From NCBI GenBank assembly GCA_029289325.1, contig JARFTV010000021.1:1-64000 (forward strand): 64,000 bases of DNA, given 5' to 3'. The notes under the pieces are model-generated. The model searched no databases, was not told where the DNA came from, and saw only the letters and a program-made list of their open reading frames with translations. This DNA comes from Alphaproteobacteria bacterium. Lineage in GTDB: Bacteria; Pseudomonadota; Alphaproteobacteria; Rhodobacterales; Rhodobacteraceae. Shown here one piece after another: positions 1-64,000 of the stretch (position 1 is the first letter of the stretch; each line of letters begins with the position of its first letter). A program made the translations under genes and the position numbers.

Positions 1-462
1 CGTGTCCGCGGTCTGCGTCCCCCGGCCCGAGCGCGCCGACAGCGTCGCATTCGTCCCGGCCTTCATCGCGGCCAGCAGAGCGGCATCCTGCTCGGGCGAC
101 CCCGGCCAGGCCCATTCGCCGTCAGTGAACAGCTGGAACGGCTTGCCATCGACACTGACCTCGACCGTGGAGCCGTTGGCGAAGGGATACCCGCCGGTAA
201 AGCTGATCTCGCCGGGCTTGCCGGGACGGAAGGTCACGAACAGCAGGATGTCGCCCCGCCGCACCGAGGCCGGCTGGCCGTCACGGCTGTTCACCGTCTC
301 TTTCGGCTTGGAGACCCCCCAGCACTCCTTGGGGTTCTCCTCGGTAAACACGCTCCAATCCGTCATCGTGGCGACGAGATTGGTGGATTCCTGCGCGGTG
401 GCAGCCGAAGCGAAAGCCGTCAGGGTTGCGACCGCAAGCACGCGACCAAATGGGGAAGTCAT
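1..462 (-). CDS. IalB-family (invasion-associated locus B) exported protein, C-terminus cut by window edge
   Basis: Translation from ATG at 462 gives a signal peptide (MTSPFGRVLAVATLTAFASAATAQ) followed by a mature domain with TDWSVF, the segment NPKECWGVSKPKE and the stretch RRGDILLFVTFRPG, all typical of the IalB-like domain common in Rhodobacteraceae. The protein is expected in the periplasm. The role of these proteins outside Bartonella is not established. The frame stays open to base 1, so the C-terminus is missing. It is divergent from the asparaginase gene, with about 160 bp between the two starts. Family recognised by eye; function unknown. Confidence 0.72.
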   Translation of the reverse strand, partial: MTSPFGRVLAVATLTAFASAATAQESTNLVATMTDWSVFTEENPKECWGVSKPKETVNSRDGQPASVRRGDILLFVTFRPGKPGEISFTGGYPFANGSTVEVSVDGKPFQLFTDGEWAWPGSPEQDAALLAAMKAGTNATLSARSGRGTQTADT

Positions 463-621
463 GTCCGAAGCAGCCTCCAAGCTGTCTTGTTGCCCGGCGC
501 CTGCAAGGCCATTTTCGCTGGCGCGGCGCCCGTCTACCCGATATCTCAGCCTTAGTCAAAAACACCAATCCGCGAAAGTCCCCTGGGCGACTATTCGCGC
601 ACTTGTTACGGGGGTCCTCCC

Positions 622-1617
622 ATGCCTGCTCCGCATCCGATGGTCGAACTCTGGCGCGGGGGGCTTCTGGAAAGCACCCATGCCGGACATGCGGTGATCT
701 GGGGACCCGGCGGGATCGAGGCAAGCTGGGGCGACCCCTCGGCCGTGATCTTCCCGCGCTCCTCCTGCAAGATGATCCAGGCGCTGCCGCTGATCGAGAC
801 CGGGGCCGCCGATGCCGTGGGCCTGACGCCCGCGCATCTGGCCTTCGCCTGCGCCAGCCATCAGGGCGAGGCGCGGCATGTGAAACTTGCGGCCGACTGG
901 CTTTCGGTGATCGGCCTTGGCGAACCCGACCTTCGCTGCGGCGCGCACGAGCCCTATGACCGGGAGGAGCGCAACCGCCTGATCAAGACCGACGAAAGCC
1001 CCTGCCAGCTGCACAACAACTGCTCGGGCAAGCATTGCGGCTTCCTGACCGTGACCCGGCACCTTGGCGCGGGGCCGGAATATGTCGAGGTTGACCATCC
1101 GCTTCAGCAGATGATCCGCCAGGCGACCGAGGAGCTGGCGGGCGAAACCGTCGCCGGTTACGGGATCGACGGCTGCTCGGCCCCGAATTTCGCCATGACG
1201 GTCGCCGGACTGGCCCGCGCGATGCAATCCTTCGCCGCCGCCCGCGAGGATGGCGACGCCCGCACCCGGGCCATGCACCGGCTGACCACCGCCATGGCCA
1301 CCTACCCCGAGTTGGTGGCGGGCGAGGGCCGGGCCTGCACCGAACTCATGCGGGCCATGGGCCATTCAGTCGCGCTGAAGACCGGGGCCGAGGCAGTGTT
1401 CGTCGCGATCCTGCCCGAGCAGAAACGCGGCATCGCGCTGAAGATCGTTGACGGCGGCACGCGGGGGTCCGAGGCGGCGATTACCGCGCTTCTGGTTCGC
1501 TCCGGCGTGCTGGACCCCGCCCATCCCGCGGCGCAGAAGCGGCTGGGCGGGATGCAGCGCAACTGGCGGGGCCTGGAAACCGGCTGGGTGCAGGCCGCGC
1601 CGGGCTTTCCCGGTTGA
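622..1617 (+). CDS. L-asparaginase, AnsA/ReAV type (PF06089)
   Basis: 331 aa, close to the usual length of the Rhizobium-type asparaginase II family, which hydrolyses asparagine to aspartate and ammonia and is unrelated to the E. coli AnsB fold. The paired Ser-Lys motif is visible as SSCK (residues 47-50). A second conserved block, NNCSGKHCGF, carries C134 and K137, which bind metal and support catalysis in characterised members. No signal peptide, so cytoplasmic. The start follows a G-rich stretch (GGGGGTCC) about 5 nt upstream. The next gene, DUF2794, begins 30 bp after the stop and is probably co-transcribed. Confidence 0.9.
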   Translation: MPAPHPMVELWRGGLLESTHAGHAVIWGPGGIEASWGDPSAVIFPRSSCKMIQALPLIETGAADAVGLTPAHLAFACASHQGEARHVKLAADWLSVIGLGEPDLRCGAHEPYDREERNRLIKTDESPCQLHNNCSGKHCGFLTVTRHLGAGPEYVEVDHPLQQMIRQATEELAGETVAGYGIDGCSAPNFAMTVAGLARAMQSFAAAREDGDARTRAMHRLTTAMATYPELVAGEGRACTELMRAMGHSVALKTGAEAVFVAILPEQKRGIALKIVDGGTRGSEAAITALLVRSGVLDPAHPAAQKRLGGMQRNWRGLETGWVQAAPGFPG

Positions 1618-1647
1618 TTTGAAGGGGGAAGCGGCTAGACTTCGCGA

Positions 1648-1992
1648 ATGAACGCCGAGGCGCCAATCCCTTTCCCGCAGCAGACTCGCATCGCCGAGGA
1701 GGTGAGCTTCGACCGGCGCGAGCTTGGCGTGATCCTGCGGGTCTATGGCCGGATGGTTGCGGCGGGCGAATGGCGCGACTACGCGATCGCGGCGATGCGC
1801 GACCTCGCCGTTTTTGCGGTCTTCCGCCGCACGGCCGAGACACCGCTCTACCGGATCGAAAAGCGCCCGAAGCTGCGCAATCGTCAGGGACTTTACGCCG
1901 TCGTCGGCATTGATGGCCGGGTCCTGCGGCGGGGCCACGATCTCGACCAGGTGCTCAAGGTGCTGGAAAAGCGGATGATCGGCCCGGTCTGA
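1648..1992 (+). CDS. DUF2794 domain protein
   Basis: 114 aa. The sequence (FDRRELGVILRVYGRMVAAGEWRDYAIA, read in parts; then DLAVFAVFRR and PLYRIEKRPKLR) matches the alphaproteobacterial DUF2794 family, whose members are small cytoplasmic proteins of unknown function. It follows the asparaginase gene by 30 bp on the same strand. The body is basic and well conserved. Nothing in the neighbourhood identifies a partner. No function is assigned. Confidence 0.85.
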   Translation: MNAEAPIPFPQQTRIAEEVSFDRRELGVILRVYGRMVAAGEWRDYAIAAMRDLAVFAVFRRTAETPLYRIEKRPKLRNRQGLYAVVGIDGRVLRRGHDLDQVLKVLEKRMIGPV

Positions 1993-2338
1993 CGCGCCTT
2001 TTCCGGGGTCCGCCTCCGCGTTCGACGGCGTTTCTTCGGCGGTCGGGTCTGCGAGAGGCGTGCCCGCCGTGCCCGGCGCATTGCCTTACGGCGACCCGTT
2101 GCTCCGTATTCGCTCCGAGCCCTGCGCCAGCGCCTCGGGCGGCGTCAGTCAATGCCACTGAAACGCTGCACACCACCTCGGACGACAACAATCCCCTCCG
2201 CGAGGCGTTGCACGGAGTGCATCGACGAGCTGCCGATCAGGCCCGACGCCAAGAGCCACGCCCGCATCAGCTACCCGGCTGGGAACTGCCTTGGGCACCG
2301 CTCCGCAGGGAGTTGCACGCAGGTCTACGAGCCACCGC
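1993..2338. other. Gene-poor stretch with an imperfect ~100-bp-spaced repeat
   Basis: About 345 bp between the DUF2794 stop and the NlpC/P60 stop. Short ORFs here have no recognisable domain. On the minus strand, two related segments near 2200-2258 and 2300-2355 share GGCCTGA, GCTCGT, CGTGCAAC and GCGGAG in the same order, roughly three-quarters identical by eye. The second runs into the end of the NlpC/P60 gene. No terminator with a T-tract was found. Confidence 0.4.
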
Positions 2339-3196
2339 TCAGGGCCGCTGCCGAGCCTGGACCAACCCGCCGCCCCCGGCCGAGATCCGCGACACCGCAT
2401 CGCGAATCCCCTCATAACTGACTGACATCGTATGGCCGTTGGCGTGGATCAGCACATCAGGGTTCACCACCAGCGCGACATGGCCCTTCCAGAAAAGCAG
2501 GTCGCCGCGCAGCAACGGCTCGTCAGAGCCAAGCGCCCGGCCCACCGCCATCTGCATGTCGCTGTCGCCGGGACAGTCCCTCCCGGCAGCCCGCAGAGCC
2601 ACCTGCACCAGTCCCGAACAGTCGATCCCGAAGCGCGAATTCCCGCCCCAGAGATAGGGCGTGCCCAGCAGGCTTTCCGCCACATGGACCGGGTCCGCCG
2701 CCCATTGCCCGATCAGCCGCAGATGCGCGACCGGCACATAGCCGAAGGGCGTGCTTGCCCAGGCCCCCCAGGACCCGCTGACCGCCAGCCGCGAGCCGAG
2801 GCTCACCGACATCAGTTCCCGCGCCTGAACCGACGGCTCTTCATAAAGATGGGTCGACGGGGCCGCGACCCAATGGGTCGGCTCCGGTCCCTGCCCCAGC
2901 GCCGTCTCCTCGACCCAGCCGCAATAGCCGTCCTTCTCCGCGCGCAGGAAGGCATGCCCCCGGTCGCGGTCGATCACCGTCACCGCATCGCCCATGAGAA
3001 GCTGCCGGTCCCGCGCGCCCCCGGGGGCGGCACGCAGGTCGGCCACGGGGACGACCACCTGTGCCGCCTCCCCCTCGGTCAGCGGAGCGGAGACCTGCTC
3101 CTCCATCGACACATGCGCCACACGGCCGGAAAAGGGCGTGGTCCTGCGGTCCATCTTTACACTCCCACCACTTACCGGGGCTTGGGGCGCCGACAT
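2339..3196 (-). CDS. C40 family peptidase (NlpC/P60) with SH3-like N-terminal region
   Basis: 285 aa. The C-terminal ~115 residues form an NlpC/P60 cysteine peptidase domain: catalytic Cys193 in FGIDCSGLVQ, His239 in WKGHVALV, and a third polar residue in the LIHANGH segment. Residues about 45-165 look like two bacterial SH3-type modules (DLRAAPGGARDRQLLMGD; YEEPSVQARELMSVSLGSRL). Such enzymes cleave cell-wall muropeptides (gamma-D-Glu-diaminopimelate bonds). No signal peptide, so a cytoplasmic muropeptide-recycling role is possible. The ATG directly follows the stop codon of the M17 aminopeptidase, so the two are translationally linked. An internal ATG at residue 15 is an alternative start. 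Confidence 0.85.
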   Translation of the reverse strand: MSAPQAPVSGGSVKMDRRTTPFSGRVAHVSMEEQVSAPLTEGEAAQVVVPVADLRAAPGGARDRQLLMGDAVTVIDRDRGHAFLRAEKDGYCGWVEETALGQGPEPTHWVAAPSTHLYEEPSVQARELMSVSLGSRLAVSGSWGAWASTPFGYVPVAHLRLIGQWAADPVHVAESLLGTPYLWGGNSRFGIDCSGLVQVALRAAGRDCPGDSDMQMAVGRALGSDEPLLRGDLLFWKGHVALVVNPDVLIHANGHTMSVSYEGIRDAVSRISAGGGGLVQARQRP

Positions 3197-4612
3197 CTAG
3201 ATCCGCACTCCCAGCGCCTGCGGCAAGGCCCCCAGGATCGCCCTCGCGCCCTGACCGACGCCGCCCTTGGGCCGGGCCGGCTGGTCGGAGGGCGTGTGGC
3301 CGTAGATATCGAAATGCACATAGCTCGGCACATCGACGAACCGGCGCAGGAACAGGGCTGCGGTCACCGATCCCGCAAAGCCGAATCCGGGCGCGTTGTC
3401 CAGATCGGCGATCCCCGGCTCGATCACGCTTTCATAGGCGTCGTGGAAGGGCATCCGCCAGACCGGATCGAACCCTTCGGCCGCCCCGCCCTCCAGCGCG
3501 GCGGCGATCCTGGCATCGTCGCAATAGTAGGGGGCAAGGTCCGGCCCGACCGCAACCCGCGCCGCGCCGGTCAGGGTCGCCATGCTGATCAGAAGGTCCG
3601 GCCTGTCCTCGCAGGCATAGGCCAGCGCATCTGCCAGGATGAGCCGACCCTCTGCGTCGGTGTCGTTCACCTCGACCGTAAGGCCCTTGCGGCTGGTCAG
3701 GATATCCTTTGGCTTCAGGGCATTGCCCGACACCATATTCTCCACCGCCGGGATCAGCACCCGCAGGCGCAGGGGCAGGTTCAGCGCCATGATCATCTGC
3801 GCCAGCCCCATGACGGTGGCCGCCCCGCCCATGTCCTTCTTCATCAGGTTCATGCCGTTCGAGGGCTTGAGGTTCAGCCCGCCCGTATCGAAGCAGACCC
3901 CCTTGCCCACGAGCGTCAGCTTCGGCCCCTTGTCGCCCCAGGTCAGGTCCAGAAGCCGAGGCGCGCGCGGACTGGCGCGGCCCACGGCATGGATCATCGG
4001 GAAGTTCCGCGCCAGAAGCGCATCGCCCGAGGTCACGGCGACCTTCGCCCCATAGCTGCGCGCCAGCGAGTTCAGAACGACCTCAAGCTCACCCGGGCCC
4101 ATGTCCTGCGCCGGCGTGTTGATCAGGTCGCGCGTCAGCGCCTCGCCCTCGGCCATGGCGATCAGGCGGTCGGTATCCACCCCCTCCGGGCAGACCAGGC
4201 GCGGCAGGTCTGCGGGTTTGCGACCGGGACGGTAGCGGTCGAACCGGTATCCCGCCAGCAGCCAGCCCAGCGCGATCTCGGTTCGTTCGGCCGCAGAAAG
4301 CACGCCTTGCAGCGCCCAGTCCCCCGTGGGCAGGGCCGGCACCACCTTTGCCAGGCCGAACCGCAGCCGCCGCCGGGCCTGCGCGGCACCGAAACCCGCG
4401 ACCGCACCAAGCCCCTCGCCCGTCGGGCCGGGCAGCAGACGCAGTTCCCCGAGCCCCGCCTCAAAGCCCGAGGACCGGAGCCAACCCGCCCAGCCCTTGC
4501 CAATGCCGGACAGAAAACCCTCCAGTTCGTCGGGCCGCAGGACATGCAACGGAAGGGCCGTGGCCGTATCGGGGGCGAAGCTCATGGCATTGGCGGTCTG
4601 GGGTCGTGACAC
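3197..4612 (-). CDS. Leucyl aminopeptidase family protein (M17)
   Basis: 471 aa. The C-terminal catalytic domain has the two-metal motifs of M17 peptidases: VGKGVCFDTGGLNLK (K237, D242), KKDMGG (D260) and the family signature NDTDAEGRL (316-324). It releases N-terminal residues from peptides in the cytoplasm. The start at 4612 is GTG with AAGGAT about 8 nt upstream. An ATG nine codons later (4585) lacks a clear ribosome site. It is followed immediately by the NlpC/P60 gene, suggesting joint peptide turnover or recycling. Confidence 0.9.
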   Translation of the reverse strand: MSRPQTANAMSFAPDTATALPLHVLRPDELEGFLSGIGKGWAGWLRSSGFEAGLGELRLLPGPTGEGLGAVAGFGAAQARRRLRFGLAKVVPALPTGDWALQGVLSAAERTEIALGWLLAGYRFDRYRPGRKPADLPRLVCPEGVDTDRLIAMAEGEALTRDLINTPAQDMGPGELEVVLNSLARSYGAKVAVTSGDALLARNFPMIHAVGRASPRAPRLLDLTWGDKGPKLTLVGKGVCFDTGGLNLKPSNGMNLMKKDMGGAATVMGLAQMIMALNLPLRLRVLIPAVENMVSGNALKPKDILTSRKGLTVEVNDTDAEGRLILADALAYACEDRPDLLISMATLTGAARVAVGPDLAPYYCDDARIAAALEGGAAEGFDPVWRMPFHDAYESVIEPGIADLDNAPGFGFAGSVTAALFLRRFVDVPSYVHFDIYGHTPSDQPARPKGGVGQGARAILGALPQALGVRI

Positions 4613-4780
4613 GGCGGATGATCCTTTGGTGCAAGCAAGGCGCGGCTCTGACGAGTCCTGCGCCGGAAAGGTCTAACAATTCCTGAAGGCCCGGGAAATC
4701 CCGTCCCTGTGCAGCAAAGGTGAACAGATCCGGTCCGGCAAACGCCGCCGCGCCGGTGCCGGACCCGTTGCGCGCCCGCC

Positions 4781-5161
4781 CTATCCCGACAGATCGGCGG
4801 TGCCCGGATCTGCCGTCAGCGAACGCTCTGCCACCCGCAAGAGGCGCGCCCAGACGGCCGAGAACGCCGTGCCATCCGCCCGTTCCAGGCAGCATTTGGC
4901 GTCCCCTGCGACCGTGGCCAGCGTGACCAGCCCCATATCCTCGGACAGGCGGCGCAGGCGGCCCAGCTGGCGTGACAGATCGCGCAGCTCTTGCGCGCGG
5001 ACCTTTTCCGCGATCCCCGCCATCGTCAGCGCCAGTTCCCCCAAGGCCCGCGTCACCATCTGCTCGGCCACCGGAGCGCCCAGATTGCGGTAGATCACAG
5101 CAATCGCCTCGACATCCTGGCGCACGAGTTCACGCGGCCGCAAGGCCGTCACCTGTCCCAT
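4781..5161 (-). CDS. Conserved hypothetical helical protein
   Basis: 126 aa starting MGQVTALRPRELVRQDVEAIAV. Mostly alpha-helical, charged, no signal peptide or membrane segment. The order LSRQLGRLRRLSEDMGLVTLATVAGDAKCCLE is reminiscent of small helical proteins paired with regulators, but no family is recognised with confidence. Same strand as the M17 gene, 168 bp upstream of it. Divergent from the carbonic anhydrase gene. Coding status is supported by high-GC third-position bias and a good internal hydrophobic pattern. Function not assigned. Confidence 0.6.
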   Translation of the reverse strand: MGQVTALRPRELVRQDVEAIAVIYRNLGAPVAEQMVTRALGELALTMAGIAEKVRAQELRDLSRQLGRLRRLSEDMGLVTLATVAGDAKCCLERADGTAFSAVWARLLRVAERSLTADPGTADLSG

Positions 5162-5308
5162 TCGGATCACCCAAAGTCCAACACAACCCGACTGCGATCC
5201 TGCGCTCTCATGCTGAAGAATTGGTTGCCCCCGCCCGGTGGATGGCGGATTTTGCCTTTCGAATTTTCCACGAATGCCGCATAGCCGGTGGGCAGACGAG
5301 GACCGACC

Positions 5309-5956
5309 ATGACCCATATCCGCCCCCTCCCCGCCTATCTGGTGCAACGTTTCCACGGCTGGCGGGCCACGACCTACCAGGACAACCGCGCCTGGTATCG
5401 GCGGCTGGCGGAAAGCGGGCAGCATCCTCGGGCGATGGTGATTTCGTGCTGCGACAGCCGGGTGCATGTCACCTCGATCTTCGGCGCGGATGAGGGCGAA
5501 TTCTTCATCCACCGCAACGTCGCCAACCTGGTGCCGCCCTACAACCCGGACGGCGAATATCACGGGACCTCGGCGGCGGTGGAATATGCGGTCACGGGGC
5601 TGGGGGTCGCCCATATCGTGGTGCTGGGCCATTCGAACTGCGGCGGCGTGAAGGGCTGCCATGACATGTGTCGCGGCAAGGCACCCCAGCTTGAGGAAAA
5701 GACCAGCTTCGTCGGCCGCTGGATGGATATCCTGCGCCCCGGCTTCCAGAAGGTCGCGGACCTGCCGGACGACCAGATCCTGCGCGCGCTGGAGAAGCAG
5801 GCGGTGCTGACCAGCCTGGAAAACCTCCTGACCTTCCCCTTCGTCAGGACCGCGGTCGAGGACGACCGGCTGACACTGCACGGCCTCTGGACCGACACCG
5901 GCGAAGGCGGGCTGGAGCAGTATGATCCCGTCAAGGGGTCCTTCGCGCCGGTCTGA
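5309..5956 (+). CDS. Beta-class carbonic anhydrase
   Basis: 215 aa. Interconverts CO2 and bicarbonate in the cytoplasm. Zinc ligands and the catalytic dyad are visible: Cys47-x-Asp49-x-Arg51 (SCCDSRVH) and His108-x-x-Cys111 (LGHSNCGG). The start at 5309 was chosen over an in-frame upstream codon because GAGGACCGACC lies just before it and the family begins near MTHIRPLPAYLVQRF. It stands alone on the plus strand between two minus-strand groups. Full length for the family. Confidence 0.93.
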   Translation: MTHIRPLPAYLVQRFHGWRATTYQDNRAWYRRLAESGQHPRAMVISCCDSRVHVTSIFGADEGEFFIHRNVANLVPPYNPDGEYHGTSAAVEYAVTGLGVAHIVVLGHSNCGGVKGCHDMCRGKAPQLEEKTSFVGRWMDILRPGFQKVADLPDDQILRALEKQAVLTSLENLLTFPFVRTAVEDDRLTLHGLWTDTGEGGLEQYDPVKGSFAPV

Positions 5957-5990
5957 CCGGGGAAGCCCGCACCGAAGCGGCGGACGAGGT

Positions 5991-6158
5991 TTAAGTAGCC
6001 GGGCCGACCAGGCTGGATCTGGCAAGGGATTGTCCGGTGGCGACATCGACCAGGGTCAGTCCACCGCCTGCCGGTTCGTAGCGCAGGCCGCGTCCGCGCA
6101 GGGCCGCGTGCAACCGCGTCCACAGGGCATCCTTGCAATGGAAAAGGGTCTCGGTCAT
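5991..6158 (-). CDS. Possible small protein downstream of asd
   Basis: 55 aa (MTETLFHCKDALWTRLHAAL, then RGRGLRYEPAGGGLTLVDVATG). Its ATG sits in the loop of the terminator hairpin that follows asd, and no ribosome site is visible before it. The amino-acid pattern looks protein-like, but the position argues for a minor product or a fortuitous ORF. No family recognised. Confidence 0.35.
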   Translation of the reverse strand: MTETLFHCKDALWTRLHAALRGRGLRYEPAGGGLTLVDVATGQSLARSSLVGPAT

Positions 6159-6172
6159 GGACCGAGACCCTT
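6144..6172 (-). terminator. Rho-independent terminator of asd
   Basis: Perfect 13-bp inverted repeat (AAGGGTCTCGGTC and its complement) around a 3-nt loop. On the minus strand it is followed by TTTTC, about 22 nt after the asd stop. It has the form of an intrinsic terminator for the minus strand. Confidence 0.8.
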
Positions 6173-6194
6173 CCACGGATCAGTCAGGAAAGGC

Positions 6195-7217
6195 TCAGCC
6201 CTTCTTCAGGACCTTGGATCCCAGCAGCTCCGCGATCTGCACCGCGTTCAGCGCCGCGCCCTTGCGCAGGTTGTCCGACACGCACCACAGGTTCAGCCCG
6301 TTGTCGATCGTCGAATCCTGCCGCACGCGGCTGACATAGGTGGCGAACTCGCCCACACATTCGATCGGCGTGATGTAGCCACCCGGCTCCCGCTTGTCGA
6401 CCAGCATGACGCCGGGGCTCTCGCGCAGGATGTCCTGCGCTTCCTGCCAGTCAAGGAACTCCTCGGTCTCGATGTTGATGGCTTCGGAATGGCCGACAAA
6501 GACCGGGACGCGCACGCAGGTCGCGGTGACCTTGATCGACGGGTCGAGGATCTTCTTCGTCTCGGCCACCATCTTCCATTCTTCCTTGGTCTCGCCCGAG
6601 TCGAGGAAGACATCGATATGCGGGATCACGTTGAAGGCGATCTGCTTGGAGAACTTCTTCGGCGGGACCTCGTGCACGGGGTTGTAGACCGCCTTGGTCT
6701 GCTCCCACAGCTCGTCCATCCCCTCTTTCCCGGCGCCCGAGACGGACTGGTAGGTCGACACCACCACCCGCTTGATCTTGGCCCGGTCGTGCAAGGGCTT
6801 CAGCGCGACGACCATCTGCGCGGTCGAGCAGTTGGGGTTCGCGATGATGTTCTTGTTCTTGTAGGCGTGGATCGCGTCGGCGTTCACTTCCGGCACGATC
6901 AGCGGGATTTCCGGGTCGTAGCGGTAGAGCGACGAGTTGTCGATCACCACGCAGCCCGCCGCGGCGGCCTTGGGGGCATAGACCTTGGTCGCCTCGGACC
7001 CGACGGCGAACAGCGCGATGTCCCAGCCGGTGAAGTCGAACGTGTCCAGGTCCTTGGTCTTCAAGGTCTTGTCGCCGAAGCTGACTTCAGTGCCCAGAGA
7101 TTTGCGCGACGCCAGCGCGGCGATCTCGTCCACCGGGAACTCGCGCTCGGCGAGGATGTTCAGCATTTCGCGGCCCACGTTGCCCGTGGCACCCGCGACG
7201 ACGACCTTGTAGCCCAT
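6195..7217 (-). CDS. asd: Aspartate-semialdehyde dehydrogenase
   Basis: 340 aa. Reduces aspartyl phosphate to aspartate semialdehyde with NADPH, the branch to lysine/diaminopimelate, threonine and methionine. NADP-binding GATGNVG at residues 10-16. The catalytic Cys130 is in ANPNCSTAQ. The later GKEGMDEL, QIAFNVIPHID and HSEAIN blocks are typical of the family. Full length. A strong terminator hairpin follows directly. Upstream lies a ~90-bp gap and then an MFS gene on the same strand. Confidence 0.96.
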   Translation of the reverse strand: MGYKVVVAGATGNVGREMLNILAEREFPVDEIAALASRKSLGTEVSFGDKTLKTKDLDTFDFTGWDIALFAVGSEATKVYAPKAAAAGCVVIDNSSLYRYDPEIPLIVPEVNADAIHAYKNKNIIANPNCSTAQMVVALKPLHDRAKIKRVVVSTYQSVSGAGKEGMDELWEQTKAVYNPVHEVPPKKFSKQIAFNVIPHIDVFLDSGETKEEWKMVAETKKILDPSIKVTATCVRVPVFVGHSEAINIETEEFLDWQEAQDILRESPGVMLVDKREPGGYITPIECVGEFATYVSRVRQDSTIDNGLNLWCVSDNLRKGAALNAVQIAELLGSKVLKKG

Positions 7218-7307
7218 CGGGGTTCTCCTATGTCCGTCCCGGACCTCGGGACGGGCGGGCCATAGCGCAAGGCCCGCGCCGGGGGAAGCGGATTCGTCCG
7301 GCTCTCG

Positions 7308-8477
7308 TCAGTGCGGCCGGTCCTGTGACCAAAGATAGGCGGCAAGCCCGATGGCAGTGGCCAGGGCGAAGAACAGGAACACCGCCTCGAAGGGTGCGGC
7401 GGGGGGGACCGTCGCGGTCGCGGCATGGATCCGGCCGGTGACAAGCTGGGCGATCCCGATCGGTGCGATGCCGAAGAGGTTGAGCAGCGTCACCCCCCGC
7501 CCCGTCAGATGCGGCGGCACGAAGGACCGGCCATGCGCCAGCACGATGGGAAAGGTCGCGCCGAAGAAGCCGGCTGCGATCAGCAGCGCCGCGGCCACCG
7601 CCGGCGGGGCCGCCGCGAACAGCCACAGCCCGACCAGACAGGCCAGTGTCACCGCATTGCCTGCGAAGATCAGCCATTTCCGCTGCCCCAGCGCGCGGTC
7701 AAGCGGCCCGTAGGCGAAGCTCCCCGCGACCATGGCCAGCCCGACCCAGAGGCTGATCTTGCCGATCTCCATTTGGCTGAACCCATGCACATCGGCGAAA
7801 TAGGGCCCGATCCACAATCCCCGCAGGCCGGCGATCGGCGCATAGCAGACCACCATCATCGCCAGGATCGGCCAGAGCACCGGCATCTTCAGCAGCTCCA
7901 GCAGAGAGCCGGTCCCCGCCTGCTCCAGCCGCTCGGGGTCGCGCACCAGAAGCAGGATCGCCAGCGCCACGGCCGCGGTGATTGCCGCGATGCCCAGCAC
8001 CGTCTCGCGCCAGCCGAAGGCCGTCACCGCCCAGGACAGCGGAAGAGAGGAGGCCACGTTGCCCAGCGTCCCCACCCCCAGCGTCAGCGCCGCCAGCGTG
8101 CCAAAGACGGCGGGTGAATAGCTGCGGGCGAAGATGAAATAGCTTGCCATCAGCACCGGTGCGCAGCCGATGCCGATCAGCGCCATCGCCAGCTTGATCT
8201 GCAAGGCCCCGGTCGCCAGGGCGAACAGCACCGCCCCCGCAGCCCCCAGCGCCAGCAAGAGGCCCGTCGTCAGCCGTGGCCCCACGCGGTCAAGCCAGGC
8301 CCCGATCGGGATCTGCATCGCCGCGAAGGCCAGGAACCACCAGCCCGAGGCCGAGGCGAGTTCCGCCGCCGTCACGCCCAGATCCTGCGTCAGCACCGGA
8401 GTCATCACCGCGAGGAAGGCGCGGTAGAACTGGCTCAGGACATAGGCGAGGACGAGAGCGGCGATGCCGATGCGCAT
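7308..8477 (-). CDS. MFS transporter
   Basis: 389 aa with about twelve hydrophobic segments. The N-terminus (MRIGIAALVLAYVLSQFYRA) and the loop AFAAMQIPIGAWLDRVGPRL carry the MFS A-like motif (GxxxDRxGPR). Inner-membrane secondary transporter; substrate not predictable from sequence. The frame extends far upstream, but the ATG at 8477 places the first membrane helix correctly. It is divergent from the DUF4424 gene, with about 165 bp between the starts. Confidence 0.82.
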   Translation of the reverse strand: MRIGIAALVLAYVLSQFYRAFLAVMTPVLTQDLGVTAAELASASGWWFLAFAAMQIPIGAWLDRVGPRLTTGLLLALGAAGAVLFALATGALQIKLAMALIGIGCAPVLMASYFIFARSYSPAVFGTLAALTLGVGTLGNVASSLPLSWAVTAFGWRETVLGIAAITAAVALAILLLVRDPERLEQAGTGSLLELLKMPVLWPILAMMVVCYAPIAGLRGLWIGPYFADVHGFSQMEIGKISLWVGLAMVAGSFAYGPLDRALGQRKWLIFAGNAVTLACLVGLWLFAAAPPAVAAALLIAAGFFGATFPIVLAHGRSFVPPHLTGRGVTLLNLFGIAPIGIAQLVTGRIHAATATVPPAAPFEAVFLFFALATAIGLAAYLWSQDRPH

Positions 8478-8642
8478 GGGTCGGACCTTTCGGGGGGATC
8501 GGCGATTTGTGACAAGCACCGCAGCCGGGCGCAAGGGCGATTTCCGCCCCGAAATCGCGACCGGAGGTTCAGGGGCCTTGCACCAGACTTGCGAGACTCT
8601 CCCGGCTTGCGTCAGATGCGCCCATTCCATTCGGAGGTTTCC

Positions 8643-9689
8643 ATGCGCCTTTCCCTTGTCGTCGCCCTCCTCACCACCACCCCTGTCCTTGCCAATGACG
8701 GTTTCGGCGGCCTCTCTGCCACCGGCCTGACCTTCGGCCAGACCGAGGCTGTTGCGATGGAGGAAGAACAGCTCTTCATCGGCCTCGACCGGGTGACGGT
8801 CGACTATGTCTTTCGCAACATCACCGACCGGGAAGTGACCGGCGAGGTGATCTTTCCCCTGCCGCCGGTCGCGGTCTGGTCCGGCTACGAAGGGATGATG
8901 AACCTGCCCGAGGACCTGTCGCAGCCTGACCTCGTCGGCTTCACCGCCACCGTGGATGGCCAGCCGGTCGCGGTGACCATCGACCGGATCGCGGTGATCG
9001 AGGACGGCTGGGACCAGCCGAGCCCGCCCACGAAACAGTACGACAACCCCGGCCGCGAGGTGACGGCCGATCTTGAACGGCTGGGCATTCCGCTGACCCT
9101 CGACGTGGAAGCGGCGCGCGAGGCGCTGCTTGCGCTGCCAGAGGACAAGCGGGCCGAAGTCATGGCGCTTGGGCTTGCCGAATATTCCGAAGGCGACGCC
9201 ACGCAGGATATCTCGCCCGAGGTCTGGGGCTACTGGTCGATCGTGACCCGCTACCACTGGACGCAGACCTTCCCCGCCGGGAAAGTGGTCAGGATCAGCC
9301 ACAGCTACACCAACCGCCCACCCGGAGGTCTTTTCTACTGGTCCGACCCGCCCGAGGAGTACCAGGCCCGCCTGGCAGAGGACTACTGCATCGACCAGGG
9401 CACGGCGCGGGCCATCGCGAGGACGCTGAAGAACCCCCAGGGCGAAGAGTATGGCGATTACGGGACCGCCTATTACCTATCCTATGTCCTGCGGACCGCG
9501 AACAGCTGGGCCGGGCCGATCGGCAGGTTCACCCTGACGCTGGACAAGGGCGCGCCCGAGAATGTCATCTCGCTCTGCGCCGAGGGGGTGCGCAAGACCG
9601 GGCCCACGACCTTCGTGATCGAGAAGACGGATTACGCCCCAGACCGCGATCTCGAGATCCTCGTGGTCCAGCCGATGACCTGGGAGTGA
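8643..9689 (+). CDS. DUF4424 family exported protein
   Basis: 348 aa with a clear signal peptide (MRLSLVVALLTTTPVLAND). The mature part has the features of DUF4424: an early LFIGLDRVTVDYVFRN segment, EVIFPLPP, a WTQTFPAGKVVRISHSY strand pair and a Cys-containing YCIDQGTARAI region. Probably periplasmic or outer-surface; biological role unknown. The start is fixed by a strong GGAGG six nt upstream of ATG 8643. It converges with the MFS gene at 9771, with a repeat hairpin between the stops. Confidence 0.82.
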   Translation: MRLSLVVALLTTTPVLANDGFGGLSATGLTFGQTEAVAMEEEQLFIGLDRVTVDYVFRNITDREVTGEVIFPLPPVAVWSGYEGMMNLPEDLSQPDLVGFTATVDGQPVAVTIDRIAVIEDGWDQPSPPTKQYDNPGREVTADLERLGIPLTLDVEAAREALLALPEDKRAEVMALGLAEYSEGDATQDISPEVWGYWSIVTRYHWTQTFPAGKVVRISHSYTNRPPGGLFYWSDPPEEYQARLAEDYCIDQGTARAIARTLKNPQGEEYGDYGTAYYLSYVLRTANSWAGPIGRFTLTLDKGAPENVISLCAEGVRKTGPTTFVIEKTDYAPDRDLEILVVQPMTWE

Positions 9690-9700
9690 CCGGACCGCTC

Positions 9701-9759
9701 GTCGAACCCTTCGGGCACTCCTCGCAGGACGCCTGCGAGGAGTGCCCGACCTGCTCGAC
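9701..9759. repeat. Palindromic REP-like element, copy 1 (possible bidirectional terminator)
   Basis: An 18-bp perfect stem (9711-9728 with 9732-9749, 3-nt loop; inner arm ACTCCTCGCAGG) is flanked by GTCGA and TCGAC, which pair as outer arms. It sits between two convergent stop codons. The same order of words (GTCGA, CTTCG, CACTCCTCGC, GCGAGGAG, GACCT) recurs at 26702-26750, so this looks like a dispersed repeat. Confidence 0.65.
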
Positions 9760-9770
9760 GAGCCGCGATC

Positions 9771-11006
9771 TCAGGCGGCCTGCGCGACCATCTGGCGCTC
9801 GCGGATCGGCAGGTGAACGATGGCCGAGAATGCGCCCACCCCCACGCCGATCCACCAGACCAGCGTGTAATCGCCGTTCAGGTCATACATCCGCCCGCCC
9901 AGCCAGACGCCAAGGAACCCGCCGCTCGGGGGGCTCAGGAACCCCACGCCATAAAGCGTCCCCATGGAGCCGAGGCCGTAGATATGCGCGACAAGGCCAG
10001 AGGTCAGCGGCACCGTCGCCAGCCACAGCGCCCCCATCACCGCCGAGAAGATCAGCACGCTGGCCGGCGTGATCGGCATCAGGATGAAGGCGGCGGCAGC
10101 GATGGTGCGGCCGACATAGATCCAGAACAGCAGATACTTCTTGGTGAACCGCTTGCCGAGATATCCGGCCGTCAACGTGCCGACGATGTTGAAAAGCCCG
10201 ATCACCGCGATCGACACCGCCCCCAGCGCCGAGGTCGTCGTGATCCCCAGCCCCGCCAGCACGCCCCCCGCGTCGATGGGCGAGCAGAGCTCGGTCACGA
10301 AGGCCGGGAAATGCGCGGTGATGAAGGCCAGCTGATAGCCGCATGAGAAGAAGCCAAGGAAGATCAGCGTATAGGACGGGTCCTTGAACGCCCGGACAAG
10401 GACGGTGCCAAGACTTTCTTCCAGCTCCTGTTTCGAAGCCATCTGCGGGCTGCGCAGGAAGGGCAGCGCCAGGAGGGTGGCCAGGATCACCACGGCGAAG
10501 ATGATGAAGACCACCTGCCAGCTGTAGCTCTGCAGCAGGAACTCCGCCGTCGGCGCCCCGATCACCTGACCGGCCGAACCCGCCGCGGTGGCGATGCCCA
10601 GGGCCATCGAGCGGTTCTCGGCGCTGGCCGCTCGGCCGACGATGGCAAGGATCACGCCAAAGCCGGTCCCCGCGATGCCGAAGCCGACCATGATCGCCAG
10701 CAGCTGATGCTGCCCCGGCGTGACCGCATAGGCCGAGATCACCAGCCCCGCCGCATAAAGCACCGCTCCCCAGATGATCGCCTTGCGGTCGCCGAAGCGT
10801 TCCGCCAACGCGCCGAACAGGGGCTGGCCGATGCCCCAGGCCAGGTTCTGGATCGCGATCGCCAGCGAGAAATCCGCGCGCAGCCAGCCGAACTCGCTGG
10901 CGATCGGGATCTGAAACACGCCGAAACTGGCGCGGATCGCGAAGGAGATCATCAGGATCACGCAACCGGCGATCAGGACGGGGGTGATCAGGGGGGCTTT
11001 GGTCAT
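9771..11006 (-). CDS. MFS transporter, oxalate/formate or monocarboxylate type
   Basis: 411 aa, about twelve membrane helices. The N-terminal SFGVFQIPIASEFGW and FGALAERFGDRKAI motifs, the LYAAGLVISAYAVTPG helix and the C-terminal GGRMYDLNGDY loop resemble the OFA/MCT branch of the major facilitator superfamily. Inner membrane, likely organic anion transport. No catabolic gene adjoins it, so the substrate is open. It converges with DUF4424 across a hairpin repeat and is divergent from the alpha-glucosidase gene. Confidence 0.8.
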   Translation of the reverse strand: MTKAPLITPVLIAGCVILMISFAIRASFGVFQIPIASEFGWLRADFSLAIAIQNLAWGIGQPLFGALAERFGDRKAIIWGAVLYAAGLVISAYAVTPGQHQLLAIMVGFGIAGTGFGVILAIVGRAASAENRSMALGIATAAGSAGQVIGAPTAEFLLQSYSWQVVFIIFAVVILATLLALPFLRSPQMASKQELEESLGTVLVRAFKDPSYTLIFLGFFSCGYQLAFITAHFPAFVTELCSPIDAGGVLAGLGITTTSALGAVSIAVIGLFNIVGTLTAGYLGKRFTKKYLLFWIYVGRTIAAAAFILMPITPASVLIFSAVMGALWLATVPLTSGLVAHIYGLGSMGTLYGVGFLSPPSGGFLGVWLGGRMYDLNGDYTLVWWIGVGVGAFSAIVHLPIRERQMVAQAA

Positions 11007-11191
11007 GGCGCTCTCCGGGGTCCGGGCGGCGGAAAGTGCGTCCGGGCGCGGGCGGCGTCAAATGGAGAATTGTGATGGATACGATCAGCCAGGCACCCAA
11101 GGGAGGGCGGGACGTGGCGGAACTGCCGCAAGACCGGGGGAATCCGGGAGGGTGGTCTTTTGCCCCGACGGGTCCGCGGCTAGAGGACGAT

Positions 11192-11221
11192 CGTAGGGTG
11201 GGCGATATCGCCCACCCTACG
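11192..11221. repeat. Perfect 30-bp palindromic repeat, copy A
   Basis: Arm CGTAGGGTGGGCGAT followed directly by its exact reverse complement. It lies between divergent genes, 22 bp before the alpha-glucosidase start. A 28-bp identical core recurs at 41120-41147 and a shorter relative at 15315-15333, all intergenic. Confidence 0.85.
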
Positions 11222-11243
11222 CGCGCGAGAATCGGAGGCGGCG

Positions 11244-12851
11244 ATGCGGGACTGGTGGCGAGGTGCTGTGACCTATCAGGTCTATCCCCGGTCCTTCCAG
11301 GACACCAATGGCGACGGGATCGGCGACCTGCCCGGCATCACCCGGCGGCTCGACCATCTGTCCCGGCTTGGCGTCGAGGCCGTCTGGCTCTCGCCCTTCT
11401 TCCGCAGTCCGATGAAGGACATGGGCTATGACGTCTCGGACTACCGAGACGTCGACCCGGTCTTCGGCACGCTTGCCGATTTCGACGCCCTTGTCGCCCG
11501 CGCGCATGAGCTTGGGCTCAAGGTCATCATCGACCAGGTCCTCAGCCACACCTCGGACCAGCACCCCTTCTTCGCCGAAAGCCGCCGCGACCGGCTGAAC
11601 CCCAAGGCCGACTGGTATGTCTGGGCCGATGCCAGCCATGACGGTGCCCCGCCCTCGAACTGGCTTTCGGTCTTCGGCGGTACGGCCTGGGCCTGGGACG
11701 CGCGACGCAAGCAGTACTACCTGCACAACTTCCTCGCCTCGCAACCCGACCTCAACTACCACAACCCCGAAGTCCAGGACTGGGCGCTGGAAACCCTCCG
11801 CTTCTGGCTGGACCGCGGCGTCGACGGCTTCCGCTTCGACACGGTCAACTACTTCTTCCACGACCAGAAATTCCGCGACAATCCCTCGGACTACCGCATC
11901 AAGCGCGAGGTCGAGGCCAACCCCTACGGGATGCAGTACCACCTCTTCGACAAGAACCAGCCCGAGACGCTGAGCTGGCTGGAGCGCATCCGCGGCCTGC
12001 TCGACGAATATGGCGCGGTGTCGGTCGGCGAGATGGGCGAAAGCCACCACGCGATCCGCATGATGGGCGACTACACCGCCCCCGGCCGGCTGCACCAGTG
12101 CTACAGCTTCGAGCTGATGGGCTACGATTACTCCCCCGCCTTCTTTCGCGCCAAGCTGGGCGAGTTCTTCCAGGGCGGCGGCGGCTGGCCGATGTGGGCG
12201 TTTTCCAACCACGACGTGCCCCGCCACGTCACCCGCTGGGCACAGCACGGCGACACGCTGGAAAGCCTGGCGAAACAGGCCGGGTCGCTGCTTCTGGCCT
12301 TCGAGGGCTCGATCTGCCTCTGGCAGGGTGAGGAGCTGGGCCAGACCGACACCCCGCTCGACTTCGAGGAACTGACCGACCCGCAGGGCATCGCCTTCTG
12401 GCCCGAGCCCGTGGGCCGCGACAACACCCGCACGCCGATGGTCTGGGACACCTCGCCCCAGGCCGGGTTCTCCACCGGCACCCCCTGGCTGCCCGTGAAG
12501 GCCGAACAGGCCGCCCGGCATGTGGCGGGGCAGGACGGCACCCCCGGTTCGGTCCTGGAACATTACCGCGCCATGCTGGCCTTCCGCCGCGCCTCCCCGG
12601 CCTTGCGCGCCGGGCACACCCGCTTTCTTGACCTGCACGACCCGATCCTCGGCTTCGTCCGGGGCGAGGGCGACGGCGCGCTCCTGTGCCTTTTCAACCT
12701 CTCGCCCGTGGCACTGTCCGTCACCCTTCACGGGGCCGAGGTGCTGGACCCCGTCTCCTTCAACGCCGTGCTGGAAGGCGAGCGGCTGACCCTCGGCCCC
12801 AATGCTGCCGCCTTCCTCCCGGTAGCGGGAGAGGTCGCGGTGCGCGACTAG
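11244..12851 (+). CDS. GH13 alpha-glucosidase (oligo-1,6-glucosidase type)
   Basis: 535 aa. Releases glucose from alpha-glucosides, probably in the cytoplasm as no signal peptide is present. Domain A motifs: DQVLSHTSDQHPFF (region I), GFRFDTVN with nucleophile Asp199 (II), VGEMGE with acid/base Glu263 (III) and FSNHD with Asp324 (IV). The QPDLNYHNPEV segment is typical of the GH13 alpha-glucosidase subgroups of alphaproteobacteria. It converges with cydB, the two stops overlapping by 4 bp. No sugar transporter is adjacent. Confidence 0.92.
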   Translation: MRDWWRGAVTYQVYPRSFQDTNGDGIGDLPGITRRLDHLSRLGVEAVWLSPFFRSPMKDMGYDVSDYRDVDPVFGTLADFDALVARAHELGLKVIIDQVLSHTSDQHPFFAESRRDRLNPKADWYVWADASHDGAPPSNWLSVFGGTAWAWDARRKQYYLHNFLASQPDLNYHNPEVQDWALETLRFWLDRGVDGFRFDTVNYFFHDQKFRDNPSDYRIKREVEANPYGMQYHLFDKNQPETLSWLERIRGLLDEYGAVSVGEMGESHHAIRMMGDYTAPGRLHQCYSFELMGYDYSPAFFRAKLGEFFQGGGGWPMWAFSNHDVPRHVTRWAQHGDTLESLAKQAGSLLLAFEGSICLWQGEELGQTDTPLDFEELTDPQGIAFWPEPVGRDNTRTPMVWDTSPQAGFSTGTPWLPVKAEQAARHVAGQDGTPGSVLEHYRAMLAFRRASPALRAGHTRFLDLHDPILGFVRGEGDGALLCLFNLSPVALSVTLHGAEVLDPVSFNAVLEGERLTLGPNAAAFLPVAGEVAVRD

Positions 12852-13846
12852 TCGTAGCTCAGCTTCGTGGCCTTGCCGCGGAAGATGACATAGGCCAGCA
12901 CCGTATAGGCGATGATCATCGGCAGCACGACCAGAGTGCCGACCAGGATGATCGCCAGGCTTTCAGGCGCGGCGGCGGCCTCGCGGATCGTGAGCTGCTC
13001 GGGCACGATGTAGGGATAGAAGCTGTAGGCCATCCCGAAGAAGCCCAGCACCATCAGCACCACGGCCCCCACGAAGGGGAACCAGGCGAAACTGTCGTTC
13101 ACCGTCGGCAGCCGCCGCAGGGCCAGCCACAGAAGCGCGACCAAGAGGCCGGACATCAGCGGCAGCGGGGCCAGCGTCACGATCTCGGGGAAGCTGAACC
13201 ACTTGGCGAAGATGCGCGGGCTGACCAGCGGCGTCGCGACCGACACCGCCCCCATCCCGAGAACCACGCCCCAGATCCCGCCCTGCGCCCAGCGGATCGC
13301 CTTCCGCTGCAAGGCGCCGTCGGTCTTGAGGATCACCCAGCCCGCGCCGATGAAACTGTAGGCCACCGCAAGCGCCCCCGCCGTCAGGGCCGAGAAGGCC
13401 ACCGTCGCCCAGGTCCAGGACAGCCCCATGATATACATCCCCAGCATGAACCCCTGCGCCAGCGCGGTCATCAGCGACCCCGCCCAGAAGGCCCCGTCCC
13501 ATGGCCGCTTGTGGCCGAGCGGGGCCTTGGCGCGAAACTCGAAGGCCACCCCGCGCAGGATCAGCCCGATCAGCATCACCGCGACCGGCAGATAGAGGGC
13601 GGTCAGGATATCGCCATGCGCGACCGGGAAGGCGACCAGCAGGATGCCAATCGCCAGCACAAGCCAGGTCTCGTTCGCGTCCCAGAACGGCCCGATCGAG
13701 GCGATCATCCGGTCGCGCTCCGCCTCTCCGGCGAAGGGGAACAGAAGGCCGACGCCAAGGTCGAAGCCGTCGAGGACGACGTAAAGCAGGATCGAGGCAC
13801 CCAGCAGGGCGGCAAAGATCAGGGGAAGGATCTCGGGATCGAACAT
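12848..13846 (-). CDS. cydB: Cytochrome bd-type ubiquinol oxidase subunit II
   Basis: 332 aa, about nine membrane helices. Typical start MFDPEILPLIFAALLGASIL and the conserved YVVLDGFDLGVG and GPFWDANETWLV blocks of subunit II. Together with CydA it oxidises ubiquinol and reduces O2 without proton pumping. The gene starts 4 bp after the cydA stop. No cydX-like ORF or cydCD is visible downstream, since the 3' end runs into the convergent alpha-glucosidase gene. Confidence 0.93.
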   Translation of the reverse strand: MFDPEILPLIFAALLGASILLYVVLDGFDLGVGLLFPFAGEAERDRMIASIGPFWDANETWLVLAIGILLVAFPVAHGDILTALYLPVAVMLIGLILRGVAFEFRAKAPLGHKRPWDGAFWAGSLMTALAQGFMLGMYIMGLSWTWATVAFSALTAGALAVAYSFIGAGWVILKTDGALQRKAIRWAQGGIWGVVLGMGAVSVATPLVSPRIFAKWFSFPEIVTLAPLPLMSGLLVALLWLALRRLPTVNDSFAWFPFVGAVVLMVLGFFGMAYSFYPYIVPEQLTIREAAAAPESLAIILVGTLVVLPMIIAYTVLAYVIFRGKATKLSYD

Positions 13847-13850
13847 CGCA

Positions 13851-15209
13851 CTACTCCGCCGGCTGAAGCACGGGCGCGGTCAGCGGTGCGGCGACGCGCC
13901 CGCCCTTCCGCGCCAGATGGAAGATCACGCCGATATAGGCGGCCAGCAGCACGAGGTAGATCACCAGATAGGCGATCAGCGTGGTCAGGACCATGCCCGC
14001 CGCGATCTCGCCCACCGCCTCTTCCACCGTCAGCACGCCCTGCACCAGCCAGGGCTGGCGGCCGATCTCGGTCGTGTACCAGCCCGCCAGCGTGGCGCCC
14101 CAGCCGGCAAAGGTCATGCCGGTCAGCCCCCAGAGATAGGGCCGTGGCAGGCTCTCGGCCCCGCGCCGCCAAAGCATCCAGACCCCCGCCCAGCTGGCGA
14201 CCAGCATCAGGACGCCGATCCCCACCATGACGCGGAAGGACCAGAACACCGCCGCGACCGGGGGATGGGTGACCGTTCCGTCCTCGGCGACAAAGTCGTT
14301 CAGCCCCGGCACCACCCCGGCCGGGTCATGCTTGAGGATGACCGAGGCCAGCGAGGGGATGCCGATCTCCATCCGGTTCTCCCTCGCCACCTCATCCGGC
14401 AGCGCGAAAAGGAGGAGCGGCACATGCCCCCGCGTCTCCCAGTTCCCCTCCATCGCGGCAACCTTGGCCGGCTGGTGCTCCAACGTGTTCAGCCCATGCA
14501 TGTCGCCCGCAAGGATCTGTACCGGGATCAGAAGCGCGCCAAGGATCACGCCAAAGCGCAGGCCGGTCGCCACCTCCGGCGCCTTGTCGCCGCGCAGCCA
14601 GCGCCAGGCGGACAGGCCCGCGATCAGGAAGGCCACGGTCAGACCGCTGGCCAGCAGCATATGGGCAAGCCGGTAGGGCATCGAGGGGTTGAAGACGATC
14701 GCCCACCAGTCGACGGCGTGAACCACCCCGTCGCGCAGCTCGTGCCCCACGGGGGTGTGCATCCAGCTGTTCAGGACAAGGATCCAGAAGGCGCTCATCG
14801 TGGTGCCGAAGGCGACGAGGAAGGTCGCCAGCGTGTGCAGCCAACCCGGCACGCGGCTTGCGCCGAACAGCATGATGCCCAGGAAGACGGCCTCAAGGAA
14901 GAAGGCGGTCAGGATCTCATAGGCCAGAAGCGGGCCGGCGACATTGCCGACGGTCTCCATGAAGCCCGGCCAGTTGGTGCCGAACTGGAAGGACATGGTG
15001 ATCCCCGACACGACGCCCAGCGCGAAGGACAGGGCGAAGACCTTCACCCAGAACAGGTAAAGATCCATCCATTTGCGGTCCTTGGTGCGGTTGAAGCGCA
15101 GCTTGAAGAACAGCAGCGCCCAGCCCAGCGCGATGGTGATCGTGGGAAAGAGGATGTGAAACGAGATGTTGGCCGCGAACTGGATACGCGACAGCAGCAA
15201 GGTGTCCAT
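13851..15209 (-). CDS. cydA: Cytochrome bd-type ubiquinol oxidase subunit I, short-Q-loop (CIO) form
   Basis: 452 aa. Heme-ligand His in the first helix (ANISFHILFPT), the conserved segment GDMHGLNTLEHQPAK of the Q-loop, and EIGRQPW near the C-terminus are present. The length and short Q-loop fit the cyanide-insensitive (CioA) branch rather than the long-loop E. coli enzyme. Inner membrane, with its O2-reducing hemes on the periplasmic side. I found no clear FNR or ANR box in the ~160 bp upstream. Confidence 0.93.
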   Translation of the reverse strand: MDTLLLSRIQFAANISFHILFPTITIALGWALLFFKLRFNRTKDRKWMDLYLFWVKVFALSFALGVVSGITMSFQFGTNWPGFMETVGNVAGPLLAYEILTAFFLEAVFLGIMLFGASRVPGWLHTLATFLVAFGTTMSAFWILVLNSWMHTPVGHELRDGVVHAVDWWAIVFNPSMPYRLAHMLLASGLTVAFLIAGLSAWRWLRGDKAPEVATGLRFGVILGALLIPVQILAGDMHGLNTLEHQPAKVAAMEGNWETRGHVPLLLFALPDEVARENRMEIGIPSLASVILKHDPAGVVPGLNDFVAEDGTVTHPPVAAVFWSFRVMVGIGVLMLVASWAGVWMLWRRGAESLPRPYLWGLTGMTFAGWGATLAGWYTTEIGRQPWLVQGVLTVEEAVGEIAAGMVLTTLIAYLVIYLVLLAAYIGVIFHLARKGGRVAAPLTAPVLQPAE

Positions 15210-15314
15210 TTTCCGCTCCGTTGGATTGAAGCAGAGGTAGGGTCTTGCCGCCGGGACGGGAGGGGGATGCGACCGCCTGACCTATGCGACAGCCTGTCCC
15301 AGGCGGGTGGGGAC

Positions 15315-15333
15315 GGTGGGCGGATCGCCCACC
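15315..15333. repeat. Shortened, imperfect member of the GTAGGGTGGGC palindrome family
   Basis: GGTGGGCG-gat-CGCCCACC with CCTAC continuing to the right. It lies between the cydA start and the GH42 stop. It shares the right arm CGCCCACCCTAC with the full copies at 11192 and 41120 but has diverged on the left. Confidence 0.6.
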
Positions 15334-15369
15334 CTACACATCCGCCGCGGCCTGGGGTTGAACCCCATT

Positions 15370-17265
15370 CTAGCGGGCCATCCAGTGCACCCCGGCCGGG
15401 GGGATGGTCACACCGCCCCATTCCGCCGGGACCGGGTTGTAGTTGAACAGGAAGCGATGCGCCGCCGTATCCCGCCGCCGCAGCCCCTCGGGGAGGGTGT
15501 CGGTCTCGATCCCTTCGGCCGCGCAGGCCCGGCTCAGGATCCGCGCCAGCGCCACCTCGTCCGGCCAGCCGCCAAGGTAATGCAGCTTGCCCGCGGCGAC
15601 CAGCGCCGGCCAGCCGTCCTCGGACATCTCGACCACCTCGGCCCCGCCTTCCAGCTTTTCCCGCCAGTTCACCAGCGCCCCGCCCTGCGCCAGGGGCACC
15701 GGCACATCCGGCGGCAGGCTTTCCACCCGCGCCACCACCGCGTCCAGCCCAGGCAGCGCCGGAGGCAAAGGCACCGGGATCGCGAAATCCGCCGTCCGCG
15801 AATTCGTCCGCGGCCCCAAGATCGCCGTCCCCTCGAACCGCGCCAGCGCCGCCTTCAACGGCTCGCCCAAGGTGAACAGCCCCGGTGCCAGCACCAGCTT
15901 GTAACCCGTCAGATCCGCCACGTCCGGGGGCAGGATATCCACGTTCAGCCCCAACCGCCGCAGCCCCCTGTAGACGTGGAACACCAGCCAGAAATAGCTG
16001 AAGCTCCGCCCTTGCGGCTGCGTCGCCCAAGCCCAGTCCGAGGCATAATCGAAGACCAGCGCCACATCCGCCCGGCCCGCGCAGACTTCGGGCATCGCAG
16101 CCAGTTCCCGCGCGACCAGCTCGGCCTCGCCAAAGGCCGGGGCCGGAGCGCTATCGGGTCGCAACAGCCCGGCGTGCATCTGCTCTTGCGCGAAGGGCGC
16201 CTGGCGCCAGCGGAAATAGCAGACCGCCTCGGCCCCATGGGCAAAGGCTTCCCAGGCCCAAAGCCGCGCCATCCCCGGCAGGGGATCGGGATTGTAGGGC
16301 GCCCAGTTCACCGGGCCCGGCTGCTGCTCCATGATCCACCAGCGCCCCCGGCCGACGGCCCGGTAAAGGTCATGGTGGAAGGCCTGGAAATCCGGGTCCC
16401 CCTGTCGCACGAAGCGCCGCTTGTGGTCCGCCTCCGCCGGAATCCGGTCCGACAGGAAGCCAAGGGGATAGCTGTCCCAGCTCGCGATATCCAGATCCGC
16501 GCCGACCTTGAAATGGTCGAACTCGGTCACCGCGCCCATGTAGTTATGCGCGATCGGCGCGGGCGAGTGCTTGCGGATGATCTCCACCTGCAGCCGGTTG
16601 AAGCTGGCGACCTCGTCACTGGCAAAGCGGCGGAAGTCCATCACATGGGCCGGGTTCGGCTCGGTCACCGTCAGGTTCGGCAAACCGACCTCACGGAAAT
16701 CGCGGTATTCCATCGACCAGAACACATTGCCCCAGGCCCGGTTCAGCGCCTCCGGCGACTGGTATTTCCGCGCCAGCCAGTCCTGAAACGCCGCCTTCGC
16801 CGCCTCGGAATAGCTCAGCGTCGTCGCATGGCAGGCATATTCGTTGTCCGTCTGCCAGGCCGCCACCTGCTTGCCATAGCGCTCGGCCAGCGCGGTCACG
16901 ATCCGCGCGCATTCGGCCCGATAGCCTTGGTGCGAAAAGCAGTAATGCCGGCGCGAGCCGAAGCCGCGCACCCGCCCCTCGGCATCCACGGCCAGCATGT
17001 CCGGGTGTCGGTCGATCATCCAGCGCGGCGGCGTCGCCGTCGGCGTCCCCAGCACGACCTGCAGCCCCTGCGCCGACAGCACCTCGATCGCCCGGTCCAG
17101 CCAGGCCCAGTCATGGCGCCCCGGCTCCGGCTCCATCCGGCTCCAGGCGAATTCGCCGATCCTGACCCAGGCCAGACCCAGCGCGGCCATCCGGGCGGCA
17201 TCCTCCGCCCATTTCTCTTCCGGCCAATGTTCGGGATAGTAGCAGACGCCAAGCGTGCGTTTCAT
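15370..17265 (-). CDS. Beta-galactosidase, GH42
   Basis: 631 aa. Hydrolyses terminal beta-galactosides. The N-terminal TIM barrel begins LGVCYYPEHWPEEKW. Acid/base Glu142 is in WQTDNEY and nucleophile Glu313 in WWIMEQQPG. The trimerisation (A4) and C-terminal beta domains follow, ending near VHWMAR. No signal peptide, so it acts on imported galactosides. It is the last gene of a six-part operon, overlapping the lactonase gene by 4 bp, and supplies galactose to the downstream oxidation pathway. Confidence 0.93.
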   Translation of the reverse strand: MKRTLGVCYYPEHWPEEKWAEDAARMAALGLAWVRIGEFAWSRMEPEPGRHDWAWLDRAIEVLSAQGLQVVLGTPTATPPRWMIDRHPDMLAVDAEGRVRGFGSRRHYCFSHQGYRAECARIVTALAERYGKQVAAWQTDNEYACHATTLSYSEAAKAAFQDWLARKYQSPEALNRAWGNVFWSMEYRDFREVGLPNLTVTEPNPAHVMDFRRFASDEVASFNRLQVEIIRKHSPAPIAHNYMGAVTEFDHFKVGADLDIASWDSYPLGFLSDRIPAEADHKRRFVRQGDPDFQAFHHDLYRAVGRGRWWIMEQQPGPVNWAPYNPDPLPGMARLWAWEAFAHGAEAVCYFRWRQAPFAQEQMHAGLLRPDSAPAPAFGEAELVARELAAMPEVCAGRADVALVFDYASDWAWATQPQGRSFSYFWLVFHVYRGLRRLGLNVDILPPDVADLTGYKLVLAPGLFTLGEPLKAALARFEGTAILGPRTNSRTADFAIPVPLPPALPGLDAVVARVESLPPDVPVPLAQGGALVNWREKLEGGAEVVEMSEDGWPALVAAGKLHYLGGWPDEVALARILSRACAAEGIETDTLPEGLRRRDTAAHRFLFNYNPVPAEWGGVTIPPAGVHWMAR

Positions 17266-18098
17266 GTAATGACCTGAGGTTCGGGAAGGCCCTTCGCGAC
17301 GCCCGCGAAGGCGAAGACCTGGCCCGAGGCCGGATGCTTCGCCCGGGCCGCGGCGTCCATGTTTTCAAGGGCGGTGGTGACGTAAAGCGTGGTCAGCTCC
17401 GCCCCGCCGAAGGCAGGGCACGAAGATTGCGGCGCACCGGGAGTCTCGACGGTCTGAACCAGCGTCCCATCGGGCGCATAGGCGGCCACCCGCCCCGCGC
17501 CCCATTGCGCGTTCCAGAACCGGCCCTCGGCGTCGATCACCGCGCCATCGGGGTTCAGGCCCGCCCGCGCCAGATCCAGCCAGACCTCCGGCTCGCCCAC
17601 CGGCCAGCCCTGCGCGTCCAGCGCCACCTTGCAGACCCGCCCCGTGGCGGTGTCGGCGAAATGCGCAGCCCGCCCGTCGGGGGCGAAGCAGATCGCGTTG
17701 GGGATCGTGACATCCTTGAAAAGCTGTCGGATCTCGCCGCGATACCAGCGCCAGATCCCGCCAGCACCCTTCTCGGCCTTCTTGCCCATCGTGCCAAACC
17801 AGAACCCGCCCTGCCGGTCGGCGCGGCCATCGTTCGACCGCGTCGCCGCCGTGCCCACCGCGGCGACGGGATGTTCGGTCCCGGTCGTCAGGTCAAAGCG
17901 GATCAAGCCGGTCTCGCTTGCGACCAACAGGCTGTCCCGGTCGATCCAGCCCGCCGCCGAGACCAGGCCGGAAAAGCCCCAGGACTGCATCTGGGAATGC
18001 AGGGTCCGGTTCAGGATGTCGAACCAGAACAGTTGTTCACGTATCGGGTGCCAGAGCGGGCCTTCGCCCAGCTCGCAGGCTCGGTCGTCATAGATCAT
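17262..18098 (-). CDS. SMP-30/gluconolactonase family sugar lactonase
   Basis: 278 aa six-bladed beta-propeller lactonase. Metal ligands are visible: Glu in ELGEGPLW, Asn in TRSNDGRAD and Asp in LNPDGAVID. The context (KDPGal aldolase and KDGal kinase upstream, beta-galactosidase downstream) suggests it opens galactonolactone or arabinolactone. The substrate is inferred from the operon, not the sequence. It overlaps both neighbours by 4 bp. Confidence 0.87.
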
Positions 18099-18700
18099 GC
18101 GAATACCCTGTCATGGGCCGCGACGATCCGGATCGCGCGGTCGTGGATTTCGTCGATCGACAACCCGGGAGTGTAAAGCGCGGTTCCGATGCCGAACCCG
18201 CTTGCCCCCGCCTTGACCCAGTCGGCGAAATTGTCCGGCCCGGCCCCGCCCACGGCATAGACCGGCAGATCCTTCGGCAGGACCGCGCGCATCGCCTTCA
18301 GCCCCTCCGGCCCGATCAGGCTGCCAGGAAACAGCTTCAACCCCGTTGCCCCGGCCTTGATCGCCGCGAAACATTCGGTCGGCGTCATCACGCCGGGCCA
18401 CGAGGCCATGCCCTGCGCCCGCGTGGCCCGGATCACCTCCGGGTCGCAATTGGGCGAAACGACCAGGCTTCCCCCCGCCGCCTTGACCTGCCCGACCTCC
18501 TCGACCGTCAGCACGGTTCCCGCACCGACCTCGGCCTCACGCGTGGCCTTCGCCATCGCAGCGATCGAGGCGAAGGGGTCAGGCGAATTCAGCGGCACTT
18601 CGATCCGGGTGATCCCGGCGGCGACCAGCACCTCGGCGGCGGCAGCGGCCTCGGCCGGGGTGATCCCGCGCAGGATGGCGATCAGGTTTCGATGGGTCAT
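18095..18700 (-). CDS. dgoA: 2-dehydro-3-deoxy-6-phosphogalactonate aldolase
   Basis: 201 aa. Cleaves KDPGal to pyruvate and glyceraldehyde 3-phosphate. The KDPG/KDPGal aldolase signatures are clear: RGITPAEA, the Glu in [18 protein letters not shown], and the Schiff-base Lys in [12 protein letters not shown]. The LNSPDPF and [12 protein letters not shown] wording fits DgoA better than Eda. It overlaps dgoK by an ATGA, so it is translationally coupled. Confidence 0.9.
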
Positions 18701-19602
18701 CTGGCACCCTCGGTCAGGGGAGAAAGCGAGGCAAGGCCCGCAAGCGTGCAGTCGGTCGCGTTCAGCCGCTGCGCCTCCACGCCCTGCACCTGCAGCGCCC
18801 GCGCATAGGCCGCCGACAGCTTCTCTGCCCCGATCAGCGTCACGCGCTGGCCCAGCCAATAGGGTTTCGCGGCCGCCAGTTCCGTCCCGATCAACAGGCC
18901 CGACAACCGCGCCCGCGCCGCCTGCGGCGTCAGGCCCGCGATCAGCCCCTCGGCCCGCAGCGAGAACAGCCGCGCGCCAAGCCGCTCCGGGCGCGACAGG
19001 GCATCCGAGACACCCGTATCGAAGGCCGCTTCGTCCCAACCGCCGCCCTGCATCCCGTGCCGCAGGACCGAGGCTTCGGACAACAGCGCGAACATCTCGC
19101 CGGTCATGTAGGTCTGGAAGCTGACCACCTCGCCCGCGCTGATGTGGACCCATTTGGAATGGGTCCCGGGCAGGCACAGGACCCCGTCATAGCCCGGCAT
19201 CAATCGCAGCGCGCCCGCAATCTGGGTTTCCTCGCCGCGCATCACGTCGGCGGGGCTGGTCTGCTTCAACCCCGGCGCAATCGCGACCTTCAGCCGGGGG
19301 TCATGGGTGGGCGCCATCACCTGCGCCCTGCGGTCCAGCGGCGTGCAGGGCACTGTCCGATACGGTGCCTCGCACCAGCCCTGCCGGCTGCCGACCATGC
19401 CGCAGGCCACGACCGGCGGCTTGCCCGACAGCCACGGCCCGATCAGCCGCAAAAGCGCGGGCTCGAACCCTTCGCGCGGAAGCTTGCCCATGCCCGCGTC
19501 GCTCTGCGCCTCGGCCAGCACCGTGCCATCCCCCGCCATCGCCCAGGCGCGCAGGTTCGAGGTGCCCCAGTCGACGGCGATCCAGGCGGGGGTCACGGTC
19601 AT
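18697..19602 (-). CDS. dgoK: 2-dehydro-3-deoxygalactonokinase
   Basis: 301 aa. Phosphorylates 2-keto-3-deoxygalactonate. An ASKHA-type nucleotide site begins the protein ([13 protein letters not shown]). The conserved [23 protein letters not shown] and SGLLIGTEL blocks are the DgoK hallmarks. The ATG at 19602 overlaps the TGA of the upstream SDR remnant (ATGA). A longer in-frame extension to 20310 is the shifted frame of the broken SDR, not a fusion. Confidence 0.92.
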
Positions 19603-20310
19603 GACGAAATATACCCCCCGTCCAGTACCAGCGTCTGCGAAGTCATCATCCGCGACGCCTCCGAGGCCAGGAACAGCACCGCTCCAGCCATGTCCGCAGG
19701 CTCGATCGGGTCGGGGATGCACTGCCGCGCCAGATGGGCGGCCAGCGACTCGGGCGTCACCCACCCGGATCCGGGCCGGCCCGAACTCGCGCGCCAGGGG
19801 CCGGGTCAGGCCGACGATCCCGGCGTTCGCGGTGATGTAGGCGGCATAGCCCGCATCCGCCATCATGAAGCTGATCGAGGAAAAGTTGATGATCGACCCG
19901 CCCCCCGCCGCCTGCATGCCCGGAATCACCGCCTGGCAGGCAAAGAAATAGGACCGCAGGTTCACCGCCATCGACCAGTCCCAGAAGGTCGGGTCCGTGC
20001 TCAGCGTATCGTGCCGCTGGTCGTTCGCGGCGTTGTTAACCAGCACCGTGATCGGCCCGTGCGCCCGCGCCGCCGCCGCCAGCGTCTGCTGCAACTGGTC
20101 CACGACCGAGATGTCGCAGGTCAGGAACAGCGGCCGGTTCCCCGTCGCCGCCTCCATCGCATCGCAGAAGGCCGTCGCATCCGACCTTTGACAGAAGGCC
20201 ACCTTGGCCCCCTGGCGCAGGAAGGCTTCGGTCAGCGCGGCCCCGATGCCCGAGCCGCCGCCGGTGATGAACACCGACCGGCCCTTCAGATCGTCGAATG
20301 TCACAGCCAT
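19599..20310 (-). pseudogene. SDR-family dehydrogenase (galactose/sugar dehydrogenase-like), internal deletion plus frameshift
   Basis: From ATG 20310 the first ~178 codons encode an SDR: VFITGGGSGIGAALTE (NAD motif), NNAAND, and SIINFSSIS with the catalytic Ser. At about 19762 the frame is lost. The remainder continues in the next frame as VTPESLAAHLARQCIPDPI, then LFLASEASRMMTS and LVLDGG, ending at TGA 19599, which overlaps dgoK. The normal segment between RIRVN and the TPE motif (about 17 residues including the APGW motif) is absent. A deletion of roughly 50 bp, not a multiple of three, is therefore likely. The YxxxK motif also reads Y-ITA-N. Operon position suggests the sugar 1-dehydrogenase step. 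Confidence 0.82.
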
Positions 20311-20320
20311 CCTCTGCCCC

Positions 20321-21676
20321 TTACGCCGCCTTGCGCGATCTCAGCCAGGCGGGCATCCAATCGCCATGCGCGGCGATCAGGTCGTCCACCAGCTGGCGGA
20401 TCTGGCGCAGGTCCAGCTCGGCCGCGGTATGCGGATCCAGCATCGCCGCGTGGTAGACATGCTCGCGGTTTTCCTCAACCAGCGCGGCGACGGTTAGTTC
20501 CTGCACGTTCACATTGGTCCGCATCAGGGCGACCAGCTGCGGCGGGATGTCGTTCACGCAGGTCGGCTGCAAGCCGTTCGCATCGACCAGCACCGGCACC
20601 TCGACCGCCGCCCCGGCGGGCAGCTGCGGGATATAGCCCCGGTTCGGCACGTTCCCGTAGATGACCGAGGGCGCCCCCGTGACGACCGAGTTCATGATCG
20701 TCGCCGCATATTCATGCGTCGGTTTCACCACGATCTTGTCCGCGCGGCGGTATTCCTCGGCCTGCGCCTCCCATTTCGCGATCTGCTCCTCGCAGCGCAC
20801 CGGATATTCGTCCAGCGGGATGCCAAACTCGGTGATCAGGTCGGGCCGGTGGCTCTTGATGAACCACGGCACATATTCGGCGAAATGCTCGCTGGATTCG
20901 GTGACGAAATAGCCCAGATGGGTCATCACCTCATACCGCACCTTGTTCGGGCACCGCGGGTTCCAGCTGGACGGCTTGGGGATCGCTCCCCGGCGATAGC
21001 CGTCCAGCAGCGCGGGATAAAGGTCGCGATAGCTCCCGTCCGGCTGCCGCGCCTCGAAGTTCAGGTAAAAGGCCATGTGGTTGATGCCCGCCGCCCGATA
21101 GCGCAGGTCGGAAACCGGGATCTCCAGATCCCGCGCCAGCTCCTCGGCCGTGCCCTGCACCGAGTGGCACAGACCCACCTGCCGGATATCCGGGTAACGC
21201 GCCCCCAGCGCCCAGGTGTTGATCGCCATCGGGTTGACATATTGCAGCATGATCGCATCCGGGCAGACCGCGCGCATGTCCTCGGCCAGCTTCCACAGAT
21301 GCGGCACGGTCCGCAGGCCGCGCATGATGCCCCCGATGCCCAGCGTGTCGGCGATGGTCTGGCGCAGGCCAAGCCGCTTCGGCACCTCGAAATCCGTCAC
21401 GGTGCAGGGCTTGTAGCCGCCGATCTGGAAGGCGACGATCACGAAATCCGCCCCTTCGATGGCCCGGCGCTGGTCCATATGCGTCTCGACCGTCGCTGGA
21501 ACCCCAAGGCTGGCGACCATCTTCCGCGCCACCAGCTCGGATTCCTCCAGCCGTTTGCGGTCGATGTCCATCAGGCTGATCTTCGCCCCGGCCAGCGCCG
21601 GCATCGACAGTGCATCGCCGATCAGGTTCTTCATGAAGACGGTCGAACCGGCCCCGATGAAGGCAATCTTGGTCAT
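20321..21676 (-). CDS. Alpha-galactosidase/alpha-glucosidase, GH4 (MelA type)
   Basis: 451 aa NAD- and Mn-dependent glycosidase. The N-terminal Rossmann motif is MTKIAFIGAGSTVF, followed by SLMDID. GGYKPCTVTDFEVP, LQYVNPMAINTWAL, the metal-binding Cys/His in QVGLCHSVQG and the GINHMAF segment are the GH4 landmarks, closest in wording to MelA alpha-galactosidases. Cytoplasmic, acting on imported oligosaccharide. The ATG 21676 overlaps the permease stop (ATGA). The SDR remnant starts 10 bp after its stop. Confidence 0.9.
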   Translation of the reverse strand: MTKIAFIGAGSTVFMKNLIGDALSMPALAGAKISLMDIDRKRLEESELVARKMVASLGVPATVETHMDQRRAIEGADFVIVAFQIGGYKPCTVTDFEVPKRLGLRQTIADTLGIGGIMRGLRTVPHLWKLAEDMRAVCPDAIMLQYVNPMAINTWALGARYPDIRQVGLCHSVQGTAEELARDLEIPVSDLRYRAAGINHMAFYLNFEARQPDGSYRDLYPALLDGYRRGAIPKPSSWNPRCPNKVRYEVMTHLGYFVTESSEHFAEYVPWFIKSHRPDLITEFGIPLDEYPVRCEEQIAKWEAQAEEYRRADKIVVKPTHEYAATIMNSVVTGAPSVIYGNVPNRGYIPQLPAGAAVEVPVLVDANGLQPTCVNDIPPQLVALMRTNVNVQELTVAALVEENREHVYHAAMLDPHTAAELDLRQIRQLVDDLIAAHGDWMPAWLRSRKAA

Positions 21677-22518
21677 TTTACGGCTCCAAGGGTAAGGCCC
21701 GCGATGAAATGCTTCTGCATCAGGAAGAACATGGCGACGGGCGGAAGGGCGGCGAGGATGGACCCGGCCGAGACGAGGTGCCACTGGGCGATCCACTGGC
21801 CATTGAGCGATGACAGCCCCGCGGTGATCGGCTGGCTGTCCACGCCCTGCGTCAGCACCGTGGCCCAGAAGAAGTCGTTCCAGATGAAGGTGAAGACCAG
21901 CACCGACAGGGCCGCGATGGCGGGTCGCATCAGCGGCAGGACGATATACCAGAAGATGCGCCATTCGGTGACGCCCTCGACCCTTGCGGCCTCGATCAGC
22001 TCATAGGGCAGCGCCTTGATGAAGTTGCGCATGAACAGCGTGCAGAACCCGGTTTGAAACGCGATGTGGAACAGCGCCAGGCCATACCAGGTGTTGTACA
22101 TGCCCAGTTGCAGCGTCATGTCGCGGACCGGGACCATCAGGATCTGGAACGGGACGAAGTTCCCGGCCACGAACATGAAGAACACCAGGATGTTCGCGCG
22201 GAACCCGTAAACCGCCAGCGCAAAGCCGGTCATCAGGCTCAGGCTCACAGCGCCGATCACTGTCGGGATCGTCACCCAAAGCGAGTTGACCATGTACTTG
22301 CCGATCGGGGTCTGGGTGAAGATGAAGACATAATTCTCCCAGGCGATGCCCGAGGGCATCCCGAAGTAATTGCCTTGCGCAAGGTCGGACGCGGGCCGCA
22401 GCGAGGTCAGGGCCACGCCCAGCAGCGGGAACAGCCAGATCACCAGCGCGATGGGCAGGGCGATGGTGTAAAGCCACTGCGCGGGGGCGCTGAATTGCTG
22501 GATGGGACGGGGAAACAT
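21673..22518 (-). CDS. Carbohydrate ABC transporter permease (MalG type)
   Basis: 281 aa, six membrane helices. The EAA loop is EAARVEGVTEWRIFWYIVLPLMRPA, typical of binding-protein-dependent sugar permeases. Ends IAGLTLGAVK as in many MalG-type proteins. It pairs with the permease immediately upstream and with the ATPase at 25643. Likely imports galactosides, judging from the linked alpha- and beta-galactosidases. Confidence 0.92.
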   Translation of the reverse strand: MFPRPIQQFSAPAQWLYTIALPIALVIWLFPLLGVALTSLRPASDLAQGNYFGMPSGIAWENYVFIFTQTPIGKYMVNSLWVTIPTVIGAVSLSLMTGFALAVYGFRANILVFFMFVAGNFVPFQILMVPVRDMTLQLGMYNTWYGLALFHIAFQTGFCTLFMRNFIKALPYELIEAARVEGVTEWRIFWYIVLPLMRPAIAALSVLVFTFIWNDFFWATVLTQGVDSQPITAGLSSLNGQWIAQWHLVSAGSILAALPPVAMFFLMQKHFIAGLTLGAVK

Positions 22519-22519
22519 C

Positions 22520-23434
22520 TCAACGCTCCCTTTCGTCGCGCCACATCTTCCAGATGAAGCCCGAGATGAAGACCATCATGATCAGGAACAGCACGACGGC
22601 AATCGCCGCGCCATAGCCCATGCGGAAGCCGTATTCGCCCAGCGCCATCTCGAACATGTAATAGGACAGCACGCGGGACGACCCGAACGGCCCGCCATTG
22701 GTCATGATCGACACCAGGTCAAAGCTCCGCAGCGCGCCGATCACGGTGACGATGACAGCGATGAAGGTCGCCGGGCGCAGTTGCGGCAGCACGACATACC
22801 ACAGCATCCGCCAGCCCTTGGCCCCATCCAGCCGCGCGGCCTCGATCTGGTCGGGGGCGACGTTGTTCAGCCCGGTCAGGTAAAGGATCATCACATAGGC
22901 GATCTGCGGCCAAAGCCCGGCGGCGATGATCCCGTAGGTGACAAGCTCCGGGTCGGCCAGGATCGCGGTGCCCCGGCCGAAGATGGATTCGGTCAGCAGG
23001 TAGAACAGCCCGAAATTCGGCGCGTAGAACCACGAGAACATCAGGCCGACGACGACCTGACTGATCACGAAAGGGAAGAAGAACAAGGACTTGTAAAGCC
23101 GGATGCCGGTAACGGTCTGGTTCAGGAAGATCGCGATGAAAAGGCCGATGGGCAGCGCCAGCATGTACAGGACCAGCCATTTCAGGTTGTTCCACAGGCT
23201 GGTCTCGAACGCCGGGTCGCGCATCAGCTCGGCATAATTGCCCATGCCCACGAAACGCCCGGTGAACTCGCCATCGCGGTTGTAAAGTCCGTCCCAGTCA
23301 TAGAACGACAGGCTGATGCTCTGCACGATCGGCCAAAGCACATAGACCCCGAACATGAACAGCCCCGGCGCCAGGAACAGCCAGGGCGCAAGCCGCCGCT
23401 GGTTCCACCGCCCCGCCTTCGATGCCATCGCCAT
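22520..23434 (-). CDS. Sugar ABC transporter permease (MalF type)
   Basis: 304 aa, six membrane helices after a short cytoplasmic N-terminus (WNQRRLAPWLFLAPGLFMFGVYVLWP). EAA loop: EAARLDGAKGWRMLWYVVLPQLRPA. Forms the heterodimeric channel with the MalG-type partner, whose gene starts one base after this stop. The 54-bp gap to the binding-protein gene contains a terminator-like hairpin. Confidence 0.92.
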   Translation of the reverse strand: MAMASKAGRWNQRRLAPWLFLAPGLFMFGVYVLWPIVQSISLSFYDWDGLYNRDGEFTGRFVGMGNYAELMRDPAFETSLWNNLKWLVLYMLALPIGLFIAIFLNQTVTGIRLYKSLFFFPFVISQVVVGLMFSWFYAPNFGLFYLLTESIFGRGTAILADPELVTYGIIAAGLWPQIAYVMILYLTGLNNVAPDQIEAARLDGAKGWRMLWYVVLPQLRPATFIAVIVTVIGALRSFDLVSIMTNGGPFGSSRVLSYYMFEMALGEYGFRMGYGAAIAVVLFLIMMVFISGFIWKMWRDERER

Positions 23435-23452
23435 GCCGTCTCCCGTGAAAAA

Positions 23453-23477
23453 GGGCGCCCCCGCGACAGGGGCGCCC
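23453..23477 (-). terminator. Intercistronic attenuator after the sugar-binding-protein gene
   Basis: On the minus strand a 9-bp GC stem (GGGCGCCCC/GGGGCGCCC, 7-nt loop) is followed by TTTTTC, 12 nt after the binding-protein stop and before the permease genes. It probably gives partial termination, so the binding protein is made in excess. Confidence 0.7.
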
Positions 23478-23488
23478 GGATCCTCAGA

Positions 23489-24742
23489 TCACTGCGGATA
23501 GATGCGCAGGCGGGTCTGCTCCAGCCGCCCGAGGATCGCCTCAAGCTGCTCGGGCTGGACCAGGAACTGCTGGAAGCCTTCCATCCCGGCCTTGGCATAT
23601 TCCGCATCCGCGTCGCGGTCCCAGAACTGCGCGATGCCGCCCGTCGCGGTGGACAGCGCCTCGAAGCCCGCGGTCAGGAACGGGTCGGCCGGATCGACCG
23701 TTGCGTTCTTGTTGGTCGGCAGCTGCCCCACCGCCGCGTTCCACTTGGACTGCGCCTCGGCCGAGGCCATGTAGGCCAGGAACGTCTTGGCATCCTCGGG
23801 GTTCTTCGCGCCCGAGGTCAGGTGGATCGTGTCGGTCGGCGCTTCCTCGGCCCGGGCGATGCCCGCGGTGATCTCGGGGAACACCATGAAGCCCAGGTTG
23901 TCGTTCGTCATCCCGCCTTCCTTGAAGACGCCGACGGCAAAGTTGCCCATCACATAGTTCGCCGCCTTGCCCTGCACGAAGAGCGCCGCCGCATCCTGCC
24001 AGTCGATCGCGGCATGGTTCCGCGTCACGAAGGGCTGCAACTTGCCCAGGTTCTCGAACACCGCCCGCGCTTCCGGCGAGGTCCAGCTGACCTTCCCGGC
24101 CGCCAGATCGCTGTGGAACTCATAGCCGTTGGTCCGCAGCGAGACATAGTCGAAGATCCCCGCCACCGGCCACAGCGCGCTGGACCCGGTGGTGACGCAG
24201 TCGATCCCCGCCGCCGCGAACTTCTCGCAATTGGCCAGGAACTGGTCCCAGCTCACGCCCTCGGGCCCCGGAGCCTCGACCCCCGCCGCCGCATAGGCGT
24301 CGCGGTTATAGTAGATGCCCCACTGATAATAGGTGTAGGGGATCGCATACTGCTTGCCGTCGATCGTCGACGACGGCACCGACGAGGCCAGCGCCTCCAT
24401 CAGCCCGTTATCGGCCCAGACGTCCGAGATATCCGCAAACAGCCCCGCCTCCACGAAGGGCCGCATCCGGTTCGCCGCATACCAGTTCGCCAGATCCGGC
24501 GGGTTCGCGGTCAGGAAGTTGCGGATCGCGTTCTTGTAGCCCTCATGGTCGAAATTCGTCAGCTGGATGTCGATCTCGGGGTTCGCGGCTTCGAAATCGG
24601 CGATCAGCGCCTCGGCCGCCGCCAGCGGGATCGGGTCGTAGTCCGCGTTCCAGGTGACGACGCGCTTGTCCTGCGCGAAGGCCGAAGTGGACAGCATCAG
24701 CGCCGCCCCGAGCGCCAGCGCGCCCGTCATTTTGTGAACCAT
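23489..24742 (-). CDS. Extracellular sugar-binding protein of ABC transporter
   Basis: 417 aa with a signal peptide (HKMTGALALGAALMLSTSAFAQ). The family-1 solute-binding fold is indicated by RVVTWNADYDP, the conserved AYTYYQWGIYYN-like segment (IPYTYYQWGIYYNRDAY), and SFLAYM-type C-terminal motifs. Periplasmic. First gene of the galactoside operon, divergent from iclR across a 103-bp A/T-rich control region. Ligand inferred from the glycosidases downstream to be an alpha- or beta-galactoside. Confidence 0.9.
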   Translation of the reverse strand: MVHKMTGALALGAALMLSTSAFAQDKRVVTWNADYDPIPLAAAEALIADFEAANPEIDIQLTNFDHEGYKNAIRNFLTANPPDLANWYAANRMRPFVEAGLFADISDVWADNGLMEALASSVPSSTIDGKQYAIPYTYYQWGIYYNRDAYAAAGVEAPGPEGVSWDQFLANCEKFAAAGIDCVTTGSSALWPVAGIFDYVSLRTNGYEFHSDLAAGKVSWTSPEARAVFENLGKLQPFVTRNHAAIDWQDAAALFVQGKAANYVMGNFAVGVFKEGGMTNDNLGFMVFPEITAGIARAEEAPTDTIHLTSGAKNPEDAKTFLAYMASAEAQSKWNAAVGQLPTNKNATVDPADPFLTAGFEALSTATGGIAQFWDRDADAEYAKAGMEGFQQFLVQPEQLEAILGRLEQTRLRIYPQ

Positions 24743-24845
24743 GGTTTCCTCCCGTCGGTTTCACTATTTGAAACTTAGTCTTGAATATTGAAAACTATGT
24801 CGGCTATCGTTATCCCTGTCAACAACGACGTTCCGGGAGGGAACC
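24743..24845. promoter_or_regulatory. Divergent control region with IclR-type operator candidates
   Basis: Short A/T-rich region between the binding-protein gene and iclR. Inverted repeat GTTTC-actattt-GAAAC at 24758-24774 and a related box TTGAATATTGAAAAC at 24781-24795. Both are placed to control the minus-strand operon and iclR itself. The operator assignment is inference. Confidence 0.5.
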
Positions 24846-25642
24846 ATGGCGGCCGAGGGCCACGCAGACGGGACAGTGGGCAAGGCGCTGGATGTGCTGG
24901 ACATGGTGGCCAGCCATGGTCGCCCCGTGCGCTTCTCCGATCTTCTGGTGCAATCGGCCTATCCCAAGGCCACGCTTTACCGGCTCTTGCAGACGCTGAC
25001 GCATCAGGGAATGCTGACGCTGGACCCCGATACGGGCACCTACGCCTTGGGTGTCCGGCTTGTCCGGCTGGCCCATGCCGCCTGGGCGCAGTCCTCGCTT
25101 GCCCCGATCGCCCGGCCCCATCTTGATGAACTTGCGGCAAAAACCGGCGAGACGATCCATCTGGCGCAGATGGATCAGGGCCAGGTGCTTTACGTCGACA
25201 AGCGCAACGCCGCCAAGCCGGTGGAGATGTTCGCCCAGGCTGGCAAGGTGGGCCCTGCCTATTGCACCGGCGTCGGCAAGGCGATGCTCGCCTGGGCCCC
25301 GCCCGAGGCGCTGGAGGCCGCGATTGCCCGGCAGTCCTTCTACCGCCACACCGAGCACACGCTCGACACGCCCGCGAAACTGATCGCCGAGCTTCAGGCG
25401 ATTCGCGCCCGCGGCCATGCCTTCGACCGCGAAGAGCATGAATCGGGAATCATCTGCTGCGCCGTGCCGATCCTCAGCCGCTCGGGCCGGGTGATGGGCG
25501 CGCTCTCGGTCACTTCGACCACCGCGCGGACGACGCTGGACGCACTCGGGGCGCAGGCGCCGATGATCAAAGACATCGCGGCGAAGATCGCCGCCGAAGC
25601 GGAAAGCTGGCGCTTTCCGGAACAGGTTCAGGGGAGGAACGC

Positions 25643-25646
<4 letters not shown>
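24846..25646 (+). CDS. IclR family transcriptional regulator
   Basis: 266 aa. N-terminal winged HTH ([24 protein letters not shown], then [19 protein letters not shown]). The C-terminal IclR effector domain has [34 protein letters not shown] and the [11 protein letters not shown] block. Start chosen at ATG 24846 after GGGAGGG. Divergent from the transporter-glycosidase operon and overlapping the ABC ATPase gene (ATGA), so probably the local regulator of galactoside use. Confidence 0.92.
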
Positions 25647-26695
<1,049 letters not shown>

Positions 26696-26701
26696 TCGCC
26701 C

Positions 26702-26750
26702 GTCGATGACTTCGTCACTCCTCGCTCGCGTGGCGAGGAGATGCCGACCT
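26702..26750. repeat. Palindromic REP-like element, copy 2
   Basis: CTCCTCGC (26718-26725) and GCGAGGAG (26733-26740) form an 8-bp stem with a 7-nt loop, in the same word order as the element at 9701-9759 (GTCGA, CTTCG, CACTCCTCGC, GCGAGGAG, GACCT). It lies between convergent genes. A second small hairpin, CCCTGA-tttt-TCAGGG, follows at 26827-26842. Confidence 0.6.
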
Positions 26751-26870
26751 CGGGGGACAAGCGCCACGCCCCGCGAATTCGCACGAGGAGCAACCGTTAA
26801 GAAATCCTGAACGCCCACACGCAAGACCCTGATTTTTCAGGGAATCTCGCGCTTGTCCACCGTGGACAGA

Positions 26871-27809
26871 TCAGTGCCCGGCCAGGAATTTCTCCGCATC
26901 CAGCGCCGCCATGCAGCCCATTCCGGCGCTCGTCACCGCCTGCCGGTAGATGTGGTCCGTCAGGTCCCCCGCCGCGAAGACCCCCGGAATCGCCGTCCGG
27001 GTGCTGCCGGGTTCGACCACCACATAGCCCCCCGAATGCAGCGGCAGCTGGTCCTTCACCAGTTCCGAGGCCGGGGCATGCCCGATCGCCACGAAGAACC
27101 CGTCGCAGGGGATCACCCCCTCCACCCCGGTCTTCAGGTTCTGGACCCGCACCCCCGTCACCCCCAGAGGGGCCTCGGTCCCCAGGATCTCGGTCACCGC
27201 CGTATCCCAGACCACCTCGACCTTCGGGTTCTTGAACAGCCGGTCCTGCATGATCTTCTCGGCCCGGAAACTGTCGCGGCGGTGGATCACCGTCACCTTC
27301 GAGGCGAAGTTGGTCAGGAACAGCGCCTCCTCGACGGCCGTATTCCCGCCCCCGATCACCACCACTTCCTTGCCCCGGTAGAAGAACCCGTCACAGGTCG
27401 CGCAGGCCGAGACCCCGAAGCCCTTGAACTTCTCCTCGCTGGGCAGCCCCAGCCACTTCGCCTGCGCCCCCGTCGCCAGGATCACCGCGTCGGCCGTGTA
27501 GGTCGTCCCGCTGTCCGCCGCCGCCACGAAGGGCCGCTGCGACAGGTCCAGGCTGGTGATGTAGTCCGAGATCACTTCGGCCCCCATCGCCCTGGCATGT
27601 TCCTCCATCCGCACCATCAGGTCGGGCCCCTGGACGGAGTGGTCGCCCGGCCAGTTCTCGACCTCGGTCGTAATGGTCAGCTGCCCGCCGGGCTGCAGGC
27701 CCTGGATCAGGATCGGCTCCAGCATCGCCCGGGCAGAATAGACCGCGGCCGTATAGCCCGCGGGGCCGGAGCCGATGATCAGAACCTTGGTGTGACGCGT
27801 CTCGCCCAT
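26871..27809 (-). CDS. trxB: Thioredoxin-disulfide reductase
   Basis: 312 aa. Transfers electrons from NADPH through FAD to thioredoxin in the cytoplasm. FAD motif [12 protein letters not shown] (11-22), redox pair Cys136/Cys139 in [13 protein letters not shown] motif [16 protein letters not shown], and the C-terminal [13 protein letters not shown] block. Full length. Divergent from the Lrp-family gene, an arrangement common in this bacterial family. Confidence 0.96.
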
Positions 27810-27917
27810 GCTTGCCCCCGGAAAACCTGGACCCCGATATAGCCAGCCCCGCAGGGGGCGGAAAGCCCCTGCATGGCGGCTTTGCCGGCAGCGATACAGT
27901 GCGAAGCGAATGTTTTC

Positions 27918-27946
27918 TTGCGCATTGTTGAAACATTATTGCGCAA
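27918..27946. promoter_or_regulatory. Lrp-type operator candidate between trxB and lrp
   Basis: TTGCGCA and TGCGCAA form a perfect inverted repeat with 15 nt between them. The spacer includes the small palindrome TGTT-ga-AACA. It sits 44 bp before the Lrp-family start, a usual place for autoregulation. Binding is inferred, not shown. Confidence 0.5.
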
Positions 27947-27989
27947 CTGGCCCACCCTGCTTAAGTAGGGCATCCGAACGGAGGCGCCC

Positions 27990-28490
27990 ATGGCCGGACA
28001 CAAGCTTGACCCCATCGACCGTCAGATCCTGGCCGAGCTCCAGGCTGACGGGCGCATGACCAATGTCGAGCTGGCCAGCCGCGTCGGCATTTCGGCCCCG
28101 CCGTGCCTGCGAAGGGTCCGCGGGCTGGAGGAAGCAGGGTATATCCGCGGCTACCACGCTGACATCGACGCGCGGGAGCTGGGGTTCGAGGTTCAGGTCT
28201 TCGCCATGGTCCGGCTGAACAGCCAGGCCGAGGCCGACCTATCGGCCTTCGAGGCGCGCTGCCGCGCCTGGCCACTGGTCCGCGAATGTCACATGCTGAA
28301 CGGAGAGATCGACTTCATCCTGAAATGCGTCTCGCCCGACCTGTCGACCTTCCAGAGCTTCCTGACCGAGGAACTGCTGAAGGCCGACCATGTTGCCAAC
28401 GTCAAGACGAGCCTGGTGATCCGCTGCGCCAAGGACGAACCCGGCCTGCCCTTCGACGTGCTGGAAGCCCGGCTGGCAAGAAACGCCTAG
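27990..28490 (+). CDS. Lrp/AsnC family transcriptional regulator
   Basis: 166 aa. N-terminal HTH (LDPIDRQILAELQADGRMTN, VELASRVGISAPPCLRRV) and C-terminal RAM ligand-binding domain (EVQVFAMVRL, VRECHMLNGEIDFILKC). The GAGGCGCCC before ATG 27990 is a moderate ribosome site. The divergent placement with trxB suggests autoregulation and possibly control of trxB. Effector unknown. Confidence 0.92.
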   Translation: MAGHKLDPIDRQILAELQADGRMTNVELASRVGISAPPCLRRVRGLEEAGYIRGYHADIDARELGFEVQVFAMVRLNSQAEADLSAFEARCRAWPLVRECHMLNGEIDFILKCVSPDLSTFQSFLTEELLKADHVANVKTSLVIRCAKDEPGLPFDVLEARLARNA

Positions 28491-28678
28491 CGCGCGGCCC
28501 CGTGAAGCGGGCGGGTCGCCGCCTTCAGCCGCATCGCAAAGCCCTTTTCCCCGGACGCCATCCGCCGCGCCGAGGGCTGTTTGGCAGCAACCCGCGCCGG
28601 AGTGCGGGCCTCGGCCTCGGCCACGGCGGCAAGCACCGATACGATCCAGCGCCGCTTGGTCTTCAGTTCGATGATCAT
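28487..28678 (-). CDS. Small basic hypothetical protein
   Basis: 63 aa (MIIELKTKRRWIVSVLAAVA, then EAEARTPARVAAKQPSARRM and SGEKGFAMRLKAATRPLHGA). Strongly basic, with a short hydrophobic stretch near the N-terminus. Its stop overlaps the lrp stop by 4 bp. No family recognised. The composition suggests a real protein, but a non-coding interpretation cannot be excluded. Confidence 0.45.
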   Translation of the reverse strand: MIIELKTKRRWIVSVLAAVAEAEARTPARVAAKQPSARRMASGEKGFAMRLKAATRPLHGAAR

Positions 28679-28789
28679 GCTTTTCCCCGACAGCACGCCT
28701 TGTTCAGCGTGACCGTGGAGGTGGATTGCGGCGGCTATGGGGAAAAGATTGGGACCAAACGGTGCATTTTCATGCCTGTTCGCGTCCAA

Positions 28790-29548
28790 TTATAGCCGTA
28801 TTGTCGAAATCAGGCGGCCATAATCTGCCTCGCCTGCATGGGTCGTGCGGCGGAAAGAATAGAACCGCGCCGCGTCGCGGTAGGTGCAATGCCCGGTCCA
28901 TTCGGCATGGCCGACCCCCGCCTCGCGCAGCCGCCAAAGGCCGTAACCCGGCAGATCAAAGAGCAGCCGATCCCCTTGGCCATTGGCAAAGAAGCGCGTG
29001 GTTTCAGGGCCTTCGTCGCGGAAGCGGTCGAAGAACTCCGGGCCCACCTCATAGGCAGCCTGGCTGATCGTCGGCCCGATGACGGCGCGGATGTCGGCAC
29101 GGCGGGCCCCGAGCGCCTCCATCGCCCCGACCGTGGCTTCCAGCACCCCGTCCACGGCGCCGCGCCATCCGGCATGGGCCGCACCGACCACCTGGGCCTT
29201 GGGATCATGAAACAGGACCGGCTGACAATCCGCCGTCAGCACGGCCAACAGGACGCCCGGCGTCGCAGTGACTAGGGCGTCGGCCTCGGGCCGCTCAGAA
29301 AGCGGCCCCGACACCGGAATCGCCCGCGCGGAATGGACCTGGTGGACGGTGACCAGCGCCTCGGGGGCGACCCCCATCGCTTCGGCCACGCGGGCGCGGT
29401 TGATTGCCACGATCTCGGCCTGATCCGATGAGCCCGTGCCGCAATTCAGCCCGGCAAAGATGCCGGACGAGGCCCCGCCCTTGCGGGTGAAGAACCCGTG
29501 CGGGGTGGCGATGGCGTCCGCGGTGATGATCTCCAGCATCGACTGCAT
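28790..29548 (-). CDS. pgeF: PgeF/YfiH family polyphenol-oxidase-like (purine nucleoside/peptidoglycan editing) protein
   Basis: 252 aa. Zn-binding Cys/His set of the DUF152 family: His72 in VHQVHSA, Cys108 in LTADCQPVL and His125 in AAHAGWRGA. Members act as purine nucleoside phosphorylases/deaminases or remove mis-incorporated serine from peptidoglycan precursors. The laccase label is historical. The start overlaps the midA stop (TGATG), making it the third gene of lgt-midA-pgeF. Confidence 0.9.
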   Translation of the reverse strand: MQSMLEIITADAIATPHGFFTRKGGASSGIFAGLNCGTGSSDQAEIVAINRARVAEAMGVAPEALVTVHQVHSARAIPVSGPLSERPEADALVTATPGVLLAVLTADCQPVLFHDPKAQVVGAAHAGWRGAVDGVLEATVGAMEALGARRADIRAVIGPTISQAAYEVGPEFFDRFRDEGPETTRFFANGQGDRLLFDLPGYGLWRLREAGVGHAEWTGHCTYRDAARFYSFRRTTHAGEADYGRLISTIRL

Positions 29549-30600
29549 CAGGCAAATCCGGGCGGCAGGGGGGCACCGGCCCGGGTCAGGACCAGCATCT
29601 TGAACAACGAACCCATTTCTGCCGGATCGGTCAAGCGGGCAAGCGCGGCGCGGTGGTTTTCCAGCGCAGCGCCGGTCAGGCCGCGCGCCAGCCGGTCGGC
29701 GCGAAGCTCGATCCCGAGGCGAAGGAGGACCTGACCCTGCGTGGCATAGGCATGGGCCGGGGCCAGCGCGGCCAGTGGTTCGAAGTCGACATGGGCGGTC
29801 AGATCCGCCTCGCCGGGATGGGCGAGCGGGGGATCGAAGGCATGGGCGCGCAGGGCCTGGAGCGTGTCGCCGCGCGACCGCCAGCCGCCGTAGTCGATGA
29901 AAAGCGCAAGGCCGCCGTGCCGCAGGATCGGGCGCAGCGCGGCGACGACTGCGGATTGGGCGGCGGCTGAATGCTCTACCAGATCGCCGGGGGTGGCGGT
30001 CCGGAAGGCCGGGGTGTCGGGGACCTGCGGCAGCGGCGCCGAGAGGCCGAAGGCCAGTGCCTCGTCCTGCAGACCCACCAGACGCTCGCGCCAGCCCTCG
30101 GGGGAGAGCAGGAATTGCCGGATCGGCAGGGCATCGAGGAATTCATTTGCGATCAGGAAGGTGGGCTGGTCGGGCAGATCCTCTACCCGGTCGAGCCAGC
30201 GCGGCACATGGGGCGCCAGCGTCCGCGCCTGGATCGCGCGCAAGCGGGGGGAGGCTTCGACAAGGACAATCCGGGCCGCCGCATGGAAGCCAGGCACGGC
30301 GCGGGTGGCACGCATGGCATCGGCCATCAGCGTCCCGCGACCGGGACCAAGTTCGGCCAGAGTGAAGGGCGCAGGCTGGCCCTGGTCGAGCCAGGCCTGC
30401 GCAAGCGCGAGTCCCAGAAGCTCACCGAACATCTGGCTAATCTCGGGGGCGGTGGTGAAGTCGCCCTGGGTGCCGAAGGGCTCACGCGTGGTGTAGTAGC
30501 CGTGGACGGGGTGCAGCAGGCATTCGGCCATGTAATCGGCCACGGTGATCGGGCCGGTCTCGCGGATGCGCTTGGCCAGAAGGCGGGCGAGTGGGGTCAT
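29548..30600 (-). CDS. MidA/NDUFAF7-type SAM-dependent methyltransferase
   Basis: 350 aa. Matches the class I SAM-dependent MidA family: N-terminal [19 protein letters not shown], then [14 protein letters not shown], the SAM motif [18 protein letters not shown], and [14 protein letters not shown]. The mitochondrial homologue methylates an arginine in a complex I subunit; the bacterial role is inferred by analogy. The ATG at 30600 overlaps the lgt stop by 4 bp. Cytoplasmic. Confidence 0.9.
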
Positions 30601-31466
30601 CGCGCCCGGGCGCGGGTCAGGAACCACAGACCCGCAACGATCATCGGCAGCGAGAGGATCTGGCCCATGGTCAGGCCCATGCCGCCGAACTGCACGGCCC
30701 AGCCGACCGGATTGCCGGGCGAGACGAACTGGGCATCGGGCTGGCGGACAAACTCCACCAGAAAGCGGGCGAGCCCGTAGCCGGTGAGGAACAGGCCCAT
30801 GATGGCCCCCGGCTGCTTCAGCCAGCCGCGGCGGAAGGCGAGCCAGGTGAGGACGAGGGCGAGGAGCAGCCCCTCCAACGCGGCCTGGTAGAGCTGGCTG
30901 GGATGCCGGGCGCAGAGGCCGATGACACCCTCACAGGCCTGGGCGGCCTCGCCGGGGAAGATCACGCCCCAGGGCAGCGTGGTCGGGCGGCCCCAGAGCT
31001 CGGCGTTGATGAAGTTGGCCAGGCGGCCGAGCATGAGGCCCACGGGCACGGCCAGGGCGAGGAGGTCGCCCATCGAGAGCATCGGGATACGCTCACGCTT
31101 GCAGAACCACAGGCCCGCGACGACGACGCCCGCGAACCCGCCGTGGAAGGCCATCCCGCCCTCCCAGACCCGGATGATCTGCAGGGGATCGGCGAGATAG
31201 GTGCCGGGGTCATAGAAGATGACATAGCCGAGGCGGCCGCCCAGGATGATGCCGATGACGGCCCAGGTCAGGAAACGTTCCACCTGCTCGGCGTTCAGAG
31301 GGGGCGCATCGGCCCAGAGGCGGAGCATGCGAACGGCGCGCTGGATGATCCACCAGCCGAAAAGGATGCCGACTATATAGGCCAGCGCGTACCAGCGCAG
31401 GGCGAGGGTGAAGCCGAAGAGCTCGATCTCGAAGAGCGTGGGCGAGAGGTCGGGAAAGGGGATCAT
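30597..31466 (-). CDS. lgt: Prolipoprotein diacylglyceryl transferase
   Basis: 289 aa, seven membrane helices. Adds diacylglycerol to the lipobox cysteine of prolipoproteins in the inner membrane. The conserved HGG (108-110, AFHGGFAG) and the Lgt signature [14 protein letters not shown] (147-160) are present. First gene of lgt-midA-pgeF and divergent from ubiK with 120 bp between. Confidence 0.95.
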
Positions 31467-31586
31467 GCGGGCCTCCGTATGTCGCGCTTGTCGCGGGCGG
31501 GGCGCGCGAAGTCAACCTGCGGGCCATTCGCCTTGCCCCGCCGCGCCGGCAGCGCCATATAGGGCAAAGGCGCAAAGGAGCTTCCC

Positions 31587-31844
31587 ATGCAGACCCGCAA
31601 CAAGTTCTTCGACGACATGAGCCAGTTGATGACTAACGCCATGGGCGTGGCCCAAGGCGCCAAGACCGAGGCGGAGACGGCCTTCAAGAGCATGGTGGAC
31701 CGCTGGATGGCCGACCGTGACTTTGTGACGCGGGAGGAATTCGACGCCGCCCGGGCCATGGCGCAGAAGGCGCGCGAAGAAAATGCGGCACTTGAGGCGC
31801 GGATCGCCGCGCTGGAGGCTGCTCTGGCGAAGAAGAAGAGCTGA
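31587..31844 (+). CDS. ubiK: UbiK/BMFP-type accessory protein
   Basis: 85 aa. N-terminal amphipathic helix (MQTRNKFFDDMSQLMTNAMG) followed by a C-terminal coiled coil (NAALEARIAALEAALAKKK). Matches the UbiK accessory factor family, which assists aerobic ubiquinone biosynthesis and binds lipids. AAAGGAG lies six nt before the ATG. Single gene, convergent with the TIGR02186 gene. Confidence 0.88.
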   Translation: MQTRNKFFDDMSQLMTNAMGVAQGAKTEAETAFKSMVDRWMADRDFVTREEFDAARAMAQKAREENAALEARIAALEAALAKKKS

Positions 31845-31867
31845 CGGGCCGCCCGGAGGCGGGGCGA

Positions 31868-32629
31868 TCAGGCCCGGACCAAGCGGAACGCGGCCGAGGC
31901 CCCCCATCCCGACACCGCCGCCAGCACCAGCGACAAGAGCCCGTAAAGCAGCGGCTCTTCCTGCGCCAGGTTGAAGATCCAGCGTTCCAGACCTTCCTTG
32001 CGCACGCCGATCACCCTTTCCTGATGCGCGATCACGCGCTTGTCGCGCAACAGGAACAGGCGGACCTTGTATTCCCCCTCGGTCAGGTTCGCGGGCAATT
32101 CGATATCGGTGCGGAACAGCGTCTCTTCGGTCAGTTCGACCTTGCCCTGCAGGACCCGATAGCGCCCCTCCTGGGTCCGGACCCGCTGCAGGCCGACAAG
32201 AAAGTCGCCCGCCTGATCGGCCTCGTCGGTGATCCCCACGGCACGGATCACACGTTCGATCGTGATGCCGTGGCGGAGGTTTTCCGTATCCGAGAGGATG
32301 TGGGTCAGTGGCCCCGTCGTGGCCACGGCATAGAAGCTGGGCGCGCTGTCGACCCGGACCTGCGCATTGTTCAGCCAGATCCCGGCCACCCGATCCTTGC
32401 GCCGGACGGTGACGGGGCTGGAGGGCCCCTGCACCGTCACGATCACCTCCAGCGGCCCCTGCCCTGCCGGGGGCGGCGTGTCCCGCTTTACCGCGCCATA
32501 GATCAGGATCTCGGACCCTTCGAAATCGGCGGTGATCGAGACGCGGTTCTGGCTCAGCCCCGCCACGATCTGTTCTTGCGCCGCCGCCGGAACCGCCAGG
32601 ACCAGAAGGAGAAGCACCAGCCGGATCAT
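31868..32629 (-). CDS. TIGR02186 family membrane-anchored periplasmic protein
   Basis: 253 aa. Signal peptide (MIRLVLLLLVLAVPAAAQ), a beta-rich mature domain (ISITADFEGSEILIYGAVKR type start) and one C-terminal membrane helix (LLYGLLSLVLAAVSGWGASAAF). Matches the alphaproteobacterial TIGR02186 family, always seen next to a TauE/SafE exporter. Its start overlaps the exporter stop by 4 bp. Probably a partner of that transporter; biochemical role unknown. Confidence 0.85.
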   Translation of the reverse strand: MIRLVLLLLVLAVPAAAQEQIVAGLSQNRVSITADFEGSEILIYGAVKRDTPPPAGQGPLEVIVTVQGPSSPVTVRRKDRVAGIWLNNAQVRVDSAPSFYAVATTGPLTHILSDTENLRHGITIERVIRAVGITDEADQAGDFLVGLQRVRTQEGRYRVLQGKVELTEETLFRTDIELPANLTEGEYKVRLFLLRDKRVIAHQERVIGVRKEGLERWIFNLAQEEPLLYGLLSLVLAAVSGWGASAAFRLVRA

Positions 32630-33543
32630 GGCAGTGCCCCCGCGACCGAGTAGAGCTCGGACGGTTTGACCAGCAGGTCGACGGCGATGCGGATCGACAC
32701 GGCCAGGACCAGGAGCGACAACAGTATGCGCAGTTGTTCGGCCTTCAGCTTCACCCCCACCCGCGCACCGATCTGCGCGCCGACAACCCCGCCAAGGATC
32801 AGGACGAGCGCCAGCAGCATGTCGACGGTCTGGCTGGTCACGGCATGCATGACCGTGGTGAAGGCGGTGACGAAGATGATCTGAAAGAGCGACGTGCCGA
32901 TCACCACCTTGGTCGGCATCCCCAGGAGGTAGATCATCGCAGGGACCATGATGAAGCCGCCGCCCACGCCCATGATCGCGGCCAGGAAGCCCACCGCCGC
33001 GCCAATCAGCAGGGGTGGTATCACGCTGATGTAAAGGCCGCTCGCGCGGAACTTCATCTTGAAGTGCAGGCGTTGCAACGAGGACTGCACATTCGCCCGC
33101 CGGACCGGCGCTCCGGGCTTGCGCGCGCGCAACAGGCTGCGGAGGCTTTCCTGGAACATCATCGCGCCGATCAGGCCCAGGAAGATGACATAGGAAAGCT
33201 GGACGAAGAGATCGACCTGCCCAGCCCGCGTCATCAGGCGAAAGACCCAGACCCCGATGCCGGAGCCGACGATGCCGCCCACCAGGAGCACCCAGCCCAT
33301 GGTGAAGTCGACGCCCTTGCGCCTGAGCTGCGCCAGCACGCCCGAGACCGAGGAGGCCACGACCTGGTTCGCGCCAGTCGCCACCGCAACGGCAGGCGGG
33401 ACCCCGATGAAGAACAGGAGTGGCGTGATCAGGAAGCCGCCACCCACGCCGAACATGCCGGACAGGAATCCCACGATTCCGCCCAACCCCAGAATGAGGA
33501 AGGCGTTGACCGAGACCTCGGCGATCGGGAGGTAAAGCTGCAT
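32626..33543 (-). CDS. Sulfite exporter TauE/SafE family permease
   Basis: 305 aa, about eight membrane helices in two repeats, each with the family motif (GIVGFLSGMFGVGGGFLITPLL; LAAIMGVGGGFIMVPAMIYL). Transports small sulfur-containing or organic anions across the inner membrane; exact substrate unknown. A GTG two codons upstream (33549) is an alternative start. Forms a two-gene unit with the TIGR02186 gene. Confidence 0.9.
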   Translation of the reverse strand: MQLYLPIAEVSVNAFLILGLGGIVGFLSGMFGVGGGFLITPLLFFIGVPPAVAVATGANQVVASSVSGVLAQLRRKGVDFTMGWVLLVGGIVGSGIGVWVFRLMTRAGQVDLFVQLSYVIFLGLIGAMMFQESLRSLLRARKPGAPVRRANVQSSLQRLHFKMKFRASGLYISVIPPLLIGAAVGFLAAIMGVGGGFIMVPAMIYLLGMPTKVVIGTSLFQIIFVTAFTTVMHAVTSQTVDMLLALVLILGGVVGAQIGARVGVKLKAEQLRILLSLLVLAVSIRIAVDLLVKPSELYSVAGALP

Positions 33544-33627
33544 GGGCACGGGCCCGTTCGGGGGGAAAGCGGTGGATGGATCAAAGGGTTGCGCACCTTT
33601 GACCGCATTGTCAAACCCGGTTTTCCC

Positions 33628-34437
33628 TCATCGGCGGTTACGCAGGAATTCCCGGAGGATACGTTCCAGTTTTGCCGCACCGAGCGGGGCCATGGCCTTG
33701 GTATGCTCGTGGCTGATCTTCTCGTCGCTCATCCCGGCGGCCATGTTGGTGATGGTGGAGATCGCCGCCACCTTGAGACCCAGGAAGCGGGCGAGGATGA
33801 CCTCGGGCACGGTGGACATGCCGACCGCATCGCCGCCGAGGAGCTTGAGCATCCGGATCTCGGCCGGGGTCTCGAAGGAGGGGCCGGAGTACCAGCAGTA
33901 GACGCCCTCGGGAAGATCGACACCCTGCGCCTGAGCCGCGGCCCGGAGCGCGGCGCGGAGGCTGGGGTCATGGGCGTCGGTCATCGGCACGAAGCGGGCA
34001 TCCGTCTTTTCGCCGATCAGCGGGTTCAGGCCGGAATAGTTGATGTGGTCCGACAGGAGCATCACATTGCCCGGCGGAATGTCGCTGCGCAGCGAACCGG
34101 CGGCATTGGTCAGGATCAGGTCGTCCGCGCCAAGCTCTTTCAGGACCTGCAAGGGCAGGAGCATCGCCCGGGGATTGCCGGATTCGTAATAATGCTCACG
34201 CGCGCCGAAGACGGCGACGCGGACGCCCTCCAGCCGGCCGATATGGAGGTTCGGATTATGGCCCGAAACGCCGACATGCGGAAAGCCGGGCAGGTCGGCA
34301 TAGGGGATCGCCGTTCCATCGACCTGATGCGCGATATAGCCAAGGCCGGAGCCGAGGATCAGGCCGAGGCGGACGGGCTCATCCCCGGCGCGGCTGCGGA
34401 TCAGGCTGGCAAGGGTCGCGCCATCGGTCACCGGCAT
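33628..34437 (-). CDS. Purine-nucleoside phosphorylase
   Basis: 269 aa trimeric-type PNP: GLILGSGLGYIA, the HNPNLHIGRLEGVRVAVFGAREHYYE phosphate-binding region (read in parts), TNAAGSL, GVYCWYSGPSFETPAEIRML and GMSTVPEVI. Splits inosine or guanosine into base and ribose 1-phosphate. It lies just downstream of a BMP-type nucleoside ABC transporter on the same strand, which suggests uptake followed by phosphorolysis. Confidence 0.93.
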   Translation of the reverse strand: MPVTDGATLASLIRSRAGDEPVRLGLILGSGLGYIAHQVDGTAIPYADLPGFPHVGVSGHNPNLHIGRLEGVRVAVFGAREHYYESGNPRAMLLPLQVLKELGADDLILTNAAGSLRSDIPPGNVMLLSDHINYSGLNPLIGEKTDARFVPMTDAHDPSLRAALRAAAQAQGVDLPEGVYCWYSGPSFETPAEIRMLKLLGGDAVGMSTVPEVILARFLGLKVAAISTITNMAAGMSDEKISHEHTKAMAPLGAAKLERILREFLRNRR

Positions 34438-34457
34438 CGCCTCTGGCTGGCGGTGGA

Positions 34458-34533
34458 GCGGGGGGTTTCACACCCCCCGCACCCCCCGTGGGATATTTGG
34501 GCAGAAAGGAAGGACAATTCCAGACGAATTGTC
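34458..34533 (-). terminator. Two hairpins between the nucleoside permease and PNP genes
   Basis: GACAATTC-cagac-GAATTGTC (34513-34533) overlaps the permease stop and on the minus strand is followed by CCTTCCTTTCTGCCC. A G/C stem, GCGGGGGG/CCCCCCGC (34458-34480), lies just before the PNP start. The first fits a weak terminator, so PNP may be only partly co-transcribed. Confidence 0.5.
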
Positions 34534-35500
34534 AGCGTTCCTTGACGTAAGGCTCGCCCCCTGCGCGGGGCGGGATCGCCTTGCCGATGAAGCCGGCCAG
34601 CACGATGACGGTCAGGACGTAGGGCAGCGCATCGAGGAAGGGGACGGGGACCTTCACCTGGACCACCGCCTGCACCACGTCGGGGCGAAGCGCCAGGGCC
34701 TGGAAGAAGCCGAACAGGAGGCAGGCCCAGAGCGCCGCGACGGGGCGCCATTTGGCGAAGATGAGCGCGGCGAGTGCGATATAGCCGCGGCCTGCCGTCA
34801 TGTCCTTGCCGAAGCCCGCCTGCAGCGCCGTCGCCATATAGGCCCCGGCCAGCCCGCAGAGGACCCCGGTGATTGCCACCGCGGCAAAGCGAAGGCCCAC
34901 GACCGAGACCCCGGCCGTGTCCACCGCGGCCGGGTTCTCGCCCACGGCGCGAAGGCGCAGGCCGAAGCGGGTGCGGTTGAGCACCCACCAGGACAGGGGC
35001 ACCGCCAGAAGCGCGGTATAGACCAAGAGCGAATGGCCCGAGATGACCTCGTAATAGAGCGGGCCGAGGATCGGCACATCACGCAGCGTCTCGGCCAGCG
35101 GAAGGGTCACCGGATGGAACCGCGCATCCCCCGTGAGCGGCGGCGTGCGACCGCCCTGGCGGAACAGGGCCTGGGCGATCAGCACGGTGATCCCGGAGGC
35201 AAGGAAGTTCAGCGCCACGCCCGAGATCAGCTGGTTGCCGCGGAAGGTGATGGAGGCCAGCCCGTGGATCGCCGCGAAGATCAAGGAGGCGCCGATCCCG
35301 GCGAAGAGCCCCAGCCAGACCGAGCCAGTCAGGAAGGCCACCGCGCCCGAAGCCATGGCGGCGGCCAGCATTTTGCCCTCGAGCCCGATGTCGAAGATCC
35401 CCGAACGTTCCGAGAAAAGCCCGGCAAGGCAGGCCAGAAGAAGCGGCGTTGACAGGCGCAGGGTAGAATCGAGGATCTGCAGAAGCGTGTTGTAATCCAT
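34532..35500 (-). CDS. Nucleoside-type ABC transporter permease (second subunit)
   Basis: 322 aa, about eight to nine membrane helices, in the BPD-transp-2 family used by BMP-dependent nucleoside importers. Conserved segments: ERSGIFDIGLEGKMLAAA, GNQLISGVALNFLASG and RAVGENPAAVDTAGVSV. The ATG 35500 overlaps the stop of the partner permease (TGATG). Forms the membrane channel with that partner. Confidence 0.9.
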   Translation of the reverse strand: MDYNTLLQILDSTLRLSTPLLLACLAGLFSERSGIFDIGLEGKMLAAAMASGAVAFLTGSVWLGLFAGIGASLIFAAIHGLASITFRGNQLISGVALNFLASGITVLIAQALFRQGGRTPPLTGDARFHPVTLPLAETLRDVPILGPLYYEVISGHSLLVYTALLAVPLSWWVLNRTRFGLRLRAVGENPAAVDTAGVSVVGLRFAAVAITGVLCGLAGAYMATALQAGFGKDMTAGRGYIALAALIFAKWRPVAALWACLLFGFFQALALRPDVVQAVVQVKVPVPFLDALPYVLTVIVLAGFIGKAIPPRAGGEPYVKER

Positions 35501-36600
35501 CACGCGGCTCCCAGTTTCTGGCTGCGGAACAGGCCGAAGATCCGCGTCAAGAGCATCCGCACCATCATGTCCAGCGCCCCGGTGAACAGGATCACCAGAC
35601 CCTGAACCACGATCCGCATCTCGATCGGGATCGAGGTCCAGAGGCCAAGCTCTGCCCCGCCCTGGTAGAGGAAGCCGAAGAGCAGCGCCGCCAGCACCAC
35701 GCCGAAGGGGTGGTTCCGGCCCATCAGCGCGACGGCGATGCCGATGAAGCCCGCCCCCTCGGACGAATTCTGCAGCAGACGCTCGGCCTCGCCCATCACG
35801 TTGTTGATGCTCATCATCCCCGCCAGGGCGCCGGACATCAGCATGGTGACCATGATGATGAAGACCGGGTTGATGCCGGCATAGCGGGCGGCGGGCTCTG
35901 ATTTGCCGAAGGCGCGGATCTGGTAGCCAAGCCGCGTCTGCCACAGGATCGCCCAGACCACCACCGCCATGGCCAGAGCGATGAAGAGCGTGACATTGGC
36001 CGGGACGCCCTTGGTGAAGATCAGGTTCAGGCCCGGAATCTCGTTCAGTGAAGGCAGGTTCGCCCCCGCCGGGAAGCGGGCCGAGGCCGGGTCCATCTGG
36101 CCTGCCGGGCGCAGCACGTCGACCAGGAGGTAGACCAGCAGCGCCGAGGCGATGTAGTTGAACATGATCGTCGTGATCACGATATGGCTGCCGCGTTTGG
36201 CCTGCAGATAGGCCGGGATCGCCGCCCAGGCCGCGCCGAAGAGGGCCGCGCCAAGGGTCGCCGCGACCAACGCCACGGTCCAGTGCGGCCAGGGCAGCGC
36301 AAGGCAGACAAGCGCCACGCCAAGGCCGCCCAGCTGGGCCTGCCCCTCGCCGCCGATGTTGAAGAGACCCGCATGGAAGGCCATCGTCACCGCAAGACCG
36401 GTGAAGATGAAGCTGGTGGTGTAGTAAAGCGTATAGCCCCAGCCATAGGCCGAGCCGAGCGCACCATCGACCATGACGTTGATCGCCTCGACCGGGCTTT
36501 GCCCGATCGACAGCAGCACCAGAGCCGAGATGATCGCCGCCATCAGAAGCGAGACAAGGGGGACAAGGGCGACATCGGCCCAACGCGGCAAACGGTCCAT
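35500..36600 (-). CDS. Nucleoside-type ABC transporter permease (first subunit)
   Basis: 366 aa, about nine membrane helices, BPD-transp-2 family. Typical blocks: LFNIGGEGQAQLGGLG, KRGSHIVITTIMFNYIASAL, RAFGKSEPAARYAGINP and SEGAGFIGIAVALMGRNHP. Longer at the N-terminus than its partner, as usual for this pair. Overlaps the ATPase gene stop at 36600. Confidence 0.91.
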   Translation of the reverse strand: MDRLPRWADVALVPLVSLLMAAIISALVLLSIGQSPVEAINVMVDGALGSAYGWGYTLYYTTSFIFTGLAVTMAFHAGLFNIGGEGQAQLGGLGVALVCLALPWPHWTVALVAATLGAALFGAAWAAIPAYLQAKRGSHIVITTIMFNYIASALLVYLLVDVLRPAGQMDPASARFPAGANLPSLNEIPGLNLIFTKGVPANVTLFIALAMAVVVWAILWQTRLGYQIRAFGKSEPAARYAGINPVFIIMVTMLMSGALAGMMSINNVMGEAERLLQNSSEGAGFIGIAVALMGRNHPFGVVLAALLFGFLYQGGAELGLWTSIPIEMRIVVQGLVILFTGALDMMVRMLLTRIFGLFRSQKLGAA

Positions 36601-38144
36601 CAGGCGGCCTCCCCCTTGCCTTCCATCCCAGCCATCAGCAGCCCCAATTCGCGTTCGTCGGTCTGCTCGGGGTCGCGGAAGCCCATGATCCTGCCGTCGA
36701 ACATCACGGCGATGCGGTCGGACAGCGACATGATCTCGTCCAGTTCGACGCTGACCAGAAGCACGGCCTTGCCCGCGTCGCGCAGGGCAACGATCTGGTT
36801 GTGGATGAACTCGATCGCGCCGATGTCGACCCCGCGCGTGGGCTGGCCGACGAGCAGGAGGTCGGGGTTCTGCTCCATCTCGCGTGCCACCACGATCTTC
36901 TGCTGGTTCCCGCCCGAGAAGCTTTTCGCCGCCAGACCGGGGATCGGCGGGCGGACGTCATACTTCTCCATCTTGCGGGCGGTGTCGGCGCGCAGCGCCT
37001 CGTTGTCCATAAACAGCGCGTTCTTCTGGTATTCCGGCTCGTTGAAGTAGCCGAAGGCCACGTTTTCCCAGGCGGCGAAATCCAGGATCAACCCGTATTG
37101 ATGGCGGTCCTCGGGGACATGGGCGATCCCCGCGCGGCGGCGGCTTTGGCCGTCGGAGCCCTTGCCCACAAGCGGCAGGTCCTGCCCCTTCAGGGTGACC
37201 TTGCCGGTGGCCCGCATCATCCCACCAAGCGCGGCAAGCAGTTCCGACTGGCCGTTCCCGGCCACCCCGGCGATGCCGAGGATCTCGCCGGCGCGGATCT
37301 CGAAGCTGACGCCTTTCAGCCGTTCGACCTTGTGCTCGTCGCTGACGCGCAGATCCTCGACCTTCAGGATCACGTCGCCGGGCGTCGCAGGTCTCTTTTC
37401 GACCTCGAGCAGGACCTTGCGGCCGACCATCAGCTCGGCCAGCTGTTCGGGGCTGGTCTCGGCAGTCCTGACCGTGGCGACCATGGTGCCGCGCCGCATG
37501 ACGCTGACATTGTCGGTCGCCTCCATGATCTCGCGCAGCTTGTGGGTAATGAGGATGATCGTCTTGCCCTGCTCCTTCAGCCCTTTCAGGATGCGGAACA
37601 GATGGTCGGCCTCGGCCGGGGTCAGCACGCCGGTCGGCTCATCCAGGATCAGGATCTCGGCCTGACGATAGAGGGCCTTCAGGATTTCGACCCGCTGCTG
37701 GTGGCCGACCGAGAGATCCTCGATCCGCGCATCGGGATCGACGTCCAGCTCGTATTCGCGGCTGAGATCGGTCAGCACCTTGCGCGCCTTCGACAGCGAG
37801 TGGTTCAGAAGCTGCCCCTCTTCGGCACCGAGGATCACGTTCTCCAGCACGGTGAAGTTCTGTACCAGCTTGAAGTGCTGGAACACCATGCCGATCCCGG
37901 CTCGGATCGCGCTTTGGCTGTCAGGGATCGGGGTGAGCTTGCCACCGATGAAGATCTGCCCGGCATCGGCCTTGTAGAAGCCGTACAGGATCGACATCAG
38001 AGTGGACTTGCCCGCCCCATTCTCGCCGATGATCCCGTGGATCGTGCCGCGCGGCACCGCGATGTTGATGTCCTTGTTCGCCTGGACCGAACCGAAGGCC
38101 TTGGAGATGCCTTTCAGTTCGATGGCGAGCGCGCCGTCACCCAT
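36600..38144 (-). CDS. Nucleoside-type ABC transporter, dual ATP-binding protein
   Basis: 514 aa with two ABC domains in tandem. Domain 1: Walker A GENGAGKST, Q-loop FQHFKLVQNF, signature LSVGHQQRVE, Walker B ILILDEPT. Domain 2 has a degenerate Walker A (GVAGNGQSEL) and the signature FSGGNQQKIV, the usual asymmetry of this family. ATG 38144 is preceded by other in-frame codons, but this start fits family alignments best. Energises import of nucleosides bound by the BMP protein. Confidence 0.92.
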   Translation of the reverse strand: MGDGALAIELKGISKAFGSVQANKDINIAVPRGTIHGIIGENGAGKSTLMSILYGFYKADAGQIFIGGKLTPIPDSQSAIRAGIGMVFQHFKLVQNFTVLENVILGAEEGQLLNHSLSKARKVLTDLSREYELDVDPDARIEDLSVGHQQRVEILKALYRQAEILILDEPTGVLTPAEADHLFRILKGLKEQGKTIILITHKLREIMEATDNVSVMRRGTMVATVRTAETSPEQLAELMVGRKVLLEVEKRPATPGDVILKVEDLRVSDEHKVERLKGVSFEIRAGEILGIAGVAGNGQSELLAALGGMMRATGKVTLKGQDLPLVGKGSDGQSRRRAGIAHVPEDRHQYGLILDFAAWENVAFGYFNEPEYQKNALFMDNEALRADTARKMEKYDVRPPIPGLAAKSFSGGNQQKIVVAREMEQNPDLLLVGQPTRGVDIGAIEFIHNQIVALRDAGKAVLLVSVELDEIMSLSDRIAVMFDGRIMGFRDPEQTDERELGLLMAGMEGKGEAA

Positions 38145-38218
38145 GTACCACCCCCAGTGCCACCCCGTTTTCCCAAGGTGGCCGCCGCAGGCAACTGCGG
38201 CTGTTCTGCCTTGCAAAA

Positions 38219-38246
38219 GTGCCGCGCCAGAGGTCCGGCGCGGCAC
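38219..38246 (-). terminator. Intercistronic attenuator after the BMP gene
   Basis: On the minus strand a 10-bp stem, GTGCCGCGCC with its complement and an 8-nt loop, is followed by TTTTGC, 20 nt beyond the BMP stop and before the ATPase gene. Same arrangement as at 23453 in the sugar operon. Confidence 0.7.
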
Positions 38247-38265
38247 GAATGGCTGTTGCCCGGTC

Positions 38266-39258
38266 TTAGAACGTGGCGGCCGGGCAGGTGTTGTCGGACA
38301 TGTAGTCGTGAACCACGATCTCGCCCGCCTTGATCTTTTCGGCCGCAGCGTCGACCTGGGCCTGCATCTCGGCGCTCACCAGGTTGGCGTTGTTCTCGTC
38401 CATCGCATAGCCAACGCCATCATTGGCCAGGCCCATGACGTTGATCCCGGGCTGCAGGTCGGTGCCTTCCTTGAAGGCCTCGTAGACCGCGTTGTCCACG
38501 CGCTTCAGCATCGAGGTCAGGACAGAGCCGGGGTGCAGGTGGTTCTGGTTCGAGTCGACGCCGATCGAGAGGATACCCTCATCCGCCGCGGCCTGCAGCA
38601 CGCCCACGCCGGTACCGCCCGCTGCGGCATAGATCACGTCCGCGCCTTGCGCCTTCTGGCCCTTGGCCAGTTCGGCGCCCTTCACCGGGTCGTTCCAGGC
38701 GGCCGGGGTCGTGCCAGTCATGTTCAGGACCACGGTCGCATCCGGGTTCACTGCCTTGACGCCCTGGGCATAGCCGCAACCGAACTTGCGGATCAGCGGA
38801 ATATCCATGCCGCCGATGAAGCCCACCGTCCCGGACTTCGAGGCCAGCGCGGCCATCATCCCGACGAGGTAGGAGCCTTCATGTTCATTGAAGACGACCG
38901 ACTTCACGTTGGGCTGATCCACGACCATGTCGATGATGGCAAACTTGGTGTCCGGAAAGTCCGGCGCAACCGAATTCAGCACGTCGCCGAAGGCAAAGCC
39001 GGTCATCACCACCGGGTTCGCACCCGACTCCGCAAGCCGACGCAGCGCCTGCTCGCGCTGAGCCTCGGACTGCATCTCAAGCTCCTTGAAGGTGCCGCCG
39101 GTTTCCTCGGCCCAGCGAGTCGCGCCGTTGAAGGCGGCCTCGTTGAACGACTTGTCGAACTTGCCGCCGAGATCGAAGATGATCGCGGGGTCCGCGAAGG
39201 CGGCCCCGGCGGTCAGGGCGATGGCAGAGGCGCCCAGCAGGGATTTCGTGAAGGTCAT
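38266..39258 (-). CDS. BMP family nucleoside-binding protein
   Basis: 330 aa with a signal peptide cleaved by signal peptidase I (TKSLLGASAIALTAGAAFA), without the lipobox of Gram-positive BMP/PnrA. Mature motifs: IIFDLGGKFDKSFNEAAFNG, VVFNEHEGSYLVGMMAA, GFIGGMDIPLIRKFGCGYAQG and AAGGTGVGVLQAA. Periplasmic purine-nucleoside receptor by family. First gene of the transporter operon. GGGAGCAACCG precedes the ATG. Confidence 0.92.
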   Translation of the reverse strand: MTFTKSLLGASAIALTAGAAFADPAIIFDLGGKFDKSFNEAAFNGATRWAEETGGTFKELEMQSEAQREQALRRLAESGANPVVMTGFAFGDVLNSVAPDFPDTKFAIIDMVVDQPNVKSVVFNEHEGSYLVGMMAALASKSGTVGFIGGMDIPLIRKFGCGYAQGVKAVNPDATVVLNMTGTTPAAWNDPVKGAELAKGQKAQGADVIYAAAGGTGVGVLQAAADEGILSIGVDSNQNHLHPGSVLTSMLKRVDNAVYEAFKEGTDLQPGINVMGLANDGVGYAMDENNANLVSAEMQAQVDAAAEKIKAGEIVVHDYMSDNTCPAATF

Positions 39259-39362
39259 CGGTTGCTCCCGGTCGATGTTGTTATCCGTCGTGCCCGGCCC
39301 TGCCCGCCCCGAGGGGAGAGAGTCGACACCCGGCACTCTGGTTGAAATTGGTCCGGTTCCCG

Positions 39363-39417
39363 CTTGACGGTCAAGGGATATTCCGAACCCGCCGCCGGGA
39401 TTTTGACCGTCTGGTCA
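39363..39417. promoter_or_regulatory. Operator candidates upstream of the BMP operon
   Basis: Two inverted repeats about 105-160 bp before the BMP start: CTTGAC-g-GTCAAG (39363-39375) and TGACC-gtct-GGTCA (39404-39417). Their shared GGTCA/TTGAC half sites suggest one dimeric regulator, perhaps GntR-like. No regulator gene is adjacent. Confidence 0.4.
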
Positions 39418-39855
39418 GGAAGCGGCGGGCGGTGCCGCTGCATCCAGCGCGCGCCGCAGGACCAGGGCATCGACACTGGCGCCCTCGGCATCGCGGTAAT
39501 AACCGCGCCTCCGCCCCGCCGGCAGGAACCCCGCCCGGGCATAGACCGCTTGGGCCGCGTCATTGTCCGCTGCGACCTCCAGAAAGGCGCTGTCGGCCCC
39601 ACGCAGCCGCGCCTGATAAAGGAAGCGGCTCACAAGACGCTGGCCAAGCCCCCTCCGCCGGGCCTCGGGCGCGACAGCGAGGGTCAGCAGTTCGGCCTCG
39701 CCCGCGACGGCCCGGCCCAGAAGGAAGCCCGCATCGCCCTCGACCAGCAGGAAGACAAGGGGGTCGGCGAGGATTTCGTCAAACTCCCCGGCGCTCCAGG
39801 GTCGCGGGATGGAGAAGCAGCGCGCATGCAGCGTGGCAAGGTCAAGCGGCGTCAC
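39415..39855 (-). CDS. rimI: Ribosomal-protein-alanine N-acetyltransferase (RimI-like GNAT)
   Basis: 146 aa GNAT acetyltransferase: LLTLAVAPEARRRGLGQRLV acetyl-CoA-binding motif, then FLEVAADNDAAQAVYARAGF and RRGYYRDAEGASVDALVL, the RimI ending. Acetylates the N-terminus of ribosomal protein bS18 in the family model. The start is GTG 39855, overlapping the tsaB stop (GTGA). The tsaB-rimI pairing is common and supports the call. Confidence 0.9.
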   Translation of the reverse strand: MTPLDLATLHARCFSIPRPWSAGEFDEILADPLVFLLVEGDAGFLLGRAVAGEAELLTLAVAPEARRRGLGQRLVSRFLYQARLRGADSAFLEVAADNDAAQAVYARAGFLPAGRRRGYYRDAEGASVDALVLRRALDAAAPPAAS

Positions 39856-40457
39856 GGCAGGATCACCGGCGGCGGATCGGCCGGAGGGGCGGCATCGGCA
39901 CCGCGCAGGTAGAAGGGCGCAGGGCGAGGCTGCGGCGTCGCGGCGCGGGCTGCGCCGATCCGGGCGATCGCTTCGACCAACGGCATCGCCGGGGGCAAGG
40001 CCGCCTCCCCCGCGGCCGAGCCAGTGGCGGCCGTCGTCGGCACCACCTTGTCGGCCAGATGCGCGGGTCCTGCAGTCTCGGGGGTGAAAAGCTGGACGTA
40101 GACCTGCCCGCGCCTCGCATCCTCGACCACCACCAGGGGGCGCGGCAGGCCATGGGCCAGCGCTTCAAGCCGCGTGACGCCGACCGCCGGGATCTTCAGG
40201 CCCAGCGCGAGGCCCCGCGCGGCAGCGACCGCGATCCTGACCCCGGTGAAATTTCCCGGTCCGGTCCCCACCGCAAGGGCCCTCAGGTCAGCCCAGGCCA
40301 GCCCGCCTTCGGCCAGAACTTCCTCAAGGAGCGGCACAAGGCGTTCGGCCTGGCCCTTCTCCATCGCCTCCTCACGCAGGATCAGCCGGTCAGGCAATAG
40401 CAAAGCGGCCGCGCAATGCGCGGCCGATGTGTCGAAGGCCAGGATCGGCAGAAGCAT
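39852..40457 (-). CDS. tsaB: tRNA threonylcarbamoyladenosine biosynthesis protein TsaB
   Basis: 201 aa. ILAFDTSAAHCAAALL start, the conserved VGTGPGNFTGVRIAVAAARGLALG block and VVVEDARRGQVYVQLF. TsaB is the scaffold partner of TsaD in forming t6A37 of tRNA. ATG 40457 was chosen over a TTG two codons earlier. Coupled to rimI; 16 bp downstream of the NifU-family gene. Confidence 0.93.
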   Translation of the reverse strand: MLLPILAFDTSAAHCAAALLLPDRLILREEAMEKGQAERLVPLLEEVLAEGGLAWADLRALAVGTGPGNFTGVRIAVAAARGLALGLKIPAVGVTRLEALAHGLPRPLVVVEDARRGQVYVQLFTPETAGPAHLADKVVPTTAATGSAAGEAALPPAMPLVEAIARIGAARAATPQPRPAPFYLRGADAAPPADPPPVILP

Positions 40458-40472
40458 CTGCAACCCCGGACC

Positions 40473-41033
40473 TCAGGCGGCCACGGGGCGAACTTCCAGC
40501 ACTTCGGGGATATAGTGCCGCAGCAGGTTCTCGATCCCCATCTTCAGCGTCAGCGTGCTTGAGGGGCAGCCCGCGCAGGCGCCCTGCATGTGCAGATAGA
40601 CAATGCCACGGTCGAAACCGTGGAAGGTGATGTCGCCCCCATCCTGCGCCACGGCAGGGCGGACGCGGGTGTCCAGCAACTCCTTGATCTGGCGGACGAT
40701 ATCGCCATCCTCGCCAGTGTGCTCGGCATGACCGCCGCCCGAAGCCTCACCCTCGATCACCGGCTGGCCGGACTGGAAATGCTCCATGATCGCGCCAAGG
40801 ATCTGCGGCTTGATATGCTGCCAGTCCACATCCTCGGCCTTGGTCACGGTGACGAAATCGGTGCCGAAGAAGACGCCGGTCACGCCGCCCGCCGCGAAGA
40901 TGCGCCGTGCCAGCGGGGATTTCGCTGCGGCCTCGGCGCTGGGAAAGTCGGCGGTGCCCAGTTCCAGCACGGTCTGGCCGGGCAGGAATTTCAGCGTCGC
41001 GGGGTTCGGGGTGGATTCGGTCTGGATGAACAT
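40473..41033 (-). CDS. NifU family Fe-S carrier protein (Nfu type)
   Basis: 186 aa. N-terminal Nfu domain (MFIQTESTPNPATLKFLPG) and C-terminal NifU-like domain with the Fe-S-binding CxxC in QGACAGCPSSTLTLKMGIE. Carries and transfers iron-sulfur clusters in the cytoplasm. Same strand as and just upstream of tsaB-rimI. Full length for the alphaproteobacterial Nfu/NfuA form. Confidence 0.94.
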   Translation of the reverse strand: MFIQTESTPNPATLKFLPGQTVLELGTADFPSAEAAAKSPLARRIFAAGGVTGVFFGTDFVTVTKAEDVDWQHIKPQILGAIMEHFQSGQPVIEGEASGGGHAEHTGEDGDIVRQIKELLDTRVRPAVAQDGGDITFHGFDRGIVYLHMQGACAGCPSSTLTLKMGIENLLRHYIPEVLEVRPVAA

Positions 41034-41119
41034 GTCCGGGTCTCCGACTGGATTAGTCGGATATGCGCCTTCGCCCCTCGACTGTCAAGTTTGGAACCGT
41101 TCTAAATCCAGGCGAATGA

Positions 41120-41147
41120 GTAGGGTGGGCGATATCGCCCACCCTAC
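41120..41147. repeat. 28-bp perfect palindromic repeat, copy B
   Basis: GTAGGGTGGGCGAT joined to its exact reverse complement, identical to the core of 11192-11221. It lies between the NifU-family start and the stop of the AraC-type regulator, nine bases from the latter, so it could also act as its terminator hairpin (no T-tract). Confidence 0.85.
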
Positions 41148-41155
41148 CTGATGGC

Positions 41156-42172
41156 TCATTCTGCCGCTTCCACCCGGGGCGGCGCGGCCCGGCGCATCGA
41201 CTGGGTCAACCGCCGTTCATCCCGGGGCGACACGCCGAACAGCTCGGTATAATGCCGGATCATCGGGCTGGAGCTCATGTAGCCGACCGAGGCCGCAATC
41301 TCGCGCAACGAGTCGTTCGAATAGAGCACCCGCTGGCGCGCCTTCATCAGCCGCAGCTGGTGGTAATAGCGCAGCGGGCTCTGCCCGGTCTCCCGCTTGA
41401 AGGTCCGCTCGAAATGCCGCCCCGACAGGCCGACGGCCGCCGCGACATCGGGGATCCGCAGCGGGTCCTCGACATGGGTTTCGAACAGCCGGATCGCCTC
41501 GCGGATCGGGGCCGGAAGGTTGTCCGTCGTCCCCCCGGCGCGCGCCACGGGGACCTTCTGGCTGGCGTCGGCATCGCGGACAAAGGGGTGCTGGAACCAG
41601 CAGGCAACCTCGGTCATGCAGTCGCGGCCCAGCCGCTCTTCGATGAGCCGCAGCATCAGGTCGAAGACCGCCCCTGCCCCGCTTGCGGTGATCCGCCGCC
41701 CCTCGCGCAGGATCGTGACCTCACGCGCCTCGACCTCGGGGAAATCCGCCTTGAACGCCGCCTCATAGCACCAGTGGACCGAGCACGGCCGCCCCTGCAT
41801 CAGCCCCGACCGGGCCAAGGGGAAGATCCCGCCCGAGAACGCGCCCAGCGTCATCCCGGTCCGGTCAAGCCAGCGCAGCCTGGCGGGGCTGCGGCGCGGG
41901 TCGGCAAACTCGGCCGTCGGGGGCGAGAGCAGATACAGATGGTCCAGCCCCTCGACCGTCTGCAGCGTCGCGTCCGGGTCGAAGCCGATCTCGGCCGAGG
42001 ACCGAACCGGAGCCGGGCTTTCCGCCACCAGCGTCCAGTCGAACTCACGTCGGCCAGTGATTTCGTTGGCCGCACGCAGAGGCTCAATCGCCGAGGTCAG
42101 GCACGCCATCGGGAAGCCGGGAAACAGCAGAAACCCCAGCCGCAGCGGATCAGGCGCGCGGGTCTCAGTCAT
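41156..42172 (-). CDS. GlxA-type AraC family regulator (DJ-1/PfpI-like domain plus HTH)
   Basis: 338 aa. The N-terminal DJ-1/PfpI-like domain (LRLGFLLFPGFPMACLTSAI, then GMTLGAFSGGIFPLARSGLM) is followed by an AraC HTH (PDVAAAVGLSGRHFERTFKR, SLREIAASVGYMSSSPMIRH). It resembles GbdR/CdhR regulators of quaternary-amine catabolism. It overlaps the dmmC gene by 8 bp, so it is the last gene of the dimethylamine operon and probably regulates methylated-amine use. The ligand is inferred only. Confidence 0.88.
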   Translation of the reverse strand: MTETRAPDPLRLGFLLFPGFPMACLTSAIEPLRAANEITGRREFDWTLVAESPAPVRSSAEIGFDPDATLQTVEGLDHLYLLSPPTAEFADPRRSPARLRWLDRTGMTLGAFSGGIFPLARSGLMQGRPCSVHWCYEAAFKADFPEVEAREVTILREGRRITASGAGAVFDLMLRLIEERLGRDCMTEVACWFQHPFVRDADASQKVPVARAGGTTDNLPAPIREAIRLFETHVEDPLRIPDVAAAVGLSGRHFERTFKRETGQSPLRYYHQLRLMKARQRVLYSNDSLREIAASVGYMSSSPMIRHYTELFGVSPRDERRLTQSMRRAAPPRVEAAE

Positions 42173-43235
42173 CTGGCCACCACCCCGCCGAGGTCGGCGC
42201 CCCGTCGTCGTATTTCGACAGCCATTCTACCATGGCCGGACGGTTGCGGATGAAGCCCTTGTAGGTCGCCAGTTCATCCGGAAGGTCACGGATCACCCGA
42301 TGCAGGCGGCGGGCCCATTTCGGGACCGTGACGATCTGGTCGAAGCTGCACAGGTAGCAACGGATGTCGAAGGCGATCGCGTTCGACCGGGGCAGGCGGT
42401 AGAGCGATTGCAGTTCCACCCGCAGATGCTGCTTCTGGCCCAGGTTCTCGGGCGTGAGGGTCGTCTTCATCGGCCCCCATTTGGGATAGGTCTCGGGCGC
42501 GGTGTCCAGAAGCGGGTTCACCGTCATCGTCCAGTTGAACCGCCGCACCGGCGCGCCGTGCTGGAGCTTCAGCAGGAACTTCAGCGCGCGGTCGAAGACG
42601 CCTTTCTCATGGGCGAGCGGTACGGGCGCGTGCCATTCGTGGAAGTTCATGCCCACGTCGAAGTCCACCGACCAGTCCGCCTGGCTGGTGGCGATGCCTG
42701 CATCCATCCACAGCGTCCCGTCGCGTTCATCCTGGAGCGTCCAGTCGCCTTGGGTCTGACGCATGATGTATTCGAAGGGCGGATAGGGGAGCGTCGATTC
42801 ATCAAGGAACGTGAACGACTGTTCAATTCCCAGCGGCCGGTTCACCCAGTGCCAGCGGTTGCCGTCCTTGGTCAGGCTGAACCATTGCGGATAGTCCCGC
42901 GCCTTCGCCTCCATGATCAGTTCCAGCACGTCCCAGCCGGCCAGTGTCATATGCGGGAGCGACTGGCAACGCAGCGGGTCCTCGGCGAGGACCTTGGCGC
43001 GGTCGATCATCTCGGCCACGTAGTGTTCGTCCACGTCCAGCAGATGTTCGAAGGCCGTGCCTTTGCGACCCGGCACGTGCGGCTCCATATTGACCGAATA
43101 CATGTAGTCGTCGCGGTCGAACGGGAACGGGAACCGGCGCGGGTTGCTGTTCGTGTAGGTGAAGTCCCCCCGGAAGGTCTCGTCCCGGAAGAACCCACCG
43201 AAATCATCGGGCGCAAACTTGAAATCGAGGCTCAT
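42165..43235 (-). CDS. dmmC: Heme-dependent oxidative N-demethylase catalytic subunit (DUF3445), dimethylamine monooxygenase subunit
   Basis: 356 aa. The DUF3445 family holds the heme catalytic subunit of oxidative N-demethylase/dimethylamine monooxygenase, which converts dimethylamine to methylamine and formaldehyde. Visible family blocks: FPFPFDRDDYMYSVNMEPH, GIEQSFTFLDESTLPYPPFE-like central part, VRRFNWTMTVNP, and LRVELQSLYRLPRSNAIAFDIR (read in parts). Follows the flavodoxin-reductase-like subunit by 9 bp. Subunit letter assigned from the order dmmD-A-B-C and could differ between naming schemes. Confidence 0.85.
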   Translation of the reverse strand: MSLDFKFAPDDFGGFFRDETFRGDFTYTNSNPRRFPFPFDRDDYMYSVNMEPHVPGRKGTAFEHLLDVDEHYVAEMIDRAKVLAEDPLRCQSLPHMTLAGWDVLELIMEAKARDYPQWFSLTKDGNRWHWVNRPLGIEQSFTFLDESTLPYPPFEYIMRQTQGDWTLQDERDGTLWMDAGIATSQADWSVDFDVGMNFHEWHAPVPLAHEKGVFDRALKFLLKLQHGAPVRRFNWTMTVNPLLDTAPETYPKWGPMKTTLTPENLGQKQHLRVELQSLYRLPRSNAIAFDIRCYLCSFDQIVTVPKWARRLHRVIRDLPDELATYKGFIRNRPAMVEWLSKYDDGAPTSAGWWPDD

Positions 43236-43244
43236 CGTCGTCTC

Positions 43245-44207
43245 CTATCGGTCGATGACGAGGGTCTTGCCCTCGAAGCGGCTGACGCAGGGCATGATCT
43301 TCTGGTTTGAAGCCTGCTCTTCCGGCGTCAGCCAGTGGTCACGGTGCAGGATGGTACCGTCGCATTTGTGAACGGCCGTTTCGCATTGTCCGCAGGCCCC
43401 GCCCCGGCAGAGATAGGGGGCATCGACGCCTGCGGCTTCCATCGCTTCCAGCAGGCTTTGCGTGGGGCCGACGGTGATCGTCTTGCCGCTGGCCGCCAGT
43501 TCCACCACGAACGGCAGGCCGGTGCCGGGAGCCAGGAATTCCTCGTGGTGCAGCGCCTGCTTCGGCCAGCCCATCGCTTCGGCGGTCGACAGGACCCAGG
43601 CGATCATCCCCTTAGGCCCGCAGACATAAAGATGGGTGCCAATCGGCTGATTTTCCAGCACCTTCTGCAGCTGGATCATCTGCTTCTGGTCATCAAAGTA
43701 GCAGTGCACCCGATCCGGATGCGCCGAGGTCAGCCGGTCCATATAGGCCCCCAGCGGCTTGGATCGGGCGGAATAGTGCAGTTCGAACCGACCGCCGAAA
43801 TGCGAAAGCTGGGCAATCTGCGCGAGGAACGGCGTGATCCCGATCCCACCCGCGATCATCAGATGCTTCTTCGCCCGGTTGTCCAACGGGAAGAGATTGA
43901 CCGGGTGCGACAGCACCATCTCCATCCCGGGCACGACATGGCGGTGCATGAACAGCGACCCGCCCCGGCCCGCATCATCGCGGCGGACGCTGATCTCATA
44001 ACCCGAGCGGTCCTCGGGGTCGGACATAAGCGAATAAGGGTTCAGCCTCCGCGTGCCATGATCGTCCATCTCGACCACGGTATGCGCCCCGCCGGAGAAG
44101 GCCGGCAGTTCCGAACCGTCGCGCGACACGAACCGGAAGCGCTTGATCAGTTCGTTGACCTCGACGACCTCGTCCACGCGGACCAGCAGTTTCGCACCCC
44201 CGCTCAT
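43245..44207 (-). CDS. dmmB: Dimethylamine monooxygenase reductase subunit (PDR/VanB type, FMN/NAD + 2Fe-2S)
   Basis: 320 aa. Flavin-binding RRLNPYSLMSDP, NAD-binding IAGGIGITPFLAQ, and a C-terminal plant-type ferredoxin domain with CRGGACGQC and a fourth Cys in IMPCVSR. Passes electrons from NAD(P)H to the heme subunit. The ATG 44207 overlaps the previous stop (ATGA). Order and overlap place it firmly in the dmm operon. Confidence 0.88.
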   Translation of the reverse strand: MSGGAKLLVRVDEVVEVNELIKRFRFVSRDGSELPAFSGGAHTVVEMDDHGTRRLNPYSLMSDPEDRSGYEISVRRDDAGRGGSLFMHRHVVPGMEMVLSHPVNLFPLDNRAKKHLMIAGGIGITPFLAQIAQLSHFGGRFELHYSARSKPLGAYMDRLTSAHPDRVHCYFDDQKQMIQLQKVLENQPIGTHLYVCGPKGMIAWVLSTAEAMGWPKQALHHEEFLAPGTGLPFVVELAASGKTITVGPTQSLLEAMEAAGVDAPYLCRGGACGQCETAVHKCDGTILHRDHWLTPEEQASNQKIMPCVSRFEGKTLVIDR

Positions 44208-44827
44208 TTGAACCTCACCACGCTGTCCGGCACCTCGCCGGGGTCCTCGGCGTCGATGTTGACGCCCTGGAAGGCGGCGATGCGCCGGGAATAATGATCG
44301 CGGACAAAGAGACTTAGCCCGCAATGGCTGCATTTGAACGGGTCGGTGGCTACGTTCTCGGTAATCCCCTTGCAGTGCACACATTGCACCCGCCGCAAGG
44401 TCGAGCCCCGGTGCTCCTTCTGGATCGAGGCGAAGGGGAAGCCGGTCGCCATGATCTCGCGTTCGGCCTGGCCGATCAGGCTTTCGGTCCCGGCAAGGTA
44501 GAACTGCGTTCCCATACGGGCATCCGAAAGGACCCGCACCAGTCGCGGCAGCAGCGCCGGAATGGTCGGCGCACGGAAGAACTGCGCCGCACCCAACGCC
44601 TCCAGCTTCGCGGAAAGGTCGGTACCGGTCGGGCCGGGGCAATACATCACATGCGCTGCGGAGAGGAAGGCCGAACGATCGTTCGCCTTGTCCACCATCT
44701 CGGTCACGGCTTCTGCGCCGGCACAATCGGCAACGATCACATGCAACTTGCCCGGCCGAGCTTCCAGCGGCGCATAGACCGGCCGGCTTCGCATCGAGGG
44801 GGCTACGGGGGTCAATTCGATCTTCAC
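44204..44827 (-). CDS. dmmA: DmmA-family subunit of dimethylamine monooxygenase
   Basis: 207 aa. The C-terminal zinc-ribbon or rubredoxin-like site has two CxxC pairs (VQCVHCKG and FKCSHCGLS). The N-terminal part resembles a Rossmann-like domain (LHVIVADCAGAEAVTEMVDK). This small subunit accompanies the heme and reductase subunits in dmm operons. Likely start is GTG 44827 with GGGAC upstream. ATG 44794 is an alternative without a ribosome site. Confidence 0.78.
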   Translation of the reverse strand: MKIELTPVAPSMRSRPVYAPLEARPGKLHVIVADCAGAEAVTEMVDKANDRSAFLSAAHVMYCPGPTGTDLSAKLEALGAAQFFRAPTIPALLPRLVRVLSDARMGTQFYLAGTESLIGQAEREIMATGFPFASIQKEHRGSTLRRVQCVHCKGITENVATDPFKCSHCGLSLFVRDHYSRRIAAFQGVNIDAEDPGEVPDSVVRFK

Positions 44828-44882
44828 GGCGTCCAGTCCCTGGCAAAGGGGCCCGCCGCGAACGGCAGGCCCCATGTTTCGG

Positions 44883-46019
44883 TCACTTGGCGGTGCGGCG
44901 CTTCTTGTCCACATCGTAGAAGGGCAGCGAGGCCGACTTGCCCTTGATCGGGCCATGCGTGCCGCAGCGGACCTCAAGCTCGGTCCCGTTGTTGGCGTCC
45001 GCCACCGGCAGGCGGGCGATGGCCACCGTCCAGTCGTTCAGCGGCGAATACATCGCCTGCGTCACCACGCCGACCTGCTTTCCATCCTTGAACACCGGCG
45101 CGCCATTGCCGGGAACGTTCTTGCCCTCCAGCATCATTCCCGAGATCTTGAAGCGTTCCTTGCCCTTCAGCCGGTAATGCTCTTCCGCGCCGCGGAAACC
45201 GGTCTTGCCGGGGCTGACGGTGAAATCGAGGCCCAACTCCCACAGCGTGTCGCCGGGGCCTTCGTTCTCGAACGGATACATCTCGGAGTTGTCGAACGGG
45301 AAGAACAGCAGGTAGCTTTCAGTCCGCAACATGTCCAGCGTGGTGAAGCGGCAGGGGATGATCCCCATGCTTGCGCCTTCCTCGAGGATACGATCCCAGA
45401 TCTCCACGGCATCCTGCCCGCGGCAGAAGATCTCATACCCGCGCTCGCCGGTATAGCCGGTGCGGCTCAGGGTGATCGGCTTGCCGAACAGGCTGGCGGG
45501 CATGTGGCTGAAATAGGCCAGCTGCCGGACGCCAGGGATGTGCTTTTCCAGATAGTCGACGGCCAGCGGCCCCTGCAGCGACAGGTCGTGCAGGTTGTCG
45601 TCGAACCGGACCGAGACGTCGCGGCCCGTGGCGGCCATGGTCAGCTGCTCGTGCCCCTGGCCCGAGCCGTGGACCACGGTGAAGCTGTTCGGCCCCATGC
45701 GGTAGATCACGCAGTCGTCGATGAACTTGCCCGCGTCGTTCAGCATGCAGGCATAGACTGCCCGGCCGGGCATCAGCTTTTCCATGTTCCGCGTCGTGGC
45801 GCGTTCGATCACATGGCTGGCGGCATGGCCGGTGATGTGGACCTTCTTCAGGCCCGAGACGTCCATGAGCCCCGCCTTGGTGCGGATCGCCATGTATTCC
45901 GCATCCGGATCGCCCTTGGAATAGGACCAGGCCGTGCCCATCCCGCTCCAGTCTTCAAGGTCCGAGCCAAGCGCCCGGTGACGGTCCATGAGTGTGGAGA
46001 AACGCCAGGAATTCGTCAT
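44883..46019 (-). CDS. dmmD: GcvT-like tetrahydrofolate-binding subunit of dimethylamine monooxygenase
   Basis: 378 aa aminomethyltransferase-fold protein (folate-binding YgfZ/GcvT family): IRTKAGLMDVSGLKKVHITG, LNDAGKFIDDCVIYRMG, SRTGYTGERGYEIFCRG and the C-terminal barrel PVADANNGTELEVRC. In the N-demethylase complex the related subunit binds tetrahydrofolate and captures formaldehyde. First gene of dmmDABC-glxA. Operator-like palindromes lie 80-105 bp before its start. Confidence 0.84.
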   Translation of the reverse strand: MTNSWRFSTLMDRHRALGSDLEDWSGMGTAWSYSKGDPDAEYMAIRTKAGLMDVSGLKKVHITGHAASHVIERATTRNMEKLMPGRAVYACMLNDAGKFIDDCVIYRMGPNSFTVVHGSGQGHEQLTMAATGRDVSVRFDDNLHDLSLQGPLAVDYLEKHIPGVRQLAYFSHMPASLFGKPITLSRTGYTGERGYEIFCRGQDAVEIWDRILEEGASMGIIPCRFTTLDMLRTESYLLFFPFDNSEMYPFENEGPGDTLWELGLDFTVSPGKTGFRGAEEHYRLKGKERFKISGMMLEGKNVPGNGAPVFKDGKQVGVVTQAMYSPLNDWTVAIARLPVADANNGTELEVRCGTHGPIKGKSASLPFYDVDKKRRTAK

Positions 46020-46100
46020 CTACTGTACTCCCCATTGGTTTTCATTTTCGCCGAGTGTCAGGCGATTCCCGCCAGAAAGCAATAATCAAGTGCAAAAAAA

Positions 46101-46123
46101 TTTCTTCTGAGAAAACATTTCTC
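46101..46123. promoter_or_regulatory. Overlapping TTTCT/AGAAA palindromes before dmmD
   Basis: TTTCT-tctg-AGAAA (46101-46114) overlaps GAGAAA-aca-TTTCTC (46109-46123), in an A/T-rich stretch that stands out from the GC-rich surroundings. Related boxes occur at 49825, 56510, 56595 and 60734. Confidence 0.5.
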
Positions 46124-46129
46124 AAGCGA

Positions 46130-46155
46130 AAGGCCGCCCGTCGCCGGGCGGCCTT
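46130..46155 (-). terminator. Terminator after the APC permease gene
   Basis: An 11-bp perfect stem (AAGGCCGCCCG and its complement, 4-nt loop), 23 nt beyond the APC stop. On the minus strand it continues TTCGCTTG. It separates the APC transcript from the dmm promoter region. Confidence 0.75.
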
Positions 46156-46177
46156 CGAGGTCTCGGTGGGTCTGCGG

Positions 46178-47965
46178 TCAGCTCGGCAGGACGAAGAACC
46201 AGTTGGCCCAAAGGACGACCGCCGCCCCCAGGATCAGCGCCAGGTAGGGCAGGACCCCAGCCTTGCGTTCCCCCAACTCGCCGTAGGGCAGGCCCAGGTC
46301 GTCATAGGCCTCTTTCGGGAACTTGCCGCCGTCCACGACGTAGTGGCGGTACCAGAACACGGGGAAGATGAGGGCGGCGAAGATCAGCCCCGACCACAGC
46401 GCATTCTCATAGCCCCAGACCTTGGCACCCGCGCCCAGGAACAGGGCGTTGACGAAGGCGAGGAAGGTGTTGAACCCGATCAACAGCGTCGGCGCCTTCC
46501 ACGGCCGCTCCATATGGGCACTGTCGATGCGGTGGATCCAGCCGGCGTTCAGGTTCAGGAAGTTGAACAGAATGTAACCGACGTTCGAGATCGCGAGCAC
46601 ATAGAAATTCCCGCCCGCATCCGACGCCAGTGCCAGCAGGAACACGTTGAAGGCCACATCCGTCCACATCGCCCGCCGCGGCGCGCCATGCTCGTTCACC
46701 GTACCCAGGAACTTGGGCAGCCAGCCATCGCGCGAGCCTTGGTAAAGCGTGCGCGACGAACCGGCCATCGCCGTCATGATGGCCAGGAACAGGGCAATGA
46801 TCATCAGGATCACGAAGATCTGCGTGATCACCGGACCACCGCCGATCATGTTGCCGAGAGCTTCGCCAACGCCGGTCCCCTCGACGATGCCGGGATCCTG
46901 CATCCCGACTTCGCCCAGCACGCCCTGGAACGAGAACGGGATCAGGAAGAAGAACACCATGCACAGGAGACCCGAGTAGAAGATCGCCCGGAAGGTGTCG
47001 CGCTTGGGGTCCTTCAGCTCGCGGGTGTAGCAGACCGCGGTCTCGAAGCCATAGGTGGACCAGGCCGCGATATACATGCCGCCGAGGAACAGGGTCCAGC
47101 CGCCGATGTTCCACTCACCGCTTTCCCCGGCGTTGGGCGGGACGATGTCGGTGACATTCATCCAGTTGATCGAGCCGGTCAGGATCGGCACCAAGCCCAC
47201 CAGCAACAGCGGAATCAGCACGATGATCGCCAGCCACTTCTGCGCAGAGGCGGTCGAGGCGATGCCCCGCTCCTGGATCGCCAGGATGATCAGCATCAGC
47301 GCCACCCCGATGATGAAGGTGGAGTTGAAGTGCAGCGTGCCAAGGCCGGGGACGGTCAGGGCAAAGGCCTCGTAGACCCGGAACCAGGGCGTCAGCGCGG
47401 AAACCCCGTCCGCCGCCGCGACCGCCTGGATCGCCTGCTCGGCCGTGACCCCGGCATTCGCGGCCATGTAGTCGACGACCGAGCTTGTCTCGGCCGTATA
47501 GCTGGCAATGTTCGCCGCCACCCAGTCCAGCACCGGCTGGCTTTCGGCCAGGGGAATCGGGAACAGCGCGTTCAGGATGTAGCCCGCCGCGATGGCGCAG
47601 CCCAGCGACAGCACCGGCGACCAGGCGAACCAGTTACACCAGACCGACAAGGGCGCGATCAGCTTGCCATAGCGCAGCCATGCGGTCGCACCATAGACGC
47701 TGGTCCCGCCCGACTTGTTGCCGAACATCCCCGCCATCTCGGCGTAGGTGAAGCTCTGCGAGAAGCCCATCAGCATCGACAGCATCCAGACCACGAAGGC
47801 ATATTGCCCCACGGTCCCCGCGATCCCGCCGATGGAGAACAGCACCAGCGGCGGCACGCCTGCCGCGACCCAGAAGGCCCCCTTCCAGCTGAGCGCCCGG
47901 ACCATCTGGCCCGAGCCGGGCCCAGGCGCGGCGGCCAGCGCACTTCCTCCGATTTCAGTCGTCAT
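46178..47965 (-). CDS. APC superfamily permease with a long extra loop
   Basis: 595 aa, about twelve membrane helices, longer than most APC carriers (450-500 aa). Family landmarks: FSIGGIAGTVGQYAFVVW, SFTYAEMAGMFGNKSGGTSVYG, YGFETAVCYTRELKDPKRDT and GSSRTLYQGSRDGWLP. Between helices near residues 137-212 is a hydrophilic, helical insertion (ESQPVLDWVAANIASYTAET and following). Inner membrane. Its place between dmm and tmm suggests uptake of a methylated amine, TMAO or a related amine. Substrate not provable from sequence. Confidence 0.82.
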   Translation of the reverse strand: MTTEIGGSALAAAPGPGSGQMVRALSWKGAFWVAAGVPPLVLFSIGGIAGTVGQYAFVVWMLSMLMGFSQSFTYAEMAGMFGNKSGGTSVYGATAWLRYGKLIAPLSVWCNWFAWSPVLSLGCAIAAGYILNALFPIPLAESQPVLDWVAANIASYTAETSSVVDYMAANAGVTAEQAIQAVAAADGVSALTPWFRVYEAFALTVPGLGTLHFNSTFIIGVALMLIILAIQERGIASTASAQKWLAIIVLIPLLLVGLVPILTGSINWMNVTDIVPPNAGESGEWNIGGWTLFLGGMYIAAWSTYGFETAVCYTRELKDPKRDTFRAIFYSGLLCMVFFFLIPFSFQGVLGEVGMQDPGIVEGTGVGEALGNMIGGGPVITQIFVILMIIALFLAIMTAMAGSSRTLYQGSRDGWLPKFLGTVNEHGAPRRAMWTDVAFNVFLLALASDAGGNFYVLAISNVGYILFNFLNLNAGWIHRIDSAHMERPWKAPTLLIGFNTFLAFVNALFLGAGAKVWGYENALWSGLIFAALIFPVFWYRHYVVDGGKFPKEAYDDLGLPYGELGERKAGVLPYLALILGAAVVLWANWFFVLPS

Positions 47966-48315
47966 TTCCTACTCCTGTTGCCGTGCGCGGTAGTCGCGGA
48001 GGCTGCCCCCGTGGCGCCGTTCCGCCCGCGATCTCATTTCCTGTTGTGATGTGGCCTCAGCCTGCGCGGCGCGGGGGCGGCTGGGGCAATTTGCGCTGCT
48101 GCGCCTCACGGCGTTGCCGTCGGCGTGGCGCCGAGCGGCAAAATGCACAGGGATGGCCGCTCTGGACTGAAACCTTGCGGAAAGCAGGCCGCGCGGCGAC
48201 AGGCCAGGTCATGGGCAGGGACTCTGCAAGGCCATTCGGATCCTCTTTCAGCGGGCTCCGGTCCGGCACCCGAGGCGGCAAAAGCCGCGCCCGGATGCCG
48301 GGATAATGTCGCCGC
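47966..48315. other. 350-bp gap with a large hairpin
   Basis: No credible gene. At 48263-48302, just after the Amt-family stop, a near-perfect 17-bp stem (CCGGCACCCGAGGCGGC against GCCGCGCCCGGATGCCGG) has an AAAA loop but no T-tract. It may be an mRNA-stabilising or Rho-assisted end. The remainder is upstream sequence for the APC gene without an obvious promoter. Confidence 0.5.
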
Positions 48316-49686
48316 TCAGGCGCGGTTCAGGTCTTCCTTGGTGACGACATCGGTCTCGACGCCCCAGCGCAGGCTGTCGAGCCCTTCGGCCATGTCCTCA
48401 TCCGAGACACGCAGGCCGATCGTCGCCTTCAGCACCAGCGCCGTGACAAGCGCGGTCGCAACACCGGCGCCGATGCAGACGACGATCCCGACAAGCTGCA
48501 TCGTCAGCCCGATCTGGCCATGCTGGAAGGCATAGGCGCCCTCCTCGATCCCGACATATCCCCCACGGGCCGTGCCGGACTTGAACAGACCCAGCATGAT
48601 CAGCCCATAGCTGCCAGCGCCAATGAACAGCGGCGTCAGCTTGTGCTCGTCGAACTTGCGCTTGAAGGTGAACTCATAGACCAGCCAGGCCACCACAGGC
48701 GCGCCCAGGGATACCAAGAACATCTGCCAGGGCATGTAAACGTCAAAGCCTGACGCGCCCGAGACATAGCCCGCCAGCGGCCCCAGCAGCAGATAGGCGT
48801 ATTTCCGGGTGGCATAGGCGATGATCATGCCCGAAACCGCGCCTCCGGCCCAGGCCAGAGCATAGTTGTTCAGCGCCACACCCACGCTGGTCGTGGCCAT
48901 GGTGACCGAAACCGCCAGAGCCTCGGGATCGACGAAGAACAGACAGGACATGATGATCATCGGCAGTCCCGCGAAGATCGTCATGAGACCCGTCGCCGCC
49001 AGCCCGATCGAGGGCGCGTAATAGCCCGGCACCCGCGGATGCGCCTCAAAGACGCCGGGGCGCGACGGCAGCATGTTGACCATGACCAGCGCCATGCCGG
49101 CCGGGAACATGTAGACGAAGCCCACGCCGAAGAAATCATGGAAGCCCGCGTTGGTCAGCGGCCCGACCGAACCCCAGGTCACCCAGCTCAGCACCGAGGA
49201 AGCCACGGCGGCAACGATGGAGAATGCATAGTAGGCCGAGGCCTTCATCCGCTCGGACACCGCGAAATGGAACAGGATGTTCACGATCCCGGCGAAGCAG
49301 GCCAGGAAGAAGACGAAGATCTGGAACGAATTCAGCCCCGGGAAGACCGCAGGATCCACGTCCTGCGCACGGGCATTCATCATCGCGCCGCCGATCCACC
49401 AGTCATTCAGGCTGTCCATCATGGTCGCGTCGACCATGATGTAGTACTGCCCCGCCCAGAAGCCGAAGCCGATGATGTAATACACGGTGAAGCCGAGGAA
49501 GAACCCCATCACCTTCTCGATGGTCGAGTTGAAGAGACTTTTCCGCCTCGTGGTGCCCGCGTCGATCAGCAACAGGCCGACGACCACAAGGATCGCTCCG
49601 ACCGTGCCCGAGGCATAGACGACATTCTGCACAAGCGAGTTCAGACTCACCTGCTCCGCGTAGAAGGCGATGCTTCCGCTTTCCAT
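48316..49686 (-). CDS. Divergent Amt-family transporter lacking the twin-histidine pore residues
   Basis: 456 aa, about eleven membrane helices. Amt relationship is seen in GLLLIDAGTTRRKSLFNS (Amt signature region), GFHDFFGVGFVYMFPAGMAL (equivalent of DFAGGTVVHINAA) and the C-terminal GLRVSDEDMAEGLD. By my alignment, the first pore His of AmtB becomes Tyr192 and the second becomes Ile355 (PLFIGAGSYG). The WFGFNAG motif is also gone. It probably moves something other than, or by a different mechanism than, ammonium. The location in the tmm-dmm cluster suggests methylated amines. Inner membrane. Confidence 0.8.
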   Translation of the reverse strand: MESGSIAFYAEQVSLNSLVQNVVYASGTVGAILVVVGLLLIDAGTTRRKSLFNSTIEKVMGFFLGFTVYYIIGFGFWAGQYYIMVDATMMDSLNDWWIGGAMMNARAQDVDPAVFPGLNSFQIFVFFLACFAGIVNILFHFAVSERMKASAYYAFSIVAAVASSVLSWVTWGSVGPLTNAGFHDFFGVGFVYMFPAGMALVMVNMLPSRPGVFEAHPRVPGYYAPSIGLAATGLMTIFAGLPMIIMSCLFFVDPEALAVSVTMATTSVGVALNNYALAWAGGAVSGMIIAYATRKYAYLLLGPLAGYVSGASGFDVYMPWQMFLVSLGAPVVAWLVYEFTFKRKFDEHKLTPLFIGAGSYGLIMLGLFKSGTARGGYVGIEEGAYAFQHGQIGLTMQLVGIVVCIGAGVATALVTALVLKATIGLRVSDEDMAEGLDSLRWGVETDVVTKEDLNRA

Positions 49687-49824
49687 GATATACTCCCAGT
49701 TCCCGTTTCTTGTCTTTCGGGACCCAGGCGCCCTTTGACGTCACTGGTTTCCCGCGGTGGCCTTTTTGGCCGCAGCGACAGATTGGCGCAGTTGACGCTG
49801 GTCACAAAGCATAATTTGCCTTGG

Positions 49825-49841
49825 AAGAAAGTTTTTTTCTT
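49825..49841. promoter_or_regulatory. AAGAAA/TTTCTT palindrome before the Amt-family gene
   Basis: AAGAAA-gtttt-TTTCTT, a perfect 6-5-6 inverted repeat about 140 bp upstream of the 49686 start. It shares AAGAAA-N-TTTT-TTTC with 56510-56526. Confidence 0.45.
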
Positions 49842-49920
49842 ACGAACGGAGAATCTGGCGCCAAATGCGCGGAATGCCCAGGAAACCGGCGGCTTCGTGA
49901 GCGGAAAAGGGGCGTGAGGC

Positions 49921-49944
49921 GGGCCCCGGCGCCAGCCGGGACCC
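49921..49944 (-). terminator. Hairpin after tmm
   Basis: GGGCCCCGGC and GCCGGGACCC pair over 10 bp with one wobble and a 4-nt loop, 17 bp beyond the tmm stop. There is no T-tract, so its strength as a terminator is uncertain. Confidence 0.45.
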
Positions 49945-49961
49945 GACAGGTGCTCTGGGTC

Positions 49962-51305
49962 TCAGTTCCGCAGGTAGCTTTCCATCGAATCCTCCAGCGC
50001 GTCCTTCCAAGGCGTGTGGTGGATCGGAGCCATCGTGCCGGTGATGACCGAACGATAGGCGTTGTTGCGGAAGGCCATGATGTCCTTCTTCTTGTGGTCC
50101 TTCCACTCGAAGAAGGCTTCGCAGGCGCCGTCCACGTCGAAGGACGGATAGTCCGTCTCGGCGATCAGCTCCTTCACATAGTCGCCCTGATAGTGGATCG
50201 CGTCATGGGCATCCTTGCCCGCATCCTCACCAGCCACCCGGTCCTCGACATCCTTCAGCAGCACGGCCTTGTCGGACGGAATCTGGATCTTGCCCATGAT
50301 CGCGTCACGCACCCACCAGGCCTGCGCGTCGAACATGTTGAAGGTGAACCACTGGTCCTGCATCCCGACATAGAACAGCTTGGGGTTGTGGACCCAGACC
50401 ACGCCCTTGTAGAGATCGGCCGTCGCCAGCCGGTTCGCCGTCTTCAGCCGCAGATCGTCCGGCAGGAACGGGAAGTGGTGCTTGTATCCGGTGCACAGGA
50501 TGATCGCGTCCACCTTCTTGGACGTGCCGTCCGCGAAATAGGCCGTAGTCTCGTCCACCCGCTCCAGCTTCGGCACTTCCTTCCAGTTGTCCGGCCATTT
50601 GAAACCCATCGGCGCGTTGCGGTAGGCCACGGTGATCGACTTCGCGCCATATTTCCAGCACTGCGACCCGATATCCTCGGCCGAGTAGCTGGAGCCCAGC
50701 AGAAGCAGGTCCTTGCCCGCAAATTCCCGCGCGTCGCGGAAGTCATGGGCATGCAGCACGCGGCCGTTGAACTTGTCGAAGCCGGGATATTCCGGGACGT
50801 TCGGCACGCTGAAGTGGCCCGAGGCCACGACGACATTGTCGAACTCCTCCTCATACATCCGGTCGGCCACCAGGTCATGCACCGTGACGGTGAAATTCCC
50901 TTTGTCCTCGTTGTACTTGACCATGCGGACCGTCGTGCAGAAGCGGATCCAGTCGCGCACGCCCGCCTTCTTCACCCGGCCCTCGATATAATCGAACAGG
51001 ACCGCGCGGGGCGGATAGCTGGCGATCTGCTTGCCGAAGTGCTCTTCAAAGGAATAGTCGGCGAATTCCAGACCTTCCTTCGGGCCGTTCGACCAGAGAT
51101 AGCGGTACATCGAGCAATGGACCGGCTCGCCATGCTCATCCAGGCCGGTGCGCCAGGTATAGTTCCACAGCCCCCCCCAGTTGGCCTGCTTCTCGAAACA
51201 CACGACCTCGGGGATATCCTCGCCCTTGGCCTTGGCCGACTGGAACGCGCGCAGCTGCGCCAGGCCGGACGGCCCCGCTCCGATGACGGCGACTCTTTTC
51301 TTCAT
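49962..51305 (-). CDS. tmm: Trimethylamine monooxygenase (bacterial FMO)
   Basis: 447 aa. Oxidises trimethylamine to TMAO with NADPH and FAD. FAD motif GAGPSG (9-14), FMO signature [11 protein letters not shown] (179-189; FxGxxxHxxxF/Y), NADPH motif [12 protein letters not shown] (about 202-213) and the C-terminal [13 protein letters not shown] segment typical of Tmm. Start ATG 51305 was chosen because GGAGGTAA lies just upstream; longer in-frame starts lack this. The neighbouring gmaS, mgs and dmm genes support Tmm over other FMOs. Confidence 0.92.
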
Positions 51306-51363
51306 CTTTACCTCCGGATGTTGGGCTTCCCATGCGATGCTTGACGTCATCGTCTTGGGCAAA

Positions 51364-51393
51364 ACCCTAGAGGAGAAGTTGCGCGTGTGTCAA
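51364..51393 (-). promoter_or_regulatory. Possible sigma70-type promoter of tmm
   Basis: TTGACA (complement of 51388-51393) is followed after 18 nt by TAGGGT (complement of 51364-51369), giving a leader of about 50 nt. The -35 is perfect and the -10 weak, so an activator would be expected. Confidence 0.35.
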
Positions 51394-51421
51394 ATCTTCT
51401 TCCCACGGGTGAAATGAAGAA

Positions 51422-51447
51422 GCCCCGGAAGTTTGCACTTCCGGGGC
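51422..51447 (-). terminator. Terminator after the UspA gene
   Basis: An 11-bp perfect stem (GCCCCGGAAGT and its complement, 4-nt loop) between the usp stop and the tmm promoter. On the minus strand it is followed by TTCTTCATTTC. Confidence 0.7.
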
Positions 51448-51487
51448 CGATTCACAACTTTCGCACGAAATACTGGCAGATCGCCCG

Positions 51488-51901
51488 CTATCGGGCAACG
51501 GTCACCGAACATCCCGCCTGACCGGCAACTTCCGTGGCGACCGAGCCAAGCACCAGCCGCTTCACTCCGCGCTTGTCGCCGGTGCCCATGACGATCTGGT
51601 CGGCGGCGATTTCTTCGGCATAGGTGATGATCGCGGTGCCGGCCTCGCGCGCAATCAGGACGGCGGTCGACAGGTTCGTTGCACCTGCGGACCTGGCCTT
51701 CTCGGCCGCCGCTGCCAGCACCGCCTCGGCCTCTTCATCGGTCCAATGGTTGATGGTCGGCCCCCGCGCGCCACCGATGGCAAGGTTCACGGTGCAGATC
51801 GTCAGATGCGCCCCGGTCAGCTTTGCAAGTTCCGCCGCGTGCTTCAGGCCGGTCTCGGCATGGTCGGTGCCATCCACCGGGCAAAGGATCTTCCTCGTCA
51901 T
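51488..51901 (-). CDS. Universal stress protein (UspA family)
   Basis: 137 aa single Usp domain: KILCPVDGTDHAETGLKHA at the start, and the ATP-binding GTGDKRGVKRLVLGSVATEV near the C-terminus (G-2x-G-9x-G-S/T pattern). Cytoplasmic nucleotide-binding protein. It lies between two hairpin terminators, gmaS before it and tmm after it, so it appears to be a separate transcript within the methylated-amine island. Role there unknown. Confidence 0.9.
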   Translation of the reverse strand: MTRKILCPVDGTDHAETGLKHAAELAKLTGAHLTICTVNLAIGGARGPTINHWTDEEAEAVLAAAAEKARSAGATNLSTAVLIAREAGTAIITYAEEIAADQIVMGTGDKRGVKRLVLGSVATEVAGQAGCSVTVAR

Positions 51902-51990
51902 TACCTGTCACCCCTCTTTGATTGCACACAAAGGAAACAACATTCCGCCCGTGCGCGCCTTGACCTGAGTCAACAACGTTTCCCGATATG

Positions 51991-52020
51991 AAAAACAGGA
52001 CCCCGGATTGCTCCGGGGCC
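51991..52020 (-). terminator. Rho-independent terminator of gmaS
   Basis: On the minus strand CCCCGGA-gcaa-TCCGGGG is followed by TCCTGTTTTTC. It lies about 140 nt past the gmaS stop and before usp. Confidence 0.7.
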
Positions 52021-52154
52021 AGTTGGGGGTCAGCTCAGGGGACTTCGGGCGCACTCGCCCATCATGGCCCGGAAGGCAGTGGCTTCCGGGTCAAGATTCC
52101 TGGATTCTTGTTGCAGCGGCCCCAGGACCCGGAGCCGCAAGTCTGTTCACCGTG

Positions 52155-53462
52155 TCAGATGTCCAGCGTGTTCTGGGTTTCCCAGGCCGAGAAGTGGCTG
52201 CAATAGTCGTTCCACTCCTTGTGCTTGAGCTTCAGATAGGCGGACGAGAATTCCTCGCCCATCATCGCCTTCAGGGTCTTGTCCTTGTCGAACTCGCGCA
52301 GCGCGTCCAGCAGGTTCAAGGGCAGCTTCGGCGCGTTCTTCACCGTATGGCCCATCTGGTACATGTCGATATCGTAGCGACGGCCCGGATCTGCCTTGGT
52401 GCGGACCCCGTCCAGACCGGCTGCGAGGATCACCGCCTGCATCAGGTAGGGGTTTGCCGCGCCGTCGGGCAGGCGCAGCTCGAACCGACCCGGACCCGGC
52501 ACGCGGACCATGTGGGTCCGGTTGTTGCCGGTCCAGGTCACCGTGTTCGGTGCCCAGGTCGCGCCCGAGGACGTGCGCGGCGCGTTGATCCGCTTGTAGC
52601 TGTTGACCGTCGGGTTGCAGATCGCCGCCAGTGCGCTGGCATGCTTCATGATCCCGCCCAGGAAATGCCGGCCCTGGTCGGACAGCGACAGCTCTTTCGA
52701 CGGGTCCGAGAAGGCGTTCTTCGTCCCATCCAGCGTCCAGACCGAGATATGCGCGTGGCAACCCGAGCCGGTCAGACCCTTGAACGGCTTCGGCATGAAG
52801 GTCGCCCGCAGGCCGTGCTTTTCCGCAATCGACTTCATCATGAACTTGAAGAAGCTGTGCTTGTCGGCCGTGGCCAGCACATCGTCGTACTTCCAGTTCA
52901 TCTCATACTGGCCGGTCGCGTCCTCGTGGTCGTTCTGGTAGGCCTCCCAGCCCAGATCGAGCATGTAGTCGCAAACCTCGGCGATGCAGTCATACTGCCG
53001 CATCATCGCCTGCTGGTCGTAGCAGGGCTTCTCGGCGTTGTCGTAGGGGTCTGCGATCTTGTCGCCCTGCGGGGTCAGAAGGAAGAACTCCGGCTCCACC
53101 CCCGTCTTGACGCGCAGGCCATCCTTCGCCGCCTCATCGACCAGCCGACGCAGCACATTGCGCGGGGCCTGGGCAAGGGGCTGCTCTTCCATCACGCAGT
53201 TCGAGGCGACCCAGGCCACCTCTTTCTTCCAGGGCAACTGGATCGCCGCCTCGGGATCGGGCACCGCCATCATGTCGGGGTGCGCCGGGGTCAGGTCCAG
53301 CCAGGTCGCAAAGCCCGCGAAGCCGGCACCATCCACCGCCATGTCGTTGATCGCTTGCGTGGGCACAAGTTTTGCCCGCTGGCCACCGAAAAGGTCGGTG
53401 TAGGAAACCATGAAATACTTGACGCCTTTTTCCTTTGCCCAGTTGGCAAGGTCCTTAGCCAT
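52155..53462 (-). CDS. gmaS: Gamma-glutamylmethylamide synthetase (type III glutamine-synthetase-like)
   Basis: 435 aa. ATP-dependent ligation of methylamine to glutamate, the entry step of the N-methylglutamate pathway. GS fold markers: VEPEFFLL (metal site), GSGCHAHISVW, NPTVNSYKRINAP (ATP/glutamate region) and RFELRLPDGAANPYL. ATG 53462 follows AGGGAG. The gene comes after mgsABC, separated by a hairpin at the mgsC stop. Context makes GmaS more likely than glutamine synthetase III or glutamate-putrescine ligase. Confidence 0.92.
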   Translation of the reverse strand: MAKDLANWAKEKGVKYFMVSYTDLFGGQRAKLVPTQAINDMAVDGAGFAGFATWLDLTPAHPDMMAVPDPEAAIQLPWKKEVAWVASNCVMEEQPLAQAPRNVLRRLVDEAAKDGLRVKTGVEPEFFLLTPQGDKIADPYDNAEKPCYDQQAMMRQYDCIAEVCDYMLDLGWEAYQNDHEDATGQYEMNWKYDDVLATADKHSFFKFMMKSIAEKHGLRATFMPKPFKGLTGSGCHAHISVWTLDGTKNAFSDPSKELSLSDQGRHFLGGIMKHASALAAICNPTVNSYKRINAPRTSSGATWAPNTVTWTGNNRTHMVRVPGPGRFELRLPDGAANPYLMQAVILAAGLDGVRTKADPGRRYDIDMYQMGHTVKNAPKLPLNLLDALREFDKDKTLKAMMGEEFSSAYLKLKHKEWNDYCSHFSAWETQNTLDI

Positions 53463-53506
53463 CACTGTAACTCCCTGAGTCTTTTCTTGTGTGTTTGAGA
53501 GGGGGA

Positions 53507-53530
53507 AACGGCGGCTTAAAAGCCGCCGTT
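53507..53530 (-). promoter_or_regulatory. Perfect hairpin spanning the mgsC stop codon
   Basis: AACGGCGGCTT and its exact complement with 2 nt between, enclosing the TAA of mgsC. On the minus strand it is followed by TCCCCCTC. It may attenuate or process the mgsABC-gmaS mRNA. Confidence 0.55.
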
Positions 53531-54844
53531 CCGTCCCGGTATCCAGTTGGTGCCAGCCAGCGGAACCCCCGCCATCGCCGCCGCCTCGATGGTCAGCGAG
53601 CACAGATCCTCGGGTTCCAGGTTGTGCAGGTGATTCTTGCCACAGGCCCGCGCGATTGTCTGCGCCTCCAGTGTCATCACCTTGAGATAGTTCTTCAGGC
53701 GACGGCCACCCAGCACCGGATCGAAGCGCTTGAAGAGCTCCGGGTCCTGCGTGGTGATCCCGGCCGGGTCCCGGCCCTCATGCCAGTCGTCATAGGCATC
53801 CGCCGTGGTGCCAAGCTTCTGGTATTCCTCTTCGTAGGCCGGATCGTTGTCGCCAAGCGCGATCAGCGCCGCGGTCCCGATCGCCACCGCATCGGCGCCC
53901 AGAGCCATGGCCTTGGCCACGTCCGCGCCGGTACGGATACCACCCGAGACGATCAGCTGCACCTTCCGGTGCATCCCGAGGTCCTGCAGCGCCTTCACCG
54001 CCTGCGGGATACAGGCCAGGATCGGCATCCCGACATGCTCGATGAACACGTCCTGCGTCGCCGCCGTGCCGCCCTGCATGCCGTCCAGCACCACCACATC
54101 CGCGCCGGCCTTCACCGCCAGGGCGGTGTCATAGTAGGGGCGTGCGCCGCCAACCTTGACGTAGATCGGCTTTTCCCAATCGGTGATCTCGCGCAGCTCC
54201 ATGATCTTGATTTCCAGATCATCGGGGCCGGTCCAGTCCGGGTGACGGCAAGCCGAGCGCTGGTCGATCCCCTTGGGCAGGTTGCGCATCATCGCCACGC
54301 GGTCGCTGATCTTCTGGCCCAGAAGCATCCCGCCGCCGCCCGGCTTCGCGCCCTGGCCGACCACGACCTCGATCGCATCGGCGCGGCGCAGGTCATCGGG
54401 GTTCATCCCGTACCGGCTGGGCAGGTATTGATAGACCAGCGTCTTGGAGTGTCCGCGCTCTTCCTCGGTCATCCCGCCGTCGCCGGTGGTGGTCGAGGTT
54501 CCGGCTTCCGTTGCTCCACGGCCCAGGGCTTCCTTCGCCGGGCCGGAGAGCGCGCCAAAGCTCATCCCTGCGATGGTGATCGGGATGTCCAGGTGGATCG
54601 GCTTCTTGGCGAAACGGGTGCCAAGCCAGACATCCGTCGCACATTTCTCGCGGTAGCCTTCCAGCGGATAGCGGCTGATCGAGGCGCCAAGGAACAGCAG
54701 GTCATCGAAATGCGGCAGGTGCCGCTTCGTGCCGCCGCCGCGGATGTCGTAGATGCCAGAGGCTGCCGCGCGGCGGATCTCGGCGTTGATCGCCGGCGTG
54801 AAGGTGGCCGAGTAGCGGGGCGGGGTTTTCGGGAATTCGGTCAT
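53516..54844 (-). CDS. mgsC: N-methylglutamate synthase, FMN-binding glutamate-synthase-like subunit
   Basis: 442 aa, the FMN-binding domain of glutamate synthase as a separate protein. Markers: ITIAGMSFGALSGPAKEALGRGA, GQGAKPGGGGMLLGQKIS, IYVKVGGARPYYDTALAV, VVVLDGMQGGTAATQD and IVSGGIRTGADVAKAMALGA (read in parts). With MgsA and MgsB it converts gamma-glutamylmethylamide or methylamine plus glutamate to N-methylglutamate. Ends 53 bp before gmaS. Confidence 0.9.
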   Translation of the reverse strand: MTEFPKTPPRYSATFTPAINAEIRRAAASGIYDIRGGGTKRHLPHFDDLLFLGASISRYPLEGYREKCATDVWLGTRFAKKPIHLDIPITIAGMSFGALSGPAKEALGRGATEAGTSTTTGDGGMTEEERGHSKTLVYQYLPSRYGMNPDDLRRADAIEVVVGQGAKPGGGGMLLGQKISDRVAMMRNLPKGIDQRSACRHPDWTGPDDLEIKIMELREITDWEKPIYVKVGGARPYYDTALAVKAGADVVVLDGMQGGTAATQDVFIEHVGMPILACIPQAVKALQDLGMHRKVQLIVSGGIRTGADVAKAMALGADAVAIGTAALIALGDNDPAYEEEYQKLGTTADAYDDWHEGRDPAGITTQDPELFKRFDPVLGGRRLKNYLKVMTLEAQTIARACGKNHLHNLEPEDLCSLTIEAAAMAGVPLAGTNWIPGRNGGF

Positions 54845-54853
54845 TCCATTGCC

Positions 54854-55543
54854 TCAATAGGCCGACGCATTGTCGATGTTGAAGTTGTAAAGCTTCCGGG
54901 CCGAGCCATAGCGGCGGAACTCTTCCGGCTTGGCCTTTCCGTCGGCCTCGCCCTTCCGCAAAAGCTCTTCCAGCAGGGAATAGTGCTCGTCCCGCATCTC
55001 TTTCTCGATGCAGTCCGCGCCCAGCGACTTGACGCTGCCGCGGACGAAAAGCCGCGCCTCATACAGGGAGTCGCCCAGCGCGTCGCCCGCATCGCCCAGC
55101 ACGACAAGGTTGCCGGACTGAGCCATGAAGGCTGACATGTGCCCGATCGAGCCATGGACCACGATGTCGATGCCCTTCATCGAGACGCCGCAGCGCGAAG
55201 CCGCATTGCCCTTGATCACCAGAAGCCCGCCACGCCCGGTGGCCCCGGCATACTGGCTGGCGTTGCCTTCGACGATGACGGTGCCCGACATCATGTTCTC
55301 GGCCACGCCCGGCCCGGCGGAACCCTTGATGTGGATCGTCGCGTGCTTGTTCATGCCCGCGCAGTAATAGCCCGTGGACCCGTGCACGGTGATGCTCACC
55401 GGCGCGTCCACCCCGGCGGCGATGGCATGGGCGCCCTTGGGGTTGATGACCTCCCAATCGGTCATGTTGGTCTGGCCCTTCAGCGCATGCAGCGCCGAGT
55501 TGAGCGCCCGCAGGCCCTCTTTGCCCAGATCGAAACTCTGCAT
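54854..55543 (-). CDS. mgsB: N-methylglutamate synthase, GXGXG-domain subunit
   Basis: 229 aa, a free-standing glutamate synthase C-terminal beta-helix domain with its repeated G-x-x-G-x-x-x-G pattern: ITVHGSTGYYCAGMNKHATI, IHIKGSAGPGVAENM, VIVEGNASQYAGATGRGG and IVVHGSIGHMSAFMAQ. Structural partner that links the amidotransferase and FMN subunits. Begins 4 bp after the mgsA stop. ATG 55543 fits the family start MQSFDLGKEGLR. Confidence 0.9.
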   Translation of the reverse strand: MQSFDLGKEGLRALNSALHALKGQTNMTDWEVINPKGAHAIAAGVDAPVSITVHGSTGYYCAGMNKHATIHIKGSAGPGVAENMMSGTVIVEGNASQYAGATGRGGLLVIKGNAASRCGVSMKGIDIVVHGSIGHMSAFMAQSGNLVVLGDAGDALGDSLYEARLFVRGSVKSLGADCIEKEMRDEHYSLLEELLRKGEADGKAKPEEFRRYGSARKLYNFNIDNASAY

Positions 55544-55547
55544 CGTC

Positions 55548-56444
55548 TCAACGCTCCCAGAAATAGACGGTGGCGGGCTCGGGCTCCCAGACGCGGGCAT
55601 TCTCGATGCCCGGCAGGTTGACCAGCGCCCGATATTCCGACCCGAAGGCCACGTATTCGTCGGTTTCGGCCATGACGGCCGGCTTGCAGGCGATCGGGTC
55701 GCGAACGACGCCGAAGCCGTTCTTGGTGCCGACGACGAAGGTGTAGAACCCGTCCAGGTCTTCCAGCCCCGATTCCAGCGCCGTGCCCAGATCCTCGCCC
55801 TCTTTCAGCTTCTGGCTGACATAGGCGGCGGCGACCTCGGTGTCGTTCTGGGTCTCGAAGGTCATGCCCTTGCGGATCAGCTCGCGCCGCAACCCGTTGT
55901 GGTTCGACAAGCTGCCATTGTGCACGAGGCACTGGTCCGGCCCGGTCGAGAACGGGTGCGCGCCCATCGTGGTCACCGCTGATTCGGTCGCCATCCGGGT
56001 GTGGCCGATGCCGTGGGTGCCCTTCATCTTGGCCACCTCGAAACGGGCGGCAACGTCCTTGGGCAGGCCGACTTCCTTGAAGATCTCGATCGCGTCGCCA
56101 GCGCTCATCACCTTCACGCCGGGGCGCAGATGCGCCAGAGCCGAACGGGCGGCATCCATCTGGTCCAGCGGAACCTCAAGCACCGCATGGGTGGACTTTA
56201 TCTTCATCGTGACCGGCTGGCCGATGGCAGAGTGCAGCTCGCCATCCAGATCCTTGAAGTCCTTGGCGGGTTCCGAGGACTGGATGGTGATCTTCCCCAG
56301 CCCGTCCTTCGCCCCGCCATAGATCGCGATCCCGGCACTGTCGGGGCCGCGGTCTGTCATGGTGATCAGCATGTCTGTCAGCAATTCGCCCAGCCGGGGT
56401 TCCAGCTTGGGATCCTTCAGGAACAGTCCAACGATGCCGCACAT
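55548..56444 (-). CDS. mgsA: N-methylglutamate synthase, class II glutamine amidotransferase subunit
   Basis: 298 aa Ntn-type amidotransferase with catalytic Cys2 directly after the initiator Met (MCGIVGLF), and the MTDRGPDSAGIAIY, GIGHTRMATESAVT and LVHNGSLSNHNGLRRELI blocks. Releases the methylamine group from gamma-glutamylmethylamide for transfer in the complex. First gene of mgsABC-gmaS. GGAGAGACG precedes the ATG. Divergent from the small-membrane-protein operon. Confidence 0.92.
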   Translation of the reverse strand: MCGIVGLFLKDPKLEPRLGELLTDMLITMTDRGPDSAGIAIYGGAKDGLGKITIQSSEPAKDFKDLDGELHSAIGQPVTMKIKSTHAVLEVPLDQMDAARSALAHLRPGVKVMSAGDAIEIFKEVGLPKDVAARFEVAKMKGTHGIGHTRMATESAVTTMGAHPFSTGPDQCLVHNGSLSNHNGLRRELIRKGMTFETQNDTEVAAAYVSQKLKEGEDLGTALESGLEDLDGFYTFVVGTKNGFGVVRDPIACKPAVMAETDEYVAFGSEYRALVNLPGIENARVWEPEPATVYFWER

Positions 56445-56683
56445 GGATTCGTCTCTCCTTTGCGTGATTGGGATGACGCTAGCATCCCATCGTACTCCTA
56501 TCAACTGGTAAGAAACTTTTTTTCACCTGACGGGAAATATCCCCTGTCTGCCGCGAAAATGGGCACTTTTTCTTGACAGAGTGTCGCAGGTCGCTTTCCC
56601 TGCGGAAAACAAATTTGCCGCAGAGGGAAAGACGTCGGGCTGCGTCTTGGGGGCGGCGAACAATCAGCCCAGGGAGGAAATCT
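56445..56683. promoter_or_regulatory. Divergent control region between mgsABC and the small-protein/APC operon
   Basis: 239 bp, unusually A/T-rich. It contains AAGAAA-ctttt-TTTCAC (56510-56526) and TTTCC-ctgc-GGAAA (56595-56608). A larger near-palindrome runs from CTTTCCCTGCGG (56594) to CCGCAGAGGGAAAG (ending 56631). A strong AGGGAGG precedes the GTG start at 56684. Likely target of the XRE-cupin regulator; inferred. Confidence 0.5.
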
Positions 56684-56971
56684 GTGACAGACCTTAATCG
56701 GCGGATTGAGGCGATGCACAAACGCGACGTGCTGGTGGCATGGGCGTTCGTGATCGGCCTCTGGTTTGCGGTGATCTTCGTGGCGATCGCCACCTGGAAC
56801 CTGGCACCCAACTCAACGGCCCGGACCATCCTGCTGGTCGGCGGGGCGGTAGTGCTTCTGTTCAACACTGCTGCGATCCTGGCGATGCTGCGCCATTACC
56901 GCGAAGACCGCGACTTCATGTACGGCATCGACATCAAGTTCCTTGACGAAGCCCGCGGGCGGAGGGGGTGA
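56684..56971 (+). CDS. Small membrane protein, first of APC-linked operon
   Basis: 95 aa. GTG start supported by AGGGAGG seven nt upstream. Two membrane helices (VLVAWAFVIGLWFAVIFVAI and ILLVGGAVVLLFNTAAILAM) with short charged ends (N-terminal DLNRRIEAMHKRD, C-terminal RHYREDRDFMYGIDIKFLDE). No family recognised. The stop is two bases before the next ATG. Probably a small subunit or chaperone of the permease three genes downstream; inferred from the operon only. Confidence 0.75.
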   Translation: MTDLNRRIEAMHKRDVLVAWAFVIGLWFAVIFVAIATWNLAPNSTARTILLVGGAVVLLFNTAAILAMLRHYREDRDFMYGIDIKFLDEARGRRG

Positions 56972-56973
56972 CG

Positions 56974-57351
56974 ATGGCGCATTACACTCCCCCGAAACAG
57001 GGCAAGGCCAGCCAGCTGTTCGACGTGGTCGTGCTGGTGGTGCTGACCATCGGAGCCCTGTTCGTGCCGCTCTGGCTGAACATGGCGGGCGCGGCCAAAT
57101 CGGTTGCCAACCCGATCGCGGACCCGACCTGGGAAGCCTTGGGCCAGAATGCCGCGCAAGCCGCGAAATACGAGGCCCTCGGCTTCACGCCCGAGACCGC
57201 GCATGACCTGATCCTCGCCCGGTTCGACTACAGCTTCTCGATCGGCGCGCTGCTCACGATGATCGTGGTCATCGTGCTGTACTATTTCCTGATCCTGCGG
57301 TTCTCGGAAGTCGAGTACCGCGAGGTCATCTCTGAGAAATTCGGCAAGTAG
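56974..57351 (+). CDS. Small membrane protein, second of APC-linked operon
   Basis: 125 aa. ATG preceded by GGAGGGGG; a GTG two codons earlier overlaps the previous stop and is an alternative. Two membrane helices (VVVLVVLTIGALFVPLWLNM; FSIGALLTMIVVIVLYYFLI) enclose a ~50-residue soluble loop rich in Ala, Asn and Asp (KSVANPIADPTWEALGQNAA). The C-terminus RFSEVEYREVISEKFGK is charged and presumably cytoplasmic. No family recognised. Conserved membrane topology and spacing argue that it is a real gene. Confidence 0.75.
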   Translation: MAHYTPPKQGKASQLFDVVVLVVLTIGALFVPLWLNMAGAAKSVANPIADPTWEALGQNAAQAAKYEALGFTPETAHDLILARFDYSFSIGALLTMIVVIVLYYFLILRFSEVEYREVISEKFGK

Positions 57352-57360
57352 GAGGCGACC

Positions 57361-57531
57361 TTGGAACTCTGGAACTACATCGAATACGGGGCCTGGGCGC
57401 TGGCGGCGCTGCTTGGCCTGCACATGCTGGTGGACTGGCTGAAGACCGACAGCACCTATGACGAAGACGTCCTGATCTCCTCTCGCGAAGGCGAGCTCGA
57501 GGCCATGGCCGAAGAACACAAGGTGCACTGA
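57361..57531 (+). CDS. 56-aa single-helix membrane protein, third of APC-linked operon
   Basis: TTG start (57361) with GGAGG eight nt upstream. Reads MELWNYIEYGAWALAALLGL, then HMLVDWLKTDSTYDEDVLIS and SREGELEAMAEEHKVH. One membrane helix near the N-terminus and an acidic soluble tail. The TGA overlaps the ATG of the permease gene (TGATG), so the two are translationally coupled. Easily missed by gene finders because of its length and TTG start. Confidence 0.7.
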   Translation: MELWNYIEYGAWALAALLGLHMLVDWLKTDSTYDEDVLISSREGELEAMAEEHKVH

Positions 57532-58967
57532 TGGCCGACGTAGATATCACCTCGCAAACCATGGACGGCATGGGGCCCCACGGCACCAAGGTCGGCCTTC
57601 TCCGCGTGCTCGGCCCGGCCCATGTCTGGGCGCTTGGCGTGGGCATCGTCCTTGTGGGCGAATACATGGGCTGGAACTTCTCGGTGGGAAAGGGCGGCGC
57701 CTATGCCGCGCTGATCGCCTGCTGGTTCGCGGGAATCCTCTATTCCTGCGTCGCCATGATCGATTCGGAGGTCACTTCGACCGTCGCATCGGCCGGTGGC
57801 CAGTATACCCAGGCCAAGCACATCATCGGGCCGCTGATGGCCTTCAACGTCGGCCTCTACCTCGTCTTCGCCTATACGATGCTGGAAGCGGCCAACGCGA
57901 TCACTGCGGGTTACCTCTTCTCGGTCGTGGCGACGATGACAGGCTATTCCGGCGAGCTTGACCAGCGCCCGTTCATCATCCTGGTCATCACCTTCCTGGC
58001 CTGGCTGAACTATCGCGGCGTTCTGGCGACGCTGACCTTCAACCTGGTCATCACCGCCGTCGCCTTCAGCGCGATCATCATCCTGTTCCTCTCGACCTCG
58101 GGCATCCTGGGCGGCGGGATCATGGATCATGCCGCGCTGTTCGAGGGGCATGAGCTTCCCTACGGCTGGGTCGGCGTCCTTGCCGCGATGCACTTCGGCC
58201 TGTGGTACTACCTCGGCATCGAGGGCACGACGCAGGCGGCCGAAGAGGTCCGCTCGCCTGCCCGTTCGCTGCCCTTCGGGACGCTGGCCGGGATCATGAC
58301 GCTGCTCATCGCCGCGACCCTGACCTGGTATGTCTGCTCGGGCATCCTCCCCTGGGAATTCCTGGGCGACGGGGTGGACGGGGCCGTGGCACCGCTCTTC
58401 TCGGCGGCGCAGCTCTCGGGTTCCATGGCGCTTGTCTGGCTTCTCGGCTTCGGGACGCTCTTCGCGACCCTCGCCAGCGCCAACGGCTGCATTAACGACG
58501 CCTCGCGGGCCTGGTTCGCCATGGGCCGCGACAAGTATCTGCCCGGCTGGTTCGGCGCGGTCCATCCCAAGTACCGCACCCCCTACCGGGCGATCATCTT
58601 CCTGGTTCCGATCGCGCTGATCTTCGCTCTTGGCGCGCCTTTGGACCAGGTGATCACCTTCTCGATCCTCTCCGGCCTTCTGGGCTATACGTTCATGCCG
58701 CTCAACATCATCCTGTTCCGCCGCAAATGGCCGCTGGACACGATCAAGCGCGGCTATGAGCACCCGTTCCACCCGATCCCCGCGATTGCGCTTCTCACCC
58801 TGTGCGGCGTGACCTTCTTCGCGGTGTTCCTGGGCTACGGGACCCAGCTGGTGGCGATGATCGGCTTCTACATCATCGTGTCGCTCTGGTTCCACTTCTG
58901 GCGCTACCGCTTCGTGAACCGGGGGGCGCAGTTCACCATGCCCTGGCCGAAGCCTCGGGGCTACTAA
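57531..58967 (+). CDS. APC superfamily amine/amino-acid permease
   Basis: 478 aa, about twelve membrane helices. Family blocks: GLLRVLGPAHVWALGVGIVLVGEYMGWNF (read in parts), AGGQYTQAKHIIGPLMAF, WYYLGIEGTTQAAEEVRSPARSLPFG and FATLASANGCINDASRAWFAMGRDKYLP. Resembles ethanolamine-type permeases. Located between mgs and mgd genes with three small membrane proteins, so it probably imports methylamine, N-methylglutamate or a related amine. Substrate inferred. Confidence 0.85.
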   Translation: MADVDITSQTMDGMGPHGTKVGLLRVLGPAHVWALGVGIVLVGEYMGWNFSVGKGGAYAALIACWFAGILYSCVAMIDSEVTSTVASAGGQYTQAKHIIGPLMAFNVGLYLVFAYTMLEAANAITAGYLFSVVATMTGYSGELDQRPFIILVITFLAWLNYRGVLATLTFNLVITAVAFSAIIILFLSTSGILGGGIMDHAALFEGHELPYGWVGVLAAMHFGLWYYLGIEGTTQAAEEVRSPARSLPFGTLAGIMTLLIAATLTWYVCSGILPWEFLGDGVDGAVAPLFSAAQLSGSMALVWLLGFGTLFATLASANGCINDASRAWFAMGRDKYLPGWFGAVHPKYRTPYRAIIFLVPIALIFALGAPLDQVITFSILSGLLGYTFMPLNIILFRRKWPLDTIKRGYEHPFHPIPAIALLTLCGVTFFAVFLGYGTQLVAMIGFYIIVSLWFHFWRYRFVNRGAQFTMPWPKPRGY

Positions 58968-58974
58968 GGCAAAG

Positions 58975-59000
58975 GGCCCGCGCCTTCCGGGGCGCGGGCC
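58975..59000 (+). terminator. Hairpin after the APC permease
   Basis: A 10-bp GC stem (GGCCCGCGCC and complement, 6-nt loop) begins 8 nt after the stop. AATCC follows rather than a T-run, so it may be a weak terminator or a stability element. Confidence 0.55.
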
Positions 59001-59009
59001 AATCCCAGC

Positions 59010-59684
59010 ATGTCCCCGCTCATCCCCCTCGGCCTCGCCCTCGCCTGTCTCGGCCTCTGGCTCGGCTACCGCCTTTTCACTGAATCCCGGATCCGCACCG
59101 CCAGCCGCGCCGCCTATTTCGACGCGGTCAAACCCCTGTTCGAGGGCGGCGAGACGCGGCAGCAACCCACGGGCTTCCCACGGATGACCGGCCGCCGCGA
59201 CGGCCTTGCCTTCGATCTGCAGGCCGTCCCCGACATGCTGACCTTCCGCAAGCTCCCCGCGCTCTGGGTCCTCGTCACCCTGCCCGAGCCCCTGCCGCTT
59301 GACGCCACGCTCGACCTGATGGCGCGGCCTTCGGGGAATGAGCCCTTCACGAAATTCTCCACCCTGCCGCAGTCGCTGCCCACGCCGCCCGAACTGCCGA
59401 AAGAGGTGGCCATCCGCAGCGACGACGCCAGCCGCATCCCGCCGCCGGACCTGATCGCTCGCCATGCGCCGCTTTTCCAGAACCCGCGGGTGAAGGAACT
59501 GGTCCTTTCGCCAAAGGGCTTGCGTATCGTGATCCTGGCCGAAGAGGCCGACCGTGGCCGCTTCCTCATCTTCCGCGAGGCCGAGATGGGCCGAACCCCG
59601 CTTTCGCCGCAGCGGCTTGAACCGATCCTCGACAGTCTGGCCGCCCTGCGCGAGGATGTGCTGACCCTGACGGAGCGCCGATGA
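59010..59684 (+). CDS. Membrane-anchored hypothetical protein
   Basis: 224 aa. One N-terminal membrane helix (SPLIPLGLALACLGLWLGYRLF) and a soluble domain beginning around residue 30 (YFDAVKPLFEGGETRQQPTG, later LALWVLVTLPEPLPLDATLD-like strands). A C-terminal GRFLIFREAEMGRTPLSPQRLEPILDSL resembles other alphaproteobacterial hypotheticals. No function recognised. Overlaps the next gene by 4 bp (ATGA). Confidence 0.65.
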   Translation: MSPLIPLGLALACLGLWLGYRLFTESRIRTASRAAYFDAVKPLFEGGETRQQPTGFPRMTGRRDGLAFDLQAVPDMLTFRKLPALWVLVTLPEPLPLDATLDLMARPSGNEPFTKFSTLPQSLPTPPELPKEVAIRSDDASRIPPPDLIARHAPLFQNPRVKELVLSPKGLRIVILAEEADRGRFLIFREAEMGRTPLSPQRLEPILDSLAALREDVLTLTERR

Positions 59685-59956
59685 AACCGCCACCGAACCC
59701 GCATCTCGTCCTCGCCGTGGCGCTGCTTCTGCCCGGGATGGGCCAGGTGCTCAACCGTCAGCCGGTGCGCGGGCTGATCTTCGTCTGCTTTGCCGTGCTG
59801 CTGGGGGGCTTCACCCTGAAGACGGCCGCGGCGGACGTGTCCTTCGTGGGCAAGGTCTCTGGCGCGCTCTTCGTCTGGGCGATGGCACTCCTCGACGCCT
59901 ACCGGACCGCCCGCATCCGCCGCGCCGTATGGGATCACCGCAACGCTCCTCGATGA
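59681..59956 (+). CDS. Small integral membrane protein
   Basis: 91 aa. Two membrane helices. The opening LVLAVALLLPGMGQVLNRQPVRGLIF has the P-G-x-G-Q-x-x-N-x-Q/G pattern seen in TM2-like and related membrane proteins. Its partner is the preceding gene (4-bp overlap). Converges with the XRE-cupin gene. Function unknown. Confidence 0.65.
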   Translation: MKPPPNPHLVLAVALLLPGMGQVLNRQPVRGLIFVCFAVLLGGFTLKTAAADVSFVGKVSGALFVWAMALLDAYRTARIRRAVWDHRNAPR

Positions 59957-60050
59957 CAGCGTCACCCGTCGGGACGAAGTCGCACGCGAAGCCACCCACC
60001 CCTCGCAAGTCTGCCGGAAAACAGTCCACCAGACTGCTTTCCGATCCCGC

Positions 60051-60710
60051 TCACCCCTGCGGATAGGCGATCACAGACAGATACCGCGCTGGCAGCTTGA
60101 CCAGCCCCTCCGGCCCGTGTGGTGCATCCGCGTCAAAGAACAGGCTGTCCCCCGCCTTCAGCGGATAGACCTGGTCGCCGTGGCGATAATCCACCTCGCC
60201 CTCCAGCATGAACAACAACTCCAGTCCGCCATGCTGGAAGGTCGGGAAGGTGTCGCTCTCGGTCGTCAGGGTGATCATGTAGGGCTCCACCACCACGCCC
60301 GAGTTGTTCGACCCGATATGCCCCAGCAGATGATACTGGTGTCCGGCCCTTGTCCCCCGCCGCTCGATCTCCAGATGCTCGCCCGCCTTCACATGCTGGG
60401 CCTCGCGCCGTTCTTCATAGCTCTTGAAGAAGGCCGTCACCGGGACCGAGAAAGCATGGCTCAACACCTGCAAGGTCGTCAGGCTGGGCGAGGTGTTGCC
60501 GTTCTCGATTTTCGACAGCATCCCGATCGACAGGCCGGTGACATTGGCAAGGTCCGCCACCGTCATCCCCTGCTGGCGACGGAAGTTGCGAACCTCGCGG
60601 CCGATGGCAGCTTCGAGGTTTCGCTCACTGATCTCGCGGACACGGTGCGGGTCCTGTTCGAACGCAGGCTTGCCGCGGGGAAGCGTTACGACGGCTTCGT
60701 CTTCGGACAT
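60051..60710 (-). CDS. XRE-family regulator with C-terminal cupin domain
   Basis: 219 aa. HTH region IGREVRNFRRQQGMTVADLA, NVTGLSIGMLSKIENGNTSP (residues ~35-75) followed by a cupin-2 effector domain (GGLELLFMLEGEVDYRHGDQ, YPLKAGDSLFFDADAPHG). Such proteins often regulate amine or amino-acid catabolism, as PuuR does. Placed between the mgs and mgd genes with a palindrome 24 bp before its own start, it is the best candidate regulator of the island. Confidence 0.9.
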   Translation of the reverse strand: MSEDEAVVTLPRGKPAFEQDPHRVREISERNLEAAIGREVRNFRRQQGMTVADLANVTGLSIGMLSKIENGNTSPSLTTLQVLSHAFSVPVTAFFKSYEERREAQHVKAGEHLEIERRGTRAGHQYHLLGHIGSNNSGVVVEPYMITLTTESDTFPTFQHGGLELLFMLEGEVDYRHGDQVYPLKAGDSLFFDADAPHGPEGLVKLPARYLSVIAYPQG

Positions 60711-60733
60711 GTCGAACCCCTGCTGTACAGGAT

Positions 60734-60748
60734 TTTCCTATCAGGAAA
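60734..60748. promoter_or_regulatory. TTTCCT-atc-AGGAAA palindrome before the XRE-cupin gene
   Basis: Perfect 6-3-6 inverted repeat 24-38 bp before the regulator start, suited to autoregulation. Close in sequence to TTTCC-ctgc-GGAAA at 56595. Confidence 0.55.
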
Positions 60749-60771
60749 CACGTCCGTCGGCAAGCGCCAGC

Positions 60772-61332
60772 CTACCAGGCCGCCGCTGCCGCCACTTCCA
60801 GCGCGTGCAACAGGCTTTGCGCCGAGGACCGTGCGCCATAGATCCGCACCTGTCCCCGGCCATGCCGGATCAGGTAGCAGCCCATGTGCTCGATCACGGT
60901 CCGGCTGGCGAAACCATCCGGCGCGGCGGGGAAATCGACATTGCACAGCCGCTCCATCAGCGGCGCAAGATCCGGTGCCGCAAGATCAAAGACGACCCAG
61001 GCGTCGGTCTGCTCGGTCACGCTTGCCGCGTTACCGACGGCCGCCTTCAACTGGTCGGCGATCAGCTCATGCGTTGCATGCGGGGCCTCGACGAACCACA
61101 TTTCCGGCGCGACCCAGAAGGCACTGTAAGGCGTGCCCCCCGTGTAGCGCGCCGCCTCGGGCAGCGGGACGCCCGCCGCCTTGGCCGCCCCCTCCAGCTC
61201 CGCCATCCGGCCCCGCCGCGCCGCGACCGAGGCCAGCGCCACATCGAAGCGTTCCGTGATCGTCACCGGCCCGACCACCGCCACTGCCGCCTGGCGCGCG
61301 CCAAGCGCCGTCATTGCCTGCAACTCAGCCAC
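60772..61332 (-). CDS. mgdD: Sarcosine oxidase gamma-type subunit, probably N-methylglutamate dehydrogenase subunit D
   Basis: 186 aa. SoxG-family features: PVTITERFDVALASVAARRG, a central ATR-like region with AFWVAPEMWFVEAPHATHEL, and RLCNVDFPAAPDGFASRTVIEHMGCYLIRHG-type C-terminal blocks (read in parts). A GTG at 61332 with GGGGAG upstream, overlapping the alpha-subunit gene by 8 bp, fits family starts. ATG 61314 is an alternative. Neighbouring mgsABC-gmaS favours the N-methylglutamate dehydrogenase assignment over sarcosine oxidase. Confidence 0.78.
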   Translation of the reverse strand: MAELQAMTALGARQAAVAVVGPVTITERFDVALASVAARRGRMAELEGAAKAAGVPLPEAARYTGGTPYSAFWVAPEMWFVEAPHATHELIADQLKAAVGNAASVTEQTDAWVVFDLAAPDLAPLMERLCNVDFPAAPDGFASRTVIEHMGCYLIRHGRGQVRIYGARSSAQSLLHALEVAAAAAW

Positions 61333-64000
61333 GAAGCCGCTCCCCTTCCGGATCAAAGAAATGCGGGCTCACGATCTCGACCTCGGTGTCCTGCCCGATC
61401 AGCAGGTTCACCGCCCGCATCCGCTGCCCGATCTTACGGTCGCCCGCCTTGAGATAGCCCAGCGCGATATCGCAGCCGATATGCGGGCTATAGACCTTCG
61501 AGGTCAGCCACCCGCCATCGTTCGCCGCCACCACCGCCGCGCCCTTTTCCAGAAGATGGCTGCCGGCCGAAATCCTGCCGTTCGCATCGACCGGCTTGAC
61601 GCCCACCAGGCGATAGCCGTCCGGGTCCACCAACCCCTCGCGCTGGCTCAGCACCATGCCGATGGAGTCCTTCTTCTTCGACACCATCTTGCCCAGACCC
61701 ATGTTCAGCGCCGTGGACTGGCCGTTCAACTCGCCCCCCGCGACATGGCCCTTCTCGATCCGCATCACGCCCAGGGCTTCCGTGCCATAGACGATCGGGT
61801 CGAACTCCGCCCCACGCGCCAGCATCTCGCGCAGCAGCGCATCGCCATAGCGTGTCGGCACCGCGATCTCATAGGCCAGCTCGCCCGAAAAGCTGATGCG
61901 GAACAGCCGCGCCCGCATCCCGCCGCAGACGGTGATGTTGCCCGCGCCCATATAGGGGAAGGCGGCATCGCTGATGTCCTGGTCCACCACCTTCTGCAAC
62001 AGCTTGCGCGCATTGGGGCCGGCGACCGAAAATTGCGCCCAGGCTTCCGTCGTGGAAATCAGCTGCACATCCATGTCCGGCCACAGCACCTGACGGCAGT
62101 ATTCCAGATGGCGGAACACCGTGACCGCATTGGCCGTGGTCGTCGTCATCACATATTCATTCTCGCCCATCCGCGCGGTCGTGCCGTCGTCAAAGACGAT
62201 CCCGTCCTCGCGCAGCATCAGGCCATAGCGGCACTTGCCCACGGCGAGGGAGCTGAACGTGTTGGCATAGACCCGGTCCAGGAAGGCCCCCGCATCGGTG
62301 CCCTGGATGTCGATCTTGCCCAGCGTGGTCACGTCGCAGATGCCCACGGACTTGCGCGTCGCCAGCACCTCGCGGTCGACCGACTGGCGCCATTCCGTCT
62401 CGCCGGCCTTGGGGACCCACTGCGTCCGCAGCCACATCCCGACCTCGACAAAGACTGCGCCCTGCTCGGCCGCCCAATGGTGGCTCGGCGTCAGCCGGAA
62501 GGGCTTGAACTCCTTGCCCCGCGACCGCCCCGCCAGCGCGCCCATGGCGACCGGAGTATAGGGCGGGCGGTAGATCGTCGTCCCCGTCTCGGGGATCGAG
62601 CGGCCCGTCAGCTCGGCCATGATCGCAAGACCGATGACGTTGCTTGTCTTGCCCTGATCCGTCGCCATCCCCAGCGTGGTGTACCGCTTCAGATGCTCGA
62701 CGCTGGTGAAGTTCTCCTGCTTGGCCAGCTTCACGTCCTTGACGGTCACGTCGTTCTGCTGGTCCACCCAGGCCCGGCCCTTGCCATGGTTCACATGCCA
62801 CAAAGCCTTGACCCGGACCGGGGCGTCCTCGGCCTCGGGCAACTCTGCCGCGCCGGTCAGGCCCAGCGCCTCGACCGCCGCATCACGCCCCGTGCGCAGC
62901 GCCGCATGGGTGGACAGCGCGCCCGAAGCCGCCCCCGCCACCAACAGGCCCGGAGGCCCCTCGGCCCCCGGCACGAAGGCCGCGATCGTCGGATCGTAGA
63001 CGGGGCGCGAGCGATGATGCGAATGGATGTTCACATTCGGGTTCCAGCCGCCCGAAACGCCCAGCGCCTCGACCGCGATCTCGCGGGTGCGGCCCTTGCC
63101 ATCGCGCACCGTGATCGACTTCAGCCCCAGGCGGCCCGAGGTGTCGATCACCTCTTCGCCCTGACGGCTGTCGATCACCGCCACGACCTCGACCCCCTTG
63201 GCCCTCAGATCATCGGCAGTGCGCAAGCCGTCGTCGTTGTTGGTGAAGACCGCCACCCGCTCGCCCACCTTGACGCCCCAGCGGTTGGCATAGGCACGCA
63301 GGGCACCAGCCAGCATGATGCCGGGGCGGTCGTTGTTCTCGAAGGCAATCGGCCGCTCGGTCGCGCCGCCCGCCAGGATCGCCCTGCCGGAATAGATCCG
63401 CCACAGCACCTGCCGCGGCTTGCCCGGCGCCGGGGTCGGCAGGTGGTCGCTGACCCGCTCCACCGCGCCATAGACGCCGTGGTCAAAGGCCCCGATCACC
63501 GTGGTCCGGGTCATCAGCCGGACGTTCGGCATCGACGCCAGTTCCGCCACCACGCCCGCCGCCCAATCCGCGCCCGCCTGGCCGCCGACGGCATGCGTCT
63601 CGGCGTTCAGACGGCCGCCCATGCGGAAATCCTCATCCGCCAGGATCACCCTTTTGCCCGAGCGCCCCGCCGTCAGGGCCGCCATCAGCCCCGTCGGCCC
63701 CGCCCCGATCACCAATAGATCGCAGTGCAGGAAGCCCTTGTCATACTCGTCGGGGTCCTCCTCCCGCGTGACCGAGCCCAGACCCGCCGCACGCCGGATG
63801 ATCGGCTCATACAGCTTTTCCCAGAAGGTCTTGGGCCACATGAAGGTCTTGTAGTAGAAGCCCGCCGCAAAGAACGTGCTCAGCCGGTCGTTGACCCCCA
63901 TCGCGTCAAAGCGCAGGGACGGCCAGCGGTTCTGGCTGTTGGCCGTCAGCCCGTCGAACAGCTCCGCCACCGTGGCCCGCGTGTTCGGCTCCTGCCGCCC
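61325..64000 (-). CDS. mgdC: Sarcosine oxidase alpha-type subunit, probably N-methylglutamate dehydrogenase subunit C; N-terminus cut by window edge
   Basis: At least 892 codons. The frame is open to base 64000, reading GRQEPNTRATVAELFDGLTA, so the N-terminal ~80-100 residues with the 2Fe-2S-like SoxA N-domain lie outside. Visible: FAD motif LLVIGAGPTGLMAALTAG, GGATERPIAFENNDRPGIM, the middle NAD region with GGWNPNV, and a C-terminal GcvT-like folate-binding domain (SVGICDVTTLGKIDIQG, MRIEKGHVAGGELNG). Oxidises the N-methyl group of N-methylglutamate (or sarcosine) and passes the C1 unit to tetrahydrofolate. The beta/delta partners should lie to the right. Confidence 0.85.
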   Translation of the reverse strand, partial: GRQEPNTRATVAELFDGLTANSQNRWPSLRFDAMGVNDRLSTFFAAGFYYKTFMWPKTFWEKLYEPIIRRAAGLGSVTREEDPDEYDKGFLHCDLLVIGAGPTGLMAALTAGRSGKRVILADEDFRMGGRLNAETHAVGGQAGADWAAGVVAELASMPNVRLMTRTTVIGAFDHGVYGAVERVSDHLPTPAPGKPRQVLWRIYSGRAILAGGATERPIAFENNDRPGIMLAGALRAYANRWGVKVGERVAVFTNNDDGLRTADDLRAKGVEVVAVIDSRQGEEVIDTSGRLGLKSITVRDGKGRTREIAVEALGVSGGWNPNVNIHSHHRSRPVYDPTIAAFVPGAEGPPGLLVAGAASGALSTHAALRTGRDAAVEALGLTGAAELPEAEDAPVRVKALWHVNHGKGRAWVDQQNDVTVKDVKLAKQENFTSVEHLKRYTTLGMATDQGKTSNVIGLAIMAELTGRSIPETGTTIYRPPYTPVAMGALAGRSRGKEFKPFRLTPSHHWAAEQGAVFVEVGMWLRTQWVPKAGETEWRQSVDREVLATRKSVGICDVTTLGKIDIQGTDAGAFLDRVYANTFSSLAVGKCRYGLMLREDGIVFDDGTTARMGENEYVMTTTTANAVTVFRHLEYCRQVLWPDMDVQLISTTEAWAQFSVAGPNARKLLQKVVDQDISDAAFPYMGAGNITVCGGMRARLFRISFSGELAYEIAVPTRYGDALLREMLARGAEFDPIVYGTEALGVMRIEKGHVAGGELNGQSTALNMGLGKMVSKKKDSIGMVLSQREGLVDPDGYRLVGVKPVDANGRISAGSHLLEKGAAVVAANDGGWLTSKVYSPHIGCDIALGYLKAGDRKIGQRMRAVNLLIGQDTEVEIVSPHFFDPEGERLRG

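Follow-up and report, generated by a model that had tools for sequence, protein, structure and literature searches.

The window, by which we mean the whole stretch of 64,000 nucleotides that was analysed, contains an APC-family permease gene closely packed with genes for small proteins, which raises the question of whether the carrier and its small neighbours form one transporter, and for which substrate. A first-pass annotation had described a unit of four genes, three for small membrane proteins and one for the permease. As far as it goes, this description was borne out by the sequence and the ORF translations: the four genes lie where they had been placed, with gaps of 2 bp between S1 and S2 and 9 bp between S2 and S3 and a one-base stop/start overlap of S3 and APC (TGATG), the three small products have the sizes given (Table 1), and the start codons are GTG (S1), ATG (S2), TTG (S3) and ATG (APC). 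The good ribosome sites that had been noted for the small genes were also seen by eye, as GGAGG-type sites before S1, S2 and S3, with a weaker AAGGTG before APC. The extent of the unit had been drawn too short, however, since S5 and S6 also belong to it, giving six genes on one strand from 56684 to 59956. The start of S6 lies within the stop of S5 (ATGA overlap), mirroring the close packing of the genes upstream. We rejected a unit of four genes because S5 and S6 are missing only where a locus meets a contig end. These six genes make up a transporter cassette that is conserved and tightly linked in methylated-amine bacteria, and its simplest interpretation is a multi-part methylammonium importer.

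Table 1. Features of the cassette and its surroundings, in positions of the window.
Feature	Position	Strand	Description	Basis
gmaS-like	52155..53603	-	glutamine-synthetase-family protein	Pfam Gln-synt_C
mgsC-like	53516..54844	-	Glu_synthase/FMN protein (NMG synthase), NMG marker	Pfam
mgsB-like	54854..55600	-	GXGXG protein (NMG synthase)	Pfam
mgsA-like	55548..56504	-	glutamine amidotransferase (NMG synthase), divergent neighbour, start codon provisional	Pfam GATase_6/7
TTGACANNNTGTC box	56573..56585	+	5' of S1, possible promoter/operator	22 aligned upstream regions, with that of the window among them
S1	56684..56971	+	95 aa, two membrane segments and a charged, conserved C-terminal tail	hydropathy, relatives, dN/dS
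S2	56974..57351	+	125 aa, two membrane helices flanking a predicted helical loop	AF2, dN/dS, genome co-occurrence
S3	57361..57531	+	56 aa, a single short membrane segment, S-S-x-E-G conserved in the acidic tail	hydropathy, dN/dS
APC	57531..58967	+	478 aa, APC-family permease, cassette core, TM1 motif GEYMGWN with Glu44	Pfam/NCBIfam, alignments
Hairpin	58975..59000	+	perfectly paired 10-bp G+C hairpin, between APC stop and S5	genus alignment
S5	59010..59684	+	224 aa, N-terminal membrane helix and folded alpha/beta domain, probably cytoplasmic	AF2, hydropathy, co-occurrence
S6	59681..59956	+	91 aa, small membrane protein	dN/dS, conserved order, sub-threshold DUF likeness
XRE-cupin regulator	60051..60710	-	XRE-cupin regulator	Pfam HTH_3 and Cupin_2

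Purifying selection acts on all six genes, with median dN/dS values (0.08–0.25) of 0.16 for S1, 0.14 for S2, 0.25 for S3 and 0.08 for APC in 23 genus loci, and of 0.22 for S5 and 0.15 for S6 in 22 genus loci; the highest single value for S3 was 0.64 (23 genus loci). The TTG start of S3 in the window is supported by the relatives, all 23 of which start this gene with ATG. Based on dN/dS and conservation, chance ORFs were ruled out for the small genes. The suggestion that the 56-aa gene escapes gene finders was not upheld, since S3 is annotated in five of seven plasmid records, and five of the seven carry annotations for all small partners, as 'hypothetical protein'. In the S. meliloti plasmid record S2 and S3 are not annotated; the Paraburkholderia stretch, one of the two records without an annotated S3, has no annotated gene. 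The only names given to cassette genes in the annotated records that we examined were 'hypothetical protein', 'amino acid permease' and 'APC family permease'.

The same six genes were present in the same order and on one strand in 129 of 138 APC-bearing loci, and the nine incomplete loci all sit at contig ends. All 138 loci were found via APC, so that order conservation alone cannot prove an obligate link; for the same reason, profile searches with S2 and S5 serve as an independent test. Over 398 genomes, the profile of S2 alone matched exactly the 14 genomes that contain APC, and the profile of S5 alone matched exactly the same 14. Obligate genomic co-occurrence, as expected of parts of a multi-subunit system, is thus observed for S2 and S5 (14 of 14 genomes each among 398), the two partners among S1–S6 that the genome-wide test covered. 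S1 was searched within the window's own genome and gave one match.

The first-pass annotation had made its case depend on conservation of the small ORFs in related genomes, and had proposed to look for the gene order in Rhodobacteraceae. The ORFs are conserved, and the order is kept well beyond this family, in alpha-, beta- and gammaproteobacteria. A plasmid protein search matched 22 records at 67–84% identity, from Paracoccus, Aminobacter, Sinorhizobium, Pararhizobium, Rhizobium, Pseudohalocynthiibacter and Paraburkholderia. The record titles of the genome scan, taken from the best 80 of 495 confirmed relatives, span the three proteobacterial classes, and the genera include Methylophaga, Methyloversatilis, Methylobacillus, Methylotenera, Methyloligella, Methyloceanibacter, Hyphomicrobium, Paraburkholderia and Roseovarius. 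Among these best 80 of 495 loci, S2, S3 and APC were found in 80, S1 and S5 in 79 and S6 in 77.

The surroundings of the cassette were analyzed for genes of the N-methylglutamate (NMG) pathway, the names mgs, mgd, gmaS and dmm being assigned from domain and gene order. In the window, the cassette sits between divergent mgsABC-gmaS genes and, on the other side, the XRE-cupin regulator and a sarcosine-oxidase-like mgdC; a 194-aa ORF between the latter two was taken as mgdD from position alone. Dmm-like genes, an Amt-family gene, a flavin monooxygenase gene and a second APC gene are located farther upstream. For 73 of 110 loci, the flanking sequence that was fetched contained at least one NMG gene (identity at least 40%, query coverage at least 50%), as compared to 37 with none by the same rule. 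The 110 include two same-contig pairs (L073/L084 and L072/L144), and the count without doubles is 71 of 108; many of the other loci are closely related, so that they do not count as independent. Relatives of mgsA, B or C account for 69 of the 73 loci, the other four being recognized via gmaS or mgdC relatives alone. The NMG genes are variously divergent from, upstream of or downstream of the cassette, which reduces the likelihood that one inherited island has simply carried both along.

The association was also evident at the level of whole genomes. Outside the window's genus, mgsC was found in 22 of 23 genomes with the cassette versus 6 of 23 without it (Fisher p 8e-7), where the 23 cassette-free genomes, among the matches listed, all belong to the window's family and 13 of the 23 cassette genomes come from other families; the only cassette genome in this set without mgsC (G076) is represented by an assembly that is 79% complete. 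When the comparison was restricted to the window's family, the numbers were 9 of 10 versus 6 of 23 (p 0.001). Within the genus (20 genomes), mgsC occurs in 14 of 15 genomes with APC, the exception being G013, whose APC (89%) lies at a contig edge and which has no mgsC at the threshold used. It also occurs in three of the five without APC (G002, G007 and G014, which have no cassette), showing that the NMG pathway does not need the cassette. From the 27 genome-contig loci without a near NMG gene, 22 genomes were searched, with L128 and L150 as positive controls, and 18 have mgsC elsewhere at 71–87% identity. No close mgsC was found in the other four searched genomes (L159, L156, L122 and L147), although L156 and L122 have distant mgs/gmaS-like neighbours beside the cassette. 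NMG genes as a universal context were rejected on account of the 37 loci and the genomes without a close mgsC. The cassette thus occurs together with the NMG synthase genes, with exceptions, and the proposed link to N-methylglutamate metabolism is supported by both the neighbourhood and the co-occurrence with mgsC.

The permease itself passes the Pfam models AA_permease and AA_permease_2 with 115.6 and 109 bits, against gathering scores of 24.6 and 27. The best NCBIfam model was the ethanolamine permease TIGR00908, at 175.7 bits and below its cut-off of 381.75. Compared to 12 fetched ethanolamine-permease-like proteins, the cassette APC shows 24–27% identity; TM1 and TM6 coincide, the SGx(Y/F)xGW(S/N) frame of TM1 and the IE/VE of TM6 aligning with GEYMGWN and GIEG of the cassette protein. 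The TM1 motif GE(Y/F)MG(W/Y)N is present in all 81 cassette APCs, as are Glu44, Glu231 and Asp323, while Glu119 is present in 79; Glu119 and Asp323 are additions relative to the ethanolamine permeases. The frame G-x-(Y/F)-x-G-W occurs in 12 of the 12 ethanolamine-permease-like proteins (for example GEYFGWS and GDFAGWN). Its acid position is Glu or Asp in nine, corresponding to nine of the ten above the TIGR00908 cut-off; the exceptions are His in the two below the cut-off and Ser in one member. The acidic motif as a feature of ethanolamine permeases is our own choice and is absent from the TIGR00908 definition. Another difference is that none of the five small families was found within the 1.5-kb regions flanking the 12 ethanolamine-permease-like loci (E 0.001). 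APC is related to the ethanolamine permeases but distinct from them, and the shared, mostly acidic TM1 motif points to an ammonium-type substrate.

The top PDB sequence matches of APC were to GkApcT, in entries 6f34 and 5oqt, which we take to be those of GkApcT with MgtS, and the matches also include SLC7-type light chains such as LAT1. In GkApcT, the amides of Thr43 and Gly44 in TM1 hold the carboxylate of the alanine substrate, as described in the structural part of PMC5803215. An acid in that stretch of TM1, with a register of Glu44 on the GkApcT alignment that is uncertain by one or two residues, would fit an amine without a carboxylate. On this structural comparison, the acidic stretch would favour an ammonium group lacking a carboxylate.

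Hydropathy analysis of the small partners recovered the two helices each that had been claimed for S1 and S2. For S3, the best 19-residue mean of 1.36 falls under the cut-off, with a 15-residue core at 1.83, so the single helix proposed earlier is plausible as a short one. None of S1, S2, S3 and S5 matched a Pfam or NCBIfam model over its cut-off, and S6 weakly resembles DUF5683/DUF6677, below threshold. The single-chain AF2 model of S2 has two long helices around a helical loop, at modest confidence (pLDDT 81.7, pTM 0.43). For S5, the largest of the small partners in the window, the single-chain AF2 model predicted with confidence a compact alpha/beta domain preceded by a single long N-terminal helix (pLDDT 94.8, pTM 0.89), and the positive residues that follow the helix suggest that this domain is probably cytoplasmic. 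The best PDB fold match of S5 was TtfA (6t84), with a probability of 0.99, but a weak E-value of 3.9e-3 and TM-scores of 0.41/0.50; a viral fold search with S5 gave no match at E 0.001.

Candidate control elements were searched for on either side of the permease. The box upstream of S1 is the only exact match to TTGACANNNTGTC in the window; across 22 upstream regions of the genus, its TTGACA half never varies and its TGTC half hardly does. An inverted repeat at 56594–56631 was rejected as an operator, because no relative that was tried matched its pattern. A promoter scan found no promoter site, and its single terminator-like site was the hairpin between APC and S5, on the minus strand. The genus retains the hairpin: 97.8% of the cells are paired (18 of 23 genus sequences), one pair alone changes on both sides, and four T follow the hairpin in several relatives. 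It is a possible partial terminator or attenuator, which may set the level of S5 and S6 below that of the carrier.

On balance, we think it probable that the six genes encode one multi-component importer of alkylammonium, probably methylammonium, for the NMG pathway. The multi-subunit amine transporter suggested by the first-pass annotation is the best reading now, given gene order and co-occurrence, while the physical complex and the direction, coupling ion and substrate of the carrier are what we infer. Coupled to protons or other ions, APC would carry a small organic cation into the cell. This cation is most likely methylammonium, which would there feed gamma-glutamylmethylamide synthetase and N-methylglutamate synthase. 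S1 and S2 with their two helices each and S3 with one would pack against APC in the membrane, S5 would anchor its folded domain beside it on the cytoplasmic side, and S6 would be a further membrane partner. Together, the partners may stabilise or gate the carrier. The more far-reaching claim, made tentatively and with rather less conviction, is that this bacterial APC-fold carrier functions solely when assembled with its dedicated partners into a hetero-oligomer, for which as many as six parts are encoded, joined in some lineages by a universal stress protein (Usp). Such an assembly would be a new architecture in the superfamily, and the main route by which methylammonium enters bacteria with the NMG pathway would so far have gone unrecognised.

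Partners of APC carriers are known in other systems, and the earlier statement that such carriers normally work alone needs qualifying. In heteromeric amino acid transporters, an SLC7 light chain such as LAT1 is joined to an SLC3 heavy chain, a dedicated partner with one helix. The cassette resembles these in pairing an APC-type chain with dedicated partners, but has several small ones, no SLC3-type heavy chain (no Pfam or NCBIfam family over its cut-off in S1–S3, S5 and S6) and a largest soluble domain that is predicted to be cytoplasmic. The bacterial carrier GkApcT, a CAT-like APC, was crystallised with the one-helix protein MgtS packed on it, according to the structural part of PMC5803215; unlike the cassette proteins, MgtS comes from the E. 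coli expression host and is not encoded with the carrier, and the substrate is an amino acid. For methylamine uptake, the Amt in gmaS-mgsABC-amt operons is named as the transporter in a passage of the review PMC8292978. Amt likewise adjoins NMG genes but belongs to a different family and is a single gene. The presence of an Amt-family gene in the window counts against the importer reading of the cassette.

Several other explanations were weighed against the importer. APC might transport the amine alone, with the small proteins as transient assembly, stability or regulatory factors, an account that we regard as unlikely but still to be taken seriously. MgtS sets a precedent, since it packs on TM5 of GkApcT and in its absence less substrate is transported at similar initial rates (structural and transport passages of PMC5803215). 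So does TtfA, an accessory factor serving the transporter MmpL3, whose N-terminal helix and cytoplasmic C-terminal domain, as described in part of PMC6593404, recall the predicted anatomy of S5. However, MmpL3 is an RND transporter, the fold alignment of TtfA with S5 has 8% identity, and the match is weak by E-value and TM-score. The hairpin, which could lower the expression of S5 and S6, would also suit accessory factors, but five partners in 129 of 138 loci, with all nine gaps at contig ends, are more than expected of optional factors. The view that the small ORFs are unconnected neighbours of the permease, or non-genes, appeals to their shortness, down to 56 aa, and to the absence of a named family over cut-off; in the face of purifying selection, exact co-occurrence of S2, S5 and APC, and an order kept across classes, it is very unlikely, to the point of being negligible.

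Much the same weight as for a lone APC, well short of probable, is given to a cassette whose substrate is a different amine, such as ethanolamine, dimethylamine or trimethylamine, or which moves a product like ammonium or N-methylglutamate out of the cell or exchanges it. In favour of this reading, the ethanolamine permease comes nearest among the named families, some loci have no near NMG gene and four genomes have no close mgsC. Against it stand the low identity to the ethanolamine-permease-like proteins, the score far below the family cut-off, the strong association with mgsC, and the fact that monomethylamine is the input of the NMG pathway according to the pathway description in PMC5023235. 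An improbable alternative is a membrane sensor (transceptor) that reports the amine to the NMG operons via S5, Usp or the XRE-cupin regulator. Among the best 80 of 495 loci, 31 of the 79 genome-contig loci with S5 have a Usp-like gene in an APC–S5 gap of more than 250 bp, as judged by eye from translations; three of the Usp-like proteins and one APC–Usp frame match Pfam Usp. This gene of other genomes, like S5 and S6, is missing from the first-pass description. For 26 of 110 loci, a relative of the XRE-cupin regulator at 40% identity or more was found in the flanking sequence. Neither S1–S6 nor the gap between APC and S5 in the window fits the sensor, however, as no signalling domain was found over a Pfam or NCBIfam cut-off in the former and no Usp gene in the latter, and cassette and mgsC are apart in some genomes.

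Under the preferred reading as a multi-part importer, a role can be predicted for five families of small proteins, of which four had no family match over cut-off. The cassette is also a concrete, genetically tractable candidate with which to test whether a carrier of the APC fold can depend on more than one dedicated partner. No description of it was found in the open-licence literature as far as its text was accessible, which does not imply absence from print. The methylamine-induced amino-acid permeases of Methyloversatilis universalis FAM5, as presented in the expression results of PMC5023235, could not be tied to the cassette APC.

Some of the cassette genes share open frames. S3 and APC are in one frame in a single Sinorhizobium meliloti record (1 of 138 loci), an arrangement not found in three other Sinorhizobium records. 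APC and Usp are in one frame in two Methyloceanibacter loci (L131 and L151, one of which was the APC–Usp frame checked against Pfam). In the FAM5 gene numbering used in PMC5023235, at least in the passages on the NMG genes, mgdA comes next after mgsC; in strain EHg5 (L128), S1 follows mgsC.

In the divergent intergenic region between mgsA and S1, the TTGACA of the TTGACANNNTGTC box is invariant among 22 aligned sequences and the second half is nearly invariant. One candidate role for the box is that of a -35 element overlapped by an operator. The hairpin between APC and S5 is possibly an attenuator that fixes the ratio of carrier to accessory proteins. In several relatives, four T residues follow this hairpin.

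Features of the cassette, its island and related loci
Feature	Position	Strand	Remark
TTGACANNNTGTC box	window 56573-56585		mgsA-S1 intergenic region
G+C hairpin	window 58975-59000		between APC and S5; conserved
Second APC permease, 595 aa	window 46178-47965	-	same island as the cassette
APC + universal stress protein frame	L131:9971-11812		Methyloceanibacter; L131 checked in Pfam
APC + universal stress protein frame	L151:9956-11812		Methyloceanibacter

A single open frame spans APC and a universal stress protein in two Methyloceanibacter loci. In the Dongia-like group, the S2 form is longer and differently spaced (L073:7283-7453; G356:C10:251585-252052), and is matched by the S2 profile in two pieces. 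The APC gene of locus L179 (Rhizobium sp. RCAM05350) is unannotated and its match is likewise split in two, and may therefore be frameshifted in that record.

The cassettes of loci L122 and L156 adjoin divergent glutamine-amidotransferase, glutamate-synthase or glutamine-synthetase-like genes, which match the mgs and gmaS genes of the window at 32-38% and possibly represent another amine-glutamate pathway. No close mgsC was found when these two genomes were searched for this gene. Locus L136, from a MAG titled Candidatus Methylopumilus universalis, contains the cassette together with mgs/gmaS-like genes, whereas a passage in PMC6794327 describes the NMG pathway as absent from pelagic forms of this group. 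The fault may lie in the MAG label or in the contig.

A relative of the second APC permease, with at least 40% identity, is present in 31 of the 110 cassette loci with fetched flanks, a set that includes two same-contig pairs and many close relatives.
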